Below are positions 1-42,350 of a stretch of DNA of 42,350 bases, piece by piece. The notes under the pieces are model-generated. The model made no database searches. It was not told the DNA's origin and worked only from the letters and a program-made list of their open reading frames with translations. Each line of letters starts with the position of its first letter. Position 1 is the stretch's first letter. Position numbers and translations under genes: made by a program. Where the stretch lies: positions 1 to 42,350 of the IMG/VR virus record IMGVR_UViG_3300044627_002210; one strand, given 5' to 3'. The stretch comes from a virus.

Positions 1-2
1 CC

Positions 3-155
3 TCCCCTATAAAGGATTACGAAGACCTTAATAAACAATACAAGGAATGGAATCCCGTTCCATATCCAAAACCATACGATATCTGGTGTGAAAAAAAACC
101 ACACGAATTCTGGGCTAAAAATACCACACATTCTCCATACGACCTGAACCCTTAA
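3..155 (+). CDS. C-terminal fragment of an unknown protein, cut by the window edge
   Basis: The frame starting at base 3 is open to the TAA at 153-155 and gives 50 residues rich in Tyr, Pro, Lys and Trp, ending SPYDLNP. The 5' part lies outside the window. The thioredoxin-like gene follows after 4 bases, so the two are probably co-transcribed. In phages such neighbours are often ribonucleotide reductase subunits, but I see no reductase motif here and do not assign one. Confidence 0.6.
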   Translation, partial: SPIKDYEDLNKQYKEWNPVPYPKPYDIWCEKKPHEFWAKNTTHSPYDLNP

Positions 156-159
156 AATC

Positions 160-396
160 ATGAAAAAGAAATTCACATTAGCTACGAGTTCCCAATGTGG
201 GCCGTGTTACACCCTCAAAGCCCGAATCGAAAAGGAGAAGCTGGAGGTGGAGATCAAGGACTACACAAATCCCGAAAACATCGAATGGTTCAAGAAACAT
301 GGTATCCGTGCCGTCCCCCGTCTGGTGATTGAGGATGGGGATAACGTGGAGATCATTCAGGGTATGGACGATATCATAGAAGCATTGAAAAAATGA
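160..396 (+). CDS. Thioredoxin/glutaredoxin-like protein
   Basis: A 78-residue protein with the redox motif C-G-P-C at residues 13-16 after a short beta strand, a cis-proline region (AVPRL, residues 51-55) and a final helix, which is the compact glutaredoxin fold layout. It should carry out thiol-disulfide exchange in the cytoplasm, in phages typically to recharge ribonucleotide reductase. CGPC is the thioredoxin-type active site. No box precedes it; it follows the upstream gene closely. Its stop overlaps the next ATG. Confidence 0.85.
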   Translation: MKKKFTLATSSQCGPCYTLKARIEKEKLEVEIKDYTNPENIEWFKKHGIRAVPRLVIEDGDNVEIIQGMDDIIEALKK

Positions 397-614
397 TAGC
401 AGTATTAAAAAAGGCGACTTGGGGTGATTCTTTTCGTGAAAGGGGAAAGAGTTATGAATTTAATTTTTATGGAAAAAATGAGGAGGGAACTCTGAATATC
501 GATTCCAATAGATTCTTGCACGATCCAAACGAATCGGCAGATAATTACGATTTCGAGATTGAGATAAAAATCAAGGCTATTAGAAAACAGTCTAAGGAAA
601 CAACCTTACAATGA
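393..614 (+). CDS. Hypothetical protein, 73 aa
   Basis: Starts inside the stop of the redox gene (ATGA junction) and ends in the same kind of overlap with the zinc protein, so it is the middle gene of a translationally coupled trio. It is charged, with alternating beta-type segments such as YEFNFYG and DFEIEIKIK. I do not recognise the family. Confidence 0.7.
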   Translation: MIAVLKKATWGDSFRERGKSYEFNFYGKNEEGTLNIDSNRFLHDPNESADNYDFEIEIKIKAIRKQSKETTLQ

Positions 615-829
615 AACAACAACCATCTCAAATAGAAGCCCAATGGGAAGTCGCTCTTCATTGCAAATGTCCCAAGTGTGAAAAATTTGTCAATCTATTG
701 GAAGCGACTGATTTTTGGGATGGTCGGGGGTGGCTGGACATTCCTGAACATGGCACGGAACGAAGCAATAATTTGGAAGTCAATTGTCCTGAATGTGACC
801 ACGCTTTTGAAGTGTGTTGCGTGTGGTAA
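611..829 (+). CDS. Small zinc-ribbon protein
   Basis: A 72-residue protein with two CxxC pairs, CPKC near residue 20 and CPEC near residue 59. This is the usual four-cysteine zinc-ribbon layout, and two further Cys lie at the C terminus (CCVW). It probably binds one zinc; a nucleic-acid or protein partner is possible but not shown. It is coupled to the upstream gene by an ATGA overlap and ends just before the first clear promoter box. Confidence 0.75.
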   Translation: MKQQPSQIEAQWEVALHCKCPKCEKFVNLLEATDFWDGRGWLDIPEHGTERSNNLEVNCPECDHAFEVCCVW

Positions 830-858
830 GCTTTTAAAAACTAGAATATAATATGGAT

Positions 859-1035
859 ATGACAAACGAAGAATTGAGAGAGACTGCGATGAAAGCACTT
901 TGGAATGCTCAACAAAACGGAGACACTGAAGCTGCCCATGGTTACGCTGATAGCGCATTATGTGATCTATTGGTTGGGTTGGGCTATGCCGATGTTGTGA
1001 CAGAATTTGACAAAGTTGAAAAATGGTATGCCTGA
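859..1035 (+). CDS. Hypothetical protein, 58 aa
   Basis: Own box with hexamer TATAAT at 847-852. An ATG directly after the hexamer (853) is also in frame, but the second ATG at 859 sits 6 bases downstream as in the other genes, so I chose it (MTNEELRETAMKA). The product is helical and acidic. No family recognised. A structured RNA candidate follows. Confidence 0.7.
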   Translation: MTNEELRETAMKALWNAQQNGDTEAAHGYADSALCDLLVGLGYADVVTEFDKVEKWYA

Positions 1036-1047
1036 ATAATTTTCCAA

Positions 1048-1236
1048 TGATCGCTTCGGCAGCATCACAACATTGCCAGAACCTCCCTCTACCATTAATT
1101 TGGTAAGGAGACTGGCGGGATCGAGAAATGGAGCCTTCGGGTGTTCGGAAAAAGTCAGCAATGACAGGCATAAATTCCATAATCCTCAAACTCGGATGCT
1201 GAAAAGTTGGCGCGACAACGTGCCGAAGTGATCACC
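1048..1236 (+). ncRNA. Candidate structured RNA with long closing stem
   Basis: No credible gene fills this stretch, but the ends pair: TGATC 1048-1052 and CTTCGGCA 1054-1061 pair with TGCCGAAG 1221-1228 and GATCA 1230-1234. Inside, CAGCATC 1060-1066 pairs with GATGCTG 1195-1201. A stepped hairpin lies at 1075-1116 (GCCAG/CTGGC, CTCC/GGAG, TACC/GGTA), and a small one at 1206-1219 (GTTG/CAAC). The 3' end reads ACC followed by TTTT. Class unknown; it does not match tRNA, and I see no tmRNA or RNase P signature. Confidence 0.6.
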
Positions 1237-1238
1237 TT

Positions 1239-1257
1239 TTAAAAACATGATTAAGAT
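1239..1257 (+). promoter_or_regulatory. Variant box overlapping a start codon
   Basis: TTAAAAAC, then ATG in place of TAG, then ATTAAGAT: the box differs from others such as 32090-32108 at the ACTAG step. The altered bases create the ATG (1247) of the phosphoesterase gene inside the promoter. A TAAGAT hexamer remains at 1252-1257, but no ATG lies 6-9 bases after it. Confidence 0.5.
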
Positions 1258-1894
1258 TAAGAAACAACGCAAGGACTATAAGGAAATTCTCCTGATGGGT
1301 GACAGCCATTTCGGGCATGGAAAAGATTTCCTATATGTCCCAAGGGGATTTTCAAATCCAGAGGATCATAATAATTGGATACAGGAACAGATTGATGGCA
1401 TCCATCCCGATAGCTTGCTCGTTCATTTTGGAGATGTCGGTCTGTCATGTGGTCCTGAAAGGATTCAGGAATTCATGATGACATTCCCATGTGAAACCCT
1501 CATGATTTTTGGGAATCATAATAGTGGTGTGCAACAACTCTATCAAAAACAATTACCAAAGGGATTTGAGAATTGCCAATTGTATCCCATGAAGATCACT
1601 CCCAACATCACTCTGATGGGATACGAATTTCTTCTGGATATTGATCGGGAACGATTCTATTGCCGACACATGGCTCCCTTGATCTGGCCGGATCAAAACA
1701 AGGGTAGAGATGCCCTTATTGGACATTCCCATGGCAATCTCCAGCAAGCCAATCCTGATGGGAATGGTTTTGGCAAGATGCTTGATGTGGGGGTGGAGAA
1801 TGCCAAGAGATACAACGGAACCGCTTTCTTCAAGCTGGAGGAAGTCGTGGAAATCATGGCTAAGAAGGAAACATCAAAATTTGATCATCACTGA
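1247..1894 (+). CDS. Calcineurin-like metallophosphoesterase
   Basis: A 215-residue protein with the metal-binding series in order: DSHFGH (about residue 18), HFGDVG (about 60), FGNHN (about 89) and GHSHG (about 160), followed by DVGVENAKRYNG. This is the small phage metallophosphoesterase type, which hydrolyses phosphoester bonds with two metal ions. The target is unknown. The start at 1247 is kept because the first beta strand (KEILLMGD) is needed for the fold, although it overlaps a variant box. An ATG at 1295 would remove that strand. Confidence 0.88.
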   Translation: MIKIKKQRKDYKEILLMGDSHFGHGKDFLYVPRGFSNPEDHNNWIQEQIDGIHPDSLLVHFGDVGLSCGPERIQEFMMTFPCETLMIFGNHNSGVQQLYQKQLPKGFENCQLYPMKITPNITLMGYEFLLDIDRERFYCRHMAPLIWPDQNKGRDALIGHSHGNLQQANPDGNGFGKMLDVGVENAKRYNGTAFFKLEEVVEIMAKKETSKFDHH

Positions 1895-1895
1895 T

Positions 1896-2090
1896 ATGCA
1901 AGAATTAATTGAAAAGGTTGAAAAAACTAAAAAATGGATGAACACTGCATTCCACAAGTTGAATACTTTCGATACCGAACTTGACATTGAGGAATGTGGT
2001 GCTAATCTTGAGAAGCTTGAGAAACGGATAGCCAATCTCCGAAAGGAATGGGAAATTGAATATTCGTATCTCCAAAACGAAAAACAATAA
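1896..2090 (+). CDS. Small coiled-coil protein, 64 aa
   Basis: Starts one base after the phosphoesterase stop. Heptad-like leucine and isoleucine spacing (ELIEKVEKTKKW, NLEKLEKRIANLRKEW) suggests a helical hairpin or coiled coil. No catalytic motif. It is probably translated from the same mRNA as its neighbour. Confidence 0.7.
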   Translation: MQELIEKVEKTKKWMNTAFHKLNTFDTELDIEECGANLEKLEKRIANLRKEWEIEYSYLQNEKQ

Positions 2091-2096
2091 AAACAT

Positions 2097-2342
2097 ATGA
2101 AGAAAACAAATGATACACGAACAATGCGTAGAGATAGAAAATGGCTTAGAAGTCCAGACCAAAGGAAACGTACCAAACTTTTTACGGTAAACATGATCCA
2201 GCGTAAGGACGGTTCCTTTCATATTTTGGGAGGTGGAGCCACGGCTGTAATTAAAACCAATTCCCGACATGCCATGGAAGTGCCTATCAATGTCCGTGAT
2301 ATGGCAACGGAGATGCGGATGAACGGTGTGACATCGTTCTAA
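2097..2342 (+). CDS. Hypothetical basic protein, 81 aa
   Basis: Follows the coiled-coil gene by 6 bases and ends just before a strong terminator, so it is the last gene of the phosphoesterase operon. The N-terminal third is very basic (KKTNDTRTMRRDRKW), then come strand-like segments (LFTVNMI, SFHILGGGATAVI). It could bind nucleic acid, but no family is recognised. Confidence 0.7.
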   Translation: MKKTNDTRTMRRDRKWLRSPDQRKRTKLFTVNMIQRKDGSFHILGGGATAVIKTNSRHAMEVPINVRDMATEMRMNGVTSF

Positions 2343-2348
2343 GACATG

Positions 2349-2390
2349 ATACCCCATCCCGTTTGTTTGTCGGGATGGGGTATTCTCTTT
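2349..2390 (+). terminator. Rho-independent terminator
   Basis: Perfect 13-bp stem: ATACCCCATCCCG at 2349-2361 pairs with 2371-2383 around a 9-base loop. A U-rich tail (TTCTCTTT) runs directly into the next box. It closes the phosphoesterase operon. Confidence 0.9.
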
Positions 2391-2417
2391 AAAAACTAGA
2401 ATACAATGAGCGTGGAC

Positions 2418-2588
2418 ATGGAAGCAAATCCTAGAGAATACTTCTACGAGAAGTGGATTGATGAACACTTGAGAGTCCTTGAACTTGAGAATTTTGTGGG
2501 TCTTGTTGCTACTGGAAAGCGATCCGATGGGACGTATAATTATTGTAGGGAAGCATTGGAAGAAAAAGCAAAGGAACTATTGAAATGA
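2418..2588 (+). CDS. Hypothetical protein, 56 aa
   Basis: Box hexamer TACAAT at 2402-2407. An earlier in-frame ATG (2406) lies inside the hexamer and could not be on the transcript, so I start at 2418 (MEANPREYF), 10 bases after the hexamer. Helical, acidic, two cysteines none of them paired. Heads a run of overlapping genes to 3746. Confidence 0.65.
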   Translation: MEANPREYFYEKWIDEHLRVLELENFVGLVATGKRSDGTYNYCREALEEKAKELLK

Positions 2589-2869
2589 AATACAAAATCA
2601 ACATATCCGATGGATGCACGGCAGGGGGACATCTGGAAGTCAATGGTGTTGCTTACTCATGCGAAGACAAGCGATACGAGCTAACCAAAGAACAGCGTGA
2701 AAAGTTCCACGATGATCTGTTTGTGGAAATCAAGCGCATGTTTGATGATGGGGAAATCGGGGTGAATGATTTGGTGCAATTGCTTCCCGTTGAGGATACC
2801 CACTATTCAGAGACTTGCGATCAATGTGGGGATACTCAGGTGACAACTTATTACGAATTTGAAGTATGA
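2585..2869 (+). CDS. Hypothetical protein with a CxxC pair, 94 aa
   Basis: ATGA overlap with the gene before. The N-terminal half has strand-like segments (MKYKINIS, GHLEVNGVAYSC), the middle is helical, and the end carries CDQCGD, a single CxxC that could complete a zinc site with other cysteines. Function unknown. Confidence 0.7.
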   Translation: MKYKINISDGCTAGGHLEVNGVAYSCEDKRYELTKEQREKFHDDLFVEIKRMFDDGEIGVNDLVQLLPVEDTHYSETCDQCGDTQVTTYYEFEV

Positions 2870-3129
2870 AAACGCCCCCAAAACAATTACTCAAAAACAT
2901 CTATTACATGGCTTTGTATCATCGTGACAAAGCTAATTTGAGAATGAATGATCTTTTGAGAGAAGACGAACTTAGAAAGAAAGACGAGGGGCTGTATAAC
3001 GCTTATGCCTATGTTGTTCAGATGATCGAATATCACGATTCAATCGGATTGGTTGATTATAAAAAAGTCCATAATATGAAGGCAAAATTTCCAGAAACCC
3101 CAACACCGATCACAGCACCGCTTCTATGA
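2866..3129 (+). CDS. Hypothetical helical protein, 87 aa
   Basis: Overlaps the previous stop by 4 bases and the next start by 4. Mostly helical with Tyr-rich stretches (NIYYMALYHRDKANLRM, YNAYAYVVQMIEYH) and a proline-rich end. No known motif. Confidence 0.7.
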   Translation: MKTPPKQLLKNIYYMALYHRDKANLRMNDLLREDELRKKDEGLYNAYAYVVQMIEYHDSIGLVDYKKVHNMKAKFPETPTPITAPLL

Positions 3130-3347
3130 AAAGAGAATATCACAATGCCATTTTTGACGAAAGATTTGAGTTGCTGCCAGAACATCATCAAGAAATGATA
3201 CGAATGTTTTTCGGCTCAGGATGTTATAGCGTGGCGGAAGCTGTGATTCTTTGGATGAACAGTATGGATTGTTCTGCAAGTGCAAGAGAAATGATTCTTG
3301 ACTATAAGAACGAATATGATAAATTGATGGACAAATATGAAATTTAG
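3126..3347 (+). CDS. Hypothetical protein, 73 aa
   Basis: Starts in an ATGA overlap. The text HHQEMIRMFFGSGCYSVAEAVILWMN reads as two helices with a glycine turn, somewhat like a small HTH, but without enough signal for a call. Overlaps the next gene by 11 bases. Confidence 0.65.
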   Translation: MKREYHNAIFDERFELLPEHHQEMIRMFFGSGCYSVAEAVILWMNSMDCSASAREMILDYKNEYDKLMDKYEI

Positions 3348-3573
3348 AATAGTTGAAAAAAGAAATGGGTTTGCTACATGGTATCATATAGAATACCTAA
3401 CCAAATTTTTATGGTGGGAATATTGGGAGAATGCTACCAATGGAGTACACAGATTTTGTGGTTATCTTAATTCAGGATATGATTCTTTGGAAGCCGCTGA
3501 AAGAGGTGTTGAAATAATCAATAAATTTTCCATTCCAACTGGAGAAACGACTATTAAAGAATTTGAAATATGA
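3337..3573 (+). CDS. Hypothetical protein, paralogue of the following gene
   Basis: A 78-residue protein starting KFRIVEKRNG, with a FLWWEYW aromatic core and a C-terminal helix (SLEAAERGVEIIN). The next gene has the same plan (KYRIQETINGNG, ILWWWTN, EAENYIRFLQ), so the two look like an old tandem duplication of a short strand-strand-helix domain. Confidence 0.7.
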   Translation: MKFRIVEKRNGFATWYHIEYLTKFLWWEYWENATNGVHRFCGYLNSGYDSLEAAERGVEIINKFSIPTGETTIKEFEI

Positions 3574-3746
3574 AATATAGAATACAAGAAACAATTAATG
3601 GCAATGGTGTCAGCACCTTTACAGTTCAAGAAAAAATTCTTTGGTGGTGGACGAACAGTATGCAATGGCGCAGCAAACATGAAGCCGAAAACTATATCAG
3701 ATTTCTACAAACAAAAGAAGTAAAATATCATACTGTAGAACAATAA
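3570..3746 (+). CDS. Hypothetical protein, 58 aa, WW-rich paralogue
   Basis: ATGA overlap with the previous gene, ends one base before the next ATG. Shares the KxRI...NG...LWW...EA...I layout with its neighbour; the aromatic triplet WWW lies at residues 25-27. Function unknown. Confidence 0.7.
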   Translation: MKYRIQETINGNGVSTFTVQEKILWWWTNSMQWRSKHEAENYIRFLQTKEVKYHTVEQ

Positions 3747-3747
3747 A

Positions 3748-4209
3748 ATGAAACAATACACAATAGGCATGACTTGTAGCGGCGGAAGTGCCATCGCAGG
3801 AAACTACATCACTGACACAAAGCGCAAGGCTCTAGCTATGGCAAAGAAAGAGAATGGGGATGAATGGACTTATTATGTCCACACTGAACAGAAAATCGGT
3901 CTGAAGGGTAGATACTATTTCATCGCCCGATATTGGAACGATGTGGACAATCAGTTGGAATTCGATGAACCTTATGTTCGCATTAAAAGCATGAGGTATG
4001 GAGATGAAAAGGATGCCGAGAAGTATTTGAAAAGTGTTTTGGAAAATTCGGATGATAAGGATTGGCAAATCTTTTGGATCAATACGGATAGGGATGATCG
4101 TAAAACACCTGAGAGTATTCGGGCTGATATTGAACTCAAACGTAAGGAAATGGAACTCTTGAAAGAGGGTGATTATGCTGCGTGGTTGGATTTGAAAAAC
4201 GACTGTTAA
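3748..4209 (+). CDS. Hypothetical protein, 153 aa
   Basis: Begins MKQYTIGMTCSGGSAIAG, then a KALAMAKKENG helix and several aromatic strands (YYFIARYWND), with a charged helical C-terminal third. Last gene of the operon that starts at 2418; the next box lies just before its end. No family recognised. Confidence 0.75.
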   Translation: MKQYTIGMTCSGGSAIAGNYITDTKRKALAMAKKENGDEWTYYVHTEQKIGLKGRYYFIARYWNDVDNQLEFDEPYVRIKSMRYGDEKDAEKYLKSVLENSDDKDWQIFWINTDRDDRKTPESIRADIELKRKEMELLKEGDYAAWLDLKNDC

Positions 4210-4230
4210 AAACTAGAATACGATCAGCGC

Positions 4231-4716
4231 ATGAATCAATTCTCCATCGATTATTGTCCCGCTCAATCTGCCAAATGGTTGGTGGATCGGCACATGAAGA
4301 TGCTTCTTGAAAGCTGCCAAATGTTCTGCACAAATTTTCATTTACAAGGAATTGATGCTCCATACCAACAAACACATCCCAAACACCCAACGACGATTTG
4401 GCTACGCACATCATATGACAATTTCCTATGGGGACTTGAACACGCATATGCCATCGCATCCGAATATACAGCACGTTATCACAAACGTCATAAGTCAGAG
4501 GATGTATTGGATTGGGTAGAATCAAATAGCTGGAGACTTGGTTTTGATTCGGAAGCTCAGACACCATTCGCCCTTGCTATCGCGGAGGATGCCATTTGTA
4601 GGACACTTCCAGAGTGGAACGATGTTGATGAGGTGGGGAAGTATAGACTCTTCTACAAGCATGATAAGGCACACTTACATGCTTGGAAACGCAATAAACC
4701 GGAATGGATCGAATGA
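4231..4716 (+). CDS. Conserved phage protein, DKH-type family, 161 aa
   Basis: Box hexamer TACGAT at 4219-4224, ATG 6 bases on. The order DYCPAQSAKWLVDRHMKMLLESCQ, then HPTTIWLRTSYDN, WGLEHAYAIASEYT, TPFALAI and YRLFYKHDKAHLHAW...PEWIE matches a family I know from many phages. It is sometimes labelled a pyrimidine-dimer glycosylase, but I do not see the T4 endonuclease V sequence, so activity is left open. Conserved His and Trp suggest an enzyme. Coupled to the next gene by ATGA. Confidence 0.75.
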   Translation: MNQFSIDYCPAQSAKWLVDRHMKMLLESCQMFCTNFHLQGIDAPYQQTHPKHPTTIWLRTSYDNFLWGLEHAYAIASEYTARYHKRHKSEDVLDWVESNSWRLGFDSEAQTPFALAIAEDAICRTLPEWNDVDEVGKYRLFYKHDKAHLHAWKRNKPEWIE

Positions 4717-5483
4717 AATCACTGATCATAGGTAGTCACGCTATCCGCCATTGGTTTCCCGATTTTTCAAGGGAACCAAAGGACATGGATTACATGTCTG
4801 AACAAGGTAATAGCACGAAAGAAGTGGAATATCTCTGGATACCAGAATATCAATATTTTTTAGATAATAATCAAGATGATCGGTTTCTTGACAAGGATCA
4901 TCTATATACGCTAAAATTATCCCATTTGGGATGGGACATATTCTGGGAAAAACACGTATCCGATGTATGCTTTCTCAAATCAAAAGGATGTGTGGTCAAT
5001 GAAAAGTTATATAAGAAGTTGGTGAAGGCATGGATATTGAAACATGGCAAACAATGGGCTTCCCTGAAAGGTAAGGATTCCCAAACATTCTTTGAAGATG
5101 CAGTGAAGAGAAAGTATAATCACGATTCGATTCACGAATGCGTAGCCATCTACGACAAACCCTTATACGAATCCTTGGTATATGAGGGGGTATCATGCTC
5201 CAAAAAAGGATTTGACAAACTCTCCCATGATGATAAATTAAATCTTGTGAAAGAGGAAGTGTGGGTGACTGCTCTGGAAAGGTATCTAATCCCCCATGAT
5301 TTCAAATTCTCGAAAATTGAAGCGTATCAAAAATCTTTGAAGAAATTGGCCACAACCATGAGTAGTGGTTGGTTCAAGTTCTTCATCCTGACAAACATTG
5401 ATGTCCTGAGAAACGATAGAGATTTCTCTTACATTGATAAATTTAAACAAGCAGAACAACAAAACAAATTAAGACTAATATGA
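4713..5483 (+). CDS. Nucleotidyltransferase-like phage protein, 256 aa
   Basis: The start at 4713 overlaps the previous stop. The N terminus SLIIGSHAIRHWFPDF then EPKDMDYM fits the GS...D-x-D core of the nucleotidyltransferase fold as seen in T4-type phage proteins of unknown role. The rest is helical with KHGKQWASL and a C-terminal helix bundle. Substrate unknown. Coupled to the next gene by ATGA. Confidence 0.7.
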   Translation: MKSLIIGSHAIRHWFPDFSREPKDMDYMSEQGNSTKEVEYLWIPEYQYFLDNNQDDRFLDKDHLYTLKLSHLGWDIFWEKHVSDVCFLKSKGCVVNEKLYKKLVKAWILKHGKQWASLKGKDSQTFFEDAVKRKYNHDSIHECVAIYDKPLYESLVYEGVSCSKKGFDKLSHDDKLNLVKEEVWVTALERYLIPHDFKFSKIEAYQKSLKKLATTMSSGWFKFFILTNIDVLRNDRDFSYIDKFKQAEQQNKLRLI

Positions 5484-5953
5484 AAACAAGCAAAGAAATA
5501 GAAGCGGAAATTGCTCGTATGCAGCAAGAATTGGAAAAAGCGAAGGAATTGGAAAGCGAAAAGCTACCCGATATTCTGGAGAATTTCAATCCCAAGAATA
5601 TCAGAAACGTTCTCAGGTTCTTGGAACCAAAGGATAGTGCTGACAAATATCTCAAAAATCCAACAGCATATCAATCGAAATGGGGTATTGATGAATATTC
5701 CTTTTATGATAGTATGGAAAAAATTCAATTTGGCGATTGGGTGGTGCAAGTAGTGAATCAACAAGGGGGTGGGGAAGGTGAAGGAGAACATTGGCACTGC
5801 GTCTTCAAAGTTGAGAAGAATGGGACATTAATGGGACATTACTACATTCCCGGTTATTATCAGTCCTATAACGGCACGGAGATTGAATGGGATAGCATCT
5901 ACGAAGTTGAGCCATATGAGAAGATGGTGATCGACTGGAAAACCAAAGGATAA
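5480..5953 (+). CDS. Hypothetical protein with N-terminal coiled coil, 157 aa
   Basis: Residues 1-30 form an acidic coiled coil (EIEAEIARMQQELEKAKELE). The C-terminal half has a glycine-rich turn (GGGEGEGEHWHC) and aromatic strands (GHYYIPGYYQSYNG) like a small beta-barrel. Third gene of the operon from 4231; its TAA belongs to the next box. Confidence 0.7.
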   Translation: MKTSKEIEAEIARMQQELEKAKELESEKLPDILENFNPKNIRNVLRFLEPKDSADKYLKNPTAYQSKWGIDEYSFYDSMEKIQFGDWVVQVVNQQGGGEGEGEHWHCVFKVEKNGTLMGHYYIPGYYQSYNGTEIEWDSIYEVEPYEKMVIDWKTKG

Positions 5954-5974
5954 AAACTAGCGTATGGTTGTTCC

Positions 5975-6412
5975 ATGTTGAAAGCGAAAGGAACCATCAG
6001 GGTTGACTCATCCAAGTCCCGCATTGTTGTGGAGACGGGATCGGATATTCTTGATTATTATCATTTTTTTATCCAGCGCGAATATTGGATCAATCTACAG
6101 AAGCCCTTGCATGATGCCCATATAACAGTTGCAAACGAAAAATTCCACAAAGATGTGGATTGGAAGAAAGCTGAATACTATGATGGGGAGGAAATTGAAT
6201 TTGAATATGATCCATACCTTGTTCGCGGGGGATACACCAAGGGATTCATCATGTTTTATCTGAAAGTCTATTCTGAAGAACTTGACAAAATGAAAAAGGA
6301 GCTTAACATTGTGGATAGCGAAGGCTATCGCGGACTTCACCTTACAGTGGCGAACGGAAAAAATGGTAATGTTCAACCATATTGGCCGGAAATGATCACC
6401 GTTAAAAACTAG
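5975..6412 (+). CDS. 2H phosphoesterase superfamily protein, 145 aa
   Basis: Box hexamer TATGGT at 5963-5968, 6 bases before ATG. Two H-x-T motifs, HITV (about residue 49) and HLTV (about residue 122), are the catalytic pair of 2H (LigT-like) phosphoesterases, which act on cyclic phosphates or 2'-5' linked nucleotides. Size and the GLHLTVANGK end fit single-domain phage members. Phage 2H enzymes include Acb1, which destroys CBASS signals; this is a family-level analogy, not a demonstrated match. Stop is the TAG of the next box. Confidence 0.8.
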   Translation: MLKAKGTIRVDSSKSRIVVETGSDILDYYHFFIQREYWINLQKPLHDAHITVANEKFHKDVDWKKAEYYDGEEIEFEYDPYLVRGGYTKGFIMFYLKVYSEELDKMKKELNIVDSEGYRGLHLTVANGKNGNVQPYWPEMITVKN

Positions 6413-6428
6413 AATACAATAGAAAAAT

Positions 6429-6749
6429 ATGAATACAGCACAAACACTAATTAGATACATTAGAAACAAGAAGGGACAACCCCGTGGGGTGGTCGTAGCT
6501 CTGCGGGATAAGAACGAGGTTTGCTATGGCTATTCCATCTGCAATCCGATTGATCGTTGGGATAGGCATGAAGGATTGAACCGAGCCATTTCCCGTGCAA
6601 AGGAAAGGGAATATGATCTTCCCACCGCTCCAAACACAATCAAACAAATTGTGGAAGGATATGAAAATCTCTCCAAACGTGCCGTGAAATATTTCAAGGA
6701 TTTGCCAAGGGAGATGGTGGAATTTGATAGCATTGAAATCATTCAATAA
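6429..6749 (+). CDS. Hypothetical protein, 106 aa
   Basis: Box hexamer TACAAT at 6415-6420 with an 8-base spacer. The segment GQPRGVVVALRDKNEVCYGYSICNP is a beta hairpin pair, followed by RAISRAKEREY, a charged helix. I have seen similar small phage proteins but know no function. Stop and next ATG share one base. Confidence 0.75.
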   Translation: MNTAQTLIRYIRNKKGQPRGVVVALRDKNEVCYGYSICNPIDRWDRHEGLNRAISRAKEREYDLPTAPNTIKQIVEGYENLSKRAVKYFKDLPREMVEFDSIEIIQ

Positions 6750-7060
6750 TGGTTGAAGAAAAAACATTACCTCTCCACGAACTCAAATACTACCATGGTG
6801 AAAGCCTTGGTTTTGTATTTTCAGGCGTATTACCATCTTCCAATGATGCCATCCAGCGATTGGCGAACAATCTGGTGGGGTGGGGGGTATCCAAAAAGCT
6901 ACCGGAGTTCTATGTTCGGGTGACTCCAAATGAAGTGGCATTCATTTACGCTCCCGATTCAGAATTTAAGCAAGCGGCATTCTATCAAGCATGTAGGCAG
7001 TTCAACGTGATGGGAATATTTACCATTGACACATTGGCATCATGGCTTAAATTACATTAA
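6749..7060 (+). CDS. Hypothetical protein, 103 aa
   Basis: Starts on the last base of the previous stop (TAATG). Mixed alpha/beta with segments EFYVRVTPNEVAFIYAP and FNVMGIFTIDTLASWL. No motif recognised. Confidence 0.7.
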   Translation: MVEEKTLPLHELKYYHGESLGFVFSGVLPSSNDAIQRLANNLVGWGVSKKLPEFYVRVTPNEVAFIYAPDSEFKQAAFYQACRQFNVMGIFTIDTLASWLKLH

Positions 7061-7061
7061 T

Positions 7062-7280
7062 ATGAAAAAGAAATACTTAGTGGAAGCTTTGGCAGCTTTT
7101 GAGGATGATGATCACATCATGATTGGGGATGATGCTTTATCATGGGTTCCAAAAATTACTAAAATATGCGGTGGTAGAATTCCATATATGGTATATTATT
7201 GTATTCGTAATAAGGGGCATACTGGTAGATGTTATTGCACCTGTAAGGATGTGGACTTCGATGCTGAAATATTTGATTGA
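7062..7280 (+). CDS. Hypothetical Cys-rich protein, 72 aa
   Basis: Start at 7062 (MKKKYLVEALAAFEDDD) follows the previous TAA by one base. Residues 51-63 read CIRNKGHTGRCYCTC, with one His and four Cys that could hold zinc. Acidic end. ATGA overlap with the next gene. Confidence 0.68.
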   Translation: MKKKYLVEALAAFEDDDHIMIGDDALSWVPKITKICGGRIPYMVYYCIRNKGHTGRCYCTCKDVDFDAEIFD

Positions 7281-7516
7281 TGGATTACCAATTGATTATG
7301 CTGCCATTGGAAGCTGGGGGAACATGTATCCTTGATTATGATCCTGAAATCCATGAGAATATGGAAAAATCCATCATGCTATGTGGTAGGGAGGATTTGG
7401 TGTTGTGTTCCGTTCCCGTGGAATATCAGGGTAAATGTTCCTTACACTTGATAAGTGATAATGAGAATTTAGATGACTTTTGGGAAGCGTGTGTTAAGGT
7501 AAGCGACGATGAATAA
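7277..7516 (+). CDS. Hypothetical protein, 79 aa
   Basis: Starts in an ATGA overlap and overlaps the next gene by 8 bases. Acidic, with strand-like pieces (QLIMLPLEAGGTCILDY, DLVLCSVPVEYQGKCSLHLIS). Unknown family. Confidence 0.65.
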   Translation: MMDYQLIMLPLEAGGTCILDYDPEIHENMEKSIMLCGREDLVLCSVPVEYQGKCSLHLISDNENLDDFWEACVKVSDDE

Positions 7517-7943
7517 CGAAATAATATTACCGATTGAATTGTTTGATGGTCGCCTATCTCTCCTTGAGATAGGGACAGTGGGCGTTATCATGTCTTATCC
7601 CCACCAAGCCAAGGATGTGCTTGACAAATGGGATGGAACTGTTATCTTCAACCAGACGATCAACGAGATGATGGATCGGGGAATGATTACCGTGGAAGGT
7701 GATGAACTGGTATTGAAAATCGATGATGAACAACCAAAGTATAATAATATGAAAATTGAAACGGCATTAAACGAATTGTATAACAATGGAATTTGCAATG
7801 AGGACAACGTGGAAGCGATCCGTGATGTCATGGAAGAGCTTTCCAACGAATTCTATCATTTGGGTTATGAGGATGGTAGGATTGATTTTAACGCGGATGG
7901 TGATACATTCACTGCATATGGTAAGAAAGAGGACTTCTCTTAA
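7509..7943 (+). CDS. Hypothetical acidic protein, possible winged helix, 144 aa
   Basis: Residues 1-75 (LSLLEIGTVGVIMSYPHQ, TVIFNQTINEMMDRGMITVEGDELVLKI) resemble a helix-helix-wing domain ending in a two-strand wing. The C-terminal half is helical and acidic. DNA binding is a guess. Last gene of the operon from 6429. Confidence 0.68.
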   Translation: MNNEIILPIELFDGRLSLLEIGTVGVIMSYPHQAKDVLDKWDGTVIFNQTINEMMDRGMITVEGDELVLKIDDEQPKYNNMKIETALNELYNNGICNEDNVEAIRDVMEELSNEFYHLGYEDGRIDFNADGDTFTAYGKKEDFS

Positions 7944-7964
7944 AAACTAGACTACACTGATACC

Positions 7965-8231
7965 ATGGAAAGATTAATTGTTGCTGCTGCCATGCTAATG
8001 GATGATGGGGATGTTGTGGTCGGTATCCGACACTTTTCCCCTGAAATGCGTAAGATTATGTTTAAAGCTTATGGGGAAAAATATCATTTGAAAGTCAAGG
8101 AACAAGGATTTGTGGATCAAATGGGGGTATTTTTAAGTCGTGAGGATGCTTGGAAAATAGCTGAAAAAGAAGGTCAGATCAGACGAAAAGTATCTTCTGA
8201 TGGAACGCTCTACAGTGAGAACCTTTATTAA
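7965..8231 (+). CDS. Conserved phage protein, 88 aa
   Basis: Box hexamer TACACT at 7953-7958. Order IVAAAMLMDDGDVVVGIRHFSPEMR, QGFVDQMGVFLSREDAWKIAEKEGQI matches a small family common in phages: a beta hairpin with GIRH, then a helix ending xREDAxxIAxxxGQ. Role unknown. Its last 90 bases and the following box are duplicated at 9230-9341, where they are fused to a truncated HREDGP-repeat gene. Confidence 0.8.
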   Translation: MERLIVAAAMLMDDGDVVVGIRHFSPEMRKIMFKAYGEKYHLKVKEQGFVDQMGVFLSREDAWKIAEKEGQIRRKVSSDGTLYSENLY

Positions 8232-8313
8232 AAACTAGATCACACTCAGGACATGAAGTAAGCAAGCTAAAGATCTCTAAGTAACGAACACGAAACGAAC
8301 ACTAAAACACATT
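8226..8313 (+). other. Box followed by a vestigial start and a copy of a gene tail
   Basis: The box with hexamer CACACT leads to ATGAAG at 8253, then at once TAA. The original continuation of this start is at 9341. From 8257 the sequence copies the last bases and 3' flank of the HREDGP genes (compare 8610-8655). This is the left junction of the duplication. Confidence 0.8.
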
Positions 8314-8637
8314 ATGACTCCAGTATACATTATCATCAACGAATACGGAAACAAGCATTACTACAAGGACAAAGCAATGACGATACGCCATCGTGAAGAC
8401 GGTCCTGCGGTTGAACTTGCCGATGGGAGTAAAGCTTGGTACTCTAATGGAAAACGCCATCGTGAAGATGGTCCTGCGGTTGAATACCCCGATGGACATA
8501 AAGTTTGGTATCTCGACGGAGTGAAACACGGTGAACAAGAATTCCTTCTTAAAACCGCTAAAGAAATCGTCTTGACGATGGACGAGATTGCATCTAAGTT
8601 TGGCATTGAAGTAAGCAAGCTAAAGATCTCTAAGTAA
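8314..8637 (+). CDS. HREDGP-repeat protein, two repeats, 107 aa
   Basis: Residues 1-26 (TPVYIIINEYGNKHYYKDKAM) form a leader, then come two repeats of the type RHREDGPAVE-x-DG-x-K-WY-x-NG, a MORN-2-like beta-hairpin repeat widespread in phages. The end is a separate module (LTMDEIASKFGIEVSKLKI) that looks like a short helix-turn-helix. No box lies directly upstream; the leader is a copied gene tail. Confidence 0.85.
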   Translation: MTPVYIIINEYGNKHYYKDKAMTIRHREDGPAVELADGSKAWYSNGKRHREDGPAVEYPDGHKVWYLDGVKHGEQEFLLKTAKEIVLTMDEIASKFGIEVSKLKISK

Positions 8638-8656
8638 CGAACACGAAACGAACATT

Positions 8657-9118
8657 ATGACTCCAGTATACATTATCATCAACGAATACGGAAACAAGCA
8701 TTACTACAAGGACAAAGCAATGACGATACGCCATCGTGAAGACGGTCCTGCGGTTGAACTTGCCGATGGGAGTAAAGCTTGGTACTCTAATGGAAAACGC
8801 CATCGTGAAGATGGTCCTGCGGTTGAATACCCCGATGGACATAAAGTTTGGTACTCTAATGGAAAACGCCATCGTGAAGACGGTCCTGCGGTTGAATATG
8901 CCGGTGGAGATAAATCTTGGTACGTCGATGGAAAACGCCATCGTGAAGACGGTCCTGCTATTGAATTTGCCGATGGACATAAAGAATGGTACGTCAATGG
9001 AGTGGAACACGATGAACAAGAATTCCTCAAGCGAACTGCTCCAGAAATCGTCTTGACGATGGACGAGATTGCATCTAAGTTTGGGATTGATGTTAGCAAG
9101 TTGAAGATCTCTAAGTAA
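8657..9118 (+). CDS. HREDGP-repeat protein, four repeats, 153 aa
   Basis: Same leader and C-terminal tail as the gene at 8314, with four RHREDGP units instead of two. Unit three differs most (GGDKSWYVDG). The tail reads FGIDVSKLKI. Preceded by a copy of the first gene's 3' flank and no box, so it is probably read from the promoter at 8238 or not strongly expressed. Confidence 0.85.
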   Translation: MTPVYIIINEYGNKHYYKDKAMTIRHREDGPAVELADGSKAWYSNGKRHREDGPAVEYPDGHKVWYSNGKRHREDGPAVEYAGGDKSWYVDGKRHREDGPAIEFADGHKEWYVNGVEHDEQEFLKRTAPEIVLTMDEIASKFGIDVSKLKISK

Positions 9119-9148
9119 GGAACACGAAACGAACACGAAACGAACATT

Positions 9149-9319
9149 ATGACTCCAGTATACATTAACATCGGCAAATATGGCGACAAGCATTACTACA
9201 AGGACAAAGCAATGACGATACGCCATCGTGAGGATGCTTGGAAAATAGCTGAAAAAGAAGGTCAGATCAGACGAAAAGTATCTTCTGATGGAACGCTCTA
9301 CAGTGAGAACCTTTATTAA
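9149..9319 (+). CDS. Chimeric ORF: HREDGP leader fused to the end of the 7965 gene
   Basis: A 56-residue frame that starts like the repeat genes (TPVYINIGKYGDKHYYKDKAMTIR) and at HRED switches to the last 29 residues of the gene at 7965 (AWKIAEKEGQIRRK...YSENLY). The switch lies in the short shared text tcgtgaRga. It stays in frame. The leader has diverged (ININIGKYGD-type changes). Probably a by-product of recombination; whether it is translated is unknown. Confidence 0.7.
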   Translation: MTPVYINIGKYGDKHYYKDKAMTIRHREDAWKIAEKEGQIRRKVSSDGTLYSENLY

Positions 9320-9340
9320 AAACTAGATCACACTCAGGAC

Positions 9341-9631
9341 ATGAAGCAAGAACTTTATATCGAACTTGATGGTAACACATCCAAAGAACTTTGGGATAAT
9401 CTAATGGATTTGATGTGTGAAGCATGTAAATGTAAAAACGATGAGGGGGTGGACGAATGGCCACTGTTGATGTCAAAGAGTTATAAGGGACTGATCAAAG
9501 TGGTTGATCTTGGCAAGGGGAATACCAGCGGAAACCAATATCATAAAGATGTAGAGATCAAAAAATTGAAAGCCGAAATTACCAATTTGGAGAATAGAAA
9601 ATCGGGACACAATATTTTGAATTATGTGTGA
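9341..9631 (+). CDS. Hypothetical protein, 96 aa
   Basis: Box hexamer CACACT at 9329-9334, ATG 6 bases on. CEACKCK at residues 28-34 could be part of a metal site. The C-terminal part is a charged coiled coil (EIKKLKAEITNLEN). Overlaps the next gene by 8 bases. Confidence 0.72.
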   Translation: MKQELYIELDGNTSKELWDNLMDLMCEACKCKNDEGVDEWPLLMSKSYKGLIKVVDLGKGNTSGNQYHKDVEIKKLKAEITNLENRKSGHNILNYV

Positions 9632-9809
9632 TTGTTATAAAATTGGTGGACCTTGGATTGCAGAAGACCCGAATTGTCCAGTTCATGGAACTGAGGCTAG
9701 GATTAAAACAAACAAGATTGAAGCTCTTAAAACAAGAGCCGATCAAGCTACAAATCTTGAAGAAGTGACGGCAATATTAAAAGACTTTATTGATCTACAA
9801 TCGGAATGA
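9624..9809 (+). CDS. Small zinc-type protein with CDCY...CPVHG, 61 aa
   Basis: Starts MCDCYKIGGPWIAEDPNCPVHG. This C-x-C...DPxCPxHG head is common in tiny phage and bacterial proteins and probably binds zinc through three Cys and one His. The rest is a charged helical hairpin. Role unknown. Confidence 0.75.
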   Translation: MCDCYKIGGPWIAEDPNCPVHGTEARIKTNKIEALKTRADQATNLEEVTAILKDFIDLQSE

Positions 9810-9840
9810 TTTCTCTTAAAAACTAGACTACACCGATACC

Positions 9841-10020
9841 ATGAAAGCAAGTTATCGCAAAACAAAGACTGGATTTTACCCTGTAATTATCTTCAATAAC
9901 AAATCGCGCATGACGCATCGTGTCCAATGTTTCACAAAAGATTCGGCAATTAGGCTTGCGGAAAGTGTTATCAACGACATTATCAATGTCGGGATTATCT
10001 CAGAATATCAAGAAAAATGA
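9841..10020 (+). CDS. Hypothetical protein, 59 aa
   Basis: Box hexamer TACACC at 9829-9834. Start KASYRKTKTGFYPVIIF, then a strand and helix (FTKDSAIRLAESVINDIIN): the same strand-strand-helix plan as the genes at 3337 and 3570. ATGA overlap with the next gene. Confidence 0.7.
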   Translation: MKASYRKTKTGFYPVIIFNNKSRMTHRVQCFTKDSAIRLAESVINDIINVGIISEYQEK

Positions 10021-10229
10021 ATATTCAAGCATACGTTAATATTGAGCCTATAACAATCAAGAGAGAATTGACCAGAGGTGAGTGTCTGGAATTCATCACG
10101 GAAATTGATGCTGCATACAAGGATGTGGGTTTCACGTTGGAATTGATCAAAATCCTGATGAAGTCTGTTAAGGGTGATCTGGAGGATTTTGAATGGAATG
10201 AATTATTGGAATCATTCACGAAATTATGA
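10017..10229 (+). CDS. Hypothetical protein, 70 aa
   Basis: Translationally coupled on both sides (ATGA). Starts with strands (NIQAYVNIEPITIKREL) then helices. No motif. Middle gene of a three-gene operon that ends with a nucleotidyltransferase. Confidence 0.7.
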   Translation: MNIQAYVNIEPITIKRELTRGECLEFITEIDAAYKDVGFTLELIKILMKSVKGDLEDFEWNELLESFTKL

Positions 10230-10660
10230 TCAAGATACCTGAAGAAATTATAAACAGATTCAATTTACCAAATACGGCATTTTTATCTGGAAGTAGAGCC
10301 ATGGGATTCCCAAGAGAAGGGAGTGATTGGGATGTTTGTATTCCCAACCATTTAATAGCGGATATTAAAGACAAATGTGATAATATCAAGGAAAGTGAAT
10401 ACTTTGAGGGTTTTATAACACAATTTGGAGAATATAAAGTGAATTTTATCCCTCTCCATCCCTTAGATATGGTTTGTTGGATTTTAGCAACCAAAACAAT
10501 TGCTGATTTGAACAACACTTTTGAACATACCAGAGTGAAAGAACCTGCAATGCGTCATGGAATATTTGAAACATTCAGGGGAGTATTTAAAACGACCATT
10601 GTTTACGAGGGAGCAGAGGCACTTCATCCGATAATTGAAAAGCTGCTTGCCGATTCTTAA
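10226..10660 (+). CDS. Nucleotidyltransferase-fold protein, 144 aa
   Basis: SGSRAMGFPREGSDWDVCI (residues 21-39) is the GS...D-x-D signature of pol-beta type minimal nucleotidyltransferases. The later strand YKVNFIP would carry the third acidic residue but shows Asn, so activity may be altered. The substrate could be a nucleotide, tRNA or protein. Last gene of the operon from 9841. Confidence 0.82.
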   Translation: MIKIPEEIINRFNLPNTAFLSGSRAMGFPREGSDWDVCIPNHLIADIKDKCDNIKESEYFEGFITQFGEYKVNFIPLHPLDMVCWILATKTIADLNNTFEHTRVKEPAMRHGIFETFRGVFKTTIVYEGAEALHPIIEKLLADS

Positions 10661-10681
10661 AAACTAGAACACAATACCCCC

Positions 10682-11641
10682 ATGCAGATTAACACGCTAG
10701 AAACCAAATTCGCCAAATGCTCCTCAATCGAGATTCCCGATTCCTACTTCAATAGGATGACTACGGGATGTTCCGAAATTGACATGATGTTTGGCACTGA
10801 ACATCTTTCCGGCTTTATGTCTGGTAGTGCAATCTCCATCTGTGGCGTTGGAGGTTCTGGAAAATCTACCGCACTGTGTCAAATAGCTCAAATGCTTACC
10901 ACCCAAGGTAAACGTGCTGCCATTGCTTCTGGCGAGGAATCCCATCTTCAAATCGCCTATGCTTGCAAGCGTTTGGGTGTTACGGATGTTGATGTTGCCC
11001 ATATCAGCAACGTGGAGGATATTGCGGAAGCCATGTCTGATTACGATTTCATGGTGGTGGATAGCTTTCAAGCCCTTCGTTCTTCCAATTCTAAAATGAA
11101 GAAGAGGGAATTCTACCAATACGCACAAGATTTGCTTCTATCAACTGCCAAGGAAACCGGATGCGTTCTGGTGTTCGTTCTCCATATCACAACCCAAGGT
11201 CTTCCCAAGGGAGGAACCGATATCATCCATGCCGTGGATGTGAACATGAAAGTCACGGTGGATAAGGAGGATGATTCCATGCGTCTCTTCCATGTATATA
11301 AGAATCGCTTCGGGGAAACCAAGATTCACATGGCAATGATGACTTCCAAGGGATTTGACTTCAAGGGTGCTTATGTTGCTCCTGTGGAAGCTGAAAAGCC
11401 TAAGAAGAATAAGACTCCCACTGCGGAGATTCGCAAGGAAGAAATTCTCAATATGGATGAACCTCCTCACTTGACTCTGGATCGGGTGTGTGATAAGCTT
11501 GAGGTGTCCGGTCAAACCGCTGGCATTCTCCTTCGGGAGCTTGTTGGAGAGGGTAAGATGCAGAAATTTGGCAGGGGTGTGAACGCTGTCTGGAAAATCG
11601 CACAAGAATGTCAGAAATTACACAAACATTTAACGAAATAA
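10682..11641 (+). CDS. RecA/RadA-like ATPase with C-terminal winged helix, 319 aa
   Basis: Box hexamer CACAAT at 10670-10675. Walker A GVGGSGKST near residue 57, Walker B FMVVDSFQ near residue 123, and a catalytic-type GEE at about residue 84. The arrangement GCSEIDMMFG...LSGFMSG before Walker A is that of RadA/DnaB/KaiC-type ATPases. Residues 245-310 read as a winged helix (LTLDRVCDKLEVSGQTAGILLRELVGEGK...GVNAVWK). Likely role in recombination or replication; it lacks the RadA zinc finger. Confidence 0.85.
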   Translation: MQINTLETKFAKCSSIEIPDSYFNRMTTGCSEIDMMFGTEHLSGFMSGSAISICGVGGSGKSTALCQIAQMLTTQGKRAAIASGEESHLQIAYACKRLGVTDVDVAHISNVEDIAEAMSDYDFMVVDSFQALRSSNSKMKKREFYQYAQDLLLSTAKETGCVLVFVLHITTQGLPKGGTDIIHAVDVNMKVTVDKEDDSMRLFHVYKNRFGETKIHMAMMTSKGFDFKGAYVAPVEAEKPKKNKTPTAEIRKEEILNMDEPPHLTLDRVCDKLEVSGQTAGILLRELVGEGKMQKFGRGVNAVWKIAQECQKLHKHLTK

Positions 11642-11645
11642 TATT

Positions 11646-11860
11646 ATGGAAGAACACGATTATTACAGAGTTCAGGTGACTAAAAAAATAAAAAACCCAT
11701 CATTCAGTATGATATTGAACATTCTTTTATTAGAAGATGGGAATCTACCAAGGATGCTTGCGTCGATCTGAATTTAAATAGTTCTAGTATGTCAAATCAT
11801 CTAAGTGGCAAAACCCGTCATTGTGGTGGTTATTTGTGGGAATTTGAAAATAAAAAATAA
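11646..11860 (+). pseudogene. Frameshifted NUMOD1-like fragment
   Basis: The first frame gives MEEHDYYRVQVTKKIKN and then goes out of frame to a TGA at 11769-11771. In the next frame the text from the A-run near 11691 reads KPIIQYDIEHSFIRRWEST...LSGKTRHCGGYLWEF. That is the NUMOD1 DNA-binding repeat of homing endonucleases (QYD, then FIRxW, then GGYxW). One indel in the A6 run joins the two. Either a decayed fragment or a sequencing slip. Confidence 0.75.
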
Positions 11861-11864
11861 TAAA

Positions 11865-12320
11865 ATGCGAGTTGTAATAAATAAATGTTTTGGGGGGTTT
11901 AGCCTTTCCAAAAAAGCGGTGCGAAGAATGGCGGAACTTCAAGGGAAGGAATGTTATTTTTTCAAAAATGATTTTAAAACCAATCAATACATCCCCATTG
12001 AGGATGATGCTGAAGAATGGTGTTGGTTTGCATTCCATGTTCCCAATCCGAATGATTACCAATCTGAAAAAGAGTGGCGTGAAATGACGATTGAAGAGAG
12101 GCAAGCAGATAACAAGAAATGGGATGCCATCTCCATTGATAAAAGACTAAGCGATAGGAGTGATCCTGCTATGATTCAAGCTGTGGAAGAGTTGGGGGAA
12201 GCTGCCAACGGTGATTGTGCGGAACTGAAGATCGTGGAAATTCCTGATGGTGTGAAATACACTATTGCGGAATACGATGGTATGGAGCATATCGCAGAAG
12301 TCCATAACACTTGGGGATAA
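11865..12320 (+). CDS. Conserved phage/bacterial protein, 151 aa
   Basis: Start MRVVINKCFGGFSLSKKAVRRMAE and end RSDPAMIQAVEELGEAANGDCAELKIVEIPD...YDGMEHIAE match a widely distributed small protein family of unknown function found in phages and bacteria. I chose 11865 over the upstream ATG because the family begins with this MxVVIN strand and because the previous frame ends at 11860. Confidence 0.8.
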   Translation: MRVVINKCFGGFSLSKKAVRRMAELQGKECYFFKNDFKTNQYIPIEDDAEEWCWFAFHVPNPNDYQSEKEWREMTIEERQADNKKWDAISIDKRLSDRSDPAMIQAVEELGEAANGDCAELKIVEIPDGVKYTIAEYDGMEHIAEVHNTWG

Positions 12321-12324
12321 GAAT

Positions 12325-12577
12325 ATGAAATTTTTTAACATTTTCAGAAAAGAAACTTGGTCGGTGATCAAGGAAGAACTCGCCGTTGTAACTGTTGGAT
12401 ACTACGATTCTGGTTGGCCAATGGGACAAATTGAGGCAACCTTAATATTTGAAGAGAGTAACAAAGGAAACAAACGATGCTGGATGAAAGAACATTGATG
12501 GGAACACTGTGGAGGAATTCAATGATCTGCCGAATCCCAAGAATTGTCAGATCATCACAAGAAGAATCAACGAATAA
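12325..12577 (+). pseudogene. Small gene with a likely frameshift near its end
   Basis: From 12325 the frame gives 57 residues (MKFFNIFRKETW...KRCWMKEH) and stops at 12496-12498. In another frame the text goes on with IDGNTVEEFNDLPNPKNCQIITRRINE and ends at the TAA of the next box (12575-12577), exactly where genes here normally end. A single indel around 12480-12490 would restore an 83-84 residue protein. The first 57 residues may still be made. Confidence 0.65.
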
Positions 12578-12598
12578 AAACTAGAATACACTGATCCC

Positions 12599-13084
12599 AT
12601 GCCCGACATTGAAATTAACGGAACAAAATTGTGCGTATCTTTGGAAACCATCATCAATGGAATGTCCAAGGAACAGAAGAGAGAAGTCCTATCATGGCTT
12701 GCCACCGATGGGGAAGTCATGGAATCCGTGGTGGATCATATTCTGGGAAGGGATGAGCAAGGATGGTCAACGGGTGATCCAAACCGTTGCCAACAAATCC
12801 TTGGGGAAGTGGAGGATTTCCATCTTGCTGATGTCAGATATAACTGGAAACCTTGGGATGAAATCAAGCAGAAATTGAAGAACATTCGTGCTGATGAGCG
12901 TCTGTATTGGGTTCTCTATCATCAAATTGACGCACAAACGAGTAGTATGGTGTTCAATGAATTACGGAGACTTGGGGTGGAATCCAATTACACAACCAAA
13001 GAGGCTGATGAGGATATTGCCACGATCCATGAGGTTATCAAGGATACGTTCAAACAGATGGCTAAAGATAAGGTTAAAAACTAG
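12599..13084 (+). CDS. Hypothetical protein, 161 aa
   Basis: Box hexamer TACACT at 12587-12592. Helical and acidic throughout, with a C-terminal stretch EDIATIHEVIKDTFKQMAKDK. The last two residues (KN) and the TAG stop come from the next box. No family recognised. Confidence 0.75.
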   Translation: MPDIEINGTKLCVSLETIINGMSKEQKREVLSWLATDGEVMESVVDHILGRDEQGWSTGDPNRCQQILGEVEDFHLADVRYNWKPWDEIKQKLKNIRADERLYWVLYHQIDAQTSSMVFNELRRLGVESNYTTKEADEDIATIHEVIKDTFKQMAKDKVKN

Positions 13085-13098
13085 AATACAATAGCAAC

Positions 13099-13422
13099 AT
13101 GTTTAAGCTACCACAAATAATCATTGGCTGTATCCTATTCTTTATCGGCATGTCCATCCCTCTGGGATTCTTCAGCCTGTTTGGTATGTTATTGGCACTT
13201 GTTGGCACGTTCTTTATCTCCCGTCCTTTCGCATTGGATAGCGGATTTGGGAATACTCCCATGTTCTTCCTGTTGGGCATGTTCGTGTTTATCCCCTCGT
13301 TCTTTTTAACACGAAAGACTTTCATTGAATTTGGTATGGATGACTTAACAATCGGGGCAATCCGTCTCACACTTTGTATGGTGGGGGGTGTGCTTGCCTT
13401 TCTCTCAATCTCAAAATCATAA
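13099..13422 (+). CDS. Small membrane protein, four predicted TM segments
   Basis: Box hexamer TACAAT at 13087-13092. Hydrophobic stretches at about residues 5-22, 25-42, 52-69 and 82-103, with short polar links, give a four-helix inner-membrane protein of 107 residues. No signal or catalytic residues. It starts an operon of five genes. Confidence 0.78.
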   Translation: MFKLPQIIIGCILFFIGMSIPLGFFSLFGMLLALVGTFFISRPFALDSGFGNTPMFFLLGMFVFIPSFFLTRKTFIEFGMDDLTIGAIRLTLCMVGGVLAFLSISKS

Positions 13423-13423
13423 T

Positions 13424-13603
13424 ATGACATTGGAACAATTCCAACAAACCAAGCAGAAAGAACTTGCAAATCTCATTCCATGTCGTAAGATCGCTTACGA
13501 AGAGGGAACGGATCACAAGGTTGTTCTAAGCAATGACAAGTTCTGGGACTTATTCGCATTCTTCAAGAATCAATGGCACTACATTACAACAATTAAGATA
13601 TAA
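13424..13603 (+). CDS. Hypothetical protein, 59 aa
   Basis: Starts one base after the membrane gene's TAA. Reads TLEQFQQTKQKELANLIPCRKIAYEEGTDHKVV, a helix then strands, ending in an aromatic stretch (WHYITTIKI). Unknown. Confidence 0.7.
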   Translation: MTLEQFQQTKQKELANLIPCRKIAYEEGTDHKVVLSNDKFWDLFAFFKNQWHYITTIKI

Positions 13604-13604
13604 C

Positions 13605-13808
13605 ATGACAAAGTATCAAAAATTATGGTTTGAAGAAGGTTATTATGATAACCAACAAGGGGAACATCCCGAAGCATTTTGTCAGGAAAAGTGGATGAAG
13701 TCCATATATGACTGTGGTTGGGGTGGTGAACAATTTACAATGATTGTGGAACACTTTCCATTCTACAAACAAGGAGCAACAAAAGCATATAACGAAAAAA
13801 ACAAATAA
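13605..13808 (+). CDS. Hypothetical protein, 67 aa
   Basis: Start one base after the previous stop. Aromatic and charged (KLWFEEGYYDNQQGEHPE, YDCGWGGEQF). No motif. Fits the run of tightly spaced genes. Confidence 0.7.
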   Translation: MTKYQKLWFEEGYYDNQQGEHPEAFCQEKWMKSIYDCGWGGEQFTMIVEHFPFYKQGATKAYNEKNK

Positions 13809-13809
13809 C

Positions 13810-13989
13810 ATGGCTAATAAAAAAACAAGGGCAAGTCGGGCAAGAGGATGGTGCAGCACACTGGATGAGCAAACCAATGGCAACAAAATCTTCAAGGGAG
13901 ACGTTTGCGATACTGCATGGAACGCGAAAGCATCCAACAAGCGAGCGCGAAAGGTCTATGGTAGGATATCACAACAAGGCAAGGACTGA
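13810..13989 (+). CDS. Hypothetical basic protein, 59 aa
   Basis: Basic, with RASRARGWCSTLDEQTNG near the N terminus and RKVYGRISQQGK at the end. Could contact nucleic acid, but there is no recognised domain. Its TGA shares one base with the next ATG. Confidence 0.68.
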   Translation: MANKKTRASRARGWCSTLDEQTNGNKIFKGDVCDTAWNAKASNKRARKVYGRISQQGKD

Positions 13990-14420
13990 TGGGTAGCATG
14001 TTTGACAACCGCAAGATTCTCCATGGCCTTCCAAAGGATGGTCAGAAGATCGAAGCCATTACTAACAAAACCAATTCGTGGTTTCTATCAGTGGTGGAAG
14101 ATACTAAAAAGCTGAAGATTGGAAAGGAATATACTGTTCTCAAGACGGAACTCAATTCATCCAGTTCTTATGTGTGGCTTGAGGAATTTGGAAAAGATGT
14201 ATTCTTTAATATACATAGCTTTGAATGGGAACTCCCGAATCTTGATCCAAATGATCTGATTGGGTTTTTCGTTTCCGATATGAATACCATTCATCACAAA
14301 TATGGGTGGGGTGTTCAAGTGGGGGAGAATATCAGACATGAGGGAAATCCCATGATCGTGGTGAAGTGTGAGAATAAGGAACATGTCGATTACATCACAA
14401 GCGTAGAATTTAAAAACTAG
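13989..14420 (+). CDS. Conserved phage protein, 143 aa
   Basis: The segment GKEYTVLKTELNSSSSYVWLEEFGKDVFFNIHSFEW is a small SH3-like barrel pattern that recurs in phage proteins of unknown role. The C-terminal half (HHKYGWGVQVGENIRHEGNPMIVVK) is more strand-rich. Its TAG is part of the next box. Confidence 0.75.
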   Translation: MGSMFDNRKILHGLPKDGQKIEAITNKTNSWFLSVVEDTKKLKIGKEYTVLKTELNSSSSYVWLEEFGKDVFFNIHSFEWELPNLDPNDLIGFFVSDMNTIHHKYGWGVQVGENIRHEGNPMIVVKCENKEHVDYITSVEFKN

Positions 14421-14434
14421 AATACAATAAAGAC

Positions 14435-14635
14435 ATGAAATACACAGTAATTTGGGAAGACCGCTGGCAATCAGGATCACATCATCATTGTATCACAAAG
14501 AAGACTTGGGTGGAAGCTAATTCCATTGAAGACCTTATGAAAGAATATGGTGATTATGCCCGATTCATTTTTGAGGGACATATCCTAACTTTGGGGGAAG
14601 AATTCAATCAGGAATTGGTTGATGTGATTGTTTAA
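14435..14635 (+). CDS. Hypothetical protein, 66 aa
   Basis: Box hexamer TACAAT at 14423-14428. A strand-helix-strand protein (YTVIWEDRW, IEDLMKEYGDYARF, GHILTLG). HHH at residues 16-18 is the only notable feature. Unknown. Confidence 0.72.
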   Translation: MKYTVIWEDRWQSGSHHHCITKKTWVEANSIEDLMKEYGDYARFIFEGHILTLGEEFNQELVDVIV

Positions 14636-14656
14636 AAACTAGAATACAATATCAAT

Positions 14657-15040
14657 ATGAATAACGAACAACAAATAAACGAAGCCCTTCAATGGCTACA
14701 ATCGACGGGTCAATCTTTGGTTGACTTCACTGGCGAACAATCTCCTCTCTACTGTCAGGAAGTTCTCAATTGGACATTCTATGGTAATATGATAACGGTA
14801 ATCATCGGCATCATTTGGATTATTGGTTCTCTGTTTCTAATCAAACCGTGTATTAAAGCTTGGAATTTTGAATATGGTTATTGCAACAAAGGAGCAGCAA
14901 TTTCTATATCTACCTCTTTGGCGTTGGTGATTGCAGGTGCATTCATACCAATTACTATTATGAGTGTTGTTGATATGGTTAAAATTAAGGTTGCACCACG
15001 AATGGTATTGGTTGAGCATTTTCAACAAAAATTAAAGTAA
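14657..15040 (+). CDS. Small membrane protein, two TM segments, 127 aa
   Basis: Box hexamer TACAAT at 14645-14650. Amphipathic N-terminal helix, then hydrophobic segments at about residues 45-65 and 80-105 separated by a basic, aromatic loop. Inner-membrane location expected. Role unknown. The stop shares one base with the next ATG. Confidence 0.75.
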   Translation: MNNEQQINEALQWLQSTGQSLVDFTGEQSPLYCQEVLNWTFYGNMITVIIGIIWIIGSLFLIKPCIKAWNFEYGYCNKGAAISISTSLALVIAGAFIPITIMSVVDMVKIKVAPRMVLVEHFQQKLK

Positions 15041-15501
15041 TGCACCCCCAATTCAATCCCCAAGCCCTGCTTAACAAACCTCTGGAAATCTCCTATTGGA
15101 AAGATTCCATTGGGGAGGACGCAAAAATCGTTGACATTGGGGAAGACCAATATAAGATCGTATTTGAGCAAGCACCGGAAGACGATGATCAGGAAGACCT
15201 TTTCATTTGGACAACCCAAGAACCGGAATCAATCGAAGGAGATAGAGCATTCTTCCGAAACATTGGAGCAACAAATTTCTATCTGAAAATCAAACAAAAA
15301 CTAGAATACAATAACATTATGAAAACAACAGTAAAGGAACTGAGTGAGAAGCTGGGAGTAGATACCGTGTATGTGAACGGATTTCTTCAAACCCTAATCA
15401 AGATGGGCAAGGCAAGCGTGGTAGGCAAGGTGAAGAAACCTAGCGGAACCCGTGGCAAGCCTTCCAATATCTACGAAATCAACGAAGGTATCGTTGACTA
15501 A
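15040..15501 (+). CDS. Fused ORF: hypothetical domain plus small DNA-binding-type domain
   Basis: Residues 1-86 form one acidic protein (PLEISYWKDSIGEDAKIVDIG...). At 15298 the sequence CAAAAACTAG replaces the usual TAAAAACTAG, so the stop codon of the box is now Gln and the frame runs on through the promoter (KLEYNNI) into the next gene. The result is a 153-residue fusion. The second half is also encoded on its own from 15319. Confidence 0.72.
   Translation: MHPQFNPQALLNKPLEISYWKDSIGEDAKIVDIGEDQYKIVFEQAPEDDDQEDLFIWTTQEPESIEGDRAFFRNIGATNFYLKIKQKLEYNNIMKTTVKELSEKLGVDTVYVNGFLQTLIKMGKASVVGKVKKPSGTRGKPSNIYEINEGIVD
15307..15312 (+). promoter_or_regulatory. Internal promoter box inside the fused ORF
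   Basis: AAAAACTAG at 15298-15306 region and hexamer TACAAT at 15307-15312, with the ATG at 15319 after exactly 6 bases. It keeps the normal geometry although the upstream stop is lost, so it should still drive the downstream half alone. Confidence 0.65.
15319..15501 (+). CDS. Small winged-helix-like protein, 60 aa
   Basis: KTTVKELSEKLGVDTVYVNGFLQTLIKMGKASVVGKVKK, then GTRGKPSNIYEI: helix, helix-turn-helix and a short wing, a pattern of compact phage DNA-binding proteins. Made separately from the internal box and possibly also as the tail of the 153-residue fusion. A regulatory role is an inference. Confidence 0.72.
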   Translation: MKTTVKELSEKLGVDTVYVNGFLQTLIKMGKASVVGKVKKPSGTRGKPSNIYEINEGIVD

Positions 15502-15502
15502 C

Positions 15503-15714
15503 AATTTTCCAATGGAGCAACGGTGTGGAAAATCTTAGACACACAGCAGAGTCGCTTGAAGTATCTCTGGATTAGTTTATCAGGCAAGAAAGAAGGAAAG
15601 ACGAAACCCTTCCTCCTGACGCATCGAGTAGCCAGTCGTGGTGAAAGCCAGATATGTTGAGTAGATTGTGGGCATGATCAGCCTAGAGTGGGGGTAAGAC
15701 CCACTTGCTCCACC
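15503..15714 (+). ncRNA. Candidate structured RNA with tRNA-like 3' end
   Basis: GGAGCAA 15514-15520 pairs with TTGCTCC 15705-15711, directly preceded by a 5-bp stem with 7-base loop (GTGGG 15688-15692, CCCAC 15700-15704), then A-CC and TTTTT. This copies the acceptor plus T-arm layout, but the T-loop GGTAAGA is not canonical. A long hairpin lies in the middle (TCAGG/CCTGA enclosing GAAGG/CCTTC). ATTTTCCA 15504-15511 can also pair with TGGAAAAT 15526-15533. Class unknown. Confidence 0.55.
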
Positions 15715-15747
15715 TTTTTAATAAATAAAACACTAACCACCGCGAAA

Positions 15748-15864
15748 ATGCGTGACCTGACGGCAAATGGAAGCTCTACCAAGTGGGGGACTGGCATTCT
15801 GCATAACGCCAATGTGGAGGCACGGGCGGACAACGCCGCACCGCCGAAGCCCCCGACTCAATAA
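15748..15864 (+). CDS. Short ORF ending in a cassette-like tail, 38 aa
   Basis: MRDLTANGSSTKWG, then the tail HNANVEARADNAAPPKPPT, which is the translation of the first repeat core. Such tails are what one gets when a truncated gene reads into a recombination site. Probably the remnant of a gene rather than a functional protein. Confidence 0.4.
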   Translation: MRDLTANGSSTKWGTGILHNANVEARADNAAPPKPPTQ

Positions 15865-15868
15865 CTAC

Positions 15869-16210
15869 ATGAAAACTACGAAATCAAAACACCCCGCCCG
15901 TTGCTCTCTCACGCCTTGTTCGTCGTCTTTGATTTTGAAACGTCGGATGCAACTCAAACGCATGGAAATCCAGATAGAGAAAAACGTCGCGTGGAATCTC
16001 GGCTACGATCCAAGCGATATCTGGCATCACGAACTACTCGACCGCCGCAACGAACTCTCACTGATCGTGGGTAAAACCGACCCCGAATGGTGGGCGATCT
16101 ACGACCGATTCCGGGACGCCGAAAACTGCAAGCGGCTGATGACCTTTCTTCCGACGAACGACCAAGCTGACCCGCTGCATGGGCGGGGGAAGACTCAACC
16201 GGAGAAATAA
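15869..16210 (+). CDS. Hypothetical protein of foreign block, 113 aa
   Basis: Start chosen at MKTTKSKHPARC; later ATGs at 15949 and 15961 are possible. The body (EIQIEKNVAWNLGYDPSDIWHHELLDRRNELSLIVG, PEWWAIYDRFRDAENCKRL) is helical. The C terminus (LPTNDQADPLHGRG) reads through the second repeat core. Unknown family. Confidence 0.65.
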   Translation: MKTTKSKHPARCSLTPCSSSLILKRRMQLKRMEIQIEKNVAWNLGYDPSDIWHHELLDRRNELSLIVGKTDPEWWAIYDRFRDAENCKRLMTFLPTNDQADPLHGRGKTQPEK

Positions 16211-16211
16211 T

Positions 16212-16538
16212 ATGCCGAATCACAGAAAACTCAGAGAAGAACAGGAAGGCCCATGCAGTTGGGTCCAGCGTCTGGTTCGCCGTTGGCGGTGGACACGCAG
16301 AGAGCGCGACATCATCCAGAACTGTGGATGCGTGACCTACTGCCCGAAGTGCCACGACATGCTCAACGATCAAGCCTACTGGCTGGCGAGCAATGGCGAC
16401 GGACTTGGAACCTACAAGTGCCGACTCTGCGGGAATGTCAGCGAGTGGCATTTCGGCATCGCTCCCGTGGCGCTGCTGATCTACTCGGCTCACACGAAGC
16501 ATACGGCGAACGATCAAGTGGAGGCACGCCGACCATGA
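16212..16538 (+). CDS. Zinc-ribbon protein of foreign block, 108 aa
   Basis: CPKC at about residue 48 and CRLC at about residue 77 make a four-Cys zinc ribbon after a basic N terminus (RLVRRWRWTRRERD). Its end, HTANDQVEARRP, is the translation of the third repeat core. Its TGA overlaps the next ATG. Function unknown. Confidence 0.7.
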   Translation: MPNHRKLREEQEGPCSWVQRLVRRWRWTRRERDIIQNCGCVTYCPKCHDMLNDQAYWLASNGDGLGTYKCRLCGNVSEWHFGIAPVALLIYSAHTKHTANDQVEARRP

Positions 16539-16810
16539 ATGCTCGAATACAGAAAGAAGCCAAACGTCTAGGTCTTGGAATCCGCCCCGGCGGGAAATAC
16601 GTTCGAGGAGGGTGGACTGACGGAATGCCCGGAAAATGGGTGTTCAGCACCTACCCGCTCGATCCGTCTGGAAACGAAAAAGAGGAGGACATGGGACACT
16701 GCGACGACAACGCCGAGGACGCCATCGAGCAGCTGGGCAAGGACGCTGAGTATTTCTTCGCTAACGTCACAACGCACGCGCCGGGAGCCAATGAGAAGCC
16801 TTTGAAATGA
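16535..16810 (+). CDS. Hypothetical protein of foreign block, 91 aa
   Basis: ATGA junction with the zinc-ribbon gene. Starts NARIQKEAKRLGLGIRPGGKY, basic, then an acidic helix (CDDNAEDAIEQLGKDAEYF). GC-rich codons. No family recognised. Confidence 0.68.
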   Translation: MNARIQKEAKRLGLGIRPGGKYVRGGWTDGMPGKWVFSTYPLDPSGNEKEEDMGHCDDNAEDAIEQLGKDAEYFFANVTTHAPGANEKPLK

Positions 16811-16889
16811 AACTGGAGAGCTAGTCTCGGTCGTGTGCCGTGGCTTGTTCTCGCTCTTCCGAATTACCAACCAACCTACAAATCACGAT

Positions 16890-17144
16890 ATGACGATACG
16901 AATCACAAAATGGAACGGACTCTGCCTCACGGCGGAAAAGAAACACCGCTGGTGCCTGAAAATATGGTGGCTGGGCAAATGGTGGGGACGCTGCGGCTTC
17001 TCATCCAGCGGGCGGGACTTCTACCACACGGATGTTAGCTACTACCATCACGGATGGACTCGGACGCGCCGGACGTGGATCGGCCCGATCATGGTCGAAG
17101 CTGAAAAGTCCCTGACGTGGGGAATCATTTCCGGAGAACAGTAA
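16890..17144 (+). CDS. Trp-rich hypothetical protein, 84 aa
   Basis: MTIRITKWNG then WCLKIWWLGKWWGRCGF and HHGWTRTRRTWIG: very rich in Trp, Arg and His. Not clearly membrane-spanning because charged residues alternate. Last gene of the foreign block. The start at 16890 avoids an odd N-terminal extension. Confidence 0.6.
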   Translation: MTIRITKWNGLCLTAEKKHRWCLKIWWLGKWWGRCGFSSSGRDFYHTDVSYYHHGWTRTRRTWIGPIMVEAEKSLTWGIISGEQ

Positions 17145-17235
17145 CTTATGACCCCCAATAAGTGTCCATAACCATGCCGGAATCAATTATGCGCTTTCCT
17201 TACTACATTCTTAAAAACTAGAACACAATAACACA

Positions 17236-17796
17236 ATGAGCAAAACGCTAATTACAACACTGTCGGTTCTTGGAGGTGTCATCCTCCTTGGAGTAATCCT
17301 TTTGGTTTCCGTTCTGGGAAGCTTCAACTCTTACACAAGATTTGAGAATCTTGCAAAAGCAGCACAAACGGATAATAAGAATATCCTTGATAACACTCGA
17401 AAATCCATTCGGGAAGCTGCCAACGTATCGGACAAGGAAGTGGAAGCCCTTACCAATATCATCACGGGTTATGCCGATGCAAGAGGGGGTAATACTGCCG
17501 GGGATGGTCAACTTGTCACTGTAGGTATGGTGACGGAAGCAGTCCCAAGTATCCAAGGTATTGAAACGCTGAAGAATCTCCAGAACATCGTGGTTGCAGG
17601 ACGAAAGGATTGGCAAATGGCACAAACACGATTGGTTGATATCAAACGACAAGCGGATAATATGATTGGAACCGTACCATCTGGAACCATTCTGAAATGG
17701 TTTGGTAAAAAGGAAATTGAAATTATCATCGTAACTTCCAAGGAAACCGAAGGTAATTTTGCCACTGGTGAGGATAATTCCAATTGGGTTGAGTGA
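17236..17796 (+). CDS. LemA family protein, 186 aa
   Basis: Box hexamer CACAAT at 17224-17229. One N-terminal TM segment (residues 5-28), then a long helical coiled region starting SYTRFENLAKAAQTDN and a KNLQNIVVAGRKDWQMAQTRLVDIKRQADNMIG helix, ending SGTILKWFG. This is the LemA layout, a membrane-anchored helical bundle seen in many bacteria and phages. Role unknown. Coupled to the next membrane gene. Confidence 0.82.
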   Translation: MSKTLITTLSVLGGVILLGVILLVSVLGSFNSYTRFENLAKAAQTDNKNILDNTRKSIREAANVSDKEVEALTNIITGYADARGGNTAGDGQLVTVGMVTEAVPSIQGIETLKNLQNIVVAGRKDWQMAQTRLVDIKRQADNMIGTVPSGTILKWFGKKEIEIIIVTSKETEGNFATGEDNSNWVE

Positions 17797-18866
17797 TGAG
17801 CGGATACTGGATATTCCTGTTGATGATAATCCCCGTGATCGCGGGGGTTGTCTCATGGCAAAAGTTCCACACAATTGAATTGTGGGAATCGGCAACAAGC
17901 GTGGGAGCGGCACTGGTTGTGATCATCTCTGTTTTTGGCATATCACAATGTAGCCTGAGTCATGATACTTATACCGAATCCGGTAGGATTATGTCGGTTG
18001 TCCACACTCCTAAATGGAAGGCTGAATGGACGGAGACGGAGACATACACCACAACCGATTCCAAGGGTAAATCCCATACACATACAAGACTGGTTACAAG
18101 AAGAAAAACACATTCCCCCACATGGGTTGCAGATACGACAATCGGTAGTATGCAAATCACGGAAGGATATTTTAATTACATTGGGAGACAACATGGAATT
18201 CGTAAAGAGTTGGGGTATCGTCCCGATTATGATTCAGGAGATAGATATGATTATCATTCCACGGTATCTGATGATCCCGAATTTTGTGATTATCCGGTCA
18301 ATGGAACTGCCATGTGGTTAAATCCAATCCTAACCCAAAAGGGATTGCGTGGATATGAAAAGCTATCAGACAATGAAATCCAACAATACGGACTATTTGA
18401 TTATCCGAACCATGATAAATTCAAGTCATCCCGATTGTTGGGGGGTGTTCCCCTAAGCCATTGGGATTGGGATAAGATGAATACCTATCTATATGATCAA
18501 AGGGGGGTGAATGTTCTCATGGTCAAATTGGGTAGCATTGATACTGCCAAGAAATTCCAACAACATTGGAAGAACGGTAGGAAGAATGATCTGGTTCTAT
18601 GCTATGGTGATGGTTGGTCTTATGTGTTTGGATGGACTGATAAGGAACTGGTTAAGATGAATCTTCAGACGATCTTGTTGGATAATCCAATTGATATTAA
18701 TATCATACCTTTGATAAAATCGGAAATTCTGAAAAATTACAAGCCTCATAATTGGGAGCAATATCAGGACGATGAATTTGTGGTAGAGACTTGGATGATC
18801 GTCACGGCATTTCTCCTGATGATCGCAACCCAAGCAGGACTCTACTACAAGTTCCATAAAAACTAG
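17796..18866 (+). CDS. Large membrane-anchored protein, LemA partner, 356 aa
   Basis: Starts on the last base of the LemA stop. Two hydrophobic segments at residues 3-20 and 32-52, a long soluble domain with His/Thr-rich region (TDSKGKSHTHTRLV) and a final TM segment near residue 335 (MIVTAFLLMIATQAGLYY). Similar LemA-linked membrane proteins occur in other phages. Function unknown; a joint complex with LemA is an inference from coupling. Confidence 0.78.
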   Translation: MSGYWIFLLMIIPVIAGVVSWQKFHTIELWESATSVGAALVVIISVFGISQCSLSHDTYTESGRIMSVVHTPKWKAEWTETETYTTTDSKGKSHTHTRLVTRRKTHSPTWVADTTIGSMQITEGYFNYIGRQHGIRKELGYRPDYDSGDRYDYHSTVSDDPEFCDYPVNGTAMWLNPILTQKGLRGYEKLSDNEIQQYGLFDYPNHDKFKSSRLLGGVPLSHWDWDKMNTYLYDQRGVNVLMVKLGSIDTAKKFQQHWKNGRKNDLVLCYGDGWSYVFGWTDKELVKMNLQTILLDNPIDINIIPLIKSEILKNYKPHNWEQYQDDEFVVETWMIVTAFLLMIATQAGLYYKFHKN

Positions 18867-18880
18867 CGTATAATCGAAGT

Positions 18881-19126
18881 ATGAAACCAACAATCAGTCT
18901 GATTAAGTCCATCATTTGGAAAATGTATTATCACCTATCTTTAGGCAAGGATTACCAATCCAGTATGAAGAGTGCATCCAACATCTTCTCCAACGTGATC
19001 GACTCCACGAACGGTAGGGTGTCGCATTTCCATAACATCAAAGGTGATCGCATTCGGGGATGGCATAAGCGAATCAAGTTCAATGTCAATGTCACACAAC
19101 ATCCTTTAATCTCAAAATATTATTAA
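18881..19126 (+). CDS. Hypothetical protein, 81 aa
   Basis: Box hexamer TATAAT at 18869-18874, a perfect -10 element. Basic, with SLIKSIIWKMYYHLSLG at the start. Unknown. Followed at once by the next gene. Confidence 0.72.
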   Translation: MKPTISLIKSIIWKMYYHLSLGKDYQSSMKSASNIFSNVIDSTNGRVSHFHNIKGDRIRGWHKRIKFNVNVTQHPLISKYY

Positions 19127-19127
19127 T

Positions 19128-19391
19128 ATGATGACTGATATTTACAAAATCGGAGAATACACCATCTTAATTGAACGTGATGAAGATGATGATGATTTCT
19201 GGTATTATCATAATGTAATTCTACCAAGCGGAGAACAACATATGTTAGATACTTGCAGAAATATCAATGATAAGGATATTGCGGCGTTTATATCATTCTA
19301 TGAAGTCCATGATAGATTTCCAACACGCAAGGATCACCCAACGAACAAGGTCGGGGGACTGAATGCCAAGAGAATTCTTGAGATTAAATAA
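19128..19391 (+). CDS. Hypothetical acidic protein, 87 aa
   Basis: Two consecutive ATGs (19128, 19131). Reads IYKIGEYTILIERDEDDDDFWYYHNVILPSG, a beta hairpin with acidic loop, then a helical end with basic residues. No family. Confidence 0.68.
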   Translation: MMTDIYKIGEYTILIERDEDDDDFWYYHNVILPSGEQHMLDTCRNINDKDIAAFISFYEVHDRFPTRKDHPTNKVGGLNAKRILEIK

Positions 19392-19395
19392 TACC

Positions 19396-19650
19396 ATGTC
19401 CCAATGTAGATACTGTCAGTCCTCATCATATGGTCTAGGATGTCCCGCTTCCCCTTATGGAAAGCATGAACACTTTGATGATGAAAGGAAATGTGAATTT
19501 TGTGGACAGACAGGCTATGGTGCAGGATGCACACTTAGTCCCGTGAAGAAGCACAAGCATGGTAGTGGCAAGAACAAGTGTAGGTGGTGTGGAAATACGG
19601 CATCCGGTCATGGTTGCATTCATTCCCCAAGTGGATATCACGAAAAATAA
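19396..19650 (+). CDS. Triple zinc-knuckle repeat protein, 84 aa
   Basis: Three tandem units of C-x2-C, then G-x-G-C, SP and an H-x-H/K: CRYC...GLGCPASP...HEH, CEFC...GAGCTLSP...HKH, CRWC...GHGCIHSP...HEK. Each unit should bind one zinc through three Cys and one His. Small proteins of this sort occur in phages; role unknown. Start at 19396 fits the first unit. Confidence 0.82.
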   Translation: MSQCRYCQSSSYGLGCPASPYGKHEHFDDERKCEFCGQTGYGAGCTLSPVKKHKHGSGKNKCRWCGNTASGHGCIHSPSGYHEK

Positions 19651-19651
19651 T

Positions 19652-19843
19652 ATGAAAGAAATTAAATTTGATAATGATTTTAAGTTGGGTAAAGCAACAC
19701 ATAGGAATCTAGGAGTTGTTGAAATAACCGAAGCATGTCTATTTATGCAGGATTGTAATCCCGATGCTTCAACTCTTTATGTTGAACACGATGGCGATAT
19801 TAAAGAAGTATCTCACAATATGATGATTCCTCAATCAAAATAA
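19652..19843 (+). CDS. Hypothetical protein, 63 aa
   Basis: Starts one base after the zinc-knuckle stop. KEIKFDNDFKLGKATHRNLGVVEITEACLFM is mostly strands. No motif. Confidence 0.7.
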   Translation: MKEIKFDNDFKLGKATHRNLGVVEITEACLFMQDCNPDASTLYVEHDGDIKEVSHNMMIPQSK

Positions 19844-19844
19844 T

Positions 19845-20108
19845 ATGAAAGCATTGACAAAAGAACAATTGGAAGAACTTGGTTTCACGGTTAAGGAAAG
19901 ACAACTTAAAAAAGGATTGAAAATTGATATCTATTGGGATGGTTGTTATTCTGATTATATCGGGCATTACGAAGAGTATCCATCGTTTAGGGATATCATT
20001 GGAAACGTAGTGAGAGAGGTTGGAAACGAAACGGACAGGCTATGGAAGAACCGTTTGATGGAGAGGTTGTTTGGTGATGCGAACGACACTATCTATTACG
20101 ATATGTGA
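19845..20108 (+). CDS. Hypothetical protein, 87 aa
   Basis: KALTKEQLEELGFTVKERQLKKGLKIDIYWDG looks like a helix then strand pair, and the end is helical. Ends the operon from 18881; its TGA is not part of the next box, which here has the variant TTAAAAAATAG. Confidence 0.7.
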   Translation: MKALTKEQLEELGFTVKERQLKKGLKIDIYWDGCYSDYIGHYEEYPSFRDIIGNVVREVGNETDRLWKNRLMERLFGDANDTIYYDM

Positions 20109-20134
20109 ATTAAAAAATAGCACACACTGTTCTC

Positions 20135-20323
20135 ATGCCGAATAAAACATTTACAATCAAACAAGTTCGAGAATATGTTGAAGGGTGGTTGGGAGTAGAG
20201 GATGATATGCAAGCCCTGAACATGAATCAGATCAAGGCAATGCTGAACAATTCTCTGGTATGCGTGGACGATCCAAGCGATGGGATTGAGGATTATGTGG
20301 CGCGAAGTTTGGATAAAAACTAA
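20135..20323 (+). CDS. Hypothetical protein, 62 aa
   Basis: Box variant TTAAAAAATAG with hexamer CACACT at 20123-20128. TIKQVREYVEGWLGVEDDMQALNMNQIKAML is helical. The last three residues (DKN) and TAA come from the following box. Confidence 0.72.
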   Translation: MPNKTFTIKQVREYVEGWLGVEDDMQALNMNQIKAMLNNSLVCVDDPSDGIEDYVARSLDKN

Positions 20324-20337
20324 ATTATAATCAACCC

Positions 20338-20523
20338 ATGGAAGATTTCGTAGATAAATTTGAGGAGTGGACAGATGAAGAACTCACCAAAAGATGGAAC
20401 TATCTGGAAACCTGCAAGCTTTCCCATTATGTGGAACAAACGATGGATGCTATTGAGGCAAGTCTTAGCTATCGGAGAGTGGAAGCTTGGGATGCGGATG
20501 GTAAGATTACCCAAAGGGGTTAA
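20338..20523 (+). CDS. Hypothetical acidic protein, 61 aa
   Basis: Hexamer TATAAT at 20326-20331. DFVDKFEEWTDEELTKRWNYLETCKLSH suggests two helices. Unknown. Confidence 0.72.
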   Translation: MEDFVDKFEEWTDEELTKRWNYLETCKLSHYVEQTMDAIEASLSYRRVEAWDADGKITQRG

Positions 20524-20544
20524 AAACTAGACGATACTTGAGCC

Positions 20545-20883
20545 ATGAAGAGAACAACAATCAACAGAATCCAAAGGAAGCGAGAGCATCGCTATGAAAT
20601 TCTTAGACGGGTATTTTCAAATTTTTATGGTTTGAAGGACATGACACTCCCCAAAGCTATTGAAATCCTGAAACCACACAGGGGAGAGATTGCTGCTGAA
20701 CTTCGCTATCTGAATTGGTATGATCAAATGAGGGGGTGGATGCCTTTAGATAATAGAAAGGGAGTGGATACCTATGGATATGAATCGGAAGAATCAATCC
20801 TTATCAATCTTCAATATATTTCTGATCGTTTCCCCGCACAATTCCGCCTTCAATGGGTGCTGGATTTGCTGGATAAAAACTAG
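20545..20883 (+). CDS. Hypothetical basic protein, 112 aa
   Basis: Hexamer GATACT at 20533-20538. Starts KRTTINRIQRKREHRYEILRRVF (strongly basic helix) and continues helical. DNA or RNA contact is possible. Ends DKN-TAG inside the next box. Confidence 0.74.
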   Translation: MKRTTINRIQRKREHRYEILRRVFSNFYGLKDMTLPKAIEILKPHRGEIAAELRYLNWYDQMRGWMPLDNRKGVDTYGYESEESILINLQYISDRFPAQFRLQWVLDLLDKN

Positions 20884-20897
20884 AACACAATAACGCC

Positions 20898-21170
20898 ATG
20901 ACCAAACAATACTACATGTTCATTCCTCTGGACATTGACAAGGAAAAGAACACCCGATTCGTTGTGGAGACGGATGGGATTCCTACTGGTAATCTATTCT
21001 CTGGTAGGGTCATCGCAAGGAACAAGAAAGCTTACTGGTATTTGGGAAGAGAATCGGATCAATGGGCAAATCCCATTGCGGATATGAAGAACGGCAGCAA
21101 GCCATCTTTCCTTCCCATCAATCTGGATGAGGCGATTGCGAAATTTGATGAGCATTGCATCGAAGGATAA
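20898..21170 (+). CDS. Hypothetical protein, 90 aa
   Basis: Hexamer CACAAT at 20886-20891. Strand-rich (YYMFIPLDI, TRFVVETDG, LFSGRVIARNKKAYWYLG). Unknown. Confidence 0.74.
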   Translation: MTKQYYMFIPLDIDKEKNTRFVVETDGIPTGNLFSGRVIARNKKAYWYLGRESDQWANPIADMKNGSKPSFLPINLDEAIAKFDEHCIEG

Positions 21171-21174
21171 AATT

Positions 21175-21807
21175 ATGAGAAACGTTAATATACCTAAAGC
21201 CAGAGTCTATATTCGCGCCGATGCATTCGGTGGTAATGAGACTGATTTTGAACCTGCGTGGTTACTCAGTGTCAGAGCAATGCGGAATCGTCCGTTCTGC
21301 TTTCAAGTTTGGGTAGATCGATTTGCTGCTTGTTTCGACAAGATTCCCCCTCAATGTGTCTATCACTATGAGCCGAATGGTGAACAAGTTAATCTTCCGC
21401 TTCATAAAGTGCAAATGTGGGAGTGTTTAACGGGTAGTATCGAGGTTTGGCAGAAAAGTCAGCTTGCAGATGTCCCTATGTTGGTGAATATGGGGAAAGG
21501 TTGCGCCCCCATGACTGGACATTACTGGTTCACCATTGATTTCCTTCCAGAAGGACAAGCTGCTGGGATGATTGACATTGGCGATGTGGAACTTCTTGAA
21601 GAACACAAGGAGGGGAATGTTGTGAAGTTGTCAAATGGACAAATTGCAATCTATCCAAACAACCGTTTGAAATGGTTGCCAATCAGTCTTACTCCGAAAG
21701 GTGCAGTGGAGCGCATACCTGATTGGAATGTCGCTACAAACGAACAATGGGATGACTGGTGGCAAGACTCAACAGAAATCCTTGGGGATGCTAAATGGGC
21801 TTACTAA
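21175..21807 (+). CDS. Hypothetical protein, 210 aa
   Basis: Follows the previous gene by 4 bases. Starts MRNVNIPKARVYIRADAFGGNETDFEP; contains QVWVDRFAACFDKIPPQCVYHY and ends in a Trp-rich region (EQWDDWWQDS). One of the longer unknowns here. No catalytic motif recognised. Confidence 0.74.
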   Translation: MRNVNIPKARVYIRADAFGGNETDFEPAWLLSVRAMRNRPFCFQVWVDRFAACFDKIPPQCVYHYEPNGEQVNLPLHKVQMWECLTGSIEVWQKSQLADVPMLVNMGKGCAPMTGHYWFTIDFLPEGQAAGMIDIGDVELLEEHKEGNVVKLSNGQIAIYPNNRLKWLPISLTPKGAVERIPDWNVATNEQWDDWWQDSTEILGDAKWAY

Positions 21808-21840
21808 CATGCTCTTTAAAAACTAGACTACACTGACAAC

Positions 21841-22154
21841 ATGAAGACAAGACCAAGAGCGATGAGAAGCTTTCCACCCGTTCTCTGAATCAGATGACGG
21901 AAATCGTCTCTCTGGCATGGAATGGTGCAGGTAATCGCGGCGGGAACATGTTCTACCTTGCCCAAGGTGCGACGGAATTCTGGACTAGGGGCAATGGCAC
22001 TGGTGGATCGAACAAAGACCTTGGACGTAAGGCATACTCCGCTGAATTCGGCTTGGGTATGGAGAACAAGAGAAGCTTTGTATCTGCTCTTGTCAATCCC
22101 GTGGAGCGTGAGAAGCTTATCAAGCGGGGTGATCTGGTTCTTACTGCTGGATGA
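21841..22154 (+). pseudogene. Gene with frameshift just after its start
   Basis: Box hexamer TACACT at 21829-21834 points to the ATG at 21841, but that frame ends after 15 codons. The frame shifted by two bases is open from 21843 and reads EDKTKSDEKLSTRSLNQMTEIVSLAWNGAGNRGGNMFYLAQGA...TAG at 22154. One missing base right after the ATG explains this. Translation could also begin at the internal ATG 21894 (86 residues). Glycine-rich product, unknown family. Confidence 0.6.
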
Positions 22155-22160
22155 TAGATT

Positions 22161-22266
22161 TGGGGTGTGCGACTAATGGTATGTCGGCATGTGGTCGCAA
22201 CAGACATGATATCCACTGTCTGCCAGACGAGTCAGCGATGGAGGTTCAAGTCCTCCCGCCCCAACC
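22161..22266 (+). ncRNA. tRNA-like RNA with abnormal anticodon region
   Basis: Acceptor TGGGGTG 22161-22167 pairs with CGCCCCA 22257-22263. The D-arm is CGAC/GTCG (22170-22186), and the T-arm is canonical, GGAGG-TTCAAGT-CCTCC (22240-22256), then A-CC. The centre is wrong for a tRNA: CATGT/ACATG (22188-22208) encloses an 11-base loop, and the variable region is 31 bases with a GTCT/AGAC hairpin. No anticodon can be assigned. Degraded tRNA, or a tRNA mimic. Confidence 0.6.
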
Positions 22267-22311
22267 TTTTAAAAACTAGATTAAGATTTGGTCGTAACGA
22301 GAAAGAAACAT

Positions 22312-22626
22312 ATGAAAAAAGTAATCGAAGGAAAAGTCTATAACACGGAAACCGCAACTGAAATTGATTATTATTCCAATAATTATTATTCAACGGATTT
22401 CAATCATTACACTGAATCGCTTTACAAAACCAAGAAGGGGAATTACTTTCTATATGGTTCTGGTAATGCCATGAGCAAATATTCATGTCCAGTTGGAAAC
22501 AACGGGCGGGGAGGTTCTTCTGATATCATCGCCCTAAGCGAATCAGAAGCCATGGAATGGATGGAAAAGTATGGGGATGCTGATATCACGGAGAAAGAAT
22601 TTTCCCATGCTCTGGTAGAGGCTTGA
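22312..22626 (+). CDS. Conserved phage/plasmid protein, 104 aa
   Basis: KKVIEGKVYNTETATEIDYYSNN...YTESLYKTKKGNYFLYGSG...ALSESEAMEWMEK belongs to a widespread small family of unknown role in phages and mobile elements. The box hexamer TAAGAT at 22282-22287 lies 24 bases before the ATG, an exception here. A TTG right after the hexamer is in frame, but the family starts MKKVI. Confidence 0.78.
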   Translation: MKKVIEGKVYNTETATEIDYYSNNYYSTDFNHYTESLYKTKKGNYFLYGSGNAMSKYSCPVGNNGRGGSSDIIALSESEAMEWMEKYGDADITEKEFSHALVEA

Positions 22627-22639
22627 GTGTCAAAAACAG

Positions 22640-22707
22640 CTTCCGATTAATCCCGCTCGGACGGGAAAAATGCTGAGACGGAAGGAACGGGAATAGCATT
22701 ACGCCCG
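22640..22707 (+). ncRNA. Candidate pseudoknot RNA
   Basis: CTTCCG 22640-22645 pairs with CGGAAG 22679-22684. AATGCT 22669-22674, inside that loop, pairs with AGCATT 22695-22700 outside it: an H-type pseudoknot. An inner hairpin CCCG/CGGG (22652-22665) stacks below. CGGG 22688-22691 may pair with CCCG 22704-22707. It lies between a gene stop and a box. Class unknown; I see no hammerhead or HDV core. Confidence 0.5.
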
Positions 22708-22739
22708 ACCACTTTTAAAAACTAGATTAAGATTTGGAT

Positions 22740-22973
22740 ATGAAAAATATCTCTAAAAAGATACTAGCAGTGATTGAAATTGCGGAGCAAAACAATTATA
22801 GGGTATCCCATTGTCACGATTGTATTTTCATTACCAAAGGTAAGACGAATCGTTCAAGGGGAATTCAGGTTTGGGAGGATATGACAGCTACTAGATGTGA
22901 TGTTGATATATCATACGCAAATAAACTGAAAACAAAAAAAGACATGTTGAAAGCTTTGGGGTTGGAGGAATAA
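22740..22973 (+). CDS. Hypothetical protein, 77 aa
   Basis: Hexamer TAAGAT at 22728-22733, ATG exactly 6 bases later. An upstream in-frame TTG (22734) would start at the hexamer edge and is rejected. KNISKKILAVIEIAEQNNYRVSHCHDCIFITKG is helix then strands. Unknown. Confidence 0.74.
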   Translation: MKNISKKILAVIEIAEQNNYRVSHCHDCIFITKGKTNRSRGIQVWEDMTATRCDVDISYANKLKTKKDMLKALGLEE

Positions 22974-22994
22974 AAACTAGATTAATATTTGAAC

Positions 22995-23171
22995 ATGCAG
23001 ACGCAACAACAAATGTTCTACCAATCCCAACGGAAAATCGCTGAACGATACCATGCCATTGATTGGATTGCAAAGCAGGACAACAAGCCGACATTGGAAG
23101 AATTGGAAATCCTACGGAAAAAGAATCCCGCATGGAACTCGTATCCTGAAGCATTCGCTTTTAAAAACTAA
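22995..23171 (+). CDS. Hypothetical protein, 58 aa
   Basis: Hexamer TAATAT at 22983-22988. Gln-rich start (QTQQQMFYQSQRKIAERYH), helical. Ends FKN-TAA inside the next box. Confidence 0.72.
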   Translation: MQTQQQMFYQSQRKIAERYHAIDWIAKQDNKPTLEELEILRKKNPAWNSYPEAFAFKN

Positions 23172-23185
23172 ACCACAATCAAACC

Positions 23186-23749
23186 ATGACAACAATCACC
23201 ACACAACTCTACTCCTACAAGGAGTTATCTCCCGAAGCGCAAGCACGGGTAATCACCAACAAGATCAGGGATGCGGAGAACGATGAATGTCTTTTGGAAT
23301 TCACTTCCCAAGAGATGCTGGATTCCCTGAAAGCAGTCTGTGAAGCTTGCAATCTGCGATTGGTTGACTATTCCTTTGGTAGCTATTGCCAAAATTGGAA
23401 GGTGAAAGTTGCTAATTATTACGTTAAAGACTTGGAAGGCAATCGCGCTCTGGCATGGTTTCTGCGGGTTCTGATCGACAATGGCTATGCGCGTCCCAAA
23501 CATTTCAAGGACATGGAATTCCCCGGTGTGTGCGGATTCACGGGTGTATGCTTTGACGAGGACATCGTGGAATGCGTATGGAAGGAACTGCTTGATGGGA
23601 GAACTGTTCGCAAGGCATTTGATCAAGTCGCCAAGATGTTCTGCGATACTCTGGAGAACGAATACGCATATCTCACAAGTGAGGAATGTATCATGGATTA
23701 TCTGGATGAAGATGCGGATATCTACACCGAAGAAGGGGAGGAATTTTAA
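23186..23749 (+). CDS. Phage protein of the 'TA stability antitoxin-like' family, 187 aa
   Basis: Hexamer CACAAT at 23174-23179. LYSYKELSPEAQARVITNKIRD at the start is the signature of a phage family often labelled as an antitoxin of a toxin-antitoxin stability system. That label is weakly supported, and no toxin gene is adjacent. The middle has Cys (CEACNLRLVDYSFGSYC) and the end is very acidic. Helical overall. Confidence 0.72.
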   Translation: MTTITTQLYSYKELSPEAQARVITNKIRDAENDECLLEFTSQEMLDSLKAVCEACNLRLVDYSFGSYCQNWKVKVANYYVKDLEGNRALAWFLRVLIDNGYARPKHFKDMEFPGVCGFTGVCFDEDIVECVWKELLDGRTVRKAFDQVAKMFCDTLENEYAYLTSEECIMDYLDEDADIYTEEGEEF

Positions 23750-23751
23750 TT

Positions 23752-23862
23752 ATGATAACTGGAATTATTTTCATTACAATGTGTTGGCTGATGATATCAG
23801 GAAACTTTCTATGGGGTGTTGCTTTATTGATAGCATATCTATGGGTTCCGAATCTGGATTAA
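23752..23862 (+). CDS. Tiny membrane protein, 36 aa
   Basis: Hydrophobic along its whole length (TGIIFITMCWLMISGNFLW, GVALLIAYLWV), two short TM helices or one hairpin. Follows the previous gene by 2 bases and ends in the TAA of the next box, which supports it as real. Role unknown. Confidence 0.62.
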   Translation: MITGIIFITMCWLMISGNFLWGVALLIAYLWVPNLD

Positions 23863-23883
23863 AAACTAAACGATACTTATACT

Positions 23884-24120
23884 ATGACAAAACAATACCA
23901 CGCGATTCCGGTTCTAATGTATGTTCCGGTTGATATCTATCCTGATGTGGCGGATGCTCACAACAATATCTCCGATTTGATGAATGCTGAAAATCGGGAA
24001 TTCTATACATTTTTTGCGGAGGACTTTAAGGATGGAATTGTGGAGATTGATCATAATGTCGATCAATTCTCTGCCATGATCACAGTGGATTGCGAAAAAT
24101 CACACATTGATATTATTTAA
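23884..24120 (+). CDS. Hypothetical protein, 78 aa
   Basis: Hexamer GATACT at 23872-23877. Reads YHAIPVLMYVPVDIYPDVADAHNNISDLM, strands then helix, with an acidic end. Unknown. Confidence 0.74.
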   Translation: MTKQYHAIPVLMYVPVDIYPDVADAHNNISDLMNAENREFYTFFAEDFKDGIVEIDHNVDQFSAMITVDCEKSHIDII

Positions 24121-24141
24121 AAAATAAAACATAATACGCAC

Positions 24142-24420
24142 ATGAACAAAGACATCGCAGAAATGATTATTGATTACGGAAACGACCTATCCCTTTACGA
24201 AGATTACAGTGGACGGGGAATGTATGGGAAGACAACAACCGCCATTACGTGCGATAGTAAGGACGATCTCATGGGAGCAATCGGGGAATGTTTCTTTGAA
24301 ATGGTTCTTGATGCCAAGGACATGGGAGAGGACTATGATACTACGGGTGTAAAGGAATTGAAAAACGTTCTCAGAAATCTCCAACAAGATAGTCTTGGGC
24401 TGGGATACATTTTTTATTAA
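24142..24420 (+). CDS. Conserved hypothetical protein with SGRGMYGK motif, 92 aa
   Basis: Box variant TTAAAAAATAA, hexamer CATAAT at 24130-24135. YEDYSGRGMYGKTTTAITCD is a motif I know from small phage and bacterial proteins of unknown function. The rest is helical. Confidence 0.75.
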   Translation: MNKDIAEMIIDYGNDLSLYEDYSGRGMYGKTTTAITCDSKDDLMGAIGECFFEMVLDAKDMGEDYDTTGVKELKNVLRNLQQDSLGLGYIFY

Positions 24421-24441
24421 AAACTAGACTACACTACAAAC

Positions 24442-24945
24442 ATGAACATCACTACAAACATTCAGTCATTGACTGCCAACGAAATCCTTTCCAACTTTTT
24501 CAAAGGAAAGGGTCAATTCATGCGAGCGGCATGGAAAAGCAATCCAAAACCAGCAGCCTCATTCAAGGATGTTGTTCTGGAAAAACGCACCACTTCAATT
24601 ATTCGTTCTGGTCTTGATTTCGCCAATCTTTCCAGTGTCAAGGCTGGGATCGAATCCGGCGAACGTGGGGAAGTTCAATCCCTTCCTTTCGGGGAGTGGG
24701 CCTACTTTCCCTACCTAATCAAATATGAAAAGGAAGGCAATACCAATTATTATCTTCGCATGTATCCAACTGATTCGATTCCTGTTGTGCGATATTTTGC
24801 CAATGGTAATGAGATATCAAAAGATATCTTTGCCACATATCTCACTCCATCGGAAGCCAAGAAACTGACGGGGGAAAAGGAAAAGCCTGAATGCTTCACG
24901 ATCAAGATGGAAAACGTTCTCTCCACTGAAGAAGTGATTGATTGA
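24442..24945 (+). CDS. Hypothetical protein, 167 aa
   Basis: Hexamer TACACT at 24430-24435. A helical first third with FKGKGQFMRAAWKSNPKPA, a central beta region (GEWAYFPYLIKYEKEGNTNYYLRMYP) and an acidic end. Unknown. Confidence 0.75.
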   Translation: MNITTNIQSLTANEILSNFFKGKGQFMRAAWKSNPKPAASFKDVVLEKRTTSIIRSGLDFANLSSVKAGIESGERGEVQSLPFGEWAYFPYLIKYEKEGNTNYYLRMYPTDSIPVVRYFANGNEISKDIFATYLTPSEAKKLTGEKEKPECFTIKMENVLSTEEVID

Positions 24946-24986
24946 TATGTTTCCATAGCCAAGCATAGCGGAAGCTCCCGCCCGAT

Positions 24987-25015
24987 CCTGATATACGGTA
25001 ATCAGGAACCTTTAA
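24987..25015 (+). terminator. Hairpin in a short intergenic region
   Basis: CCTGAT 24987-24992 and ATCAGG 25001-25006 around an 8-base loop, followed by AACCTTTAAT. It is short and the T-run is weak, so this may be a terminator or part of a small RNA that fills 24949-25012. No gene is seen between 24946 and 25019. Confidence 0.45.
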
Positions 25016-25019
25016 TATT

Positions 25020-25208
25020 ATGAAAGACTATGATCTATATACTGTGGAATGGGAATACGAAGATATGCTTCCCAAGGACTTATCCGATCTGGAATATGAT
25101 CTGATGTTTGATAAGAGTGAAGTTAGGGATGGTGTTCGCATGTTCCCATATATCACAATCTACTCCAATGAGGATGGATCAAGCAAGCGAGTCTATCTCT
25201 GCGTATAA
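25020..25208 (+). CDS. Hypothetical acidic protein, 62 aa
   Basis: No box upstream. Very acidic (VEWEYEDMLPKDLSDLEYDLMFD). It ends with YLCV-TAA inside the next box. Possibly expressed with the RNA element before it. Confidence 0.68.
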   Translation: MKDYDLYTVEWEYEDMLPKDLSDLEYDLMFDKSEVRDGVRMFPYITIYSNEDGSSKRVYLCV

Positions 25209-25229
25209 AAACTAGCAGATAATCCCACC

Positions 25230-25715
25230 ATGACCGATACCAAGAACCGAATTCACCAGACAATCCAACAATTTGCGGAAGTTGCCCGAATTAAGGGTTA
25301 CGAATTCCCCAAGTGTGTGATTGATTTTTCTCTCAAGGGTGCTACCGCTGGACAGGCTTTCCGTAGAAGCCACAAGATGCGATTCAATCTCGCTCTTGCT
25401 GAAAGGCACATGGACGAATTCTTGTCCAGCACGGTCCCCCATGAAATGGCACACATCCTACAGTTCAAGCATTATCCCCATTCCAAGCCACATGGGAGGG
25501 AATGGGGTCACTTTTGCCGTGTGCTTACGGGGGAAACCATGCCACGATGCCATAGCTACGATGTTACAGGCATTGAGAGGACACGCAAGGTCAAGAAATA
25601 TCTCTTCGCTTGTGGATGCCGTCAACATACTGTATCCAAAACGATTGTGAATCGGATCATGGAGGGTAAAACATACACTTGCATGTGCTGTAAGGGTGAG
25701 ATTAAAGCGGTATAA
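25230..25715 (+). CDS. SprT-like zinc metalloprotease, 161 aa
   Basis: Hexamer GATAAT at 25218-25223. HEMAH at about residue 71 is the HExxH zinc motif, with the third ligand in HGREWGHF (about residue 88). The C terminus has CGC...CMCC, a zinc ribbon. This is the SprT/Spartan layout, a family with metalloprotease motifs tied to DNA-protein crosslink handling. Phage members are common; the phage role is unknown. Confidence 0.87.
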   Translation: MTDTKNRIHQTIQQFAEVARIKGYEFPKCVIDFSLKGATAGQAFRRSHKMRFNLALAERHMDEFLSSTVPHEMAHILQFKHYPHSKPHGREWGHFCRVLTGETMPRCHSYDVTGIERTRKVKKYLFACGCRQHTVSKTIVNRIMEGKTYTCMCCKGEIKAV

Positions 25716-25736
25716 AAACTAGAGCATACTCCTATC

Positions 25737-25928
25737 ATGAAGATCGTTAAACACACTCTGGAACATCTGCACAAGGGAACGGACATGCTTGATCTTCCCG
25801 AATATTTCCGGGGAACGGAAAAGCAATGCAAGGGGATGATGATACGCTTTGAATGGTGTAAGGATCAAAGTCTGTTCGGGGGATACTGGAGGGATGAGGA
25901 TGGGGAATGCTACTATCTCCTCCCATAA
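25737..25928 (+). CDS. Hypothetical protein, 63 aa
   Basis: Hexamer CATACT at 25725-25730. Contains RFEWCKDQSLFGGYWRDEDGECYYL, an aromatic beta hairpin. Unknown. Confidence 0.74.
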   Translation: MKIVKHTLEHLHKGTDMLDLPEYFRGTEKQCKGMMIRFEWCKDQSLFGGYWRDEDGECYYLLP

Positions 25929-25949
25929 AAACTAAACAATAATTACGAC

Positions 25950-26183
25950 ATGGACATTGAAAACATCAAGCCCTATGAGGACATGACTGACGATGATCGT
26001 TGGCAAGCCATTGGTTCCGCCCGATACATTCTGGAAGATGTGAGCATGGAAAAGATGGCGGAAGTTTCAGGATTGCCCATGGGGGTGATTGTGGCGGCAT
26101 ACAGGAACATCTTTCGCAATGTCAATGATGTGGATGAACCGCGCCCGACAAATCCGACAAGACCAAGACGCATTAAAAACTAG
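25950..26183 (+). CDS. Hypothetical protein, possible helix-turn-helix, 77 aa
   Basis: Hexamer AATAAT at 25938-25943. RWQAIGSARYILEDVSMEKMAEVSGLPMGVIVAAYRN reads as a small HTH (MEKMAEVSGLPMGVIVAAY). Pro/Arg-rich tail. DNA binding is a guess. Confidence 0.7.
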   Translation: MDIENIKPYEDMTDDDRWQAIGSARYILEDVSMEKMAEVSGLPMGVIVAAYRNIFRNVNDVDEPRPTNPTRPRRIKN

Positions 26184-26197
26184 AACACAATTACGAC

Positions 26198-26965
26198 ATG
26201 ACCAAGAACCAAGAGACAATCGCCAAGGCATTCCGATTCAATACAGGCAAGTCCATGTTGGATAGTGGAGACTACTACGGAAGGCATTATGAAAAGCCTC
26301 CAATCTCCGAAGAGCAACCGATGGTGAGGATCGATGTATATGGTAACGATGTTACCGCAACCATTGAAACCGCTCTTTTCCTTGCTGAAACTTGTGAAGT
26401 GGATTTCGATATCCAAGAGCAATTTGAAGCATGGGCGGCATTGGAAGAGAATTCCGATTTATCATGGTTTGAAGCAGGGAAAACCTTTGCAACCGAAGTG
26501 TTGGGATTAACACAACTTGCAAGGGACAATACATATAATAATGAGAATGACTTATCTCAGGACTATGTATGGGAAGTATATTCCCATTTTGATAATGTGA
26601 AGCGGGATTGGATTTACGATGACGAAGCTATCATGGTATGCTATGCCCATACGGGATGTGATGTGCGGGGAGGTTATGCCTATCCTTTGTTCATGCGATG
26701 CCAAGGTGATTATAGCATTCCCATGGATATTGTGGCGGAATGGCGTATCTCCGAAGGGACAAGGGATGGGGAGGAAATTGAGCGAGAGGAATGCCAAGAA
26801 TTGGATGAACAATGGCAAATCGGATATTCATCTTGCCCATCCTATCAATTTTCCAAGGATATTGAGAAAGTCATTGAGGATTCGGCAACCATTAACAGCG
26901 TGGAAGTTAAGTTGAAAAGTGGAGAGATTGTCAAGGTCTGGGCAAGCGCAAGGACTGATCGGTGA
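26198..26965 (+). CDS. Conserved phage protein, 255 aa
   Basis: Hexamer CACAAT at 26186-26191. NTGKSMLDSGDYYGRHYEK at the start is a motif shared by large phage proteins of unknown function. The rest is acidic, with VRGGYAYPLFMRCQGDYS and a C-terminal KSGEIVKVWAS strand. One of the longest proteins in this part. Confidence 0.77.
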   Translation: MTKNQETIAKAFRFNTGKSMLDSGDYYGRHYEKPPISEEQPMVRIDVYGNDVTATIETALFLAETCEVDFDIQEQFEAWAALEENSDLSWFEAGKTFATEVLGLTQLARDNTYNNENDLSQDYVWEVYSHFDNVKRDWIYDDEAIMVCYAHTGCDVRGGYAYPLFMRCQGDYSIPMDIVAEWRISEGTRDGEEIEREECQELDEQWQIGYSSCPSYQFSKDIEKVIEDSATINSVEVKLKSGEIVKVWASARTDR

Positions 26966-26992
26966 TCTTAAAAACTAAACGATAATAAAGCC

Positions 26993-27157
26993 ATGACTGA
27001 TTACATTGAACACAACGGCAAAGGTATCACTATTCTATTCCCCTCTGGAATGTTTGAGTATTATTCCGATACGCAAGAACGTTTTCTCAAGTTTGATGAC
27101 ATGGAAGAGTGTAAGGAATCCATCGACAATGAGCAGGAATTTCTATTTAAAAACTAA
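26993..27157 (+). CDS. Hypothetical protein, 54 aa
   Basis: Hexamer GATAAT at 26981-26986, spacer AAAGCC. Strand-rich start (YIEHNGKGITILFPSGMFEYY), acidic helix, ends FKN-TAA in the next box. Placement between two boxes strongly supports it. Confidence 0.74.
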   Translation: MTDYIEHNGKGITILFPSGMFEYYSDTQERFLKFDDMEECKESIDNEQEFLFKN

Positions 27158-27159
27158 AC

Positions 27160-27419
27160 CAATATCGACCAAGGTGAGGCACAGCCTCCCGCCGAAAATC
27201 TATGAATACACCTGAGACTCAACGGGAGGCTGTTGTCCTCCACCGCCTTGTTAGCGATTTGAAATCTCGCTGCAACCGACACGCGAATGGAGAGTGTATG
27301 TCGCTCGTCTGCCTCTATAACGGCGGATACGAGCACGGCACAAAACCAGACTACAATTTGGCAACATGCGAAGTCCACGAGCAGGTGGTAGCTCTCGAAT
27401 CTCTTATCGCTAACAAGCC
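27160..27419 (+). mobile_element. Insertion of about 248 bp between a promoter and its gene
   Basis: The hexamer CAATAT at 27160-27165 would place an ATG at 27172, but instead there is GC-richer DNA with a complete small gene. The original-looking gene (27420) follows. No transposase, target duplication or terminal repeats are visible, so the mechanism is open. Confidence 0.6.
27181..27233 (+). repeat. 11-bp inverted repeat around a start codon
   Basis: ACAGCCTCCCG at 27181-27191 and its exact complement at 27223-27233, with the ATG at 27202 in the loop. In RNA this would place the start codon in the loop of a stable hairpin. Confidence 0.75.
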
Positions 27420-27423
27420 ATGA
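27202..27423 (+). CDS. Inserted hypothetical gene, 73 aa
   Basis: Codon use differs from neighbours (many CTC, CGC, GTC, CGG). Cys at C-x6-C-x4-C spacing (RCNRHANGECMSLVC) and TCEVHEQ could bind zinc. Its stop overlaps the next ATG, giving translational coupling after insertion. Confidence 0.7.
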   Translation: MNTPETQREAVVLHRLVSDLKSRCNRHANGECMSLVCLYNGGYEHGTKPDYNLATCEVHEQVVALESLIANKP

Positions 27424-27587
27424 CTACGAGAGAAAAGTTATCCCAAGCAATCAAAAATGAAAATCGCCTGATACGTGGGAATTTCCGTAGGTGGAAATAC
27501 TGGAATCGTCGGGTTGATAAGTTGGCATGGAAATGGAATCACAAGGTGGGAGAATCTTGGAATAAGATTATTGCTTTTAAAAACTAA
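27420..27587 (+). CDS. Hypothetical basic protein, 55 aa
   Basis: Starts in an ATGA overlap with the inserted gene. TREKLSQAIKNENRLIRGNFRRWKYWNRRVDKLAWKWN is very basic and Trp-rich, so nucleic-acid or membrane contact is possible. Ends FKN-TAA in the next box. Confidence 0.7.
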   Translation: MTTREKLSQAIKNENRLIRGNFRRWKYWNRRVDKLAWKWNHKVGESWNKIIAFKN

Positions 27588-27601
27588 ACCATAATACAAC
27601 C

Positions 27602-28006
27602 ATGGGATGCGACACTAAAGGATATGTAGTTACCGACAACATTGATGTTCGGGAGATTGGTAAGAGGGTGCTTGATGTAATCAGAACTATTCAAGGAGAA
27701 GCTACAAATACATTTGTAAGCAATTCCAATGTATTTGTAAAGCCTGAATATGATCCTCACTGGAATTTCTATATCTTCCGTTTCAAGGATGGGGTTGACG
27801 AACGGCAAATGTTTGTCCATATGGACACGGAAGATTTTGAGGAATGCCACGGGGAACTTGGCAAGCGGGGAATCATTTTCTCTCTTGGAATGTGGGGGAA
27901 TAGCGTGGAACTGATCCAGAAATTTCTGGATGTTTTTCAGGATGTGGGAGCTTGCTACGTTCAAGAGAACGATTGTGGGGATGCTCCGGTGGCGCATAAA
28001 AAATAG
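27602..28006 (+). CDS. Hypothetical protein, 134 aa
   Basis: Hexamer CATAAT at 27590-27595. Starts GCDTKGYVVTDNIDVREIGKRVLDVIR; the middle is strand-rich (HWNFYIFRFKDG, QMFVHMDTEDFE). Known-looking phage family but no function. Ends HKK-TAG in a variant box. Confidence 0.76.
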   Translation: MGCDTKGYVVTDNIDVREIGKRVLDVIRTIQGEATNTFVSNSNVFVKPEYDPHWNFYIFRFKDGVDERQMFVHMDTEDFEECHGELGKRGIIFSLGMWGNSVELIQKFLDVFQDVGACYVQENDCGDAPVAHKK

Positions 28007-28020
28007 AACACAATTACGAC

Positions 28021-28191
28021 ATGACAGAGGAAAAACAAATTGAAAAATGGTTCGCCATTAATATGCAAGACTTTTCCAATTGGACGGAAGCAGCACAATG
28101 TTGTGCAGATGCGCTGGGACATGAGGAATGGTTGGATGATTCCGATCACGTTCTATGGGATATTGCAATTGATTTCTCACACGATGTATGA
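28021..28191 (+). CDS. Hypothetical protein, 56 aa
   Basis: Variant box TAAAAAATAG, hexamer CACAAT at 28009-28014. TEEKQIEKWFAINMQDFSNWTEAAQCCADALGHEEWLDD is helical and acidic. The stop lies one base before the next ATG. Confidence 0.74.
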   Translation: MTEEKQIEKWFAINMQDFSNWTEAAQCCADALGHEEWLDDSDHVLWDIAIDFSHDV

Positions 28192-28192
28192 T

Positions 28193-28465
28193 ATGCAAAA
28201 AGAAATTATATATATCAAATACGACCATGCGTTTGAAGAAGACATGGAACCATATCGGCAAGAATTGATTGAACGATTCCTCAATTATAATTGGGGTGCG
28301 GGATTCTCCACTGACAATTTTCGTTGTGATGATAGATATTTCTATTGTGATATGATATCGGAATATTATGTTCCCGATGATTATGGGACATACCAGCAAA
28401 CGCAATCATATATCCAAGGTGTTATGACGGGATATCTGATGGCGCGGGGAATTGAAGTCCTTTAA
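28193..28465 (+). CDS. Hypothetical protein, 90 aa
   Basis: No box of its own; follows the previous gene directly. Tyr-rich (EIIYIKYDHAFEEDME, YFYCDMISEYYVPDDYG), ending in a hydrophobic helix. An upstream in-frame ATG at 28184 is possible. Unknown. Confidence 0.72.
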   Translation: MQKEIIYIKYDHAFEEDMEPYRQELIERFLNYNWGAGFSTDNFRCDDRYFYCDMISEYYVPDDYGTYQQTQSYIQGVMTGYLMARGIEVL

Positions 28466-28486
28466 AAACTAGCACACAATCCTATC

Positions 28487-28750
28487 ATGAAAAGGAAATT
28501 GAATAGGTATGGACAATATTCATCCGCACAACACGAAAGGATTTGTGTTCTGGAAAGTAAAATCAAATCCATGATAAGAGCGTGGGAGTCTAAAAACGAT
28601 AGTGGTTTGTGCGCTTTAATGATCTCTGCAAAAAGCGACATGGAATTTAGGTTGTCCAACAATCCTCTCAGTCCCGTTTATCACGAAAATTATTCTCTCT
28701 GGTATGATAATTTTTACGTGTCTCCTCCCTTTGAACATGAAGAGAGATAG
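28487..28750 (+). CDS. Hypothetical protein, 87 aa
   Basis: Hexamer CACAAT at 28475-28480. Basic start (KRKLNRYGQYSS), central helix, aromatic end (YSLWYDNFYVSPP). Unknown. Confidence 0.74.
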   Translation: MKRKLNRYGQYSSAQHERICVLESKIKSMIRAWESKNDSGLCALMISAKSDMEFRLSNNPLSPVYHENYSLWYDNFYVSPPFEHEER

Positions 28751-28779
28751 AATCTTAAAAACTAAACCATAATACACAT

Positions 28780-28995
28780 ATGAACATATTCAAAAGAGAA
28801 ACACTATCGGAAAAGATTGATCGATTGGAAATCAAACTTGCGGGGATGTTGTCAATGGATGAAACCTCTCAGGTTTTAATTAAAAGTAAAGTTCCCATGT
28901 ATATCGTGGATAACTTTATTAAAAATCGGGTAAAGATCGCAGAGATTCGAAAGGAACTGGAAATCTTAAAAACTAAATTAATATTGCGACCATGA
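28780..28995 (+). CDS. Coiled-coil protein reading through the next box, 71 aa
   Basis: Hexamer CATAAT at 28768-28773. SEKIDRLEIKLAGMLSM and IAEIRKELEILK form helices. The frame passes the next box in the one reading frame without a stop (LKTKLILRP) and ends at TGA overlapping the next ATG. The original end was probably near the box. Confidence 0.7.
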   Translation: MNIFKRETLSEKIDRLEIKLAGMLSMDETSQVLIKSKVPMYIVDNFIKNRVKIAEIRKELEILKTKLILRP

Positions 28996-29198
28996 ACAAG
29001 ATACCGAGGGAAGAGATTGAAAAGCTTGCCAATCGCGCAAGGGTGAACGAAACCGCTGTGTGGAACTTTCTGGGAACCGCGCACTATAGCGGAAACATTC
29101 CCAATGCCCTGATGAATCTGGACATGGATGCCCGTTTGTATGGGTGGAACAAGGAAACCACGCAAGCGATTCGGGATGGACTGCTGAATAAAAACTAA
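28992..29198 (+). CDS. Conserved phage protein, paralogue of the 39779 gene, 68 aa
   Basis: Hexamer TAATAT at 28979-28984 with a 7-base spacer. ETAVWNFLGT...NIPNALMNLDMDARLYGWNKETTQAIRDGL matches a common phage family (AVxNF...MNLxxDAxxYGWxxxTxxAI). Role unknown. Confidence 0.8.
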   Translation: MNKIPREEIEKLANRARVNETAVWNFLGTAHYSGNIPNALMNLDMDARLYGWNKETTQAIRDGLLNKN

Positions 29199-29212
29199 AC
29201 CATAATTACGCC

Positions 29213-29446
29213 ATGACAATTGAAACCGTAGGTATTGAAGAGATTGATGGGGAGAAATACCATATCGGAACTCCCATGGAACACCTGACAATCAAGGAAG
29301 CCAAAGCATGGGTCAAGGAACATATAATTGACTGTGATTATTGGGACAGCTTCGCGGAAAAGAAAGGTTTCCACAAGGAAGTGAAATATATTTATATTTT
29401 CAAAAACGGGGAAATCCATTCGGAATACGAAACCAACTTCGCTTAA
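29213..29446 (+). CDS. Hypothetical protein, 77 aa
   Basis: Hexamer CATAAT at 29201-29206. MTIETVGIEEIDGEKYHIGTPMEHLTIKEAKAWVKEH: strands then helix; Tyr-rich strand YIYIFKNG near the end. Unknown. Confidence 0.75.
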   Translation: MTIETVGIEEIDGEKYHIGTPMEHLTIKEAKAWVKEHIIDCDYWDSFAEKKGFHKEVKYIYIFKNGEIHSEYETNFA

Positions 29447-29467
29447 AAACTAAACGATAATAAAGCC

Positions 29468-29704
29468 ATGAGAAACGAAACCATTACCAAGACATTTGGA
29501 AAATATACCGTCACCTTGGAACTCTTTGAGGAGGGAGGGGATCAACGATCATATTGTGACATTGAGAGCAATACGGGGGGAGCATCTTCCCTTGGTCTTG
29601 CTCTGGACATGGGATTCCTTGAGAAAGATAATGGGGGGGAAGAGAAGATTTCCAATAAGGTTCTTTCTCAGATTGAGGATTGGGCATTGGAGAACGGATA
29701 TTAA
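29468..29704 (+). CDS. Hypothetical protein, 78 aa
   Basis: Hexamer GATAAT at 29456-29461. Strand start (KTFGKYTVTLELFEEGGDQ), glycine-rich centre (NTGGASSLGLALDMGF), helical end. Unknown. Confidence 0.75.
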   Translation: MRNETITKTFGKYTVTLELFEEGGDQRSYCDIESNTGGASSLGLALDMGFLEKDNGGEEKISNKVLSQIEDWALENGY

Positions 29705-29725
29705 AAACTAAACGATACTGAACCC

Positions 29726-29869
29726 ATGGACGATGAATTTTTGAACAATGCTGAAAAATTAGCCTTCTGGCTACGAGAAGCGATTTTAAATAATACACTC
29801 GCACTCGATTTCAAATGGGCGGCGGAAGATTTTCTAAATTCTTTGGAAAAAATAAAAACTAAACGATAA
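29726..29869 (+). CDS. Hypothetical protein, 47 aa
   Basis: Hexamer GATACT at 29714-29719. Helical (EFLNNAEKLAFWLREAIL, WAAEDFLNSLEK). The frame reads part of the next box (IKTKR) and uses the TAA inside its GATAAT hexamer as the stop. Confidence 0.72.
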   Translation: MDDEFLNNAEKLAFWLREAILNNTLALDFKWAAEDFLNSLEKIKTKR

Positions 29870-29876
29870 TAAAGCC

Positions 29877-30053
29877 ATGTCCTACTACTAAGACAAACTC
29901 AACAAGCTAACGGAAGATGAGCGGGATGCCCTGCTGGATTTCATCCAAAACCTAAAGGATGGTGATATTATGTTCATTGCCAGTGAAATGCAAATGGATC
30001 ATGCCGACAAGCGGAAACTTTGCCGAGCATTGGAGAACTTTCAAGACGCATAA
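29877..30053 (+). pseudogene. Gene with an in-frame TAA at codon 5
   Basis: Hexamer GATAAT at 29865-29870, ATG after 6 bases. Codons read M-S-Y-Y, then TAA (29889-29891), then continue open as DKLNKLTEDERDALLDFIQNLK...NFQDA to the TAA of the next box. A single change from TAC would make it intact. No alternative ATG lies near the start; the next in frame is at about 29971. Broken gene, suppressed stop or sequence error. Confidence 0.65.
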
Positions 30054-30074
30054 AAACTAGAACACAATAACACC

Positions 30075-30293
30075 ATGACCAAGCAAGAACACATCGCATA
30101 CCACGAAGATAAGATCAACCGTCTCTACGAAGAGCGCGACAAGCTTCAGGCAAATCTTCACGAAACAACCTCTGACAATCGCAAGATTTTCATGGAAGAT
30201 TTGTTTTTCTACACTAAGAAATTCTCCGAGATTGACAGGGATTTGCGGGTATCCATTGAAATCCGTATGACTCTCCTGAATCTGGAAGCATAA
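30075..30293 (+). CDS. Coiled-coil protein, 72 aa
   Basis: Hexamer CACAAT at 30063-30068. Helical along its length (HEDKINRLYEERDKLQANLHE). No motif beyond heptad pattern. Unknown. Confidence 0.75.
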   Translation: MTKQEHIAYHEDKINRLYEERDKLQANLHETTSDNRKIFMEDLFFYTKKFSEIDRDLRVSIEIRMTLLNLEA

Positions 30294-30317
30294 AAACTAG
30301 CCTACACTGATACCACA

Positions 30318-30650
30318 ATGACAACGACACTTAAAAGCAACTGGATGGGAAGCAAGAACTCAGCACCAACGATCTTCCGAGCAGCATCAAGGGGCAACGT
30401 GTTCACACGTTCGGAGAAGCTGAAAATGATCTTCGCGGAAAAGGATCGCGCCCATCGCAAGGCGGAACGGGTTGAATTGCTCTTTCAGGAGCGCAACAAG
30501 GCGGCGGAAGAGAAAGCCAAGCGGGAAAGGTTCTTTGCCGCGACAAACGCCCTACAGGAGCATCCTGACGCAAAGGTGAGGCATTCCAAGAGTGGATCGT
30601 ATATCCAACCGCGAGTCAATGGCGCATTCCAAGCCAAGATCGCCCTATAA
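30318..30650 (+). CDS. Basic helical protein, 110 aa
   Basis: Hexamer TACACT at 30303-30308 with a 9-base spacer (GATACCACA). A long basic helix (EKDRAHRKAERVELLFQERNKAAEEKAKRERFF) and a short tail. Could bind nucleic acid. Followed by a hairpin. Confidence 0.74.
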   Translation: MTTTLKSNWMGSKNSAPTIFRAASRGNVFTRSEKLKMIFAEKDRAHRKAERVELLFQERNKAAEEKAKRERFFAATNALQEHPDAKVRHSKSGSYIQPRVNGAFQAKIAL

Positions 30651-30664
30651 ATTCTCGTCGGATA

Positions 30665-30717
30665 GTCCCCTTCCTCCCGCTGGTGAGTAGGGTTTGCAAG
30701 GGAAGGGGACGACTTTT
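30665..30717 (+). terminator. Rho-independent terminator
   Basis: GTCCCCTTCC at 30665-30674 pairs exactly with GGAAGGGGAC at 30701-30710, with CCC/GGG inside the loop, then GACTTTT running into the next box. It closes the transcript of the 30318 gene. Confidence 0.75.
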
Positions 30718-30740
30718 AAAAACTAGACCATAATCAGCAC

Positions 30741-30938
30741 ATGAACATGTATTATATCCATTGGCAAGCCCCGCCCGCAAAAGGTATGAAAAATCCTCTT
30801 TCAAATCTTTACAAATTCACGATTGTTCGTTTGTCTGATTCTAATGAACGTTTCACGAATCGCAAGCCAAGGAAAGATTTGAACCGGATTGATTTCATGG
30901 TTTGGGATAATGAGGAAAATCAAGAGGTTAAAAACTAG
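30741..30938 (+). CDS. Hypothetical protein, 65 aa
   Basis: Hexamer CATAAT at 30729-30734. Strand-rich, basic middle (NERFTNRKPRKDLNRIDFMVW), ends VKN-TAG in the next box. Unknown. Confidence 0.73.
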   Translation: MNMYYIHWQAPPAKGMKNPLSNLYKFTIVRLSDSNERFTNRKPRKDLNRIDFMVWDNEENQEVKN

Positions 30939-30952
30939 ACCACAATACGGAC

Positions 30953-31192
30953 ATGAAAGCAACAATTGATCCCAAGGAAGTGACAGTGAGACATAGCATC
31001 CGGGAAGATGTGGGGAGGGAATTCCTGACAGTGGATTGTCCCGAAGGATGGGATGATGTGAAGAAGCTTGTGAAAAAGGTTCTCACGTTTGAGGGGAGGA
31101 AATTCGCTTACACGGGATGGAATAGCGATAGGAACGAAGCTTTCTTCGCTCGCCCTTTGAATGGGGTGGAGATGGTTGCCAAAATCTCTTAA
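30953..31192 (+). CDS. Hypothetical protein, paralogue of the 37605 gene, 79 aa
   Basis: Hexamer CACAAT at 30941-30946. GWDDVKKLVKKVLTFEGRKFAYTGWNSDRNEAFF is closely matched by the gene at 37605 (GWDDVKKISKKVLTYEGRKFLFSGWNSDRNDCFF). Small alpha/beta protein of a phage family without known function; two copies kept in one region. Confidence 0.8.
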   Translation: MKATIDPKEVTVRHSIREDVGREFLTVDCPEGWDDVKKLVKKVLTFEGRKFAYTGWNSDRNEAFFARPLNGVEMVAKIS

Positions 31193-31213
31193 AAACTAAA
31201 CGATAATTAAGCC

Positions 31214-31375
31214 ATGAACGAAATTCAAAAACGATTGGAATACCTTCGCGGGGAGATTGAAGCGGAACGTATCAGTTATGAGGAAATCGCGGAACTGGAA
31301 TCCCTGAAAGAGCATATCAATTCAGGGGATGTCCAACTTCTGGAATGGGCGGGAGTATCAGAATTTAAAAACTAA
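31214..31375 (+). CDS. Hypothetical coiled-coil protein, 53 aa
   Basis: Hexamer GATAAT at 31202-31207. QKRLEYLRGEIEAERISYEEIAELESLKEHI is a helical hairpin or coiled coil. Ends FKN-TAA in the next box. Confidence 0.74.
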   Translation: MNEIQKRLEYLRGEIEAERISYEEIAELESLKEHINSGDVQLLEWAGVSEFKN

Positions 31376-31389
31376 ACCATAATCAGCCC

Positions 31390-31581
31390 ATGACACACCG
31401 CATTGAACTCAAAGAGGACAAAAATGGGTATTTCACTGTGAGAATGAACGGTAGGGATTCCGCCTATGGTCTGACGAAAGAGCAAGCCGATTGGTTCATA
31501 AAAGGATTGTCGATTGCTTTTGCTGAAACGGGTGCTGGGGTGGACAAGAATGATGATTTCTACCGAATCATGTCTTATTAA
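31390..31581 (+). CDS. Hypothetical protein, 63 aa
   Basis: Hexamer CATAAT at 31378-31383. RIELKEDKNGYFTVRMNGRD is a beta hairpin, followed by LTKEQADWFIKGLSIAF, a helix. Unknown. Confidence 0.74.
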   Translation: MTHRIELKEDKNGYFTVRMNGRDSAYGLTKEQADWFIKGLSIAFAETGAGVDKNDDFYRIMSY

Positions 31582-31602
31582 AAACTAGAGGATACTTCAA
31601 AC

Positions 31603-31782
31603 ATGAAACACAAAGCAGGTCTGTATCGGTTTGAGAGAAGCGCGGATTTGTTCGCTGCAATCAAGGGATGCCAAGGGGATACTCTGGAAATCCGTTTGAC
31701 GGAAAAGGAAGCACGAACAATCTTCAAGGATGAGCTATTCCAAAGGTTGGGATTTGTGGGGTGGACATATTTGGGCGAGTGA
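31603..31782 (+). CDS. Hypothetical protein, 59 aa
   Basis: Hexamer GATACT at 31591-31596. The end FQRLGFVGWTYLGE uses TGA, in a box variant GTGAAAACTAG that replaces the usual TTAAAAACTAG. The box and spacer before this gene and before the next are identical for 26 bases. Unknown. Confidence 0.73.
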   Translation: MKHKAGLYRFERSADLFAAIKGCQGDTLEIRLTEKEARTIFKDELFQRLGFVGWTYLGE

Positions 31783-31803
31783 AAACTAGAGGATACTTCA
31801 AAC

Positions 31804-32100
31804 ATGAACAAAATTTATATCGGCACAAGCGCAAAGTATAAATACACTTGCCAATATCCAACCAAAGAGCAGGTTGAAAATGAAATGGATTTTTGCGATG
31901 ATCTGGTGATTGAGGAAACCACGGAATCTGAGCTTCTATTGAAAAGCATTCCCGAAGAATTTGTTTCAGTTTTGTCCTATATGGCATATGAAAGGGGACA
32001 TTCAGCGGGGGAGAGTGAAGTTGCATTGTATTTGAGAGATTTGATTTACGATTTGAAACCCGCAATTGACAAATACACCGCCCGACTACTTAAAAACTAG
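31804..32100 (+). CDS. Conserved phage protein, 98 aa
   Basis: Hexamer GATACT at 31792-31797. The segment EEFVSVLSYMAYERGHSAGESEVALYLRDLIYDL resembles a phage family with an AYERGHSAG core. Function unknown. Stop is in the next box. Confidence 0.77.
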   Translation: MNKIYIGTSAKYKYTCQYPTKEQVENEMDFCDDLVIEETTESELLLKSIPEEFVSVLSYMAYERGHSAGESEVALYLRDLIYDLKPAIDKYTARLLKN

Positions 32101-32114
32101 ATTAAGATTTGATC

Positions 32115-32309
32115 ATGCACCAATACGAGAGCATTAAACAGCAATTGGCAACGATGATTCAGGACATTGCCAATAAAGAAAAAGGAAATATCTCTCTTGA
32201 ATCCAAGATTCATATGAAGAAAGTGAAAAAGGAACTTGGGGAGATGCGTAGGCAATTGATTCTTCTACACTTTGAAATTGAAGACATTTATAACATTTGC
32301 GAGATTTGA
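32115..32309 (+). CDS. Coiled-coil protein, 64 aa
   Basis: Hexamer TAAGAT at 32103-32108, ATG 6 bases on; an upstream TTG in frame is rejected. Helical, Lys/Glu-rich (HMKKVKKELGEMRRQLILLHF). Unknown. A tRNA gene follows. Confidence 0.72.
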   Translation: MHQYESIKQQLATMIQDIANKEKGNISLESKIHMKKVKKELGEMRRQLILLHFEIEDIYNICEI

Positions 32310-32336
32310 AAAAGTCCTATAAAATTAAATAAAAAT

Positions 32337-32414
32337 TGTCCGGTAGCTCAAAGCGGTGAGAGCGCTTGCCTTATAAGTGAGAGGTTGCGGGATCGACACC
32401 CGCCCGGACTACCA
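32337..32414 (+). tRNA. tRNA-Ile (anticodon UAU)
   Basis: Acceptor pairs TGTCCGG with CCGGACT, with a T-T mismatch at the first pair. D-arm GCTC/GAGC, anticodon stem CTTGC/GTGAG with loop CTTATAA (anticodon TAT), T-arm GCGGG-ATCGACA-CCCGC, and encoded CCA. It reads AUA, a codon that is often served poorly by hosts. Confidence 0.88.
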
Positions 32415-32445
32415 CTTTTAAAAACTAGAATAAAATAAAAGCACG

Positions 32446-32904
32446 ATGAAAACAATTGACACAAGAGACTTGAAAGAGCGCAAGGAAGAACTGGAAGCCC
32501 TGCGGGATGTCGTTACGGATGCCCAATCGGAATTGGATCAACACCGCGATTTGAAACCCTCCGAAGAGGATGAGGAAGAAATCAGGGAATGGGAGGATGA
32601 ATTGGATGAATTGGAGGAAACCTTGCAAAATGCCATTGATAATTTCTCCGATGACGAGAAAGGGGAACTGGAGGAATTGGAGGAACTGGAAAGCGAAATT
32701 TCCGATTTTAGCCGTGGGGAAACGATGATTCCCGTCGATGATTTTGAGGACTATGCAAGGGAACTGGCGGAAGATTTGGGAGTAACTGAAAGAAATGCGT
32801 CATGGCCTTACAATCATATTGATTGGGAAGCTGCGGCGGAAGCCTTGGCACAAGATTACACAATCGTTTCCTATCAAGGGGATGACTATTATGTGAGAGC
32901 TTAA
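32446..32904 (+). CDS. Acidic protein with ArdA-like C terminus, 152 aa
   Basis: Hexamer TAAAAT at 32431-32436, 9-base spacer. Residues 1-85 are a Glu/Asp-rich coiled coil. The C-terminal 50 residues (FEDYARELAEDLGV...WPYNHIDWEAAAEALAQDYTIVSYQGDDYYVR) resemble the last domain of ArdA antirestriction proteins, which mimic B-form DNA. The strong negative charge fits a DNA mimic. Antirestriction activity is an inference. Confidence 0.75.
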   Translation: MKTIDTRDLKERKEELEALRDVVTDAQSELDQHRDLKPSEEDEEEIREWEDELDELEETLQNAIDNFSDDEKGELEELEELESEISDFSRGETMIPVDDFEDYARELAEDLGVTERNASWPYNHIDWEAAAEALAQDYTIVSYQGDDYYVRA

Positions 32905-32925
32905 AAACTAAACCATAATAAGGAC

Positions 32926-33216
32926 ATGACGAAACACAAGCTACCAACGATCAAGGAAATTACAAAGCTTCTCATACATTGCAAGAAATACATTGATGAG
33001 GATTCCCGTGCATTTGAGGATGGGGATACGCCATCCATGCAAATCACAATTGGGATCAATACGGAAAATGGGGAATGGGGATATCAAACGGGGGATAATA
33101 GCTATACGGGGGGAGCTTATCTTTATCCAACGTGGGGAGTGGGATATCTCTTTCGGAATTCCAATTGTCGAGAGGTTGCCAAGGAAATTCTGGCAGATGC
33201 CGAAAGCTGCCTTTAA
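32926..33216 (+). CDS. Conserved phage protein, 96 aa
   Basis: Hexamer CATAAT at 32914-32919. The stretch SMQITIGINTENGEWGYQTGDNSYTGGAYLYPTWGVGYLFRNSNC resembles a small phage family with beta-rich core. Unknown role. Confidence 0.77.
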   Translation: MTKHKLPTIKEITKLLIHCKKYIDEDSRAFEDGDTPSMQITIGINTENGEWGYQTGDNSYTGGAYLYPTWGVGYLFRNSNCREVAKEILADAESCL

Positions 33217-33237
33217 AAACTAAACAATAATAAAGCC

Positions 33238-33432
33238 ATGCCTTACTTACTACTGATTGAATGGGGAAATTGTGATAAGACTTACCAATCTTTTCAATTT
33301 CTGAAAGATGCCAAACACGCTTTTGACTCATATGAACATGATGAAAATGTGGAATATCTGCAATTGGTAACTATTGGGGAGGAGGTGGAAAGTTTCTATA
33401 ATCCCGATTGTTGCCCTGAATCAGACTTTTAA
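33238..33432 (+). CDS. Hypothetical protein, 64 aa
   Basis: Hexamer AATAAT at 33226-33231. Strand, helix and strand (YLLLIEWGNCDKTYQSFQF, DAKHAFDSYEHD, YLQLVTIG). CC pair near the end. Unknown. Confidence 0.74.
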   Translation: MPYLLLIEWGNCDKTYQSFQFLKDAKHAFDSYEHDENVEYLQLVTIGEEVESFYNPDCCPESDF

Positions 33433-33453
33433 AAACTAAACCATAATAACGAC

Positions 33454-33735
33454 ATGATTCAACTCAAATGTATTGCCATCGATGGTGAAATGGTTACGGA
33501 AGGAAGGAATTTCAAAAGCATTGATGCAGCTTGGGATCGCTCAAGTGACATGGGGAGCCGATGGTTCTTTTATCCTATCCATGTTGTGACAGGCAAGCGC
33601 AAAATCCTCGCTGTTCCTGATGGTATGGGAGAGCATTGGAAGGGGAGGAACATTGAAACGCTCCAAAGTGCGATTAACGAATTATCTGAGGAAATTTGCG
33701 ATTGGGTGAATGGGGAATGCCCATGCCCTCTTTAA
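33454..33735 (+). CDS. Hypothetical protein, 93 aa
   Basis: Hexamer CATAAT at 33442-33447. Contains RSSDMGSRWFFYPIHVVTGKRKILAVPDGM, a beta core found in small phage proteins. Ends CPCPL. Unknown. Confidence 0.75.
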   Translation: MIQLKCIAIDGEMVTEGRNFKSIDAAWDRSSDMGSRWFFYPIHVVTGKRKILAVPDGMGEHWKGRNIETLQSAINELSEEICDWVNGECPCPL

Positions 33736-33756
33736 AAACTAGCGTAATATAGAGCC

Positions 33757-33960
33757 ATGAAGACACTCCGATACCACGATCAAAAGCCCGTTCGCAAAGG
33801 CGACAAATTCAACGCCCCTCGCTGGGGAACTTGTATTGTGACAGGGTTTGACAGGCTCAACGAATGCGCCTCCGCTAAAAACGTATGCACTGATGAGGAA
33901 TTTGACTTTCTGGGACAGGCGACATTCGGGGAATCTGATCTGGAGAAAAGAAAAGCTTAA
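33757..33960 (+). CDS. Hypothetical basic protein, 67 aa
   Basis: Hexamer TAATAT at 33745-33750. Starts KTLRYHDQKPVRKGDKFNAPRWGTCIVTGFDRL; SH3-like strands are likely. Unknown. Confidence 0.74.
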   Translation: MKTLRYHDQKPVRKGDKFNAPRWGTCIVTGFDRLNECASAKNVCTDEEFDFLGQATFGESDLEKRKA

Positions 33961-33981
33961 AAACTAAACCACAATTACCCC

Positions 33982-34149
33982 ATGAACAAATACAGGATCA
34001 CTTACAAGGATTGTGGGGAAATCATCACGGAATATCGCAAGGGGGGGGATGTTTTTGAAATCCAAGATTGGTTCTGGAATAGCATCATATCATGGCAAGG
34101 GGATACCTATGGGATTGAACTGGTGCAAATCACACGGGTTAAAAACTAG
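33982..34149 (+). CDS. Hypothetical protein, 55 aa
   Basis: Hexamer CACAAT at 33970-33975. YRITYKDCGEIITEYRKGGDVFEIQDWFWNSI; includes a G8 run at 34041-34048 that keeps the frame. Ends VKN-TAG in the next box. Confidence 0.73.
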   Translation: MNKYRITYKDCGEIITEYRKGGDVFEIQDWFWNSIISWQGDTYGIELVQITRVKN

Positions 34150-34163
34150 ATTAAGATTTAGCC

Positions 34164-34415
34164 ATGACCTACAAAGCGATATCAAATCCCTTATGGAAGC
34201 TCAAGGATGAATATGCCCATCTGCTATTACCCAAACACGTTTCCTTTCATGGCGCAATGCCCTCCCCCAAGGAAGCTTATGAAGTGATTCACAAGCCTTC
34301 CATGGAAATCAATGATCGCGGAAGAATCACCTATTCCAATTACTTCTATGGGAAGATCATCCAAACGATGGAGGAAGCCCAAGCAATGGCGGAAAAACTG
34401 AACAATAAAAACTAG
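34164..34415 (+). CDS. Hypothetical protein, 83 aa
   Basis: Hexamer TAAGAT at 34152-34157. Contains LLLPKHVSFHGAMPSPKEAYEVIHKPSMEI and a final helix. Unknown. Ends NKN-TAG in the next box. Confidence 0.74.
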   Translation: MTYKAISNPLWKLKDEYAHLLLPKHVSFHGAMPSPKEAYEVIHKPSMEINDRGRITYSNYFYGKIIQTMEEAQAMAEKLNNKN

Positions 34416-34429
34416 AATACAATAACACC

Positions 34430-34993
34430 ATGAACACGACTGAATTTTGTAACAAATACTCCCCGAATGAGATGTGTGAGGAAGGGCGAGAATTTGCTCT
34501 AAGCCACGAAACCATGTCCCAAGTTTGGGATGCTTGTGAGGAACCAGAATGGCTTTTTTGGATGCTTGAAAAATGCAAACCTCTTGAAAAGGAACAATCA
34601 GTGAGATTGTCCATAGCATTTGCGGAAAAATGTCTTGTCAATATACCTAAAGGGGAAAATCGCCCAAAACTTGCAATTGAAGCTGCAAGGGCATGGATTG
34701 AAAACCCTTGCGAAGAAACACGGTCAGCAGCGTCAGCAGCAGCGTCAGCAGCAGCGTCAGCAGCAGCGTCAGCAGCATGGTCAGCAGCATGGTCAGCAGA
34801 GTCAGCAGCGTCAGCAGCAGCGTCAGCAGCATGGTCAGCAGCATGGTCAGCAGAGTCAGCAGCGTCAGCAGCAGCGTCAGCAGCATGGTCAGCAGAGTCA
34901 GCAGCATGGTCAACAGCACGGTCAGCAGCGTCAGCAGCAAGGTTAGAACACTGTGAGATGATACGGGAAATGATTCCCAATCCATTCCTTTAA
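34430..34993 (+). CDS. Putative immunity-type protein with long Ala/Ser/Trp repeat, 187 aa
   Basis: Hexamer TACAAT at 34418-34423. Residues 1-98 form a folded head (TTEFCNKYSPNEMCEEGREFAL...EWLFWMLEKCKP). Residues 99-170 are tandem AASA units with W or E in fixed places. The short tail reads LEHCEMIREMIP. Proteins with this head and Ala/Ser helix array are found in phages and bacteria and often labelled putative immunity protein. No partner toxin is seen. Confidence 0.78.
   Translation: MNTTEFCNKYSPNEMCEEGREFALSHETMSQVWDACEEPEWLFWMLEKCKPLEKEQSVRLSIAFAEKCLVNIPKGENRPKLAIEAARAWIENPCEETRSAASAAASAAASAAASAAWSAAWSAESAASAAASAAWSAAWSAESAASAAASAAWSAESAAWSTARSAASAARLEHCEMIREMIPNPFL
34722..34946 (+). 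repeat. Trinucleotide-based tandem repeat GTCAGCAGC
   Basis: About 25 units of GTCAGCA plus GC, GCAT or GAG variants inside the coding sequence. In the other frames the same DNA encodes Gln-rich and Ser/Val-rich ORFs, and on the reverse strand Asp/Ala and Leu/Thr ORFs, all of which are artefacts of the repeat. Confidence 0.9.
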
Positions 34994-35014
34994 AAACTAG
35001 ATTAAGATTTGGAC

Positions 35015-35182
35015 ATGACCGAAACACAAGCAAAACAAGCTTTGGATGCATGGACAATCAAAACGTATCTGGATTGGGTTAATAATTATCTGACAATTGA
35101 AAAGATGGCAGGGGATTACAATCTTTCCCCAAGCGGAATGAAAGCGATCATTGAAAAAGGCAAGGAACTTTACGAAGGTTAA
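35015..35182 (+). CDS. Conserved small HTH-like protein, 55 aa
   Basis: Hexamer TAAGAT at 35003-35008. WTIKTYLDWVNNYLTIEKMAGDYNLSPSGMKAIIEKGKELY matches a widespread small phage family that looks like a helix-turn-helix. A regulatory role is possible, not shown. Confidence 0.76.
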   Translation: MTETQAKQALDAWTIKTYLDWVNNYLTIEKMAGDYNLSPSGMKAIIEKGKELYEG

Positions 35183-35203
35183 AAACTAGAGGATAATAAA
35201 GCC

Positions 35204-35479
35204 ATGAAGATCAAACGGGAGGATTACCAAAAGCTGGAAACCATTATCAATACGGAAGCGGAAAGATGCGGGGGAATAGAACATATCAAATCCCTTTATG
35301 AACAAGGACAATTTCCCCGTGCCGATAGGGTGAAAGACCTGCAAAAGAGATTCGTGTGGGATATCCTATTTTCCACAAAGCAATACAATTTTATCAATGA
35401 GCTTTATGAGTATATGAACGATTCCCATATTGAAACCGCCCTGCGGAAGATTTGCCCCAAGGTGGAGAGGAAGTATTAA
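35204..35479 (+). CDS. Hypothetical helical protein, 91 aa
   Basis: Hexamer GATAAT at 35192-35197. Mostly helices (REDYQKLETIINTEAERCGGIEHIKSLYEQ). Unknown. Confidence 0.75.
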   Translation: MKIKREDYQKLETIINTEAERCGGIEHIKSLYEQGQFPRADRVKDLQKRFVWDILFSTKQYNFINELYEYMNDSHIETALRKICPKVERKY

Positions 35480-35500
35480 AAACTAAAGCAGAATAGCACC

Positions 35501-35743
35501 ATGACATTAAATCAATTAAGAAAAGAATTAAAGAAAATCGGATTCAAATTGAAAACTGAAACCCTATCTTGGGGAAGACACGCAAGCATCATCCATGAGG
35601 AAAGCGGTTTGCGTGTTTCCAAAGGGGGAGTGTATTCAAAAGAACAAGCAGAATCATTCCAAGTATTTCATGAATTCAAAGAAAAACACCTTCAAGACTT
35701 CAAGGATATTAAGGAATCCGAAGGACTTGTGGGATTGGTTTAA
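35501..35743 (+). CDS. Hypothetical basic protein, 80 aa
   Basis: Hexamer CAGAAT at 35489-35494. LNQLRKELKKIGFKLKTETLSWGRHASIIHEESG looks like a helix plus beta hairpin. Unknown. Confidence 0.74.
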   Translation: MTLNQLRKELKKIGFKLKTETLSWGRHASIIHEESGLRVSKGGVYSKEQAESFQVFHEFKEKHLQDFKDIKESEGLVGLV

Positions 35744-35764
35744 AAACTAAACGATAATAAGAAC

Positions 35765-36109
35765 ATGCAAGACACAATCAACGGAATCACAATCAAGACA
35801 ACCCTTTCCAATACCAAGCAACCAACGTGGTCAATGGGAATACATAACCATTACAAGGTGAGGGTTTCCAAGGGAAGAAACAGCGTATCCTTCGATTACT
35901 TCGCTAGTATTTACAATACACAAAACAATAAGGAACCCGATGGGAAAGATATCCTTTTCTGCTTTGCATCCGATGTAAGCAATGGGCGGGAGGAATTCGA
36001 TGATTCCATGATGACTCCCCAGCAATACAGGGAATGCAAACGCATGGCCAATGCTGCGAAAAGGATGGAAATTCCCGAGGAAACACTGGTGGAATGGTGG
36101 CAACTTTGA
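35765..36109 (+). CDS. Conserved phage protein, 114 aa
   Basis: Hexamer GATAAT at 35753-35758. HYKVRVSKGRNSVSFDYFAS...DILFCFASDVSNGREEFDDSMM is the pattern of a phage family of unknown role, often ending with a helix followed by Asp-rich text. Stops with TGA about 60 bases before the next box. Confidence 0.77.
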   Translation: MQDTINGITIKTTLSNTKQPTWSMGIHNHYKVRVSKGRNSVSFDYFASIYNTQNNKEPDGKDILFCFASDVSNGREEFDDSMMTPQQYRECKRMANAAKRMEIPEETLVEWWQL

Positions 36110-36192
36110 GGAGACTAACTTTCCAAGGCTGGGGTTTATATGGATTGATGGGGATCGGATTTCTCTCTTAAAAACTAAAGCAGAATAGCACT

Positions 36193-36573
36193 ATGACAAT
36201 CGCCAAACAATTAAAAGTAACAACATTTCCATTCGTCATCAAAGATAAGAATGGCAATACAATCTATTATGAAACCTCCACTGGTTCTTGGAGCAAAAGA
36301 GAACGGGATACCAATGGCAATACAATCTATTGGGAAGACTCCACTGGTTATTGGGGTAAAAGTGAATACGATTCAAGGGGCAATGAAATCTATCGGGAAG
36401 ACTCCACTGGTTATTGGAGTAAAAGTGAATACGATTCAAGGGGCAATGAAATCTATCGGGAAAACTCCTATGGAGTTTTATTTGACAAACGCCCAAAAGT
36501 GGTTGAAATGACATTGCAAGAAATTGCTGATAAGATGGGAATCAAGGTAGAACAATTAAGGATTAAAGACTGA
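36193..36573 (+). CDS. Repeat protein with YEDSTG units and shared C-terminal tail, 126 aa
   Basis: Hexamer CAGAAT at 36181-36186. Four tandem units of about 20 residues, (D/R)xNGNxIYxExSTGxWxK, at residues 15-95. The last 24 residues (EMTLQEIADKMGIKVEQLRIKD) match the tail of the HREDGP proteins at 8314 and 8657 (LTMDEIASKFGIEVSKLKI). The shared tail looks like a short HTH. Known type of phage repeat protein, role unknown. Confidence 0.82.
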   Translation: MTIAKQLKVTTFPFVIKDKNGNTIYYETSTGSWSKRERDTNGNTIYWEDSTGYWGKSEYDSRGNEIYREDSTGYWSKSEYDSRGNEIYRENSYGVLFDKRPKVVEMTLQEIADKMGIKVEQLRIKD

Positions 36574-36603
36574 TAGGGATAGTTATTAGTCAAGACTAAA
36601 AAA

Positions 36604-36695
36604 CTTAGTACAGGCTAAGTTTCTTAGCCATGAAAAACAATCTAAGTCCCTGCTAAGAAAGTATGTTAGGACTAAGAAACTTAGCCTTGGCTAAG
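36604..36695 (+). repeat. CTAAG/CTTAG repeat array
   Basis: Eight copies of CTAAG or its complement CTTAG in 92 non-coding bases (36604, 36615, 36623, 36642, 36653, 36672, 36680, 36691). GCTAAG-TTT-CTTAGC and ACTAAG-AAA-CTTAGC form palindromes of about 15 bases. No gene covers 36574-36762. Looks like a binding-site array for a repressor or replication protein. Confidence 0.8.
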
Positions 36696-36762
36696 ATTTT
36701 GGGATAGGGGAATACGAAAGGATGGAGGCAATTGGTTTTAAAAACTAGCGTAAGATTTTGAC

Positions 36763-37032
36763 ATGAAAAGAAAACCAACGGAATAAGACTTTATTTCCTT
36801 CGCTTGCAATATCGGATTTCGATATCATGAAAGCGGAATCATGCGAAACAAGGACAATTCAAAAGCGGGAATGTATATGAAAGGCGACTTCATCACCGAC
36901 GAGCAAAAGCAAAAGCTGATCGACAAATTCGGGGATTGGGTGGGATTTTTCAAGGCACAATCACAATATGCGCCGGAAAGTATCAAGCCGATCATCATGC
37001 TGAAATCGCAAAAGGAACACGATAAAAACTAG
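36763..37032 (+). pseudogene. Gene with an in-frame TAA at codon 8
   Basis: Hexamer TAAGAT at 36751-36756, ATG after 6 bases. Reads KRKPTE, then TAA (36784-36786), then continues in frame as DFISFACNIGFRYHESGIMRNKDNSKAGMYMKGDF...QKEHDKN to the TAG of the next box. If the stop is real, translation could restart at ATG 36841 for 63 residues. A CAA to TAA change explains it. Compare the gene at 29877. Confidence 0.65.
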
Positions 37033-37046
37033 CGCAGAATAAAGCT

Positions 37047-37193
37047 ATGATAACGACAAAATTTAGAATAATGACGTTAGGACAAGTCTATCACATGGAA
37101 TGGAACGGTGTGTGGACGAAAGACGTAATTATTTCCGAATTGGATACTGGTGGATATTACCAATATGGATTCAAGGTTGCTATGGGACACTGA
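37047..37193 (+). CDS. Hypothetical protein, 48 aa
   Basis: Hexamer CAGAAT at 37035-37040. MITTKFRIMTLGQVYHMEWNGVWTKDVII is strand-rich. Small but flanked by boxes on both sides. Unknown. Confidence 0.7.
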   Translation: MITTKFRIMTLGQVYHMEWNGVWTKDVIISELDTGGYYQYGFKVAMGH

Positions 37194-37217
37194 TAAAAAC
37201 TAAACCAAAATAGCACC

Positions 37218-37286
37218 ATGAACGAAACAATGACCGAATCCGATATCCAAGACATGATTGACTATCACAACGGGATCGTTAAATAA
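37218..37286 (+). CDS. Very short ORF, 22 aa
   Basis: Hexamer CAAAAT at 37206-37211 and ATG 6 bases later. Reads NETMTESDIQDMIDYHNGIVK, then TAA 8 bases before the tRNA cluster. Either a tiny protein or the stub of a gene replaced by tRNA genes; the promoter would then serve the tRNAs. Confidence 0.5.
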   Translation: MNETMTESDIQDMIDYHNGIVK

Positions 37287-37293
37287 GTCTCAT

Positions 37294-37376
37294 GCTTTGG
37301 TGGTGGAATGGCAGACACTACGGACTTAAAATCCGTTGCCAGTAATGGCGTAAGGGTTCAAGTCCCTTCCGAAGCA
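37294..37376 (+). tRNA. tRNA-Leu (anticodon UAA)
   Basis: Acceptor GCTTTGG pairs with CCGAAGC. The anticodon arm is ACGGA-CTTAAAA-TCCGT (anticodon TAA), with a long variable arm (TTGCCAGTAATGGCG) typical of leucine tRNA and a T-arm AAGGG-TTCAAGT-CCCTT. The discriminator is A; after it CCT, so CCA is not fully encoded. Confidence 0.92.
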
Positions 37377-37384
37377 CCTTTCAA

Positions 37385-37400
37385 TGTTCCACGTGGAACA
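37385..37400 (+). other. Perfect parS-type palindrome
   Basis: TGTTCCACGTGGAACA, a complete 16-bp palindrome between the Leu and CAU tRNA genes. It matches the consensus of chromosomal parS sites bound by ParB (TGTTNCACGTGNAACA), in the version known from Pseudomonas. No other copy is seen in this window, and no ParA or ParB gene either. Confidence 0.8.
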
Positions 37401-37404
37401 AAAT

Positions 37405-37480
37405 GCGCTTGTAGCTCAGTGGTTAGAGCATCCGACTCATAATCGGCGGGTCAATGGTTCAAATCCATTCGGGCGCACCA
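37405..37480 (+). tRNA. tRNA with CAU anticodon (Met, or Ile2 after modification)
   Basis: Acceptor GCGCTTG pairs with CGGGCGC, D-arm GCTC/GAGC, anticodon arm TCCGA-CTCATAA-TCGGC with CAT, T-arm AATGG-TTCAAAT-CCATT, encoded CCA. The D-arm and anticodon region (GTGGTTAGAGCA, GACTCATAATCG) resemble bacterial tRNA-Ile2, which reads AUA after lysidine formation, so it may be Ile rather than Met. Confidence 0.9.
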
Positions 37481-37483
37481 CTC

Positions 37484-37502
37484 TTAAAAACTAACACAAA
37501 AT
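37484..37502 (+). promoter_or_regulatory. Box directly before tRNA-Arg
   Basis: TTAAAAACTAA with hexamer CAAAAT at 37497-37502. Only one base separates it from the tRNA 5' end (37504). A transcript starting 6 bases after the hexamer would lack the first bases of the tRNA, so here the box seems unable to drive a complete tRNA. Confidence 0.6.
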
Positions 37503-37503
37503 C

Positions 37504-37578
37504 GGAGCGTTCGTTCAACGGATAGGACTGAGGTTTTCTACACCTCCAATGTAGGTTCGATTCCTACACGCTCCACCA
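37504..37578 (+). tRNA. tRNA-Arg (anticodon UCU)
   Basis: Acceptor GGAGCGT pairs with ACGCTCC, anticodon arm GAGGT-TTTCTAC-ACCTC (anticodon TCT), T-arm TGTAG-GTTCGAT-type loop closing CTACA, encoded CCA. Reads AGA, a codon common in this phage's genes. Confidence 0.9.
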
Positions 37579-37604
37579 TTTAAAAACTAGATTAAGATTT
37601 AGCC

Positions 37605-37847
37605 ATGTCCAACATCACCATTAACCCGAAAGAAATCAAAGCAGATTACCGTGTTTCCACCGATGGGCGTGGATGGCTTTATATCGAAGTCCCTAACGGA
37701 TGGGATGATGTAAAGAAAATTAGTAAGAAAGTTCTCACCTACGAGGGGCGAAAGTTCCTTTTCAGTGGATGGAATTCTGATAGAAATGACTGCTTTTTCA
37801 AGGAAGAATTGGTAGGAAGCTCCACAGTAGTAGCCCAATTCATTTAA
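37605..37847 (+). CDS. Hypothetical protein, paralogue of the 30953 gene, 80 aa
   Basis: Hexamer TAAGAT at 37593-37598. ITINPKEIKADYRVSTDGRGWLYIEVPNGWDDVKKISKKVLTYEGRKF follows the 30953 protein almost unit for unit with about half identical residues. Family role unknown. Confidence 0.8.
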   Translation: MSNITINPKEIKADYRVSTDGRGWLYIEVPNGWDDVKKISKKVLTYEGRKFLFSGWNSDRNDCFFKEELVGSSTVVAQFI

Positions 37848-37871
37848 AAACTAGCCTAAGATATTGTCACC

Positions 37872-38051
37872 ATGAACACGCCACAAAACACTGACAGCAT
37901 GAAAGAAAAAATCGCAGATATCATTCTGCAATATCAAAATGAAATCTCCAATTACTTTGAGATGGAAGTCTCCATGGAATACGATGCGGAACACATGGAT
38001 GCGTATCTGGAAAACATGAAAGTTGAGATCCTCAACCTATTCAACATCTGA
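37872..38051 (+). CDS. Hypothetical acidic protein, 59 aa
   Basis: Hexamer TAAGAT at 37857-37862, 9-base spacer (ATTGTCACC). First gene of the 9-base class that dominates from here. Helical, Met- and Glu-rich. Unknown. The gap 38052-38081 shows nothing. Confidence 0.73.
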   Translation: MNTPQNTDSMKEKIADIILQYQNEISNYFEMEVSMEYDAEHMDAYLENMKVEILNLFNI

Positions 38052-38108
38052 ACATAACCGAAGGCGGGTTGTGATACCATTTAAAAACTAGCCTAAGATA
38101 TTGTCACT

Positions 38109-38321
38109 ATGAACGAAGCACCTATCTGTTACCCATATCTTGTTGGAAAGCTCACCACGACCTTTGAGTTCCTTGCATACAACCTTTACAAACAAGGCAT
38201 TATCACGGGAGAGCAAACGCAACTTGTCGAGGATTTTGTCCTTGCTGAAATGGCAAGGGTGAATGCGGATGAGCGAAAATATTCAAATGAATTTGAAGCG
38301 ATAAAAACTAGCGTAAGATAG
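38109..38321 (+). CDS. Hypothetical helical protein, 70 aa
   Basis: Hexamer TAAGAT at 38094-38099, 9-base spacer. LVGKLTTTFEFLAYNLYKQGIITGEQTQLVEDFVLAEM is two helices. The frame runs through the next box (IKTSVR) and stops at the TAG formed by its hexamer end. Confidence 0.73.
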   Translation: MNEAPICYPYLVGKLTTTFEFLAYNLYKQGIITGEQTQLVEDFVLAEMARVNADERKYSNEFEAIKTSVR

Positions 38322-38328
38322 CCTCACC

Positions 38329-38520
38329 ATGAAAGCAAAGCCACTACATAATTACAAGCTGTTGGGAACTGATATTGTTCTTGATGTTCGCAAGACCTAT
38401 GGATTCTCCCATGCCACCAATCAACCCGATTGGAAGGAAAAAGGATTGATTTTTATCCATGAGCGAAAGGATGATCCTGTGGGGGTTCTATTGGAGCGCG
38501 GGGAATATGTGATCGTTTAA
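38329..38520 (+). CDS. Hypothetical protein, 63 aa
   Basis: Hexamer TAAGAT at 38314-38319, 9-base spacer. Strands (KLLGTDIVLDV, GLIFIHERKDDPVGVLLERGEYVIV) suggest a small beta barrel. Unknown. Confidence 0.74.
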   Translation: MKAKPLHNYKLLGTDIVLDVRKTYGFSHATNQPDWKEKGLIFIHERKDDPVGVLLERGEYVIV

Positions 38521-38541
38521 AAACTAGATTAAGATAACACC

Positions 38542-38724
38542 ATGACCAGACAATACACAAACCAACTGCTTGAAATGATCGAAGAGGGTATTCTTGATAA
38601 GGATACCGTGATCAGTGCCTTCTGCTCCTACATGTCGGAAGCCGATGTTCAAGACCTTTGCGAGCGCGAAGGATTCATCGAGGAAGAAGAAGAGGACGAG
38701 GAAGAAGAGGAAGAAGAGGAATAA
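38542..38724 (+). CDS. Small protein with acidic tail, 60 aa
   Basis: Hexamer TAAGAT at 38530-38535, 6-base spacer. TNQLLEMIEEGILDKDTVISAFCSYMSEADVQDLCEREGF belongs to a small family frequent in phages; here it ends in a run of Glu and Asp. Unknown function. Confidence 0.78.
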   Translation: MTRQYTNQLLEMIEEGILDKDTVISAFCSYMSEADVQDLCEREGFIEEEEEDEEEEEEEE

Positions 38725-38745
38725 AAACTAGACTAAGATTTAACC

Positions 38746-38940
38746 ATGACCAAATTACTTACAAAAGAACACGTTAAAGCAATGGTAAAAGCTCTGGAAA
38801 GCGCGGGACTGCCCGTGGAAAAGGACTGGCAAGCCGGGACTGTCCGGGTGATGCACAAGGGCAAGGAAATCTTTGCTGCCATCGAGAAGGACAGAAACCA
38901 GCCTTGGATTGTTCGCCATGTGGACAGACTCTTCTCTTAA
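38746..38940 (+). CDS. Hypothetical protein, 64 aa
   Basis: Hexamer TAAGAT at 38734-38739. LTKEHVKAMVKALESAGLPVEKDWQAGTVRVMHKGKEIFAAI: helix, then beta hairpin. Common phage-type layout, unknown function. Confidence 0.75.
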   Translation: MTKLLTKEHVKAMVKALESAGLPVEKDWQAGTVRVMHKGKEIFAAIEKDRNQPWIVRHVDRLFS

Positions 38941-38964
38941 AAACTAGATTAAGATAGCTGCACC

Positions 38965-39048
38965 ATGAAACAACTCATCCTTGACACCCTCGCTGCGTTC
39001 TTCCTGTTCGCGTTCACCCCCATCATCCTGTTCATCCTGATTGGATAA
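38965..39048 (+). CDS. Tiny membrane protein, 27 aa
   Basis: Hexamer TAAGAT at 38950-38955, 9-base spacer (AGCTGCACC). One hydrophobic helix (LILDTLAAFFLFAFTPIILFILIG). TAA is part of the next box, which supports it as a real gene despite the size. Confidence 0.66.
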   Translation: MKQLILDTLAAFFLFAFTPIILFILIG

Positions 39049-39072
39049 AAACTAGAGTAAGATCGTCTCGTT

Positions 39073-39324
39073 ATGAAAATACAACTAACAAGCACCGCCC
39101 CCATCGCAGTTGAAACCTATGTCGATGGCAACATCGTTCTGGGACAATTTGAATATCACCCCGCCGATGAGTTTGGAACTCCTCCCCATTTCATCCTTTT
39201 CGATGAGGTATCCACCGATTTCCCTATCCTTTGGGAGCATCAGGAAATAACCTTTAAGGGTGGCTGGTTTTACTTCGAAGACGATATGTTCGGAGAGGTG
39301 AAATTCAAGTTTGCCGGATATTAA
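39073..39324 (+). CDS. Hypothetical protein, 83 aa
   Basis: Hexamer TAAGAT at 39058-39063, 9-base spacer. Strand-rich (IAVETYVDGNIVLGQFEYHPADE, PHFILFDEVSTDFPILW). Unknown. Confidence 0.75.
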   Translation: MKIQLTSTAPIAVETYVDGNIVLGQFEYHPADEFGTPPHFILFDEVSTDFPILWEHQEITFKGGWFYFEDDMFGEVKFKFAGY

Positions 39325-39327
39325 ACC

Positions 39328-39356
39328 AACCCCGAAAGGGGTTCAATCCCCCTTTT
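39328..39356 (+). terminator. T-arm-shaped terminator
   Basis: GGGG-TTCAATC-CCCC (39338-39352) followed by TTTT. The 7-base loop is a tRNA T-loop sequence. An alternative hairpin AACCCC-GAAA-GGGGTT uses the same GGGG, so two exclusive folds are possible. Similar elements lie at 39995 and 41853. Confidence 0.7.
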
Positions 39357-39382
39357 AAAAACTAGCGTAAACTGCTACTACC

Positions 39383-39754
39383 ATGAAACATATATCTGAT
39401 ATAATACCTGAAATCGAAAAGATCGTCCCCGCCCGTGAAGCGAACATCGTTCCCCTTGGCGTAGGATGCTACAATCTCTTTAAGGACGGGGAAAAGGTGA
39501 AAGGTAAGCGTTTACTTACATTTAAGCCCTATGTTGATTCCTTCAAGAGCGCGGAAGAGAATCACCGCAACTTGCAAGCGGAAGAGAAGGCGATTCAAGC
39601 GGTTTTCCCAAGCTATCGCGCCCCTTCCTTGGCTCAAATCAAAGCCCTTCAAAGCGCAAGAAAAGCCATGACAAAGGAAGTCATGCGGGACGGTGCGATT
39701 GCTGAGAGGGGATTGCCAAAGGCGAGCGAAGTCTGGTTGTCCCGCCTTGCTTAA
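39383..39754 (+). CDS. Hypothetical basic protein, 123 aa
   Basis: Hexamer TAAACT at 39368-39373, 9-base spacer. KHISDIIPEIEKIVPAREANIVPLGVGCYNLFKDG at the start, basic helices after (QIKALQSARKAMTKEVMRD). Unknown. Confidence 0.75.
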   Translation: MKHISDIIPEIEKIVPAREANIVPLGVGCYNLFKDGEKVKGKRLLTFKPYVDSFKSAEENHRNLQAEEKAIQAVFPSYRAPSLAQIKALQSARKAMTKEVMRDGAIAERGLPKASEVWLSRLA

Positions 39755-39778
39755 AAACTAGACTAACATCACATTACC

Positions 39779-39982
39779 ATGAACGAACACACACAAGCAG
39801 TCGAGAAAGCAATGGCCAAGTATCCAAAGGCCAAACGTATCGCGGTGGAGAACTTCACCTTTGGTCAACAAGGAAAGGGGATGCCTTTCGGAGTCGCCAT
39901 GAATCTGGAGACGGATGCCCGTTGCTACGGGTGGAAGCCCGACACCGTGAAAGCCATTAAGATGGTTTTGAATGGCCGTTAA
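39779..39982 (+). CDS. Conserved phage protein, paralogue of the 28992 gene, 67 aa
   Basis: Hexamer TAACAT at 39764-39769, 9-base spacer. RIAVENFTFGQQGKGMPFGVAMNLETDARCYGWKPDTVKAIKMVL shares the NF...MNLxxDAxxYGWxxxTxxAI pattern with the 28992 protein. Unknown role. Confidence 0.8.
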   Translation: MNEHTQAVEKAMAKYPKAKRIAVENFTFGQQGKGMPFGVAMNLETDARCYGWKPDTVKAIKMVLNGR

Positions 39983-39994
39983 TCAAACAAACCT

Positions 39995-40013
39995 AAGGGT
40001 TCAATCCCCTTAA
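39995..40013 (+). terminator. T-arm-shaped hairpin
   Basis: AAGGG-TTCAATC-CCCTT at 39995-40011, a 5-bp stem with the T-loop sequence, directly in front of a box. It lacks a full T-run of its own. Confidence 0.5.
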
Positions 40014-40037
40014 AAACTAGCGTAAGATAGCTGCACC

Positions 40038-40175
40038 ATGAAATACAAAACACATACAATCATTAAGTCGGGCATGATCGGGGATGGATTTGACATCTAT
40101 TCCCCTGACATGCGGAAGATCGGACACACCTTGACAACCACGGAAGCCAAGGCATTCATCGACTCCATCGCATAA
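40038..40175 (+). CDS. Hypothetical protein, 45 aa
   Basis: Hexamer TAAGAT at 40023-40028, 9-base spacer. KYKTHTIIKSGMIGDGFDIYSPDMRKIGHTLTTTEAKAFIDSI: two hairpin strands and a helix. Unknown. Confidence 0.72.
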   Translation: MKYKTHTIIKSGMIGDGFDIYSPDMRKIGHTLTTTEAKAFIDSIA

Positions 40176-40199
40176 AAACTAAACCAAAATAGCCTCACC

Positions 40200-40343
40200 A
40201 TGAAACTGATACTCGTCTCCATCACTGTCGGAAACACCCGCCATTCCAAGTTCACCCTTTCCAGCGATGGCAAGGTGGACATTGCCAAGGTCTTTCCATT
40301 CACCGCGCACCTTCCCTTTGGGACAACGGTAACGGTTGGATAA
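40200..40343 (+). CDS. Hypothetical protein, 47 aa
   Basis: Hexamer CAAAAT at 40185-40190, 9-base spacer. KLILVSITVGNTRHSKFTLSSDG is strand-rich. TAA lies in the next box. Unknown. Confidence 0.72.
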   Translation: MKLILVSITVGNTRHSKFTLSSDGKVDIAKVFPFTAHLPFGTTVTVG

Positions 40344-40392
40344 AAACTAGCCTAGACTGATCTCGTAACCAACACCAACAACACACACCACC

Positions 40393-40632
40393 ATGACCAA
40401 CAAACAAATCGTTAAAGCATTCGTATCCGGCGCAACCAAGGGCAAGAATAGCCTGAAGAGCATGTTCATCGAAGGGGACACCCTTTACAGCTATGGCTAC
40501 CACTTCCCCCTTGCCAAGCGTGTGGAAGGCGGTTTCTGGGTCAATCCTGACCGCTACAGCGTCACAACTTCAAAGCAACAAGGCATGGTTCGGGGCGCAA
40601 TCGCCCAAGCGGGTTTCTCTTTCGTGGGGTAA
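40393..40632 (+). CDS. Conserved phage protein, 79 aa
   Basis: Box hexamer TAGACT at 40353-40358, but the ATG is 34 bases further, after a CA-rich leader (ccaacaccaacaacacacaccacc). TLYSYGYHFPLAKRV...NPDRYSVTTSKQQGMVRGAI is a family I know from phages, with a conserved TTSxxQ end. Function unknown. Confidence 0.78.
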   Translation: MTNKQIVKAFVSGATKGKNSLKSMFIEGDTLYSYGYHFPLAKRVEGGFWVNPDRYSVTTSKQQGMVRGAIAQAGFSFVG

Positions 40633-40633
40633 C

Positions 40634-40680
40634 ATGGTAAAAGTCCCCTCTCCGGGTGGTTCCGGGGAGGGGCAAACCAT
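40634..40680 (+). terminator. Strong rho-independent-type hairpin
   Basis: CCCCTCTCCGG at 40645-40655 pairs with CCGGGGAGGGG at 40662-40672 (one G-U pair). ATGGT at 40634-40638 and ACCAT at 40676-40680 add an outer stem, then TTT of the next box. Confidence 0.82.
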
Positions 40681-40692
40681 TTAAAAACTAAC
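40681..40692 (+). promoter_or_regulatory. Truncated box without hexamer
   Basis: TTAAAAACTAAC is followed at once by the ATG at 40693; the hexamer and spacer are missing. If the box needs the hexamer, this gene has no promoter of its own and sits behind a terminator. Confidence 0.6.
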
Positions 40693-40791
40693 ATGAAAGA
40701 ACTCATTTTTATCCTCGCCATTGTCGGCTTGCTTGCCTATGGCTTGTGGCCTTTCGCCCTTCTCCTGTTTTTCCTTTATCTGTGGTTTTAA
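40693..40791 (+). CDS. Tiny membrane protein, 32 aa
   Basis: KELIFILAIVGLLAYGLWPFALLLFFLYLWF: two hydrophobic segments around a Trp-Pro turn. Follows a truncated box. The TAA falls in the next box. Confidence 0.6.
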   Translation: MKELIFILAIVGLLAYGLWPFALLLFFLYLWF

Positions 40792-40815
40792 AAACTAGCC
40801 TAGACTGATTGCACC

Positions 40816-40953
40816 ATGAACGATATGTTATTCACCGCCAGCGGACAAGTCCTTGCCTATGCCATCACAAGGGATGAGGCAATTGCCATCTCAAATTTCG
40901 CTCGTCGCCCCGTTCGCTGGGGTAACGAATTGATCGGAGCAGAATACGCCTGA
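40816..40953 (+). CDS. Hypothetical protein, 45 aa
   Basis: Hexamer TAGACT at 40801-40806, 9-base spacer GATTGCACC. NDMLFTASGQVLAYAITRDEAIAISNFARRPVRWG; helix and strands. Unknown. Confidence 0.72.
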   Translation: MNDMLFTASGQVLAYAITRDEAIAISNFARRPVRWGNELIGAEYA

Positions 40954-40980
40954 TAAAAACTAGCCTAGACTGATTGCACC

Positions 40981-41295
40981 ATGAGCAACTACCCATTGGA
41001 AGACATCCTCCGCGCCCGTAAAACCTCCATCACGGGAGTCCGTGAAAAGAGTTATGGCAAGACCCATGAAGTCTATGGGGGCGCACCTTGTGACTGGTCA
41101 AAGGCACAAGGCGCAACCCATACGCTTTACTGTGGGGAAACCTCTGGCTTGTATGGACGACCCGGAACCGGAACCCGTCCCGCAAAGCTTGGGAAAACCG
41201 TTCTCTACGTGGGGAACGATGTCACCGATGAAGATCAAATCATATGGGACAAATGGGAAATCAAAACCCTCTGGGAAAACGCGAATAAAAACTAG
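40981..41295 (+). CDS. Hypothetical protein, 104 aa
   Basis: Hexamer TAGACT at 40966-40971; box and spacer are identical to the previous gene's. Gly/Thr-rich middle (GATHTLYCGETSGLYGRPGTGTRPAKLGKTVLYVG). Ends NKN-TAG in the next box. Unknown. Confidence 0.74.
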   Translation: MSNYPLEDILRARKTSITGVREKSYGKTHEVYGGAPCDWSKAQGATHTLYCGETSGLYGRPGTGTRPAKLGKTVLYVGNDVTDEDQIIWDKWEIKTLWENANKN

Positions 41296-41312
41296 CACAA
41301 AATAGCCTCACC

Positions 41313-41534
41313 ATGATCACCCGATACAAATCCGAAGAGTTCCCGAACGTGTTCATTCAATCCTATGAGATTGACATGGATGCTGACCTTTCCATTGAGA
41401 ACGGTATCACCACGTTTGACAATAACGCCAAGGACAATCCTCACCCAAACTACCGTTACCTTGTGCGGGTGGGTGGCGGATACCGCGCCTTTACAAAGAA
41501 GTCTCACGCAACCACCTATAACAACGAGGGTTAA
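41313..41534 (+). CDS. Hypothetical protein, 73 aa
   Basis: Hexamer CAAAAT at 41298-41303, 9-base spacer. RYKSEEFPNVFIQSYEIDMDADLSIENGI and YRYLVRVGGGYRAF are strand-rich. Unknown. Confidence 0.74.
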   Translation: MITRYKSEEFPNVFIQSYEIDMDADLSIENGITTFDNNAKDNPHPNYRYLVRVGGGYRAFTKKSHATTYNNEG

Positions 41535-41558
41535 AAACTAGCCTAGAATCCTACTACC

Positions 41559-41846
41559 ATGAAAACACAAAAAGACATCCTACTCAAAGACGGTTCCACA
41601 CTTGCCAAGGGCTTGCCCGTCTCCTTCATCGAGGGCAAGGACAGCCGTTGCCTTGTTCACTCGCCAGCGCATCCCGAACCGCTTCAGGTGCGTATCACAA
41701 GCGCATTCAAAGCCCCATCGATGTCCTCCTTGGAACGGTGGGGAATGGATGGAGTTTGCAAGACTCCTACGGGTAAGCGTGTGGAGTCTGACGGTCACGG
41801 CCCGGACGGTAGTCCAAGCTGGTTGCTGGTCTTCAGCCTGATCTGA
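41559..41846 (+). CDS. Hypothetical protein, 95 aa
   Basis: Hexamer TAGAAT at 41544-41549, 9-base spacer. ILLKDGSTLAKGLPVSFIEGKDSRCLVHSPAHPEPLQVRIT: small beta-barrel-like start; ends in a hydrophobic strand. Similar starts are seen in other small phage proteins. Unknown. Confidence 0.75.
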   Translation: MKTQKDILLKDGSTLAKGLPVSFIEGKDSRCLVHSPAHPEPLQVRITSAFKAPSMSSLERWGMDGVCKTPTGKRVESDGHGPDGSPSWLLVFSLI

Positions 41847-41852
41847 TAAGCG

Positions 41853-41874
41853 AAAGGGGTTCGATCCCCCTTTT
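41853..41874 (+). terminator. T-arm-shaped terminator
   Basis: AAAGGGG-TTCGATC-CCCCTTT with the exact tRNA T-loop TTCGATC, then TTTT into the next box. Same form as at 39328. Confidence 0.7.
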
Positions 41875-41900
41875 AAAAACTAGCCTAAGATAGCCTCACC

Positions 41901-42149
41901 ATGAAAAACAAAATCGCCAAGCTGAATGAGTTGTTCCCCAAGATCAAAGCCGTATCCACCACCGAATGGGATGGGGAGGAAGGCGGCATCTGGTTTCGCC
42001 AAGAAGGGAATCTTCACACGGATGGAATGCCCTTCTTCGACTGCTACCACGACGAGCAGGTGCATCCTGAAGTCCAGAAAGCCCTGAAGTCCTTGGGGCT
42101 GTATGCGGAGCCATATGACGCGGGAACGTGGATGGCTTACGAAGCATGA
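41901..42149 (+). CDS. Hypothetical protein, 82 aa
   Basis: Hexamer TAAGAT at 41886-41891, 9-base spacer. Starts KNKIAKLNELFPKIKAVSTTEWDG, then GIWFRQEG and QVHPEVQKALKSLG. Phage-type small protein without assigned role. The stretch 42150-42193 holds only a weak GAGCG/CGCTC hairpin. Confidence 0.75.
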   Translation: MKNKIAKLNELFPKIKAVSTTEWDGEEGGIWFRQEGNLHTDGMPFFDCYHDEQVHPEVQKALKSLGLYAEPYDAGTWMAYEA

Positions 42150-42218
42150 TCAAAACGGGGGGAGCGCATCCGACACGCTCAACGTCCTAGCGTTTAAAAA
42201 CTAGGGTAAGATGCCCTT

Positions 42219-42350
42219 GTGACCAACACCATCAACACCACCATGACCACCACCTATTATTCCCCACGCTACAAAGAAACCTTCACTGTCATCTCCAAGG
42301 ATGTCCAACCTCATTGGGCTTGTGCAAGGTTCGCCAAGGTTCGAGTTGAG
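42219..42350 (+). CDS. Start of a gene cut by the window end
   Basis: Hexamer TAAGAT at 42207-42212. A GTG at 42219 lies exactly 6 bases after it and is in frame with the ATG at 42243 (MTTTYYSPRYKETFTVISKD). The leader between them is CA-rich as at 40365-40392. Leaderless start at GTG or leadered start at ATG are both possible. No stop before the window end. Confidence 0.6.
   Translation, partial: MTNTINTTMTTTYYSPRYKETFTVISKDVQPHWACARFAKVRVE

Follow-up and report, generated by a model that had tools for sequence, protein, structure and literature searches.

The window analyzed here, i.e., the whole 42,350-nt stretch of the viral record IMGVR_UViG_3300044627_002210, is very probably part of a large T4-like phage whose genome has acquired mobile integron cassettes in two places. 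Its phage nature is evident from the detection of the marker genes gp23, gp20, UvsX and terminase. One of the two places had already been described in a sequence-only reading as a G+C-rich block resembling integron gene cassettes, and much of this description holds. The G+C content of the block is approximately 53-56% compared with approximately 40-42% around it, the gene-start box AAAAACTA is absent between 15296 and 17213, and the similar C-terminal tails are present in the translations. The repeated cores had to be redefined: the short pattern as written, AACGnnCAAnnTG, has a single exact match (at 16157; 0.37 expected by chance) and is no better than chance, whereas the 20-mer core AACGNNCAAGTGGAGGCACG is better, matching with up to three mismatches at 15805 and 16509 only (0.02 expected). 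The cassette interpretation itself is supported by covariance models and by exact insert borders at the G|TT core.

attC sites and cassettes in the window

The decisive step was a search of viral contigs with the AACGNNCAAGTGGAGGCACG-type core, which returned 16 stretches. In most of them, the core proved to be the left arm of a two-arm site of approximately 85 nt, AACGnnCAAGTGGAGGCACGCCG ... CGGCGTTGCCTCGCACGCCTTGTTCGG. The sequence-only reading had seen one arm per site; the second arms lie 50-100 nt downstream, and an interpretation of the window cores as half sites only was dropped once these arms had been located. A covariance model (R1) was built from 20 such sites, including those of the window at 15803-15924, 16155-16281 and 16761-16853 and leaving out the one at 27162-27256. 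Because R1 was trained partly on the window, two further models were built against circularity: R2, trained exclusively on sites of other phages, and R3, trained exclusively on 94 sites from the integron arrays of Opitutales bacteria, sites that were themselves gathered and aligned with R1.

An attC covariance search, which had been proposed as a check of the cassette interpretation, was positive with all three models: they agree on four complete sites in the 42 kb, all on the plus strand. With E-values that are rough according to the tool's own note, these are the attC of cassette 1 (15803-15924; R1 49.0 bits, R2 8.2e-7, R3 9e-7), that of cassette 2 (16155-16281; R1 53.1 bits, R2 3.5e-7, R3 47.7 bits and 2e-10), that of cassette 4 (16761-16853; R1 54.2 bits, R2 5.8e-7, R3 just 21 bits and 0.0021) and that of a single cassette (27162-27256; R1 35.8 bits, R2 1.3e-5, R3 2.3e-6). 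Scanning of the 42 kb gave no further match below an E-value of 1 with R2 or of 3 with R3, and neither R1 nor R3 matches the half site of cassette 3 (16507-16531, plus strand), which is a AACGNNCAAGTGGAGGCACG pattern match at 16509 with a left arm only, the second arm being lost. The complete site at 16761 and the cassette at 27162, the latter outside the block, are absent from the sequence-only reading.

The sites of the window form two-arm imperfect hairpins with 7-bp R boxes and, like those of the other phages, carry extrahelical T and G on the 3' arm of the plus strand; they are genuine sites of the attC type. The extrahelical bases T12'' and G20'' set the strand choice by IntI (PMC2727003), and the plus strand of the attC of cassette 1 is the recombinogenic 'bottom' strand. 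When DNA hairpin folds were compared with those of shuffled sequences, the site at 27162 was the only one of the individual sites to be unusual (z -3.9). In place of AAC, the left box of this site reads ATC, a phage-derived sequence that insertion into a G|ATATTG target would be expected to leave.

A cassette unit consists of attC plus gene and is bordered at both ends by AA|C on the plus strand, which reads G|TT on the minus strand. The array, located on the plus strand, is preceded by the remnant of an older cassette gene (15725-15806), 5'-truncated (..PDGKWKLYQVGDWHSA*), whose terminal box GCATAA|C forms the left border of the variable insert; up to this junction, the remnant is 99% identical in a sister phage. 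Of the five small ORFs reported earlier, four are intact and the fifth is this remnant. Cassette 1 (15807-16158, 352 bp) comprises its attC and then an ORF of 113 aa (15869-16210), and its own-end box GACGAAC is the exact complement of the right-arm box GTTCGTC. In cassette 2 (16159-16510, 352 bp), the attC is followed by an ORF for a zinc-ribbon-like protein of 108 aa (16212-16538) that ends in ..NDQVEARRP, and the boxes GGCGAAC/GTTCGCC are again exactly complementary. Cassette 3 (16511-16764, 254 bp), recognized from the sequence and the pattern match, contains an ORF of 91 aa (16535-16810). Cassette 4 (16765-17138, 374 bp) has its attC and then an ORF of 84 aa (16890-17144) whose stop codon falls in the phage flank; its own-end box GGAGAAC is complementary to GTTCTCG at 6/7 positions. 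The right junction AA|C and the phage flank common to the sister phage follow at 17137-17212. At the second place, a single cassette of 248 bp (27166-27413, plus strand) lies directly 3' of a gene-start box and consists of attC and then an ORF of 73 aa (27202-27423), with exactly complementary boxes CGCTAAC/GTTAGCG.

Across the terminal units of the phage arrays, which were called with thresholds (box mismatches, a 1500-bp limit) set while viewing the data, the right-arm 7-mer box is nearly always exactly complemented at the unit's own 3' end, and a box match on the other side is just occasional. Complementarity of the right-arm 7-mer to the unit's own far end is needed to rebuild attC in a free circle. 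One phage unit (L065, 13121) is without a matching end.

The cassette ORFs of the window match no Pfam family; that of cassette 2 matches phrog_4005, a phage family of unknown function (6e-8). No Rfam family was found in the block or in the leader, an element of array-carrying sister phages that lies between the gene at 15040 and the array (15513-15712, plus strand). The leader is a candidate structured RNA of approximately 200 nt with the complementary ends TGGAGCA...TGCTCCA, and its fold does not differ significantly from that of shuffled sequences (z -1.17). In array-less relatives (L034, L035; L025/L026), it is replaced by a tRNA-like sequence that is not called by ARAGORN. A search with the leader pattern TGGCATTCTGCATAAC returned mostly unrelated phages. 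Elsewhere in the window, tandem paralogues with HREDGPAVE repeats are present in three adjacent copies of unequal length (8314-9319), over which contig alignments vary, and an ORF at 34430-34993 bears a long AASAAWSAE repeat tract.

Insert borders and exchange between phages

Two lines of relatives carry the neighbouring genes. Compared with L024/L033 (a 207,489-bp contig), 808 of 817 positions are identical up to the left GCATAAC (approximately 99%), and the BLASTN alignment restarts exactly at the right junction AACAGTAACTT, from which 254 of 267 positions are identical (approximately 95%). The segments enclosed by these junctions (15806/15807 and 17138/17139 in the window, both at AA|C) show no similarity: the window has 1332 bp with four genes, and L024/L033 has approximately 0.6 kb containing a different pair of genes and a different pair of attC sites. 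Judged by these alignments, the DNA from 15806/15807 to 17138/17139 is a precise insert. Leader and array are both missing from L025/L026.

Further comparisons gave the same kind of border. L043 represents the empty site of the single cassette: its flanks match, and exactly 27166-27413 is absent. Cassette 2, with its zinc-ribbon gene, is also found in two other phages (L130 and L131) at approximately 90% DNA identity, and this homology begins and stops at AA|C, border to border. Cassette borders at the G|TT core are seen in the sister and empty-site comparisons and in the box complementarity. Mobility is seen in both directions, as different cassettes in one place and as the same cassette in different places. 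At the level of genome comparison, the exactness of the borders, the swap and absence in relatives and the recurrence of cassette 2 in other phages are all evident.

Neither the block nor cassette 2 had a relative in the known phage collection, which gave weak, unrelated matches only with attC as the query. No relative of cassette 2 was found in 159 Opitutales genomes either, in a search without positive control that shows little. The phage set used here was reached via one core pattern and its relatives and is not representative of phage cassettes as a whole. L128 and L129 carry the zinc-ribbon gene of cassette 2 with the attC left arm gone and the right-arm peptide EQEGPCxW retained; from its sequence, it is apparently a cassette gene that has settled into the phage genome. 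Cassette arrays in L065, L066, L068 and L061 are located within approximately 3.5 kb of a RuvC-like gene (..GIDPGxxGGIAW..).

The exchange between sister phages might also be explained by a single capture, in a host integron or in an ancestor, followed by transfer from phage to phage by homologous recombination only and not by IntI. The sister flanks, being approximately 99% and 95% identical, are sufficient for such exchange, and the phages have no integrase. However, L130 and L131 hold the same cassette with exact borders between unrelated flanks, L043 retains the exact empty site of the single cassette, and right-arm and own-end boxes remain complementary, so we consider this explanation unlikely. 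Points against our own interpretation are that the action of IntI and the host are inferred, and that the array swap could be homologous recombination in identical flanks, in which case the borders would record earlier site-specific events. A chimaeric assembly, or a phage contig to which bacterial DNA has been joined, would fit the G+C-rich, bacterial-like composition of the block, but the same junctions recur in four other contigs (L002, L004, L005 and L014) from different metagenome data sets and a variant array occupies the same place in L024/L032, which leaves a negligible chance of an artifact.

Inverted orientation and phage targets

In the textbook integron layout, a gene is followed by attC at its 3' end, an arrangement that is usual and not strictly required. 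The phage units depart from it. In them, attC is placed 5' of the gene with which it moves, rather than following each gene as the sequence-only reading had proposed. This orientation is established by three independent observations: the extrahelical T and G on the gene strand, the insert borders at AA|C on the gene strand in arrays that start with attC and end with a gene, and the single cassettes, which consist of attC plus gene. By a longest-ORF strand count that is crude and was scored non-blind in both sets, 38 of 53 phage cassettes have their longest ORF on the same strand as the attC hairpin, and 15 of 53 have it the other way. Among bacterial cassettes sharing this site type, the longest ORF is on the opposite strand in 77 of 87, further bacterial arrays being alike. 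Moreover, the start codon is inside attC in 34 of the 53 phage units.

Ordinary cassettes in standard orientation, with attC at the gene 3' end, would explain why gene ends overlap an attC arm, and the internal boxes match in either reading. Such an arrangement is nevertheless already contradicted, and we regard it as extremely improbable: the extrahelical bases are on the plus-strand hairpin, the array opens with attC and closes with a gene and no attC, the sister breakpoints coincide with AA|C and leave attC 1 within the exchanged segment, single cassettes are attC plus gene, and bacterial arrays as well as the phage TJE1 are arranged oppositely to the window. It is also very unlikely that the attC-like hairpins are RNA elements only (terminators or translation starts) that have not been recombined in the phage. 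The frequent position of the start codon in the loop (34/53 units) and the gene of L128 and L129, which lacks the attC left arm and keeps the right-arm peptide, would suit such a role, but the exactness of the insert borders, the array swaps, the existence of empty sites and the presence of the same cassette in other phages all speak against it.

For the mobile cassettes that we favor, targets can be read from the junctions on the minus strand: G|TTATGC for the array, G|ATATTG for 27162 and G|TTATTG for a single cassette in G017. The latter two adjoin the gene-start box TTAAAAACTA..ACAAT(AAC). Its AAAAACTA part occurs in 87 copies on the plus strand and 0 on the minus strand of the whole window, and the box is located 22 or 25 nt before an ATG in 75 cases; the full box, AAAAACTA..(A/T)(A)CAAT, is probably a promoter or translation signal of the phage. 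Degenerate cores, GTTAT or GATAT, are present on the minus strand at the three targets read from junctions. The phage sequences GCATAACAG and CAATATC and the box ACAATAAC are putative attG sites.

We propose that the IntI of an infected Verrucomicrobiota host would integrate cassettes into the phage, first at attG-like phage targets (cores GTTAT/GATAT), in two cases at the gene-start box, and that later cassettes would insert next to one another. The folded plus strand of attC would present the extrahelical T and G for strand choice by IntI, and the orientation of the target would place only cassettes with the gene inverted relative to attC in the sense of phage transcription. A cassette inserted in this inverted sense at a gene-start box would be read in line with the box, which suggests that inversion is kept by selection for phage expression; the cassettes would presumably be expressed from the upstream box.

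Recombinase, host, cargo and related systems

In profile searches, neither a tyrosine recombinase nor IntI was detected in the window and its 177-kb and 207-kb relatives. TIGR02249 and PF00589 have no match in G000, G001 and G017, and a complete integron, with intI and attI in cis, was not found there. Among 20 viral records searched, tyrosine-recombinase pieces occur only in G006. An integron integrase above the curated cut-off was detected in 10 of 22 genomes and records searched, all ten of them bacterial, and is close to the array in G189 (where IntI lies at C1:1305581-1306498), G139 and G127. Since the phages have no recombinase, the enzyme must come from the host, and the cassettes are likely moved by host IntI acting in trans. 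In the genome sample, R1 has matches in 33 of 177 Opitutales genomes compared with 1 of 78 of a Myxococcota class, and it scores as high as 69 bits in other members of the phylum to which Opitutales belong. A scan of bacterial genomes with the phage-type core pattern returned 2 contigs only, compared with 16 viral ones; the Opitutales contig obtained in this way has the standard orientation, with attC on the minus strand and genes on the plus strand. We infer that the host belongs to Verrucomicrobiota.

CALINs have been described in the virulent Tetrasphaera phage TJE1, Polaribacter phage P12002L and Pseudoalteromonas phage PH101, and five of six tested attC sites recombined with attI1 by IntI1 (Qi et al. 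2023, PMC9892861). Those phages resemble the present ones in having methyltransferase cargo and attC clusters without an integrase; the sections of that paper covered here make no mention of inverted genes, swaps between sister phages, empty sites or the sharing of cassettes by different phages. In TJE1, however, a reading by eye places attC 3' of the genes, in the textbook layout and opposite to the present phages, and neither TJE1 nor P12002L matches the Verrucomicrobiota-type covariance models. Chromosomal Verrucomicrobiota integrons (Opitutales G189, G139 and G127) have the same attC type, as R1 and R3 match both, but differ in having intI nearby and genes on the strand opposite the attC hairpin. 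Cassette insertions at attG, outside the integron and at targets that are neither attI nor attC, have been reported (Loot et al. 2024, Nat Microbiol, as cited in PMC12901181). From that citation, the present insertions are likewise outside an integron, but they lie in phage genomes, two of them at the gene-start box. Judged against the open literature, outside which an earlier report may exist, the systematic inversion, the start codons in attC, the sister swaps and empty sites, the sharing between phages and the Verrucomicrobiota type are apparently new.

Cargo with recognizable function comprises a C5 cytosine methylase in L062 (7e-42), Mom in L061 (6.5e-40) and Lar within a cassette of G017 (2.5e-6), all three on the inverted strand, in addition to a C5 cytosine methylase, recognized by its sequence, in L008 and a weaker Lar-like protein. 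On these matches, the recognizable cassette cargo is counter-restriction, and the cassettes of the window itself may have a role in counter-defence.

Previously, only a few static clusters of integron cassettes were known from virulent phages. In the present phages, the cassettes appear to make up a working exchange system, in which arrays differ between near-identical phages, empty sites survive and a cassette is present in several phages. By the usual rule, attC strand choice serves cassette expression from the integron promoter; the inverted genes violate this rule and suggest that the phage's own transcription determines which cassettes persist. We give roughly even chances to a broader picture, in which Verrucomicrobiota phages would have a common pool of inverted cassettes, distinct from that of the bacteria; attC would double as recombination site and 5' coding start; gene-start boxes would capture cassettes and provide them with a built-in promoter; and the host integrase would let virulent phages trade counter-restriction genes. 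Host integrons as suppliers of counter-defence genes to phages are a directly testable proposal.
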